The notes beneath the pieces are model-generated. The model saw only the letters and a program-made list of their open reading frames with translations. It did not search any database and had not been told where the DNA came from. Shown piece by piece: positions 1 through 22,595 of a stretch of 22,595 nt of DNA. How positions within the stretch are numbered: the first letter of the stretch is position 1; the number at the start of each line of letters is the position of its first letter. The position numbers were made by a program, and so were the translations under genes. Location: positions 1 through 22,595 of IMG/VR virus record IMGVR_UViG_3300021425_000212, one strand, 5' to 3'. Source of the DNA: a virus.

Positions 1-1910
1 ATGGTGGCAATAGCTATAAAGCCACCAACCTGTTGTGTAGATCGGTAAAGAATTGTGTAGGCGTAGTCTGACTCTGAGGGATTGGTCCAAGTAACCTTAA
101 TTTGATTTTGACCTCCAGATGCCGCTAGGTCTGTTGGCATTGTCGGAGGGGTAGTGTCTGGGCTTGTCGATACGGTATCGCTTACTGTTGCCGACTTAAT
201 GCCAGCACTGTTTACCGCCCGCAAACTAACAAGGTATGTAATGTTAGCGGCAAGGCCATTTACACGAAGGCTGGTTATATCCAGGTCGTAATCCAATTCT
301 TCGTAATGCACGATTACATCTGGGTTTGCAGTCTGATTGATAACCGTGACTTCGTAATATTCGACAAACTCATCAAGTGACCCAGTAAAGGAAATATCTA
401 CAAAGACATTTGTCGTACCGTCATCTGCCAGTTCATTTCCAGCAGTAACACTTAAAGATGAAGGCGCACCCACGGTAAACGGGTCAGGCAAGTCAGTATC
501 TGCATAGGTTTGCTCCTCGCTTGCTTGGTCGTAGGCATAGATGGTGCTGTCATATTCGACAAGCTGAAGGTTTACAGTACCGTCATAGTTAAGGGTTAGC
601 TCCTCCACCTGAAAAGGCTTTGCTGTCCAATCTGGCGTTGGGTGGGTTACGCTTACCCTATCCCCTATTCGCAGATTAAGCGCCTCTGACGTTGCTTTTA
701 GCGAAGCCCTTAGCGCATTACGCGATCTAAGGCAGAAAATTCTGGCAAAGTCTCTAGCCGCGTAAAAATCAGTAATGGTCGGTAGATCAATTTCCTCTAC
801 CAATACCTCGCCACCATCTGCGCTGAGAAAATTTGTTTCCTGGGCAGAGCCAGCGTCAGGCCATATCGCTTGATCGGGCTCCCACTTGGTTTCTGGATTG
901 GGAAACTTACAAAGAACACGGTTAAATTTGTCCTCTTTGCGCTCACTCTTTATAGCGATACCGCCAATGATGGTCGATGTATCAAGAGTCATTACAGAGG
1001 TGGAAACACTTTGGTCTATGTAGAGGTAATACTTTCCGTTCTGGTAAGGAAGGAAGCCTTTACAGCCTAAAAGCATCTCGCCCAGATTCTTAAAGATTTC
1101 ATCGCCGGTATTGATGATGGCATTACACTTAAATAACTTAACTCCCGTTGGCCCTCCGCTATACGGAGTCACAGTAAAGTTATCTAAATCATCTGCCGCA
1201 TCTTCAAATGAAGTGCTATCTATTACGCTTGTGGCTAACCCTTTGCCATATCGTGTACTAGTAAGGTAGTCGCGTATACATAAAGCAGGGTTGTCAGACC
1301 AAGCTGTTGTTGATGTTCTCGGGTCAAAGACCTTTCTGCCTTTCACTATAGCGGTGATATTAGGTATCCCAGAAAATACGTCTGGATCCCACTGCAACCT
1401 AACAGCGAGATAGGCAACGCCCGATAGCTTGTGGTTGACGCCCCAATTAGTTGCGTTGGATAAAATTGCGCTTGCCGCTTGATTGTCTTGGCCGCGCATA
1501 CATTCTATGTAGACATAATTTTTTCCTACCTGCTCTTGGCTTCTAAATATACGCCTATCTGGGTTGGTGCTATTTACTTCCTCAATCGTCCCATAGCGGC
1601 CTTCATCTATTGCGTAATCATCAATCTCAATGTCATAAATATCTTCAACTGGCCCTTCGCAAAGCACGATAGCCATATACAAATAAAGGTTTTCATCGCC
1701 ACCCTCGGTGTGAACATAGACGCGAGTTCCGGCAATACGCCTTGTGCCGTAGATAACAGGGATAGGCTCAATGTTGGAGTCCTTATTAACCAGAACCCCA
1801 GCAAATTCATCTTGCGCTCTTTCAGCGGCTTTCTGGGCGTCCTTAGCGGCTTTATATGAAAGCCCACCAGCAACTGCCGCGACTACGCCTAATATAATTC
1901 CAAGTACCAT
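1..1910 (-). CDS. Tail-tip / host-specificity protein, gpJ-like (3' end outside window)
   Basis: Central tail-tip protein of a lambda-type tail, the part that contacts the host receptor and seals the tail tube. The ATG at 1910 overlaps the TAA of the gpL-like gene (TAATG). The frame stays open for 636 codons to the left edge, so the C-terminus is missing. The N-terminus (about residues 1-30) starts MVLGIILGVVAAVAGG and then an Ala/Lys-rich helix, a common start for this family. The next stretch (PVIYGTRRIAG, then IVLCEGPVEDIYDIEID) resembles the N-terminal domain of gpJ-like proteins. From about residue 480 the sequence turns beta-rich, and residues from about 585 (TTPPTMPTDLAAS, then KVTWTNPSESDYAYTILYRS) look like a fibronectin type III repeat. 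Position after the gpM and gpL homologues supports the call. Receptor specificity cannot be read from the sequence. Confidence 0.85.
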   Translation of the reverse strand, partial: MVLGIILGVVAAVAGGLSYKAAKDAQKAAERAQDEFAGVLVNKDSNIEPIPVIYGTRRIAGTRVYVHTEGGDENLYLYMAIVLCEGPVEDIYDIEIDDYAIDEGRYGTIEEVNSTNPDRRIFRSQEQVGKNYVYIECMRGQDNQAASAILSNATNWGVNHKLSGVAYLAVRLQWDPDVFSGIPNITAIVKGRKVFDPRTSTTAWSDNPALCIRDYLTSTRYGKGLATSVIDSTSFEDAADDLDNFTVTPYSGGPTGVKLFKCNAIINTGDEIFKNLGEMLLGCKGFLPYQNGKYYLYIDQSVSTSVMTLDTSTIIGGIAIKSERKEDKFNRVLCKFPNPETKWEPDQAIWPDAGSAQETNFLSADGGEVLVEEIDLPTITDFYAARDFARIFCLRSRNALRASLKATSEALNLRIGDRVSVTHPTPDWTAKPFQVEELTLNYDGTVNLQLVEYDSTIYAYDQASEEQTYADTDLPDPFTVGAPSSLSVTAGNELADDGTTNVFVDISFTGSLDEFVEYYEVTVINQTANPDVIVHYEELDYDLDITSLRVNGLAANITYLVSLRAVNSAGIKSATVSDTVSTSPDTTPPTMPTDLAASGGQNQIKVTWTNPSESDYAYTILYRSTQQVGGFIAIAT

Positions 1911-2470
1911 TAAGCCTTTCTCCCCCAGCGCAAATCTTTGACTTTGTTATGAGCATACTCAAAGCCAACGTCAGTACTGAAAAATGATTGCTGGGATTTA
2001 AGGTTAGTCCTGCGGCAACGAATCTTATCAAAGTCTACCCAGTGGCTAGCCGCCTCTACGCTGATCGCTGTTTCCGCTGTGGTGTCAGCAATATCAAACC
2101 CAGTGATTCGCCCGTCAAAGTAAGTAAAAACGTCTTGCACAACATTGCTGGCGTTAACCAAAGCCCTGCGAAGAAGCAACCTTTTATTAATGTAGTCGCC
2201 ACCTAAAAATGCCGCTATATAGGCTTGGCTTGCATCTGCACCAGTAAGGGTAATAGATAGGCTATTTACCTTTAGTGCGCCCGACTCCCTAGCCTCAGAA
2301 ATATCAATAAGGTTTTGGCTATTCGCGTAGGCATTACTGTCGTAGGTTAGACTTGCGCCATAATCTGTTAGGCGAAAGGTAGAGGAAAGATCAATGTCTA
2401 TCAGAGTCGCCAGCCTAAACTGGTTATCATCTAAAGCCGTAGTCCATGTAGTAGATAGCCCACGGCTCAT
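1910..2470 (-). CDS. Minor tail protein, gpL-like (186 aa)
   Basis: Tail-tip assembly protein. It sits between the gpM-like gene and the gpJ-like gene, exactly as L does in lambda, and its start directly abuts the preceding stop (TAAATG). The protein is beta-rich, with segments such as RLATLIDIDLSSTFRLTDY and a conserved-looking end (FDKIRCRRTN, then a WG near the C-terminus). Lambda gpL carries an iron-sulfur cluster on four C-terminal cysteines. Here only one cysteine is visible (in KIRCRRTN), so a cluster is unlikely. A DUF2163/hub-type relationship is an alternative label. The family call is from pattern and gene order. Confidence 0.7.
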   Translation of the reverse strand: MSRGLSTTWTTALDDNQFRLATLIDIDLSSTFRLTDYGASLTYDSNAYANSQNLIDISEARESGALKVNSLSITLTGADASQAYIAAFLGGDYINKRLLLRRALVNASNVVQDVFTYFDGRITGFDIADTTAETAISVEAASHWVDFDKIRCRRTNLKSQQSFFSTDVGFEYAHNKVKDLRWGRKA

Positions 2471-2821
2471 TTAAATATCCTCAATCAGATCAACTTCAAA
2501 CCTATAATACCCGTCTACACCAGCGTCAAACTCTTGTATATCCCCGTCAAACCTAACGGTAATTGTTTCTTCTGTGCCAAGAGTCGGGTTTTCTAAGGCT
2601 ATATCAAAAGGGTCAAAGTTTCCCTTTCTGGCAATAATAAAATCGTAAATAGGCTCAAAGTCTGCCTTAGTCATTATTGGGTAGGTGACTGTAAACTCGC
2701 GTCTGCTTGAATTTAGACTTCTGACCTGCAATCTACCGTTGATACTCTCGCTCATTAAATTGTAATGACGCACTCTGGTAGAGATTGACTGATACTTGGG
2801 TGTGCTTGGAAAATTAGCCAT
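2471..2821 (-). CDS. Minor tail protein, gpM-like (116 aa)
   Basis: Small tail-tip protein placed directly after the tape measure gene; the ATG overlaps the tape measure stop (TAATG). Its length matches lambda gpM (about 109 aa). The pattern fits that family: an N-terminal PSTPKYQSISTRVRHYN, a middle REFTVTYPIMTKADFEPIYDF (a stretch typical of proteins that recast a tail-protein fold), and FDPFDIALENP before a beta-rich end. It probably joins the tape measure C-terminus to the tail-tip hub. The assignment relies on length, order and pattern rather than a catalytic motif. Confidence 0.7.
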   Translation of the reverse strand: MANFPSTPKYQSISTRVRHYNLMSESINGRLQVRSLNSSRREFTVTYPIMTKADFEPIYDFIIARKGNFDPFDIALENPTLGTEETITVRFDGDIQEFDAGVDGYYRFEVDLIEDI

Positions 2822-4581
2822 TATGCTAATGCGCTCCTACCGCGATTCATTACAGCATCATTTATTAAACCAACAAGCAGTTTCTTTCTTCGCACTAGCA
2901 TTTCATCGAAAGAAGTTGCGTCCATAGCGGAAATATTGAAATTCACGTTTGCCGCGCCCTGACCTTTAGTGTGGTCAATAACCGTTTCATTAGGGTGTAG
3001 TATTGCTGGCATACCACCTCTACCATCTATACCCCCTGCTCTTGCGCCAAAGCCAGTGAAACCGCCGCCTTCAAAAGAAGCCGCCGTTTGACCAATAATC
3101 ATACCGGCTGTTGCAAAACCTAATCCTGCCGCTATCTTTGCATGCATAGCACCTGTTGCAAGTATAGCTGGGGCCGACGGACCCGCCATTGTTGCCATTT
3201 GTGCATAGGCCGCATATATCGACATAGAAGCCTGCAAGCCATTAATAATCGCACTACCAGCCGCTAACGCCTGTTGCGCCACGTAAAATGCTTTTGATGC
3301 CGCTGTTCCCTCGGCAAAAATTCCCTGTAGCGCACCTATTTGTGATTGCGTTGTGCTAACTATAGTGTTCGCGGACGATAACGCGGCTTGCTGTTGGGCT
3401 TCCGACATTTGACTAAAGGACATCATCATTCCTTCGGTCGATGAGGTTACAACCTCTGCGGCTTCAGCGGCGGATGCGCTTAGATCGCCATACCACGCTT
3501 TAAGGTCGTCACTTGGCTTTGGCGCGCTTAATATCTCCCCAATCTCACTCTGTATGCCTCTGGCCTGATTAAACATTCCTTGGCTTAGCTCAAGCATTGT
3601 TCTTTCTACATTACTAATAATAGGCTCCATGCCCATAGCCTGACCAAAGGCGCTTTCTGCTATGTCGTTATATTTTTCGACAATGGCATCTATGGCTCTG
3701 CCCACACCAGAGAACGCACTAATAATAGTTCCGGCAAACATAAGCCCACCAGACTTTAAGCGCATAAACATAACCTCTATGCCTAAAAGTCCGTCTTTAA
3801 AAGCGCCATAAGCTGTTATTAGTCTCATGGCGACAGTTTGGCCTGTGTTACCAAACTCTGCGCTTTCCATTGCACTCTGTTTAAAGTCAGTAGCAATGCC
3901 GGTAATAATTGGCGCAAACTCTACTGCTAGCTGATTACCCAGCCCTACAAATACTTTTTGAGCGCCTAGTAGTGCATCGTTTGCTTGTTCGATTTTGGCC
4001 GCGTCTGTTCTACTAATCGCCAATCCAAGCATATCGGCCTCAAGAGCCATCTTCTGAAGCTCTGCCGAACCGCCTTTAAGAGTATTAACAAGGGCAACAC
4101 CTTCGCTATCAAATAGCTTCATTGCCAGCCTAACTCTGTCAGACTGAGAGCCAACATTTTGCATAGCATCAGCGATAACGCCTAACTGCTCATCTAACGG
4201 TAATTGCTGTAGCTGGCCTGCTTCAATGTTAAGCTCACGGAGTGCGCCCTTAGCTTCGCCAGTACCTAGCGCCGCCTCAGACACCCTGCGGGTCATTCTC
4301 TGAAGCGCCATGTTTAGGGTTTCTGTTGTTACGCCACTGATTTCTGCGGCGTATTGCATACCCGCCAGGGCTTGGGTAGTCGCGCCAACCTTATCGGCTG
4401 TCTTTGCCAATTGGTCGATAGCTCGCATAGAAGAAGCTGTTAGGGCGATAGCGGCGGCGGCACCTGCTGTGCCTACCGTAGCCGCTACTTTTGCTATTTT
4501 AGTTAGGCTAGAGCCTACAGAGCTAAATGCCTTGGCCGTTCTATCTTGAGCGAATATTTGGAGGGTTATGTTTTCTGCCAT
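2821..4581 (-). CDS. Tail tape measure protein (586 aa)
   Basis: Sets tail length and is ejected through the tail tube during DNA entry. The protein is long, helical and Ala/Gly/Met-rich. It has a hydrophobic segment near residues 28-50, a long central helical region (QALAGMQYAAEISGV and ALQRMTRRVSEAALG), and a hydrophobic C-terminal zone around residues 440-510. The C-terminal region has a Gly-rich FEGGGFTGFGARAGG stretch and then MPAILHPNETVID, a tail often seen in tape measure proteins. At about 1.5 angstrom per residue, a family rule of thumb, 586 residues would give a tail near 90 nm. Its start lies inside the frameshifted T extension of the chaperone gene, as in lambda. Confidence 0.93.
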   Translation of the reverse strand: MAENITLQIFAQDRTAKAFSSVGSSLTKIAKVAATVGTAGAAAAIALTASSMRAIDQLAKTADKVGATTQALAGMQYAAEISGVTTETLNMALQRMTRRVSEAALGTGEAKGALRELNIEAGQLQQLPLDEQLGVIADAMQNVGSQSDRVRLAMKLFDSEGVALVNTLKGGSAELQKMALEADMLGLAISRTDAAKIEQANDALLGAQKVFVGLGNQLAVEFAPIITGIATDFKQSAMESAEFGNTGQTVAMRLITAYGAFKDGLLGIEVMFMRLKSGGLMFAGTIISAFSGVGRAIDAIVEKYNDIAESAFGQAMGMEPIISNVERTMLELSQGMFNQARGIQSEIGEILSAPKPSDDLKAWYGDLSASAAEAAEVVTSSTEGMMMSFSQMSEAQQQAALSSANTIVSTTQSQIGALQGIFAEGTAASKAFYVAQQALAAGSAIINGLQASMSIYAAYAQMATMAGPSAPAILATGAMHAKIAAGLGFATAGMIIGQTAASFEGGGFTGFGARAGGIDGRGGMPAILHPNETVIDHTKGQGAANVNFNISAMDATSFDEMLVRRKKLLVGLINDAVMNRGRSALA

Positions 4582-5049
4582 TTTTTTCTCTCATCCGAAA
4601 CCAAGAAATCCAGCCTTGGTATTCTCTAACGTCCATCTGCATGATTTCGCCGACAGTCTTGTGCAGATGCTCCGCTAGCAAATAGCAGAATTGTAGGTCG
4701 CTGTCGGCTTTTAGTTTCCCTCAATATCTTCCGCTGAAGGGTCAGAATTGTTAATTTGATTAACAACGCTGGCAAGCACATCAGGGTCTACTGACTTTAA
4801 AAGCTCCGTCTTGTCTAGCTTTCTAAATAGCGGATTGCCTTCCGCGTCAATTAGCCGGTAGATGATGGTAAGTACCATAGCTTCAGCGGCGTTACCCTTG
4901 TTAGCACACTCCATAATCTCTCCCAGTTTTTGCAGAGAGATTGCTGGCTTAATGAAGGCGTCAGTGTCCCACTCCTTAATGGAGATGGGTCTTGGCTCCT
5001 CTGACAGCTTTGCGCTGTAGTGTGCTTTTGCTTTTTCAAGTACGCTCAT
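4541..5049 (-). CDS. Tail assembly chaperone fusion gpGT, made by -1 frameshift (169 aa)
   Basis: Frameshift product of the G gene. At GGGAAAC, just before the G stop codon, a -1 shift lets the ribosome read on for 57 residues: L-K-A-D-S-D-L-Q-F, then CYLLAEHLHKTVGEIMQMDV, then YQGWISWFRM and a basic tail, ending at a TAG at 4541. The extension overlaps the tape measure start by 41 bases. The YLLAEHL...EIMQMDVREYQGWISWF pattern matches the T-type domain of tail chaperones (compare DUF4035-like proteins). In lambda, G coats the tape measure and the T domain recruits major tail protein. The predicted protein is 112 + 57 residues. Frameshifting itself is inferred from sequence, not observed. Confidence 0.85.
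4711..5049 (-). CDS. Tail assembly chaperone gpG-like (112 aa)
   Basis: Zero-frame product of the tail chaperone gene, lying between the major tail protein and the tape measure gene. It is small, helical and acidic at its end (DPSAEDIEGN). It contains EKAKAHYSAKLSEEPRPISIKEW, a common type of opening for short chaperones of this class, then a helical core around FIKPAISLQKLGEIMECANKGN. The ATG at 5049 follows the major tail protein stop with only three bases between them. The stop codon TAA at 4711-4713 immediately follows the slippery heptamer, so most ribosomes should end here and a minority should make gpGT. Confidence 0.85.
   Translation of the reverse strand: MSVLEKAKAHYSAKLSEEPRPISIKEWDTDAFIKPAISLQKLGEIMECANKGNAAEAMVLTIIYRLIDAEGNPLFRKLDKTELLKSVDPDVLASVVNQINNSDPSAEDIEGN
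4714..4720 (-). other. Programmed -1 ribosomal frameshift site GGGAAAC
   Basis: On the minus strand the last zero-frame codons are GAG GGA AAC TAA, so the heptamer reads G GGA AAC, the classic X XXY YYZ form. Slipping by -1 re-pairs the tRNAs with GGG and AAA, and CTA is the next codon. Lambda uses GGGAAAG at the same place in its G-T pair. The open -1 frame runs 57 codons and encodes a recognisable T-type domain, which supports function. I did not find an obvious strong stem directly after the site. Confidence 0.88.
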
Positions 5050-5052
5050 AGA

Positions 5053-5442
5053 TTAGACCGTTGTTGAGGTAAGTGCGCCCGTACCCTGTACTGAGATAGA
5101 AGCCTCTACCATGCCATCAAAAGAACCGCTTTTAGATACGCCCGTAACAATACAGCTACCAGTGTAATAAGTATCACCTGCGGCGTCTCCTTCTGGATAT
5201 ACATTAAGAGTAATAGAGCTACCTACTGTCAACGCGCCCTGACCAGTTGTGTCAGTCTCATCCCAAAACACATCTACACTACCAGACCAATTAGTAAGGC
5301 TGGGTAGATAGGTTCTTGCAGAATCGCCCATTGAGGTATCCTCAAGCGTATCTGCGCTTTCTTCAATGCTATATGATCGCACCTCGGCAACTGTGTTAGT
5401 GCCTACTTTAACGATGCCTTCACTTCCTGCGTGAGTAGCCAT
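5053..5442 (-). CDS. Major tail (tube) protein (129 aa)
   Basis: Forms the tail tube as stacked rings. The protein is small and beta-rich with many Ser, Thr and Gly (SIEESADTLEDTSMGDSARTYLPSL, then WSGSVDVFWDE, then ASISVQGTGALTS). The LEDTSMGD...WSGSVDVFWD pattern is typical of tail tube proteins of this size. The gene has a very strong ribosome binding site, GAGGAGG eight bases before the ATG, which fits a highly expressed virion protein. The site lies inside the Glu-rich last codons of the gene upstream. Placement before the G/GT chaperone gene agrees. Confidence 0.88.
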   Translation of the reverse strand: MATHAGSEGIVKVGTNTVAEVRSYSIEESADTLEDTSMGDSARTYLPSLTNWSGSVDVFWDETDTTGQGALTVGSSITLNVYPEGDAAGDTYYTGSCIVTGVSKSGSFDGMVEASISVQGTGALTSTTV

Positions 5443-5445
5443 TCT

Positions 5446-5604
5446 TTATTCCTCCTCGGAATCTTTAGGTTCTTCAATAACTGGCTTAACCTTTTTTGCA
5501 GGCTTTTTCTCGCCGCAGACAGTCCAGCCCATATTCTTTAAACTTTCTACCTTTGACGGGTGTGCGCTAATTGTTGACCCGTCTTTATGCTCCATTTCAA
5601 CCAT
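5446..5604 (-). CDS. Small tail-region protein, unknown function (52 aa)
   Basis: Small gene between the tail terminator and the major tail protein. The ATG at 5604 overlaps the previous stop (TAATG); a longer in-frame start at 5637 would overlap the upstream gene further and is less likely. The protein opens MVEMEHKDGSTISAHPSKVES, then NMGWTV, and ends with a Lys-rich and then Glu-rich tail (KKPAKKVKPVIEEPKDSEEE). Short proteins of this shape occur in other siphophages just before the tail tube gene, but I know no proven role. The Glu codons at its end also supply the ribosome binding site of the major tail gene. Confidence 0.7.
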   Translation of the reverse strand: MVEMEHKDGSTISAHPSKVESLKNMGWTVCGEKKPAKKVKPVIEEPKDSEEE

Positions 5605-6038
5605 TACACGGTTCCTCGTGTGAAGTGGTAGATGCATCTGGCCGTAATTATAACCCCGCCAATTGGGTCTATACTACCGTCATCGGCTTCTACACTTATG
5701 ATTTGAGTATCAATTGCGTAACCACCTCGGGTTCTATCAGCATCTAGCCTTTCCTCTATTTGCTCAATAACCTCATTTCTAGCGGTATCAATATTTTTAC
5801 TTTTTACATAGCAGACTATTTCATAGTCAATCGTGGCCGTTCTTTTGGTGCCACTTCCCCCAATGGTAGTATCCTCTCTGTTTTCGTTACTACTTCTAAC
5901 CAACACAGCAGGGAACTGCGCGTTGCTTAACTTGTCGAAATCAAACGGCTCTCGGGTTACTAGCTTAAATATATGCCCACTAGCGTTAGACGTTAGGACG
6001 GTAACTATATTCTGGGCGATACTTTCTCGATTGCTCAT
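5604..6038 (-). CDS. Putative tail terminator / tail completion protein (144 aa)
   Basis: Probably caps the tail tube and stops its growth, as gpU does in lambda. The evidence is size, position between the neck gene and the tail tube gene, and a mixed alpha/beta pattern: an N-terminal helix (RESIAQNIVTVL), FPAVLVRSSNENRED in the middle, a strand ATIDYEIVCYVK, a helix ARNEVIEQIEERLDAD, and a closing strand GGVIITARCIYHF. The start ATG overlaps the stop before it (ATGA). The function is inferred from order and fold pattern, with no catalytic motif. Confidence 0.65.
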   Translation of the reverse strand: MSNRESIAQNIVTVLTSNASGHIFKLVTREPFDFDKLSNAQFPAVLVRSSNENREDTTIGGSGTKRTATIDYEIVCYVKSKNIDTARNEVIEQIEERLDADRTRGGYAIDTQIISVEADDGSIDPIGGVIITARCIYHFTRGTV

Positions 6039-6511
6039 CGGGCAAACCCTCTGAAAAGGTAGTTTCTAAAAACCCTTTCCAATACTCTTTCATCTTGTCT
6101 GGTAAAACCAAAAAACGGCCTTTCTTTGTTAAGCATAGCCGCTTTCTTTGCCTCTGCCGCCCGACTGAAAAATATCTTTGCTCTTTTCGTATTCTGGCTG
6201 TGGGTAATGCTTCCGCGCATATTTCCCGAAAACAACAGGTTAACAGTATTCGGGTCAGTAAATTTAGGGCTTTCCCCGTCAATGGGCTTTCTGGCTTGTC
6301 GGCGTTTTAGGTAGGCTGGGCTGTATGGCTTTAATGAGCCTTTAAGACCTTTACCCTCATCCAGTCGATCAAGAATAATCTCTATTTGCTTTTGCGCCGC
6401 CCTAGATAGCGCGTGAGGTATTCTTCGCTTTATCTCCAGCCTTTCCTTAGCAGTAAGTTTGCTAGGGTCGACTGGTGTGACACCAATACCAATGTCAGGC
6501 ACCAAGGCCAT
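6035..6511 (-). CDS. Neck / virion morphogenesis protein, HK97 gp10-like (158 aa)
   Basis: Head-tail joining or tail completion protein. Recognisable pattern: SPAYLKRRQARKP, then VNLLFSGNMRGSI about 20 residues on, then a beta strand (AKIFFSRA), then KERPFFGFTRQDERVL near the C-terminus. The L-x-x-SG-x-M-x-x-S-I and RPFFG signatures are common to the gp10/virion-morphogenesis family. The N-terminal half is basic and helical. The ATG overlaps the adaptor gene stop (TAATG). Its exact place in the neck cannot be told from sequence. Confidence 0.65.
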   Translation of the reverse strand: MALVPDIGIGVTPVDPSKLTAKERLEIKRRIPHALSRAAQKQIEIILDRLDEGKGLKGSLKPYSPAYLKRRQARKPIDGESPKFTDPNTVNLLFSGNMRGSITHSQNTKRAKIFFSRAAEAKKAAMLNKERPFFGFTRQDERVLERVFRNYLFRGFAR

Positions 6512-6924
6512 TAGCGATCAAGCCTATTCAATGGCTTGGGTAGCTTTTCTTTATCTTCTATCGTGCCGCTAGAATCGGCGTCATATTCAACGCCATCAGC
6601 AAATACAGCTTCAAGCTCCTCGCCATAGCGAGACTTGTAGAATGTAATCATCTCTAGAAAACGATCATTTTCAACCCAGTTAGTTAGCTTAGGCAGGGCA
6701 TACTTCCACAATACAAGATAGGCGTTTGCCTTAGTCCATTGCGATTCGGTAAGCAGACTGGCATTCATTTCGCCATCAATGCCTCTGCGGTGCCACCAGC
6801 GGTTTCTGATCTCCCGCTCTAACTCGGCCTGCGCCTTGGCGTGTTCATCAATAAAGTTCTCAATCCCAAAGTCTAATATATCTGGGACGATCTCTTGTAG
6901 GTTCCAATCAGTAGAAAACGCCAT
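6511..6924 (-). CDS. Putative head-tail adaptor / connector protein (137 aa)
   Basis: Likely ring protein under the portal. I chose the ATG at 6924, four bases after the preceding stop (6929), because the longer in-frame start at 7083 would overlap nearly the whole upstream gene and its extra residues look like a shadow frame. The protein begins MAFSTDWNLQEIVPDILDFG. It has a helical core (EREIRNRWWHRRG, then KANAYLVLWKYALPKLTNW) and ends with an acidic segment (VEYDADSSGTIEDKE) and RLDR. The tail YDxDxSG...E...RLxR recurs in adaptor-like proteins of siphophages. The role is mainly from position. Confidence 0.55.
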   Translation of the reverse strand: MAFSTDWNLQEIVPDILDFGIENFIDEHAKAQAELEREIRNRWWHRRGIDGEMNASLLTESQWTKANAYLVLWKYALPKLTNWVENDRFLEMITFYKSRYGEELEAVFADGVEYDADSSGTIEDKEKLPKPLNRLDR

Positions 6925-6928
6925 AGCC

Positions 6929-7207
6929 TCACCATTTAACCTTTGCGGCCCAATAGATCGCGTCAAATATCGTTGCGCCTTTGAGCGAGTCGCCATGCCT
7001 TGCATACCAAGCCTTTCGCTTGGCGGCATCAGCCTTGCTTTCACCGTCTTTAGGAGGATAGCTTTTAGCCCCCTGGGAGCCAAACCTAACCAACTTAACC
7101 ATATCGCCTTTCTTTGCTAAAACTGCATGACTCTTAGATGGATGGCGGGGTGTTCTCTTGGGGACGTTGTAATCCTCAAACCGCTCGCCTCTATAGACTA
7201 TAGCCAT
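6929..7207 (-). CDS. Conserved phage protein of unknown function (92 aa)
   Basis: The start at ATG 7207 follows GGGGGA four bases upstream; an upstream in-frame extension to 7384 runs inside the capsid gene and is a shadow. The protein is basic: VPKRTPRHPSKSHAVLAKKG, then MVKLVRFGSQGAKSY, then a Lys/Arg-rich KADAAKRKAWYARH, and ends AIYWAAKVKW. The layout (PKRTPxHPxKSH, K-hV-RFG-x-QG, R-x-x-xxARH, YWAxKVKW) is a family I recognise among tailed phages, often next to the capsid or connector genes. It has no proven function. A role in capsid or DNA binding would be speculation. Confidence 0.75.
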   Translation of the reverse strand: MAIVYRGERFEDYNVPKRTPRHPSKSHAVLAKKGDMVKLVRFGSQGAKSYPPKDGESKADAAKRKAWYARHGDSLKGATIFDAIYWAAKVKW

Positions 7208-7221
7208 ACGTTCCCCCAGAA

Positions 7222-7248
7222 AGGAAAGCGCCCCCGAAAGGGCGCGTA
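7222..7248 (-). terminator. Hairpin after the major capsid gene
   Basis: Six-base-pair inverted repeat GCGCCC/GGGCGC at 7228-7233 and 7240-7245, six bases after the capsid stop codon region. In the minus-strand RNA it is followed by a pyrimidine-rich TTTCCTTTCT rather than a clean T run. It could be a weak terminator or a 3' stabilising stem that lets capsid be made at a higher level than the connector genes. Confidence 0.5.
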
Positions 7249-7253
7249 GTGCC

Positions 7254-8090
7254 TTAGAGAGCGCAGTCAAAGAACATCTCAACGCCATAGCTGTCGTCAA
7301 GCTCGCCAACACCGTAAACGGCAGTAGCGTTAAGCTCAAACGCTCGCAGTGATGCGTTACGCTCAACTTCAATGTTGAAGTCACGCTTCATAGCGATAGC
7401 CAACGCCTCGGGTGCAAATACTGCGCCCTTGGCATCATCGTTAGCGTCAATAGTGATGTTTGCAGACTCGTAAATGTCTACACCAGCGATAGAGCCTACA
7501 AAGCCATTTGCCATAGCCGCGTTCTGAGCATCTCCACCATTGGGGTTAGCAAAGGCGTTGGTCAGATTAGCCTTCAACTGGTACGCATGGTAGGGGTGTA
7601 CCACAGCGGCAATTGCGCCACGCACCTTGTTGGCTCGCAAAGTAGCGGCGGCCTTGAAGATGTCAGCAACAGTGATTTCTTGAGCGGCGGCACCAAATGA
7701 AGTGCTGAAGCCGTCAAACAGAGCAATCAGGTCTTTGTCCATCTTGGTAGCGATAGCGTTACCCAGCACAGTGCCAAGCTCTTGAGCAGGGTTGCCAGCG
7801 CCGAAAGCGGCCATATCAGTCAGTACAACCTGTGCACCTACCTCGCCAACGTCAATAGTGACGCTAGAAGTAGAAACTTCGGTTGCAGACATGTCGGTGC
7901 CTTCAGTTAGGTCGCCAGCCGCAACTGCGGGGTACTTAGGAACCTGTACGGTCTTGCCAGCTACAGACCCAATGTCGTAACGGGTTACAAGACCCATCAA
8001 AAGTGATTCTTCCTCAGCCGTAAAACGAGCCTGAAGGATAATATTCGCAAACAGATCGTCTAAGGTTGAGCTAGTAGTTTCGTTAGCCAT
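7254..8090 (-). CDS. Major capsid protein, HK97-fold type (278 aa)
   Basis: Main shell protein. It lies directly after the scaffold gene, with AAGGAA before the ATG at 8090. Pattern features: an N-terminal helical segment (TLDDLFANIILQARFTAEEESLLMGL), then PKYPAVAAGDLTEGTDM, a region that resembles the extended loop region, then SVTIDVGEVGAQVVLTDM, and helices QELGTVLGNAIATKMDKDLIALFDG. A further stretch, GAIAAVVHPYHAYQLKANL, and a C-terminal ALAIAMKRDFNIEVERNASLRAFELNATAVYGVGE fit the P-domain/A-domain ending of HK97-type capsids. No protease cleavage domain is fused, and the separate scaffold fits. Codon use is regular, as expected of a highly expressed gene. Confidence 0.92.
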   Translation of the reverse strand: MANETTSSTLDDLFANIILQARFTAEEESLLMGLVTRYDIGSVAGKTVQVPKYPAVAAGDLTEGTDMSATEVSTSSVTIDVGEVGAQVVLTDMAAFGAGNPAQELGTVLGNAIATKMDKDLIALFDGFSTSFGAAAQEITVADIFKAAATLRANKVRGAIAAVVHPYHAYQLKANLTNAFANPNGGDAQNAAMANGFVGSIAGVDIYESANITIDANDDAKGAVFAPEALAIAMKRDFNIEVERNASLRAFELNATAVYGVGELDDSYGVEMFFDCAL

Positions 8091-8108
8091 AATGCTATTC
8101 CTTTTAAA

Positions 8109-8786
8109 TTAGCGGGTTGCTTTCTTTGCTAACTGCAACTCACGAAAAGCCTCACGGCCCCCGCTTTCATAGTTAGCCAACATTTCTGCCGCCGTTAAGG
8201 TTTTCGGCGTGGAACCACCAACTGCCCCCGCTGATCCTGCACCACCTTGTGATGCCTTCACAAAGTGCGGGTTCGTTGTCAAAAAGTCTGCCACCAGTTC
8301 TTCAACTGAAAGCAGATCGCCTTTGTCGTTGTAACGGGGCGTCCCGTTTTTATCATAGACCTCAACGGTGCCATCTTCAGATAGCGCAACGGAGCCGCGT
8401 AACAACTGACTGACTTGTTCAGGACTTACCGCACTATTTTTAGCGGCGGCTGTAAGTAGAGCACCATCAACTAGCGTCTGCTCTAGCCTTTGCTTATAGG
8501 CAGTGATTTCCTGGTCTTTCTTTTCAACGGTCTGCTTGAGGATATTATCGAAATCCCCTCGCTCCTTCTGCCTCTCAATCTCGGCGTTCTGCCTTTCCTG
8601 AAGAAGCTGGCGAGCCTCATCCAAATCCACACCCTCTAGCTTTTTCTCAAATTGTCGCTTAGTGCGAGCAACCCGATCAGCAACTATCCGGTCTAGCTCC
8701 TCTTGCGTAAACGTCTTTAAGTCCTGAGTTTGCGCTTCTTCAGCTACAGGTTCAGTTACCTCTGTTTCCATGATTTCATCGCTCAT
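8109..8786 (-). CDS. Capsid scaffolding protein (225 aa)
   Basis: Internal scaffold for procapsid assembly, immediately upstream of the major capsid gene. Low complexity and acidic at the N-terminus (EVTEPVAEEAQTQ), then FTQEELDRIVADRVARTKRQFEKKL. That FTQEEv-x-x-IVxxRxxR pattern is typical of phage scaffolds. A charged helical/coiled-coil region follows (ARQLLQERQNAEIERQKERG), then a Gly/Ser/Ala linker (SQGGAGSAGAVGGS) and a short basic end (ELQLAKKATR). I chose the second ATG (8786): AGGAGG lies nine bases before it but directly touches the first ATG at 8795. Confidence 0.9.
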   Translation of the reverse strand: MSDEIMETEVTEPVAEEAQTQDLKTFTQEELDRIVADRVARTKRQFEKKLEGVDLDEARQLLQERQNAEIERQKERGDFDNILKQTVEKKDQEITAYKQRLEQTLVDGALLTAAAKNSAVSPEQVSQLLRGSVALSEDGTVEVYDKNGTPRYNDKGDLLSVEELVADFLTTNPHFVKASQGGAGSAGAVGGSTPKTLTAAEMLANYESGGREAFRELQLAKKATR

Positions 8787-8825
8787 GTAACGCATCCTCC
8801 TACGGAGTGGGTTTATTTTACCAAA

Positions 8826-8870
8826 TTACTTTGATTTTTTCTTTTTCTTCTTTCCTTTGTGATACGGCAT
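8826..8870 (-). CDS. Lysine-rich 14-residue microprotein
   Basis: Complete short gene, MPYHKGKKKKKKSK, whose ATG overlaps the TAA of the gene before it (TAATG), with GAGG about eight bases upstream of the start. Nine of 14 residues are lysine. Very short Lys-rich open frames near capsid genes occur in other phages, and a possible role is DNA or scaffold binding, but this is inference. It is too short for most gene finders. The main support is the exact stop-start coupling and a position in an otherwise empty gap. Confidence 0.5.
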   Translation of the reverse strand: MPYHKGKKKKKKSK

Positions 8871-9046
8871 TATTCATCCTCACTTAACAATCTAGTCTTT
8901 AGGGTTACGCCCTCATAAAACCAGCCAAAATCTTCTTGCTCATCCGCGTCTATTTCCTCACGCAGATCATCAAGAAGATCAAGTATATCATCTGGCAATG
9001 GCCTTCTTTTTATAAGCTCTAACGCTTGATCGAATGCCTTACTCAA
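8870..9046 (-). CDS. Small acidic protein, unknown function (58 aa)
   Basis: Fills the gap between the MuF gene and the scaffold. The start is a TTG that overlaps the MuF stop (TTGA), with GGGAGGG about nine bases upstream. The stop overlaps the microprotein start. It is helical and acidic: AFDQALELIKRRPLPDDILD, then LREEIDADEQEDFGWFYEG, and ends LLSEDE. No family recognised. The tight coupling on both ends and a strong ribosome binding site argue that it is real despite its TTG start. Confidence 0.65.
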   Translation of the reverse strand: MSKAFDQALELIKRRPLPDDILDLLDDLREEIDADEQEDFGWFYEGVTLKTRLLSEDE

Positions 9047-11085
9047 CTTATTGGCCCTCCCTTCTCAAAATCCCAGTTATTAAAGAATTTGATAGCCCCA
9101 TCGCTTTCCGCTATCGCGTCCAAAAACTCTTTCAATATCGGGTCTATCAAGTCCTCTCTGCCCATGTTGTAAAGGGCAAAGCTCTCCGCAAACCATTCTT
9201 GCGGGTCTGTTTCAGAATAAACCGTAGGAAATACTCTGTCAGTATCTCGCCTTCTGCCCTTATAGAACAAAGTATCCAAGAATTTTTCAAAAGAAGTAGC
9301 AGACTCGCCCATATCCGTTAGGTTTCGCCAAGTCTCTTGGTGTACTAGGTGCGCGTATTCGTGATAGGTCAGATTTCTCAGTACATCAACGTCACTCTCA
9401 AAAAAACCTGCGGCTGTGTGAGGTCTTTCAGCCAAATCATCTGCAACAGTCCATTTGCTTATCTTTCTAGGGTTTGCCACCGCCGATAAATCACTTAATA
9501 AATCGATCTGCCTGTTTGCCTTTTTCCTGGCCTTATCAACTTCATCAGCAAGCTCTTTAACAAGAAGATACTCTGGGCTGTTTATGTATTCACGAGTCGT
9601 AGCGTATTTTGATCTTGCGGCATCTCTGGCCTCTCTAGCCGCTTCAAAAGAGGCCAGCTTGTCTGCGTACTCTTTCCTAAGCTCATCAAGTTTGGCATTA
9701 GCGGCAAGTATTTCAGCCTCTAGCTTTTCCTGAGTAATATAGGCTCTCTTAGAGTATTTATTAAAATACTTTTGATTTAGCCCAAGAAGGCCATCTCCCA
9801 TATTCCCAGCGGCGCGCCTGCCTGATACAGTATTAACGCCCCTAATTGGGGGTGCCTTAAACTTCTTGCCTAGTTCTGCCGTCTCTTTTAAGAGTTGATT
9901 GAGTATGGCAACAGATTCAGGCGTTAGAGAGCCTGCGGAGATTTTACCAATAGACCTCTCCATAGCCTTCTGAGTTAGCTCTCCGCGCTTCCTGCCATTA
10001 ACCCTAAATCGGCTTGGTAGTACGCCATCAGCGCCAACGACATAAGCCGCCGCCGATCTATCTGTTGATGTTGTCTTGCCTGCGGCGTCTAGCTGGGAGT
10101 TAATTGCCTTTGCGGTCTTTGCCTTGCTCTCAACCTTCGGCAGTCCCGCCTCTGGCTTTGGCTCCGGCTCTTGCCTTGGCCTTGGTGCTGGCGTGTTGGC
10201 ATCTGCATCATCCTCAAAGATTGGCCTCCAGTGATGGCGGCAGTTATAGCCACCTCTTGCAGTAAAAGCATCACTAGATGACTTGCCAGCCCATGAGCCT
10301 TGCCATATCTCCTCTATTTCCTCGGTTGTGTATACGTTTCCTGCGTGTTCTCGACAGAATGGCCTTGAATCGCGTATTACATCGCCGTAATACTTCCACT
10401 TTTCAGCACCGGCCTGTATGCCAGCGTTTACATTGATAGCGGCATCAAACTGCATGAGGCTGTCTTGCGCTATTTGAGAGGCATATCGGCGCATATTGTT
10501 GCCGGTTCTGTCTGCGGCATAGACGGAATGTAGCTTTTCAATAGCGGCTTTAGACTGAGCGGCTGTGCCATTCTTGGCTATATCCACCAGTCTGTTTATC
10601 TCCGCTTGATCGCTCTGCATATAAACACCGTTGATGCTTTGGCGTATGCTTTTAATCATCTCGGCTTTAGAGCGGCCTGTTAGCGCGTTCTGATAGACCT
10701 CATTGGCTATGTCATCTAGGAAGGTACTAGCTATATCCTCAAAGCCCTGAAAGGTTAGACGTTGCAACTGCTGGATTACTGCGGGGCTTGTTTGTGCAAA
10801 ATCCCCGTAATTATTCAGCATTTCTAATGCCCTAACGGAGACCTCGGGGTAATCATCCAAGAGGCTCTGCACTGTTTGGCTGTACTCGCTTTCTATGATC
10901 TGGCGCAATTCACTTCTAGCAGAAACCGCCCACTCAACATCAAAGAGCTTTCCATCCCTGTCAGGAGCGCCAAGCAGGTAATCTGCAAGCCTGTTCTCTA
11001 GCGTTGACAGTGACTCAAGCAGTCGCTCAAGGTGACTATCTGCTAAGAGATTCAGGTAGTCGTCATGCTCGCGCTCTGTTGCCAT
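9043..11085 (-). CDS. MuF-type minor head protein with C-terminal zinc metallopeptidase-like domain (680 aa)
   Basis: Follows the portal gene (TAATG overlap), the usual place for SPP1 gp7/Mu gpF proteins, which enter the capsid in a few copies. Residues 1-290 are the MuF part, with a helical start and the signature around 240-286: D-S-R-P-F-C-R-E-H-A-G-N-V-Y, then GGYNCRHHWRP. A Pro/Glu/Lys linker (about 295-320) follows. Residues 345-450 (RGVNTVSGRRAAGNMGDG) are probably the first part of a second domain. A charged, likely coiled helix runs 451-535. Then HEYAH (575-579) fits the HExxH zinc motif, with a downstream Glu in EWFAESFA (E630 or E634) as a possible third ligand. At 680 aa it is much longer than plain MuF proteins. 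The peptidase-like part may be a processing enzyme or an ejected effector. Activity is inferred. Confidence 0.85.
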   Translation of the reverse strand: MATEREHDDYLNLLADSHLERLLESLSTLENRLADYLLGAPDRDGKLFDVEWAVSARSELRQIIESEYSQTVQSLLDDYPEVSVRALEMLNNYGDFAQTSPAVIQQLQRLTFQGFEDIASTFLDDIANEVYQNALTGRSKAEMIKSIRQSINGVYMQSDQAEINRLVDIAKNGTAAQSKAAIEKLHSVYAADRTGNNMRRYASQIAQDSLMQFDAAINVNAGIQAGAEKWKYYGDVIRDSRPFCREHAGNVYTTEEIEEIWQGSWAGKSSSDAFTARGGYNCRHHWRPIFEDDADANTPAPRPRQEPEPKPEAGLPKVESKAKTAKAINSQLDAAGKTTSTDRSAAAYVVGADGVLPSRFRVNGRKRGELTQKAMERSIGKISAGSLTPESVAILNQLLKETAELGKKFKAPPIRGVNTVSGRRAAGNMGDGLLGLNQKYFNKYSKRAYITQEKLEAEILAANAKLDELRKEYADKLASFEAAREARDAARSKYATTREYINSPEYLLVKELADEVDKARKKANRQIDLLSDLSAVANPRKISKWTVADDLAERPHTAAGFFESDVDVLRNLTYHEYAHLVHQETWRNLTDMGESATSFEKFLDTLFYKGRRRDTDRVFPTVYSETDPQEWFAESFALYNMGREDLIDPILKEFLDAIAESDGAIKFFNNWDFEKGGPIS

Positions 11086-12593
11086 TACTCAGCCGAAGGC
11101 ACCGCGTCTTGAACTCTTGGCAGAAGCTCATCGCCTCCCGCAACCTCATCAAGCCCGATCTTCTCGCGCACTTCGTTAGTCGTTACAAGGCCGCTGTCAA
11201 TGTGGTACTTGTAAACCTGAGTCCTGTCGGAGAAGTCGCCCACTGCCTCAGTATTAAGATCAATCTCCTCGTGCGCCTTAAAAAGTAGCTCATCGTCAAG
11301 CACTAGATCGGCAATCTGCTTGTCAATCTCTCTAAGAAGGGTAACAGACTTAACGCCTGATGCTCTGGTTTGCTGTAAGAATTGAAGCTCTTGCGCGTAG
11401 TCTCGTAGATCAAATGAGTCAGGGTAACTAATGCTTACCTCATGCAATGGGTGGTCTTGCCACTTGCAATAAAACGCCCACAACTGCTCCTCGGCCAATT
11501 CAAGAATGTCGGCCTTCTCAGATAGCTTTGCATTGAGCATCTGAAATTCGGTCTGCATAGCCACGCCAGACTGCGTAATAGCCTCTGTGCCGCGTACTGC
11601 GCCCATGTGGGCCATCCTATTAATTGACTCTATCTTGTCGCTTATAGAGGCTCTTATGGCGTCTAAATTGCCCCCAGACGGTTGCATCTGGTACGGCTTT
11701 AATCCAGCGTCCATATCATCGGACATATTGATGATCGCACCCGCTCCAGCACTGGCGTCAGTGTCGTAGGTCTTAACCAGTGTCGGGTGATTAGAGATGC
11801 GGATTAACTGCTCAATCTCGCTTAGCTCTTGATAGATGGCCTTTTGCATATAGGCAACATCAGAGATGTCTGAGATACCGATACCTCTAAGAATCGACCT
11901 ATTCGCGGGTAAGTGAACAGCAGGAATAACGCCTATCGGGTTATCAATGTCCTGTATCACCGTGGCGTCTGTTCCGTCATAGCGGGTTAGCTTTACCCTG
12001 TCCTTATACCATTCGCGGAAATGGGTAACTGTCGTAGTGCCATCAATGCGATCTACAGACTCCCTAACCTTTAGGTACACAAGCTCATGCCTACCGCTTG
12101 GCATACGCTCCCAGCGCCAATCGTAGACGTTTTCAGGGGTGATTAGCGTAACGTATGGCCTGATGCCTTGATCTAGCTCCTCTGCCCTCGTGCCAGCCTG
12201 TGATTCTGGCTTGTCCATCATTATCCAGACATGACCATAGACGCTAGACCATATCTGCGCCTCTCGCATAAAGCTGTTGAAGTTCTGTCCGTCTAGGTTG
12301 GCGTCTTTCATAAACGCCTCTAGGTCAGCACTGCCTTCCATGCCCTCAAAGTTACGGGTTGGGCTAATGCGCCATAGAAACGAGGAATAAACGTGTATGA
12401 CATTGCGGCAATGGTTATCTAGCGGGGTTAACTCCAAGCGCCTGCCGTATGCCTTGCTATCTTCGTTGAGGTAGCCGGTTAGGTAATTGCCTTCTTTGTA
12501 GTCAGCCCCGCCCATGTAGCTACGGAGGTAAAACTCCCACCGCTCTACGTTGGTTTCATAATCGGGGTGCTGGTACTCAATATCTATTTTCAT
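11085..12593 (-). CDS. Portal protein (502 aa)
   Basis: Dodecameric DNA gate of the head and binding platform for terminase. It sits between large terminase and MuF protein, with the usual portal length of about 500 residues. The ATG at 12593 overlaps the terminase stop (TGATG), with GGTGG upstream; a GTG at 12602 is the alternative start. Visible features are an N-terminal helical region (HPDYETNVERWEFYLRSYMGG, then YGRRLELTPLDNHCRNVIHVY), a beta-rich middle (VYDWRWERMPSGRHELVYLK), GVIPAVHLPANRS, and a long helix ALWAFY-like region (MQTEFQMLNAKLSEKADILELAEEQLWAFY). The pattern recalls the DUF4055 portal group. The specific subfamily is uncertain. Confidence 0.85.
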   Translation of the reverse strand: MKIDIEYQHPDYETNVERWEFYLRSYMGGADYKEGNYLTGYLNEDSKAYGRRLELTPLDNHCRNVIHVYSSFLWRISPTRNFEGMEGSADLEAFMKDANLDGQNFNSFMREAQIWSSVYGHVWIMMDKPESQAGTRAEELDQGIRPYVTLITPENVYDWRWERMPSGRHELVYLKVRESVDRIDGTTTVTHFREWYKDRVKLTRYDGTDATVIQDIDNPIGVIPAVHLPANRSILRGIGISDISDVAYMQKAIYQELSEIEQLIRISNHPTLVKTYDTDASAGAGAIINMSDDMDAGLKPYQMQPSGGNLDAIRASISDKIESINRMAHMGAVRGTEAITQSGVAMQTEFQMLNAKLSEKADILELAEEQLWAFYCKWQDHPLHEVSISYPDSFDLRDYAQELQFLQQTRASGVKSVTLLREIDKQIADLVLDDELLFKAHEEIDLNTEAVGDFSDRTQVYKYHIDSGLVTTNEVREKIGLDEVAGGDELLPRVQDAVPSAE

Positions 12594-13804
12594 CAAGTCC
12601 ACCGTTGAGGCTGTTCGGCCTCATATCTTTTGCGAATCGGGAAAAGGTATTCAACCGCATATCCCAGCGCATCATTCATGTGGTCAAACCCGTCTTTGTT
12701 TGGCTGGCTTGTGCCTTCTTTGTAAGTCTGACGCTCAAGAGATTCGATTGTCCTTTTGCATTTTGGGTCAACGAATAACTGCCTTACTCCATTCGCTGAT
12801 TTCAGTCTTGCGTTGACTGCGTTAATCCTGTCTCTGATCGCTGAGTGCGAGCTTCTAACCTTTACCTCAAAACCTGCATTTTGCAGTATCGACAAATCAG
12901 TGCGACCACCAGCAGATGTCTTTCGCTGGCGGCAAGCAGGGTCAGGGTATATCGTAACATTTTTTACGCCATATCTCTTGCGTATCTCATCTGCCATTTC
13001 ATCTGTGTTAGAGCCGTACATAACGATCTCATCAAAGGCGTGTAGAGCATTGCCCTGTCGCACCATGAAAACGGCAGACATTGGGTCTAGGTTAAAGTCC
13101 ATGCCTATCAGTATGCGCCCTGGCTCATCGGTGTAACGTGCTACCGATTCCTCGCGGCTGAAGTTGTAATAGATGATGCCCGAGTAATTAACAAACTTGG
13201 CCTCATACTCTTGGGTGAACGTGCGGTCATCTAGGTCATGCCTTGCTGACTCAATCTCACTAGCCGGTACATTGCCGCCCTCTAGTGTCGTGTATTGGAA
13301 CGCGCTCCAGCCATCGGCCCTATCAACGCCTCTGCCCCATAGATCATAGAAGTGGTTACGGCCTTTAGGAGTGCCAATAAATATCGCGCTTCCCTGCCTG
13401 TCCGATAGAGACGGCCTGATAACCTCAAACCACGCCTCCTTCCGCATATCGGCAAACTCGTCAAGGACACAAAAGTCCAGTGCGCGCCCACGCAAGTTGT
13501 CGGGCTTCTCTGCCCCTTTAAGGCTTATCGTTGAGCCATTGGCTAGGGTTAGCGTTAGGGCCGTCTCATTGGTCTTGGTGATGTATTCTTGCGGCACCAC
13601 CTCTAGGAGCATACCCCAAGCTATTTCTTTGGCCGCCTTGTAAGTAGGTGCGATATACCAGCAGTTTTTATTCTCGCCGCTAAGAGCCGCCCTTATTAAC
13701 TCGGCTGTGCTTAGAAAGGTCTTACCGAATCTTCTACCTGCAACGATCACCCTAAATCGCGCATCATCAAGAAATATCTTGGTCTGAGGGTCAGTTAGAT
13801 GCAC
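12593..13804 (-). CDS. terL: Terminase large subunit (403 aa)
   Basis: DNA-packaging motor with ATPase and nuclease. Walker A is GRRFGKT at residues 23-29, Walker B is VLDE at 113-116, and the coupling motif is GTPKG at 144-148. In the nuclease half, GMDFN has Asp236, PDP is near residue 288, and DHMNDALGYAVEY near the C-terminus contributes another acidic cluster. The start is a GTG at 13804 that overlaps the small terminase stop by 14 bases. At 403 residues it is on the short side for the family, but all expected motifs are present. Confidence 0.95.
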   Translation of the reverse strand: MHLTDPQTKIFLDDARFRVIVAGRRFGKTFLSTAELIRAALSGENKNCWYIAPTYKAAKEIAWGMLLEVVPQEYITKTNETALTLTLANGSTISLKGAEKPDNLRGRALDFCVLDEFADMRKEAWFEVIRPSLSDRQGSAIFIGTPKGRNHFYDLWGRGVDRADGWSAFQYTTLEGGNVPASEIESARHDLDDRTFTQEYEAKFVNYSGIIYYNFSREESVARYTDEPGRILIGMDFNLDPMSAVFMVRQGNALHAFDEIVMYGSNTDEMADEIRKRYGVKNVTIYPDPACRQRKTSAGGRTDLSILQNAGFEVKVRSSHSAIRDRINAVNARLKSANGVRQLFVDPKCKRTIESLERQTYKEGTSQPNKDGFDHMNDALGYAVEYLFPIRKRYEAEQPQRWT

Positions 13805-14078
13805 TGTCAGCCAGCTTAATCACCAGTGGCGGCAACTCTTTGACCTCTTGCGCCTCATCTCTAGCGTCAGGTAAATACTTGTTAAGTAGCCGGATGCGTT
13901 GCTCATTTGCCGTCTTGAGCTTTAGCAGTTCTTTGTTAAAGCCTTCTGATTTAACGTCCAGTTGCTCCATTTTCTCAATGTTATCAAGAACGTAGTCAAC
14001 CCTGCCTCTCTCTGCTAGATAGGCTCTCATTTCCTCTTTGCGGATTGCTCTGTTTTTCTGCGCTCTTGTTTCTGCCAT
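13791..14078 (-). CDS. Putative terminase small subunit (95 aa)
   Basis: DNA-recognition subunit of the packaging enzyme, by position directly upstream of large terminase and by sequence pattern. The protein is basic at the N-terminus (AETRAQKNRAIRKEEMRAYL), with a helical core (VDYVLDNIEKMEQL) and ANEQRIRLLNKYLPDARD, the I-x-LLNKYLPD stretch that I know from small-terminase-like proteins beside terL. I chose the ATG at 14078, whose TAATG overlaps the previous stop. The longer frame begins with TTG at 14111 and is less likely. No clear helix-turn-helix is visible. Confidence 0.65.
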   Translation of the reverse strand: MAETRAQKNRAIRKEEMRAYLAERGRVDYVLDNIEKMEQLDVKSEGFNKELLKLKTANEQRIRLLNKYLPDARDEAQEVKELPPLVIKLADSASN

Positions 14079-14281
14079 TAAGCATCTGGATGGGGTATTG
14101 ATTCTGCCCAATACAACCCTTTCGCCGCTCCCGCTCTGATTGCTCCGGTAACTATATCGTCTGAATCCATGGGGTAAGACTCGACTGTGCCGTCACTAAA
14201 GGCCACTAAATAGGTGCCTTCTTCTTCTGGCATATCCCCCGCCGCTATACGGTTCCAATGTATAACCGCTACTTGTCTCAT
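14078..14281 (-). CDS. Small conserved phage protein (67 aa), first gene of the late block
   Basis: First gene after the 133-base spacer, overlapping the terS start (TAATG). Sequence: starts MRQVAVIHWNRIAAGDMPE, then EEGTYLVAFSDGTVESYPMD, and ends KGLYWAESIPHPDA. The W-x-x-ia-x-GDmPeeEGTYLVAfxDGTVE...YWAExiPhPD arrangement resembles small DUF551-like phage proteins. No function is established. The only ribosome binding site is weak, but the TATAAT box just upstream may give it a short leader. Confidence 0.65.
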   Translation of the reverse strand: MRQVAVIHWNRIAAGDMPEEEGTYLVAFSDGTVESYPMDSDDIVTGAIRAGAAKGLYWAESIPHPDA

Positions 14282-14304
14282 CTTACTGGTCTCAAATTCG
14301 TGCC

Positions 14305-14310
14305 ATTATA
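14305..14310 (-). promoter_or_regulatory. Candidate late promoter -10 box (TATAAT)
   Basis: Minus-strand TATAAT inside TGATAATATAATGG, about 24 bases before the first late gene. A transcript starting just downstream would have a leader of roughly 15-20 bases. The position 17 bases upstream reads CTATCC, which is not a good -35 box, and a dyad arm (CCACGGC) begins right there. An activator-dependent promoter is plausible. The box alone could also be chance in an AT-rich spacer. Confidence 0.4.
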
Positions 14311-14321
14311 TTATCAGAGTT

Positions 14322-14393
14322 GCCGTGGATAGTTTAATTAGCGCCCTATGATTTAGCCCCCACGCTGTGCATTAAACTTTACGATGCCACGGC
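14322..14393. repeat. 72-base nested inverted repeat upstream of the terminase genes
   Basis: Three arms nest around a 19-base centre. The outer arms are GCCGTGG/CCACGGC (14322-14328, 14387-14393), the middle arms AGTTTAAT/ATTAAACT (14331-14338, 14371-14378), and the inner arms AGCG/CGCT (14340-14343, 14363-14366). It lies in the only gene-free spacer between early and late genes. It could be a packaging (pac/cos-type) site, a protein-binding operator, the end of the upstream operon, or a structured RNA. It does not fold as a canonical tRNA, despite a 72-base length with seven-pair ends. Confidence 0.6.
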
Positions 14394-14414
14394 TCACCGT
14401 AGGAGTTGAGGGCA

Positions 14415-14600
14415 TTACATTCTGATTGTGACAAATTCCGCATACGCCTCTTTGTTCTTTTGAGCCTCAATTACTTTGCCGTCAAATAAGACCACATAAT
14501 CCTTGCCTGTGATCTTAGCCAGCCGCTCTGCCTGCTTTAGCGAGGAAACAATACGCTCTCTTTCTAACTTTCGGCACATCCAATAGGGTAGGTCATTCAC
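14415..14600 (-). CDS. Small protein of unknown function (61 aa)
   Basis: Last gene before the early/late spacer. The start is a GTG at 14600, inside the end of the lipoprotein gene (overlap of eight bases), as in a coupled pair. The sequence is helical and charged: DLPYWMCRKLERERIVSSLKQAERLAKITG, then a strand KDYVVLFDGKVIEAQKNK, and a hydrophobic end. It has no recognised family. The LAKITGKDYVVLFDGKV piece could form a small alpha/beta fold. Confidence 0.55.
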   Translation of the reverse strand: MNDLPYWMCRKLERERIVSSLKQAERLAKITGKDYVVLFDGKVIEAQKNKEAYAEFVTIRM

Positions 14601-14712
14601 TGGGCCACTCCCATTGTGGGCTAGCTGACTGGTACATAGCGCAACCCTCTAAACCTGCCGACATCAGTAGCAGAAGCAAGATGGCTATGATGCCCTCGTG
14701 CTTGAGGCTCAT
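14593..14712 (-). CDS. 39-residue putative lipoprotein
   Basis: Very short gene with a perfect AGGAGG eight bases before the ATG and an ATGA overlap with the stop of the gene upstream. The protein starts MSLKHEGIIAILLLLLMSAG and continues LEGCAMYQSASPQWEWPSE. The hydrophobic run followed by L-E-G-C fits a lipobox, although Glu at -2 is unusual. After cleavage only about 16 residues would remain. It may be a small membrane-anchored phage protein. It is far shorter than known outer-membrane spanins, so I do not call it one. Confidence 0.6.
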   Translation of the reverse strand: MSLKHEGIIAILLLLLMSAGLEGCAMYQSASPQWEWPSE

Positions 14713-14903
14713 TCGCAAACCTCCTCATAGTTGCCGTTATAGTCAGGCCAGCCATTCTCGCCATTAGACTTCAGATAAAGCCTGTGCATCTCGCAGTAAT
14801 TCCCTGCCTCTAGCTTCAAGTCCTCGTAATCCCCATTCATTGCCGCTAGAGAAAACAAGCAGATCATCGCCATTGTCGCCAACGTCATCACATTTTCTTT
14901 CAT
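14709..14903 (-). CDS. Small exported or membrane-associated protein (64 aa)
   Basis: Begins MKENVMTLATMAMICLFSLAAMNG, a plausible N-terminal signal or membrane segment, followed by a soluble part with cysteines (GNYCEMHRLYLKSN, then GWPDYNGNYEEVCE). The CEMhxLyx...GWPDYxGxYxxVC pattern is a small protein type I recognise in tailed phages, with no known role. An upstream AAGGGAG about eight bases before the ATG supports the start. It overlaps the upstream sigma-like gene by 140 bases in a different frame. The two cysteines might form a disulfide after export. Confidence 0.65.
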   Translation of the reverse strand: MKENVMTLATMAMICLFSLAAMNGDYEDLKLEAGNYCEMHRLYLKSNGENGWPDYNGNYEEVCE

Positions 14904-15045
14904 CGCTCCACTCCCTTAACTTGTGCTTTATTTTTGATATTGCTCGGCGCTCAATCGCCCACACCACTTGTCTTGTGACTCCCAACTCATCTGCAATCTC
15001 TTGCAGGCTCATGTGGTACTCATCATCAGGCATCTTTCTTTTCAT
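14764..15045 (-). CDS. Sigma-70 region-4-like DNA-binding protein (93 aa)
   Basis: A strong GGAGGAGG six bases before the ATG supports the start. Residues 12-40, MSLQEIADELGVTRQVVWAIERRA then ISKIKHKL, match the helix-turn-helix of sigma factor region 4 (SLxEIAxxLGVTRxxVxxIExxAlxKl). After about residue 50 the frame overlaps the next gene by 140 bases, and the end is low in recognisable features. It may be a small regulator of phage transcription, possibly of the late promoter nearby, or an anti-sigma-like mimic. It is much shorter than a full sigma factor. Confidence 0.65.
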   Translation of the reverse strand: MKRKMPDDEYHMSLQEIADELGVTRQVVWAIERRAISKIKHKLREWSDERKCDDVGDNGDDLLVFSSGNEWGLRGLEARGRELLRDAQALSEV

Positions 15046-15262
15046 GGCTTGCCTCCTCCACTAACAGGTCTCGGTACTTCTTCCAAGCCTCTTTATCCTC
15101 TAAGACGGAATCCAGGAAGCGGTACAGCTTGCGCTCCATATAACGGTGTTTCATTAGCTCAACCGCCATAGACAACTGTTGCTCGTGATTTAGGCTCTGC
15201 CAATGGAATTTTTGGCTTACAAAAGTCTCAAGCAGGTGGTCATCAATCGAACGGAACGCCAT
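15026..15262 (-). CDS. Unknown helical protein (78 aa)
   Basis: Start ATG at 15262 with GGAGAG upstream. The protein is helical and charged (DHLLETFVSQKFHWQSLNHEQQ, then MAVELMKHRYMERKLYRFLDSVLEDKEAW) and ends Lys/Asp-rich. It overlaps the gene upstream and the sigma-like gene downstream by about 20 bases each, typical of the dense small-gene cluster here. No family recognised. Confidence 0.55.
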   Translation of the reverse strand: MAFRSIDDHLLETFVSQKFHWQSLNHEQQLSMAVELMKHRYMERKLYRFLDSVLEDKEAWKKYRDLLVEEASHEKKDA

Positions 15263-15431
15263 ACGCTTCTCTCCATTCTGGTGAATCGTATTCAGGGCTT
15301 TGCTCTAGCTCCCTGAAGTGTTTGATAAGATCACGCATGAGGCTTTCATCATCCTCTAGCCGCGTAATCATTGAGAAGCAAAGCGCCCGATACATCGATG
15401 CCTTTGCCTTATAGTGCTGGCCTTCTGTCAT
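15243..15431 (-). CDS. Unknown small protein (62 aa)
   Basis: The start at ATG 15431 has AGGGGAGAG just upstream. The longer in-frame extension to 15560 would overlap the next gene in its other frame and looks like shadow sequence. The protein is helical: HYKAKASMYRALCFSMITRL, then DDESLMRDLIKHFRELEQSP, ending YGVPFD. Immediately upstream lies the GGCCGC hairpin that ends the preceding gene. No family recognised. Confidence 0.55.
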   Translation of the reverse strand: MTEGQHYKAKASMYRALCFSMITRLEDDESLMRDLIKHFRELEQSPEYDSPEWREAYGVPFD

Positions 15432-15445
15432 TTCTCTCCCCTTGG

Positions 15446-15461
15446 GGCCGCTTACGCGGCC
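15446..15461. repeat. Hairpin repeat GGCCGC-TTAC-GCGGCC, copy 1
   Basis: Perfect six-base-pair stem with a four-base loop. On the minus strand the loop holds the TAA stop of the 160-residue gene. On the plus strand it is followed by a T run (TTTTT), so it would also act as a terminator for plus-strand RNA. The same 16 bases occur at 22330-22345 and 22580-22595. Confidence 0.9.
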
Positions 15462-15934
15462 TTTTTGATGTTGACGAGAACTCTTTGGTGGAGTCGCTGG
15501 ATGTTGTAGCCACCGGCTAGGATAATGTCGATATTCACCCTGTGGCCGTCGATGACCCACATCCCTTGGAAGCCCTCGCCGTAAACCGCTCGGAAGTTGG
15601 CGGAGTCGATGTTGTCTATACCTGCTTTTTTAAACTTGGCAACGATGCGCTCGTTGCGAGACTCGTGATTCTTCTTGAGGTTCTTGATGAAGCGGGCGAT
15701 GTGCTCTGCCTCGCCCCAGTCGAAGTCGCTGATGAATTGCTTACTGTAGATAGACCGGATAGCGGCCATCTGACTTTGACGCTTGCCCTGCTCGCTGTAG
15801 GGGATTGCGTGGTAGTCAGCTTTCATTGCGCGGTATTGCTCACGAGCTTCGCGCACAGCCTCTGGCGAGGCGGCAATGGCGTCGGCGTCGGCCTGTGCGA
15901 ATGCTTGCTGAACTTGCTGGTTGATGTTGTTCAT
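15452..15934 (-). CDS. Unknown phage protein ending in a conserved-looking basic domain (160 aa)
   Basis: Preceded by AAAGGGAGAGCG, the same ribosome-binding leader seen at the 106-residue gene at 22312. The first half is helical and charged (SPEAVREAREQYRAMKAD, then YSEQGKRQSQMAAIRSIYSK). The second half has FKKAGIDNIDSANFRAVYGE, then FQGMWVIDGHRVNIDIIL and AGGYNIQRLHQRVLVNIKKA. I recognise this GxWVIDGxRVxIxIILAGGYNIQRLHxRVLVNIK stretch as a repeated phage type, with no role I can name. Its stop is in a hairpin loop. Confidence 0.65.
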   Translation of the reverse strand: MNNINQQVQQAFAQADADAIAASPEAVREAREQYRAMKADYHAIPYSEQGKRQSQMAAIRSIYSKQFISDFDWGEAEHIARFIKNLKKNHESRNERIVAKFKKAGIDNIDSANFRAVYGEGFQGMWVIDGHRVNIDIILAGGYNIQRLHQRVLVNIKKAA

Positions 15935-16017
15935 GTTGCGCTCTCCCTTTGGGTTGTGACTGTGTATCCAGCCGATGAGTAAATACTAGGCGATCTGTAC
16001 CAGGATTTCACTATATT

Positions 16018-16063
16018 GTATATACCGTGTTGCTATATACATAGGTCTTTTAGTTATAACTAA
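16018..16063. promoter_or_regulatory. AT-rich dyads in the spacer before the 160-residue gene (possible operator)
   Basis: Two symmetric elements lie in or beside a 115-base spacer. GTATATA at 16018-16024 and TATATAC at 16034-16040 are separated by nine bases. TTAGTTATAACTAA at 16050-16063 is a perfect 14-base palindrome that covers the end of the NinG-like gene. A TACAAT-like -10 sequence on the minus strand overlaps the first dyad, but I see no clear -35 box. It may be an operator for a phage regulator with a weak promoter for the small genes downstream. Confidence 0.4.
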
Positions 16064-16433
16064 TCATTACATAGGATTCGTCGGCCTCCAGCCGCCTGAT
16101 CTCCTCCCTGTAATGCTTGGCGATCTCCCGCCTCAGCGCCTCATTAGTCTTGAGGATGCCCCTAGATTTCTCTCTAAGTAGGTCTAAATGCCCGTCTCCG
16201 TAGAGATTGCGAAGCCAGTCGTGGAAGGCAAGGGGATTCTCGGTAAAGTACCTGTGACACGCCGCACAGCCCGTGACAGCGTTGTCTAGGCTGTACCTAA
16301 CGATCTTTGAGCGCCTGCCTACAATGTGCATGGCCTGCAAGGTCTCGGTCTTGCCGCAGGACTGGCAGTGCTTATCTCTGGCTCTCACAGCCTTAGAAAA
16401 CCAAATATCCGCCGCATCCCTCTTAATGGACAT
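16050..16433 (-). CDS. NinG/HNH-like nuclease (127 aa)
   Basis: Likely recombination nuclease in the same class as lambda Rap/NinG. The start is ATG 16433, with GGAGGGGG seven or eight bases before it; an extension to a TTG at 16463 is unlikely. Residues 20-60 carry CQSCGKTE, then AMHIVGRRSK, then SLDNAVTGCAACHRYF: paired C-x2-C motifs with an H and an N between them, typical of HNH-type zinc-binding nucleases, and the NinG pattern R-Y-S-L-D-N. The C-terminal part is helical and charged. It overlaps the gene upstream by 11 bases. Confidence 0.7.
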   Translation of the reverse strand: MSIKRDAADIWFSKAVRARDKHCQSCGKTETLQAMHIVGRRSKIVRYSLDNAVTGCAACHRYFTENPLAFHDWLRNLYGDGHLDLLREKSRGILKTNEALRREIAKHYREEIRRLEADESYVMISYN

Positions 16434-16659
16434 TCTCTGCCCCCTCCATCTCAACCACTTCAAGGTCTGACATCAGGCAGGTCATCCATAAAGTAAAAAA
16501 CTCATCAATTGGCATATCAACGGTAATGCCATCACAGAAGGTATCGGTGTATACGATGGTGTGCCTTTTATTTTTCAGATCGGATACCGCACCGCCTACC
16601 TCAGCCGTTAAGAGGATGGCGTCACCCTCCGGTAGCTTGACCCCCATCAACTCAATCAT
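16423..16659 (-). CDS. Unknown small protein (78 aa)
   Basis: ATGA overlap with the metallophosphoesterase stop, GTGAGG nine bases upstream. Sequence MIELMGVKLPEGDAILLTAEVG, then DLKNKRHTIVYTDTFCDG, then MPIDEFFTLWMTCLMSDLEV. It looks like a small beta/alpha protein. No family recognised. The close coupling to the enzyme gene might point to a linked function, which is inference. Confidence 0.55.
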   Translation of the reverse strand: MIELMGVKLPEGDAILLTAEVGGAVSDLKNKRHTIVYTDTFCDGITVDMPIDEFFTLWMTCLMSDLEVVEMEGAENVH

Positions 16660-17816
16660 GCTCTTGGCCTCACTGTGACTCTGGCAATCTCACCGTCTTT
16701 TTTATCATAGGTAATCACCTTAGCGCCACGCCTAGACACCCATCCGCCTCTAGCGGCATAGGCGTCTCTACCTGCTAGGGTTGGATGCATCTCCGCAACC
16801 GCTCCGCCATCTTCAACTAGCCGTTCATGGTGGTAGTGGCCTGTTGCTATGTAGGTGTAGTTAGCCTTGCCCCACATCTCCCTGAATCTAGGTTCACTAG
16901 CAAACAACTTGTGCAGGTTCGCTAGCTTTACTTTGTGGCCGTGATGGAAGGCAAGCATGGTCTCGCCATGCAGATAAGCGTAATAAGGAAATTCGTTGTC
17001 GATTACCTCTAGTCGCGGCTCATCTGCAAACAAGTGTTTAACGTATTTTCTGAGCCAGATGCTTCCACTTATGTCGTGGTTTCCCTCTGCGGATACCACA
17101 ACCACCTTGCCAAACTTATTCAACATCATCTTCACGGCTTCGGCCATGACAGACATCGCCAGTTCCACCAGCTTGCCGTATCGGGTATCAGCATCCAGGA
17201 TGTGACCACTGCTCGGGGTCACACTAAGTATTCCATCCCAGTGCAGGAAGTCCCCAAGCTGACAAAGCATCCCCGTACCAGACTTGGGGCTAGCCTCAAT
17301 CATGTCGTGAATTGAATTGAGGAATACGTCACGGGCTATCTCGACATTCCAGTCATCACCGGTCTCGGCCTCCCATGCATACATCCCTAAGTGGAAGTCG
17401 GTAATCGTAAGTAGAGACAAGAGATCCTCATCAACCTCTTTTACAGCTTTGCTTGGTTTAAACGGCTTGATGTTTTCTATCGTTTTATCTAGCCGCTCGC
17501 AGAGTATTTCAAACTGGCGTTGCTCATCTGTCTGAGACTTTACCCACTGCCTGACAGGGTTTCCGTTCTCATCGTAGAAGGTGGACACGCCCTTAATCTT
17601 ATGGCCGTCCGGCACTGGATGATGCCAGTCATTTTCTGGGCTGTAACCTTGTCTAGCCGCTTTAGCCTTAACCTCTTGCATCGCGCTCTTGAGAGTGTGA
17701 TCTGACAGCCCCGCGTGTTTAGCCGCCTTCCTTGTACTCATTCCCTGACAAACAATTAAGTCTACTGCTAGACGTTGCCTATCTGATGCACAAAATCTAT
17801 GTAACGGATGCTCCAT
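16656..17816 (-). CDS. Metallophosphoesterase with N-terminal helix-turn-helix (386 aa)
   Basis: Calcineurin-type metallophosphoesterase. Metal-binding motifs in order are DFH (140-142), GDFLHWDG (188-195), GNHD (245-248), HHGH (291-294) and GHYHH (326-330). They make a complete two-metal site. Residues 20-50 (GMSTRKAAKHAGLSDHTLKSA) look like a helix-turn-helix, a layout common in large phage proteins of this type. The substrate is unknown: DNA/RNA nuclease or nucleotide/phosphoprotein phosphatase are all possible. GGGGGA precedes the ATG, and it overlaps the NinB-like gene by 20 bases. Confidence 0.88.
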   Translation of the reverse strand: MEHPLHRFCASDRQRLAVDLIVCQGMSTRKAAKHAGLSDHTLKSAMQEVKAKAARQGYSPENDWHHPVPDGHKIKGVSTFYDENGNPVRQWVKSQTDEQRQFEILCERLDKTIENIKPFKPSKAVKEVDEDLLSLLTITDFHLGMYAWEAETGDDWNVEIARDVFLNSIHDMIEASPKSGTGMLCQLGDFLHWDGILSVTPSSGHILDADTRYGKLVELAMSVMAEAVKMMLNKFGKVVVVSAEGNHDISGSIWLRKYVKHLFADEPRLEVIDNEFPYYAYLHGETMLAFHHGHKVKLANLHKLFASEPRFREMWGKANYTYIATGHYHHERLVEDGGAVAEMHPTLAGRDAYAARGGWVSRRGAKVITYDKKDGEIARVTVRPRA

Positions 17817-18252
17817 TGGTTTCCCCCTTGAGCTTCATGTACTCTGAGTCTATTGGACAGGTAAGGTTTACGCCGTGGTCTAATGCCCAGCTTTGCACCT
17901 CATCCATGAACGCCATCATCTCGCCACGGCCTAAGCCGCTAGTCTCTCTCACCTGTGCGGGTATGACGGTTTTGCCAATTACTCGATCTTCAGTTCCAAG
18001 AAACTTGTACTTCAGAAGCTCTTTCATTTTTTCTTCGGTTATGTCTGCTCCCTTGCTTAAAAAATGCTCTGACATCTCTCTGCACCAAACGTGAAATAAA
18101 CTGTTCTGTGAGAGCGACCTTTTGTGTTGGTATCGACTAACCTTCCATTGCACCGGATAGTCCCAATCCCAATTATCGCTTAACCAATTCTCAAAGAAAA
18201 CAAGCCTTTCCGTGATTTGGCTAGGGTTATTTATCATCCAAAACTCAGACAT
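17797..18252 (-). CDS. NinB-like recombination protein (151 aa)
   Basis: Likely single-strand DNA-binding recombination accessory protein in the lambda Orf/NinB class. Key pattern: KRSLSQNSLFHVWCREMSEH (compare RSLDQNRKLW in lambda NinB), then a helix, then GRGEMMAFMDEVQSWALDHGV, then YMKLK near the end. I chose ATG 18252, with AGGGAG just upstream, because the longer frame starts at a TTG (18267). The lambda match is partial. Confidence 0.6.
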   Translation of the reverse strand: MSEFWMINNPSQITERLVFFENWLSDNWDWDYPVQWKVSRYQHKRSLSQNSLFHVWCREMSEHFLSKGADITEEKMKELLKYKFLGTEDRVIGKTVIPAQVRETSGLGRGEMMAFMDEVQSWALDHGVNLTCPIDSEYMKLKGETNGASVT

Positions 18253-18490
18253 CGCACTCCCTCTCAATCAGAATATCTAAGTAGTGCCGCGCCTTTCTTA
18301 AATCCTCAACGCCGCCTTTATTTTTATAGCGAGAGACATATTTGATAATGCAATGCTCACACGGCCCAAGGTCATTAGCCAGCGCATACTCAAGCGGCCC
18401 TATTGCCATATTCTTATAATGCTCCCCGCCAACCTGTATCTGCATTGCCGAGATGGTTAAATCCTCTGTAATAAGCAAGTTCTCCCGCAT
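18245..18490 (-). CDS. DUF3310-type protein (81 aa)
   Basis: A small phage protein of a family often called nucleotide-kinase-like (DUF3310), without proven catalysis. The signature is clear: QVGGEHYKNMAIGPLEYAL, then GPCEHCIIKYVSRYKNKGG, then LRKARHYLDILIE. The ATG at 18490 has TGGAGG seven bases upstream. A second ATG at 18445 has no ribosome binding site, so the longer form is preferred even though it overlaps the upstream gene by 77 bases. Confidence 0.88.
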   Translation of the reverse strand: MRENLLITEDLTISAMQIQVGGEHYKNMAIGPLEYALANDLGPCEHCIIKYVSRYKNKGGVEDLRKARHYLDILIERECDV

Positions 18491-18746
18491 TCTCTGACCT
18501 CCATTTTTTAGTGATTAGCTTTCTGCGTGATGACGCCGGTACATATCGGTTATGACCTTTCTGATCGCTGGTAGTACGCATGATAATGTCTTTGTCGTGC
18601 ATGATCTCAATGCACTTAGCCGCCCTGTTTGCTGACTCCTTTGTCCTGTTACAAAAGTCAGAGCGCGTAAACGGAACGCCTGATCTGAACATCTCGGTTC
18701 TGCAAAACATGGCGATAACATCGCTTAATGGTTTTTGATTATTCAT
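18414..18746 (-). CDS. Unknown, likely winged-helix-type DNA-binding protein (110 aa)
   Basis: Starts with ATGA overlapping the helicase stop. The middle (FTRSDFCNRTKESANRAAKCIEIMHDKD then IIMRTTSDQKG) resembles a small winged-helix: a helix pair followed by a wing-like basic strand. No specific family recognised. The last 25 residues overlap the DUF3310 gene in another frame. A partner role for the replicative helicase is possible from position only. Confidence 0.5.
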   Translation of the reverse strand: MNNQKPLSDVIAMFCRTEMFRSGVPFTRSDFCNRTKESANRAAKCIEIMHDKDIIMRTTSDQKGHNRYVPASSRRKLITKKWRSENAGELAYYRGFNHLGNADTGWRGAL

Positions 18747-19690
18747 ATTTCTAAGAGCAATGCTCTCCCATTTCTGGTTTTTTTAAATGCCCTTCCATTG
18801 GCCGCGTGTAAACCTATCGGCCCCTCAAATGGCGCGTTTCTCTGTTTTGCAACAATCAGCTTTAGGTCATAGCCATTTTCTATGTCATCAGTCTCTCTAT
18901 CCGTCAGCGGATAGCCATATACCTGCTTCTCTAGCGCCTGCCTCCTAGCCTTGTTATGCCATACAATCATTAGTAGATGCGCCTGATCTGTAATCGTGCC
19001 TCCGCCTCTGACATCAAAGCGGGTCGGTATGTACTCATCGCCCCCGCGCTCTGGCTTCCTAACGTGATGCACAACAGCAATATGAATATCCAGCGCCTCA
19101 GCCAATCCCATAAGCTGATTAAAAAACAGCCTCTCACGCTGTATATCCTCCGTTACTCCAGTAAATTGAAGGTTATCAATCGCCACAACCTTACAGCCTC
19201 TCTTTGCCATTGCAACGATAGCGCCTAGACACTGAATAGGCTGAACGCCACCCAAAACCCTATACCAATAGATGCGGTCTTTTGCCCAATCAGCAAACCG
19301 TCTGCCGTACTCAGGACTAGGGGTGTCCGTTGCGCCCGATTGCATACACATCATTTTAGCGGTGTCTTTAACTGACATCTCAAATGACGCTAAACCAACC
19401 TTTACCTTTGATGCGGCCCAGACTAAGCACTGACTCAATACTGTGCTTTTTTGATGGCCGTTAATGCCTGCCCAAACTGAGACCTCTCCCATCCTCAATC
19501 TGACAATATCGCTAGTCTCTGCCCAAGGAAGCTGTATTCCTGTCTGCGTTGGGTTCATCCCTAGATGCTCTAAGAAGTCATCTTTAAAGCTCTCAATCCC
19601 TACAACGTCCAAGTCCTCAACCTGACTGTATACCTGCTGTAAATCCTTGTCTGTAAAGTCCTCGACCTCTCTCTGCTGAATTACATTCAC
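18743..19690 (-). CDS. Replicative helicase, DnaB-type RecA-fold ATPase (315 aa)
   Basis: DNA-unwinding motor at the phage fork. The Walker A-like loop is GINGHQKST (75-83), where the usual Gly before the Lys is Gln. SFEM (Glu104) is the DnaB-type catalytic Glu region, VVAIDNLQ (168-175) the Walker B region, HIAVVHHVRKP (203-213) the H2a region, and DVRGGGTITDQAHLLMIVW followed later by AKQRNAP (281-287) matches DnaB motif H4 and its arginine finger. The start is a GTG at 19690 overlapping the initiator stop (GTGA). It is shorter than bacterial DnaB and lacks a full N-terminal domain. Confidence 0.85.
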   Translation of the reverse strand: MNVIQQREVEDFTDKDLQQVYSQVEDLDVVGIESFKDDFLEHLGMNPTQTGIQLPWAETSDIVRLRMGEVSVWAGINGHQKSTVLSQCLVWAASKVKVGLASFEMSVKDTAKMMCMQSGATDTPSPEYGRRFADWAKDRIYWYRVLGGVQPIQCLGAIVAMAKRGCKVVAIDNLQFTGVTEDIQRERLFFNQLMGLAEALDIHIAVVHHVRKPERGGDEYIPTRFDVRGGGTITDQAHLLMIVWHNKARRQALEKQVYGYPLTDRETDDIENGYDLKLIVAKQRNAPFEGPIGLHAANGRAFKKTRNGRALLLEI

Positions 19691-20304
19691 CTGATAAATT
19701 CTCCCTTATTGTTTTCTTGTTTTGGAAATACTGACTTCCAGCCGCATTCTATCGCCATGTCTACGCATCGTCTTTGTTCAGCATGACTTAACGGCTTTAA
19801 CTTGTTAGCGACTAACGCTAGAGACCTGTCAGTAGTCGGCCCCTTAAACTTCTTTCGGTACTCAACCCAGTCTTTCCAGACCTCTGTATCAACCTCCTCC
19901 GGCGGCCTATAACGGCTACGCTTTCCCTTTGGTGGTTCTTTTGATGGTTCATTGATGGTTAGAGTCCCAATATCGGGTCTATCATTATGCCCAATATCGG
20001 GTCTATCATCGGCCCTATATTGGTACTTCTGAATAAGCCCGATGTCGGTACTAACGGACAGGGTGTAGACGGTAGACTTAGAAAACCTGCGGGTCTTAGT
20101 AATTAGCCCAAGCGCCTCAAGTTTCTTTAAGCCAGCAACTACGCTCTTTCTGTTAGCACAGCTTCTAGCGCAAATATCATCATAGCTAGGCCAGCACTGA
20201 TTATCTTCGTTAGCCCTATCCGCCAAGGCAATGAGGATGGCTTTCTGTGTGCTGGTGATTCCTCTAACGTGATTCAGCGCCCAATTAACAGCCGCTATGC
20301 TCAC
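19687..20304 (-). CDS. Replication initiator with winged helix-turn-helix (205 aa)
   Basis: Probable origin-binding protein, placed directly before the helicase as O precedes P in lambda. Residues 15-83 form a HTH_36-type winged helix (GITSTQKAILIALADRANED, then CWPSYDDICARSC, NRKSVVAGLKKLEALGLI). Residues 86-115 are a linker whose DNA holds four iteron-like repeats; the protein reads DRPDIGHNDRPDIG there. The C-terminal part (EVDTEVWKDWVEYRKKFKG) may contact the helicase. The start is a GTG that overlaps the primase-like stop (GTGA), with GGAGG seven bases upstream. Confidence 0.75.
   Translation of the reverse strand: MSIAAVNWALNHVRGITSTQKAILIALADRANEDNQCWPSYDDICARSCANRKSVVAGLKKLEALGLITKTRRFSKSTVYTLSVSTDIGLIQKYQYRADDRPDIGHNDRPDIGTLTINEPSKEPPKGKRSRYRPPEEVDTEVWKDWVEYRKKFKGPTTDRSLALVANKLKPLSHAEQRRCVDMAIECGWKSVFPKQENNKGEFIR
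19966..20051. repeat. Four iteron-like repeats in the initiator gene (candidate replication origin)
   Basis: On the plus strand, CCCAATATCGGGTCTATCAT occurs twice exactly (19966-19985, 19990-20009). Two weaker copies follow, CCCTATATTGGTAC at 20013-20026 and CCCGATGTCGGTAC at 20038-20051. Start-to-start spacing is 24, 23 and 25 bases, about two helical turns. Each core is an imperfect palindrome (CCCxATATxGGG). The third copy is in a different codon phase, so the DNA, not the protein, is what is kept. Lambda places its origin iterons inside gene O in the same way. Confidence 0.7.
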
Positions 20305-20708
20305 TTAGACGCCTCCGCGATTACCCTAGCGGTAAATCCGTTAGCTTTCCCTCCGGCTTTTAAAGCCCTTGCATACGCCTGCTTATCGGCTTGAGTAAGC
20401 TGTTTACCCGTACTCTTAGCGTACTCAGCAAACTCCACAATGTAATCCTCAACCCTGTCGTCCCTCTGACGCCTTGGCCTTCGGTATCCATCGCTAGGAA
20501 AAAGAGCAGGCCAGCTTAATCCTATAGCGGTGAGAACATCTAACGCGCTACAGCCTGACCAACACTTTAAAAGAACCTTTCCGTCTGTTGTCTCAGTCAC
20601 CCTTAATGATGGGCTTTTATCGTTATGGCTTGGGCAGAGACACGCCCAACTGTTTTTGCTTACCTGCTTAGAAAATGCAACACGCTCTAAAATGTCTTGG
20701 GCTGACAC
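20301..20708 (-). CDS. CHC2-type primase zinc-finger protein without TOPRIM (135 aa)
   Basis: Zinc-binding domain of a DnaG/T7-type primase. The motif is CPSH (residues 25-28), then NDKSPSLRV, then LLKCWSGC (C49 and C53), the viral form with CxxxC in the second half. After it comes SALDVLTAIGLSWPALF and a basic helical C-terminus. No TOPRIM catalytic domain follows, so it is not a complete primase by itself. It may act with the helicase or a host primase. The start is a GTG with GGGGGA just upstream. Confidence 0.8.
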   Translation of the reverse strand: MSAQDILERVAFSKQVSKNSWACLCPSHNDKSPSLRVTETTDGKVLLKCWSGCSALDVLTAIGLSWPALFPSDGYRRPRRQRDDRVEDYIVEFAEYAKSTGKQLTQADKQAYARALKAGGKANGFTARVIAEASK

Positions 20709-20750
20709 TTATTCCCCCTTACAATGTAGTGACTCTCTCCCTGAGATATT

Positions 20751-20772
20751 GCCCCCTACTGGGGGCTTTTTT
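20751..20772 (+). terminator. GCCCCC-TACT-GGGGGC hairpin plus T6 at the end of the regulator gene
   Basis: Perfect six-base-pair stem with a four-base loop, followed on the plus strand by TTTTTT: a textbook rho-independent terminator in the plus direction. On the minus strand the stem lies over the last codons of the regulator and its TAG stop is in the loop. There is no T run after it in that direction. Whether plus-strand transcription reaches it is unknown. Confidence 0.7.
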
Positions 20773-20959
20773 CTCCCAGGAATTCAGACAGGCTAACCCC
20801 TAACGCTTCACAGAGCGCCTGCATGGTTGCTAACTTAAAATCCGCCTGCTGACGCCATCTTGTCACCTGACTAGGCCGAACATCAAGGTGCTTTGCCAGA
20901 TCGACGCACTTGATGGCTTTAGCGGATTGGATTTCTCTTAAACGATTTCCGCAGTGCAT
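20756..20959 (-). CDS. Cro/XRE-type helix-turn-helix regulator (67 aa)
   Basis: Small DNA-binding protein. Residues 19-38 (VDLAKHLDVRPSQVTRWRQQ) are a helix-turn-helix, followed by LATMQALCEALGVSLSEFL, the usual XRE fold ending. The ATG overlaps the previous stop (TAATG), and the nearest Shine-Dalgarno (GAGGAT) is far. It lies within the replication operon rather than opposite to it, so it resembles a Cro- or CII-type early regulator more than a divergently transcribed repressor. The gene ends in a hairpin. Confidence 0.8.
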   Translation of the reverse strand: MHCGNRLREIQSAKAIKCVDLAKHLDVRPSQVTRWRQQADFKLATMQALCEALGVSLSEFLGEKSPQ

Positions 20960-21219
20960 TAGAATGGAATATCCTCATCAGCAATATCTTCACCGCCTGA
21001 TTTACCGTCTGGCTTCCAATCGTCAATCTTGGCGTAGCCCTTGCCAGCCTTCGATACCTTCATGTCCATATTGATCCACTCGGTATCTGGGTTCTGCTTG
21101 AGGTAGTCTTTCATCCACTTACGGAACTGCGCCACGTTAATACTGGCCTTGCCGATCACGAAATCCGGTGCGTTCGGGTTCTTGGGTTTGGGGTAAAAAC
21201 CGCCAATCATATCATCCAT
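20959..21219 (-). CDS. Small protein with SSB-type acidic C-terminal tail (86 aa)
   Basis: The last nine residues, DIADEDIPF, match the tail of bacterial SSB (DDDIPF), which recruits partner proteins. Upstream the protein has APDFVIGKASINVAQFRKWM, then TEWINMDMKVSKAGKGYAKIDDW, a short beta-rich segment. It is too short for a normal 110-residue OB-fold SSB. It follows the annealing protein gene, with AAGGAGAT before its ATG. It may be a single-strand binding or adaptor protein. Confidence 0.65.
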   Translation of the reverse strand: MDDMIGGFYPKPKNPNAPDFVIGKASINVAQFRKWMKDYLKQNPDTEWINMDMKVSKAGKGYAKIDDWKPDGKSGGEDIADEDIPF

Positions 21220-21808
21220 TTATAATCTCCTTTCTGGCTTGGTTTACTTCATCTGAGCGTAGATACGCCCGTTCTGCGGTAGTAAATACACCACCCTTGG
21301 TTGGAGCCAGCCACAACGCCGATTTGGTGTCATCGTCTAGCTCAAGCCATGCCTCCGCAAATGCGAGTGCATCGCCATTCTCGTGCGCCTCCTTCATGTA
21401 GGCGATTGAATTAAAGTTAGCCCGGACAGCCTCGTTATGAACCATCAGTGGCGCAACCGCTTCAGAAGTGTTCTGCTCTTGAATGGCATTCGCTACCTCG
21501 TCAGCACTCGCGTACTCCGTCCCACCATACCCGCAGGCCGCCAGAGCGCGTCCAATTGCAGAGGTTTCCGCATTCTCTAAGGCTGAGGTTTTATTGATGC
21601 GGGAGGCAGACCTTACCTCCTCCGCGTATCCGGTGCCTATCGGTACGTTAAGGTGACTAATAACAGCCTTCATCACTACTCGCTCCTCATCAGCCGACAC
21701 TAATTCAGTGACTATCGACCAGTCAGGACAGACCTCGCGAAACTCAGAGACCCGTAAGGCTACAGTCTTGTATTCTCTGCCGTGGATATTGACCACACCA
21801 TCTTTCAT
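21212..21808 (-). CDS. Rad52/DdrA-like single-strand annealing protein (198 aa)
   Basis: Probable phage annealing recombinase. Residues 71-96 (INKTSALENAETSAIGRALA, then ACGYGG) carry the conserved SALENxETSAIGRALAxxGxGG stretch. It is followed by TEYASADEVANAI, a typical companion. The N-terminal part is a small beta-rich domain (VNIHGREYKTVALRV). The C-terminus is acidic and helical. An ERF-type label is the other option, since these groups are related. AGGAGGG lies seven bases before the ATG. The pairing with an SSB-tailed protein next to it supports a recombination role. Confidence 0.7.
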   Translation of the reverse strand: MKDGVVNIHGREYKTVALRVSEFREVCPDWSIVTELVSADEERVVMKAVISHLNVPIGTGYAEEVRSASRINKTSALENAETSAIGRALAACGYGGTEYASADEVANAIQEQNTSEAVAPLMVHNEAVRANFNSIAYMKEAHENGDALAFAEAWLELDDDTKSALWLAPTKGGVFTTAERAYLRSDEVNQARKEIING

Positions 21809-21999
21809 CGTTGGCCCTCCTGCATCTCACAGTAGGCACACCCATCACCCCAGCCAGCCTTAAAAAGCTCTGAGGCGTTATCAGGTAGCTCCTGATGATT
21901 CATGTAGGCATCCCAGCCGTTAAAGTATTCAACCGCATCCGGGGTACTAATTGGCTGTCTAGCAACCAGTTCTTTTGCTATCTCAAATGCGTTACGCAT
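21805..21999 (-). CDS. Unknown small protein (64 aa)
   Basis: ATG at 21999 with GGAGGGAG upstream; it overlaps the gene on each side by four to eight bases. The protein starts MRNAFEIAKELVARQPISTP, then FNGWDAYMNHQELPDN, and ends FKAGWGDGCAYCEMQEGQR. The two cysteines (CAYC) and several tryptophans are the only notable points. No family recognised. Confidence 0.6.
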   Translation of the reverse strand: MRNAFEIAKELVARQPISTPDAVEYFNGWDAYMNHQELPDNASELFKAGWGDGCAYCEMQEGQR

Positions 22000-22312
22000 A
22001 CGCTACTCCCTCCGCTTCTTTTTCTAAGTAAAAAGCCAGTGCAGGCTCTCTGATGTAGGTGAAGATTGCCTTCTTGGTAAAGTCCCTGAGATCGTCAGTT
22101 GAAAGAGGATCGAATACTTGCACGATCCACTCCAACTGGTGATTGATAATCGCTGGCACAACATCGTCCATCCAAGACGGGTTGGCCTTAAAAAAGTTAA
22201 AGGCGATGGCGTCCATTGCAAACTCGTCAATCCTGCTCTGCAACCCGTGGGTGCGCCACTCAGGATGAAACTCATCAAGGTGGGCCAGTACATCGTAAAT
22301 AGTCATGTCCAT
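21992..22312 (-). CDS. Unknown helical protein (106 aa)
   Basis: Preceded by CAAAGGGAGAGCG, the leader also found before the 160-residue gene, and by the GGCCGC hairpin that closes the gene upstream. The protein is helical and acidic: MTIYDVLAHLDEFHPEWR, then AMDAIAFNFFKANPSWMDDV, then ALAFYLEKEAEGVAYA. No family recognised. Two ATGs are in frame (22312, 22306); the first has the better spacing. Confidence 0.6.
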   Translation of the reverse strand: MDMTIYDVLAHLDEFHPEWRTHGLQSRIDEFAMDAIAFNFFKANPSWMDDVVPAIINHQLEWIVQVFDPLSTDDLRDFTKKAIFTYIREPALAFYLEKEAEGVAYA

Positions 22313-22329
22313 AACGCTCTCCCTTTGAG

Positions 22330-22345
22330 GGCCGCTTACGCGGCC
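22330..22345. repeat. Hairpin repeat GGCCGC-TTAC-GCGGCC, copy 2
   Basis: Identical 16 bases to copy 1. Its loop holds the TAA stop of the 73-residue gene, and the leader of the next gene follows within eight bases. Together with copy 3 it brackets that gene completely. Confidence 0.9.
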
Positions 22346-22557
22346 TCACTTATTTTGCTAACGCACTCAAGCAAAGTTTTTCGCAGATTAACGGCCGTTT
22401 CGCTATAACGCTTTTTAAGCAAACGGTATTCTGCCTCTGTCTCACTTCCGTGGTCTGCAAGGTAATATCTTGCTTGTGCTGAGCCAACGTTGTAATTGGC
22501 TTCTTCGATAAGATCCAAAATATGCTTGACTGTGCCTACGTCGATCTTGTGGCTCAT
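22336..22557 (-). CDS. Unknown helical protein (73 aa) bracketed by hairpin repeats
   Basis: ATG at 22557 with AGGGGA seven bases upstream. Helical throughout: MSHKIDVGTVKHILDLIEEA, then NYNVGSAQARYYLADHGSE, then LLKKRYSETAVNLRKTLLE. No family recognised. Its stop sits in one GGCCGC hairpin loop and another identical hairpin lies just before its leader, so the gene and its ribosome binding site form a unit between two identical repeats. Confidence 0.6.
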   Translation of the reverse strand: MSHKIDVGTVKHILDLIEEANYNVGSAQARYYLADHGSETEAEYRLLKKRYSETAVNLRKTLLECVSKISEAA

Positions 22558-22579
22558 AGTAATTCCCCTTTTAGTGAAG

Positions 22580-22595
22580 GGCCGCTTACGCGGCC
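22580..22595. repeat. Hairpin repeat GGCCGC-TTAC-GCGGCC, copy 3, at the window edge
   Basis: Identical 16 bases to copies 1 and 2. The window ends exactly at the last base of this copy. The flanking sequence on the left is the leader of the 73-residue gene. Confidence 0.9.
22586..22595 (-). CDS. Last codons of a gene entering from the right edge (Ala-Ala-stop, partial)
   Basis: By analogy with copies 1 and 2, whose TAA ends a gene reading ...GCC GCG TAA, the TTAC loop here would be the stop of a gene that begins beyond the window. Only GCC GCG TAA can be seen, so this is an inference from the repeat pattern. Confidence 0.35.

Follow-up and report, generated by a model that had tools for sequence, protein, structure and literature searches.

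According to our analysis, the repeats at positions 19963 to 20052 of the window, i.e., the whole 22,595-nucleotide stretch of viral DNA from IMG/VR record IMGVR_UViG_3300021425_000212, are very probably the site where replication of this phage starts, and they lie within the gene of their predicted cognate initiator (19687 to 20304, minus strand). We regard it as highly probable that the repeat region is a lambda-type replication origin embedded in the gene of its own initiator, for the most part within the linker codons. The lambda-type features found are iterons within the initiator gene, four inverted repeats of about 18 bp at distances of 24, 23, and 25 bp, an O-like initiator with a predicted N-terminal DNA-binding domain (HTH_36, PHROG, and structural model), and type-specific co-divergence of the two. 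In-gene initiator origins are already well known from lambda, P22, and SPP1, and the type specificity of lambdoid origins is likewise established. Beside the iterons lies a further series of short repeats, which recurs in the initiators of numerous phages that are only distantly related and may mark the place where the DNA opens.

The repeats comprise two copies of the exact 20-mer CCCAATATCGGGTCTATCAT, at 19966 to 19985 and 19990 to 20009, and two weaker cores at 20013 to 20024 and 20038 to 20049. The initial annotation had described them as near-palindromic cores spaced by 23 to 25 bases, and both descriptions were borne out, the copies being best described as four near-palindromic 18-bp dyads whose distances, given above in ascending coordinates, read 25, 23, and 24 bp in the order of the coding (minus) strand. 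In this order, iteron 1 (20035 to 20052, AGTACCGACATCGGGCTT) and iteron 2 (20010 to 20027, AGTACCAATATAGGGCCG) each have five of nine symmetric pairs, iteron 3 (19987 to 20004, AGACCCGATATTGGGCAT) has six, and iteron 4 (19963 to 19980, AGACCCGATATTGGGACT), which abuts the box array described below, has seven. Translation also confirmed the shift of reading frame noted earlier: both exact copies are read as DRPDIG, the third copy from the low-coordinate end, which is iteron 2, is one base off the codon phase and reads QYRA, and the fourth reads TDIG in the first frame again. When the protein was kept fixed and the synonymous codons alone were redrawn (synonymous null), the pairwise identity among the four 18-mers, 13.0 of 18 on average, was reached in none of 2000 redraws (null 9.15 ± 0.83), and their dyad symmetry, 5.75 of 9, in 4 of 2000 (null 3.98 ± 0.52), while a null with free spacing of 22 to 27 bp gave 0 of 200. 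These results agree with the earlier claim that selection acts on the DNA. No further exact core was detected elsewhere in the 22.6-kb window. The GC skew, which had been proposed as a check, turned out to be uninformative and carried no origin signal, its sign being the same nearly throughout the window, without a minimum at the repeats. The iterons do not fit an origin of the iteron plasmid class (RK2, F, R6K): such origins have direct-repeat iterons and a monomeric Rep and usually lie outside the gene, with DnaA boxes, whereas the iterons here are dyads inside a gene.

The initiator gene encodes a 205-amino-acid O-like replication initiator composed of an HTH_36 winged helix, a disordered linker, and a helical C-terminal domain, with matches to Pfam HTH_36 (E = 6.7e-15) and to PHROG replication initiation/O-like families (best E = 1.4e-23). 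In the AlphaFold2 model, residues 1 to 85 form a confidently predicted winged helix, and linker residues 87 to 130, mostly with a pLDDT of <50 (predicted disordered), are followed by the helical C-terminal domain. The iterons and boxes are encoded mainly within the linker codons which, as far as the model indicates, are the part of the initiator with the least protein constraint. Residues 52 to 64 (codons at 20113 to 20151, minus strand) are deemed the putative recognition helix on the basis of a helix in the model and of covariation; among relatives, the beginning of this helix, here NRKSV, changes together with the iteron sequence. A sequence search of solved structures with the initiator gave no match. 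In a fold search of solved structures, generic winged helices were the nearest, none at E ≤ 0.001, and included transcriptional regulators of the CodY and MarR types without a significant E-value; among predicted viral proteins, the fold matches were phage helix-turn-helix and O proteins.

The initiator gene overlaps its two neighbors by four bases each. At its start lies the gene for a Zn-ribbon (CHC2-like) primase fragment (20301 to 20708, minus strand; PHROG DNA primase, E = 1.3e-16; Zn_ribbon_DnaG, E = 4.7e-5, slightly short of the curated cut-off), and at its end the gene for a DnaB-like helicase (18743 to 19690, minus strand; Pfam DnaB_C, E = 3.2e-6; PHROG primase/helicase, E = 4.8e-31), an order kept in all 24 relatives checked. 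The primase zinc ribbon is a separate protein of 135 amino acids and the helicase has its own gene; the arrangement looks like that of a primase-helicase divided in two, with the initiator in between. The replication operon also contains a gene for a NinB/Orf recombination mediator (17797 to 18267, minus strand), after which comes a DNA repair exonuclease-like gene (16656 to 17816; PHROG 704). Upstream of the primase fragment, a 67-amino-acid Cro/C1-type HTH protein is encoded (20756 to 20959, minus strand), which is 33 to 49% identical in relatives, its neighbors being mostly better conserved.

Relatives were collected from viral contigs by a protein search (24 loci), an alignment search (45 loci), and a DNA pattern search, which gave a few more; L-numbers such as L001 and L014 denote the loci compared in this analysis. 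L081 was rejected as a relative, since its 22-base pattern is there by chance and lies outside any initiator, and no prophage relatives of this exact initiator were found among the genome contigs searched. The array occupies the same position in about 36 distinct genes including that of the window, i.e., in about 35 relatives, with three to four dyads each at nearly fixed distances. Repetition exceeds the synonymous null in the window and nearly all relatives, and symmetry exceeds it in the window and most relatives. Counted from the box array, the dyads lie at -18, -42, -66, and -93 in most relatives and at -18, -42, -65, and -90 in the group of the window, and these near-equal offsets hold even where the iteron sequences differ. 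Among relatives, both the protein repeat and the DNA sequence of the repeats change, while the dyads keep their number, their length, and their spacing.

Three broad iteron types were distinguished, namely ACC-RATATN-GG(T/G), found in the window, GTGT..ACAC, and GTAC or GTAT. The types were set from the iteron sequence first and the helix was read off later; helix start and type matched in all 33 of the full-length genes, ACC..GGT occurring with N[RQ]K[ST]V, GTGT..ACAC with TRHAV, and GTAC/GTAT with [ST]RNAV. Distances between helix domains correlate with those between iterons (Mantel r = 0.61, p = 1e-4, unchanged with the C-terminal distance partialled out), whereas distances between C-terminal domains do not do so significantly (r = 0.15, p = 0.08), the p-values being derived from matrix permutation, which corrects only partly for shared ancestry. 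A direct case of exchange is provided by L001 (window type) and L014 (GTAT type), for which identity amounts to 92.0% over the primase, 91.1% over the boxes and C-terminal domain, and 90.7% over the helicase; between these 91 to 92% flanks, the helix domains are 61.0% identical and the iterons 47.8%, and the right-hand junction is the iteron/box border. At the sequence level, the helix domain and the iterons travel together as one cassette and, along with C-terminal swaps elsewhere, the L001/L014 swap shows that the initiator gene is built of exchangeable pieces. The origin proposed in the initial annotation is thus supported by sequence evidence, as the dyads persist across relatives, their sequence tracks the recognition helix, and both move as a cassette. 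Loci L053 to L057, L061, L062, L064, and L078 share the helix/iteron/box layout and keep the downstream helicase, with unrelated C-terminal domains (RWREFWDLYPSSKNKKK type and others).

The AACC box array (19927 to 19962, minus strand, CTAACCATCAATGAACCATCAAAAGAACCACCAAAG), which was absent from the initial annotation, follows the repeats directly and is a candidate opening or helicase-loading element. It consists of three AACCAYCA boxes right after iteron 4: box 1 (19953 to 19960, AACCATCA), box 2 (19942 to 19949, also AACCATCA) at a step of 11 bp, and box 3 (19930 to 19937, AACCACCA) at a further step of 12 bp, all on the minus strand. In comparisons between iteron types, codons for the same residue are identical in 2692 of 2738 cases (98.3%) within the array, the corresponding figures being 38% for the helix domain and 44% for the part beyond the array. 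In several relatives box 3 is shifted by one base, so that NHQ or NNQ is read rather than EPP; both observations indicate that the constraint on the array acts at the DNA level. The array is T-poor on the coding strand and has a single orientation in all HTH_36 genes read. With about 40% GC it is not strongly AT-rich, and its duplex stability falls in the 6th to 9th percentile around the window copy and reaches the 33rd within the genes of some relatives; it is not a classical melting region. The duplex beside the repeats is thus only mildly weak, and the constrained, T-poor box array lies where an AT-rich unwinding region would be expected.

AACC-type boxes also follow the iterons in the initiator genes of isolated Pseudomonas, Stenotrophomonas, Acinetobacter, Psychrobacter, and Vibrio phages. 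A DNA-only pattern scan of viral contigs for three copies of GAACCRTCA returned at least 120 stretches at a spacing of 11 to 12 bp, and 11 at 14 to 15 bp. Among the matches listed, 80 loci were read, which gave 57 distinct arrays located at least 80 codons into a forward open reading frame (ORF) and distributed over the three frames as 36, 15, and 6. Iteron-like repeats, mostly 22 bp apart, lie upstream in 50 of the 57 (≤1% of the synonymous null). HTH_36 was found in 51 of the 57 ORFs, a number that does not count independent motif origins since the array-bearing genes are distant homologues; this kinship points to conservation within a broad family and not to repeated invention. At least three of the six ORFs without HTH_36 resemble simple-repeat proteins. 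In bacterial and archaeal genomes (257 Gb), 69 stretches match the pattern. Most of those with an 11-bp step resemble prophage initiators, largely beta- and gammaproteobacterial, with further examples from Campylobacter concisus and an Opitutaceae bin, whereas the (12,12) cases are mostly ordinary EPS-repeat proteins; a 12-bp spacing alone is therefore not diagnostic, and 11-bp steps together with iterons are. A synonymous EPS-pattern scan was discarded as an initiator finder, since it retrieved mostly unrelated EPS-rich proteins, and was used only for the high-GC GAACCRTCC variant. The high-GC phage initiators L253, L261, L298, L306, L317, and L341 carry GAACCRTCC / GAACCTTCT box variants with iteron-like repeats upstream. 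A BLAST search of one box array against named phages returned two records only, and the iteron analysis of seven HTH_36 phages against the same kind of null gave no signal exceeding it in two of them, Itty13 and Y8A. The evidence appears to us about evenly balanced on the wider proposal that, in phages of different bacterial phyla, HTH_36 initiator genes generally have a second origin element in the form of a GAACC(A/G)TC(A/C) array at 11 to 12 bp, in fixed orientation directly after the iterons. A conserved partner would read one strand of this array, whichever helix/iteron cassette is present, and the array would mark origin opening or helicase loading. In open-access papers, we found no earlier account of AACC box arrays as an element of general occurrence, and a search for the GAACC 9-mer and its relatives returned unrelated papers only; since the search covered open-access papers, priority is uncertain.

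The constraint on the arrays, the pairing of helix and iterons, their exchange as a cassette, and the constancy and frame-independence of the boxes are features of the compared sequences, while for binding, opening, and helicase loading we infer the following course by analogy with lambda. Dimers of the initiator's winged-helix domain would bind the four 18-bp dyads and a folded nucleoprotein complex would form, which would strain the DNA on the C-terminal-coding side, so that the duplex opens within the AACC boxes. The C-terminal part of the initiator, the neighboring phage helicase, or a host factor would then keep one of the two strands open there, and the helicase would be loaded. Since the boxes remain constant while the helix domain changes, a reader other than the iteron-specific contacts is suggested, which is probably the C-terminal part of the initiator, the neighboring phage helicase, or a host protein. 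Moreover, since the array is only a mildly unstable duplex, sequence-specific reading seems to carry more weight than ease of melting.

The dyads might instead be an in-gene operator through which the initiator represses or brakes its own operon, with the origin located elsewhere. Binding of palindromes by winged-helix dimers is a common trait of repressors, and the fold search placed transcriptional regulators of the CodY and MarR types nearest among solved structures; we nevertheless consider this improbable in view of four phased copies located deep inside the gene, always beside the box array and in replication operons, and of a layout that matches the annotated origins of lambda and P22. 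Origin and autoregulation, in any case, are not mutually exclusive. An explanation at the protein level, according to which the linker peptide (DRPDIG, EPSxEPS) is selected or made by slippage and the DNA repetition is secondary, could draw on the repetitive linker peptides and on the EPS repeats with (12,12) spacing in unrelated proteins. It is very hard to reconcile with the excess over the synonymous nulls, the out-of-frame iteron 2, the predicted disorder of the linker, and boxes that occur in all three frames, the 11-bp step shifting the frame from box to box. We give equally little credence to the dyads acting as mRNA hairpins that control translation or stability: the transcript does fold better than dinucleotide shuffles (z = -2.9), but any dyad array has hairpin potential, no Rfam match was found, the boxes are essentially unpaired in the predicted fold, and the dyad sequence tracks a DNA-recognition helix.

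For the box array only, a further explanation has to be weighed, in which it serves as a double-stranded site for the helicase, a loader, or a host protein and not as a single-strand opening element. A spacing of 11 to 12 bp is about one helical turn, as expected for proteins on one face of the duplex, and the DNA of the array is only mildly weak. The single orientation and the T-poor strand in all HTH_36 genes read suit a strand-specific reading, and V. cholerae ori2 and RK2 are precedents for short repeats bound as single-stranded DNA (PMC10797057); we regard a duplex site as plausible but less likely than not. The probable lambda-type origin offers a sequence-only route to replication origins in many uncultured phages, and the natural series of initiators and matching sites is one from which a recognition code could be read. 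With constant, frame-independent boxes, moreover, what recognizes the opening region of a phage origin becomes directly testable via synonymous recoding.

Comparable layouts occur in several known systems. In-gene repeat arrays followed by AACC-type boxes are present with HTH_36-related initiators in the Acinetobacter AB1, Vibrio H20, Pseudomonas phi2, and Stenotrophomonas CUB19 phages, which differ from the window in iteron sequences, box variants, and C-terminal domains; the stretches examined contain no annotated origin. SPP1 oriL has direct repeats and an unwinding element within gene 38 (PMC6316719), and is like the window, by description of its layout, in being an in-gene origin with repeats and an opening element; unlike the window, SPP1 has a separate loader, gp39, and a second origin, oriR. 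In V. cholerae ori2/RctB and the DnaA-trio, short direct repeats such as 5'-(G/A)ATCA lie beside the initiator sites and are bound as single-stranded DNA (PMC10797057, PMC10316083). The window shares with them the short direct repeats next to initiator sites, with arrangement and strand bias as what is seen here, while the initiators are unrelated and the box GAACC(A/G)TCA and its 11- to 12-bp spacing differ.

The closest likeness is to lambda and P22. In lambda, O dimers bind the iterons and an adjacent 40-bp A+T-rich region opens (PMC5043065), of which O proteins bind the single-stranded DNA (PMC7466680). The likeness to lambda O stated in the initial annotation holds: the origin lies inside the initiator gene, between the parts encoding the DNA-binding and C-terminal domains, and its four annotated 18-bp dyads in mid-O are 20, 24, and 23 bp apart, compared to 24, 23, and 25 bp in the window. 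P22 likewise has its origin inside its initiator gene, gene 18. The phage DnaB-like helicase that follows the initiator in the window is found in P22 and not in lambda, while the preceding primase fragment sets the window apart from both. Direct repeats of the ACAAAAGACA type lie right after the iterons in P22 (L411:3841-3985) and lambda (L102:520-560) and are a possible counterpart of the AACC boxes. In both phages, as in the window, a strand-asymmetric tract comes right after the last iteron; the iteron sequences differ and the tract is A-rich where the window has AACC boxes, which indicates that the box array is not universal.
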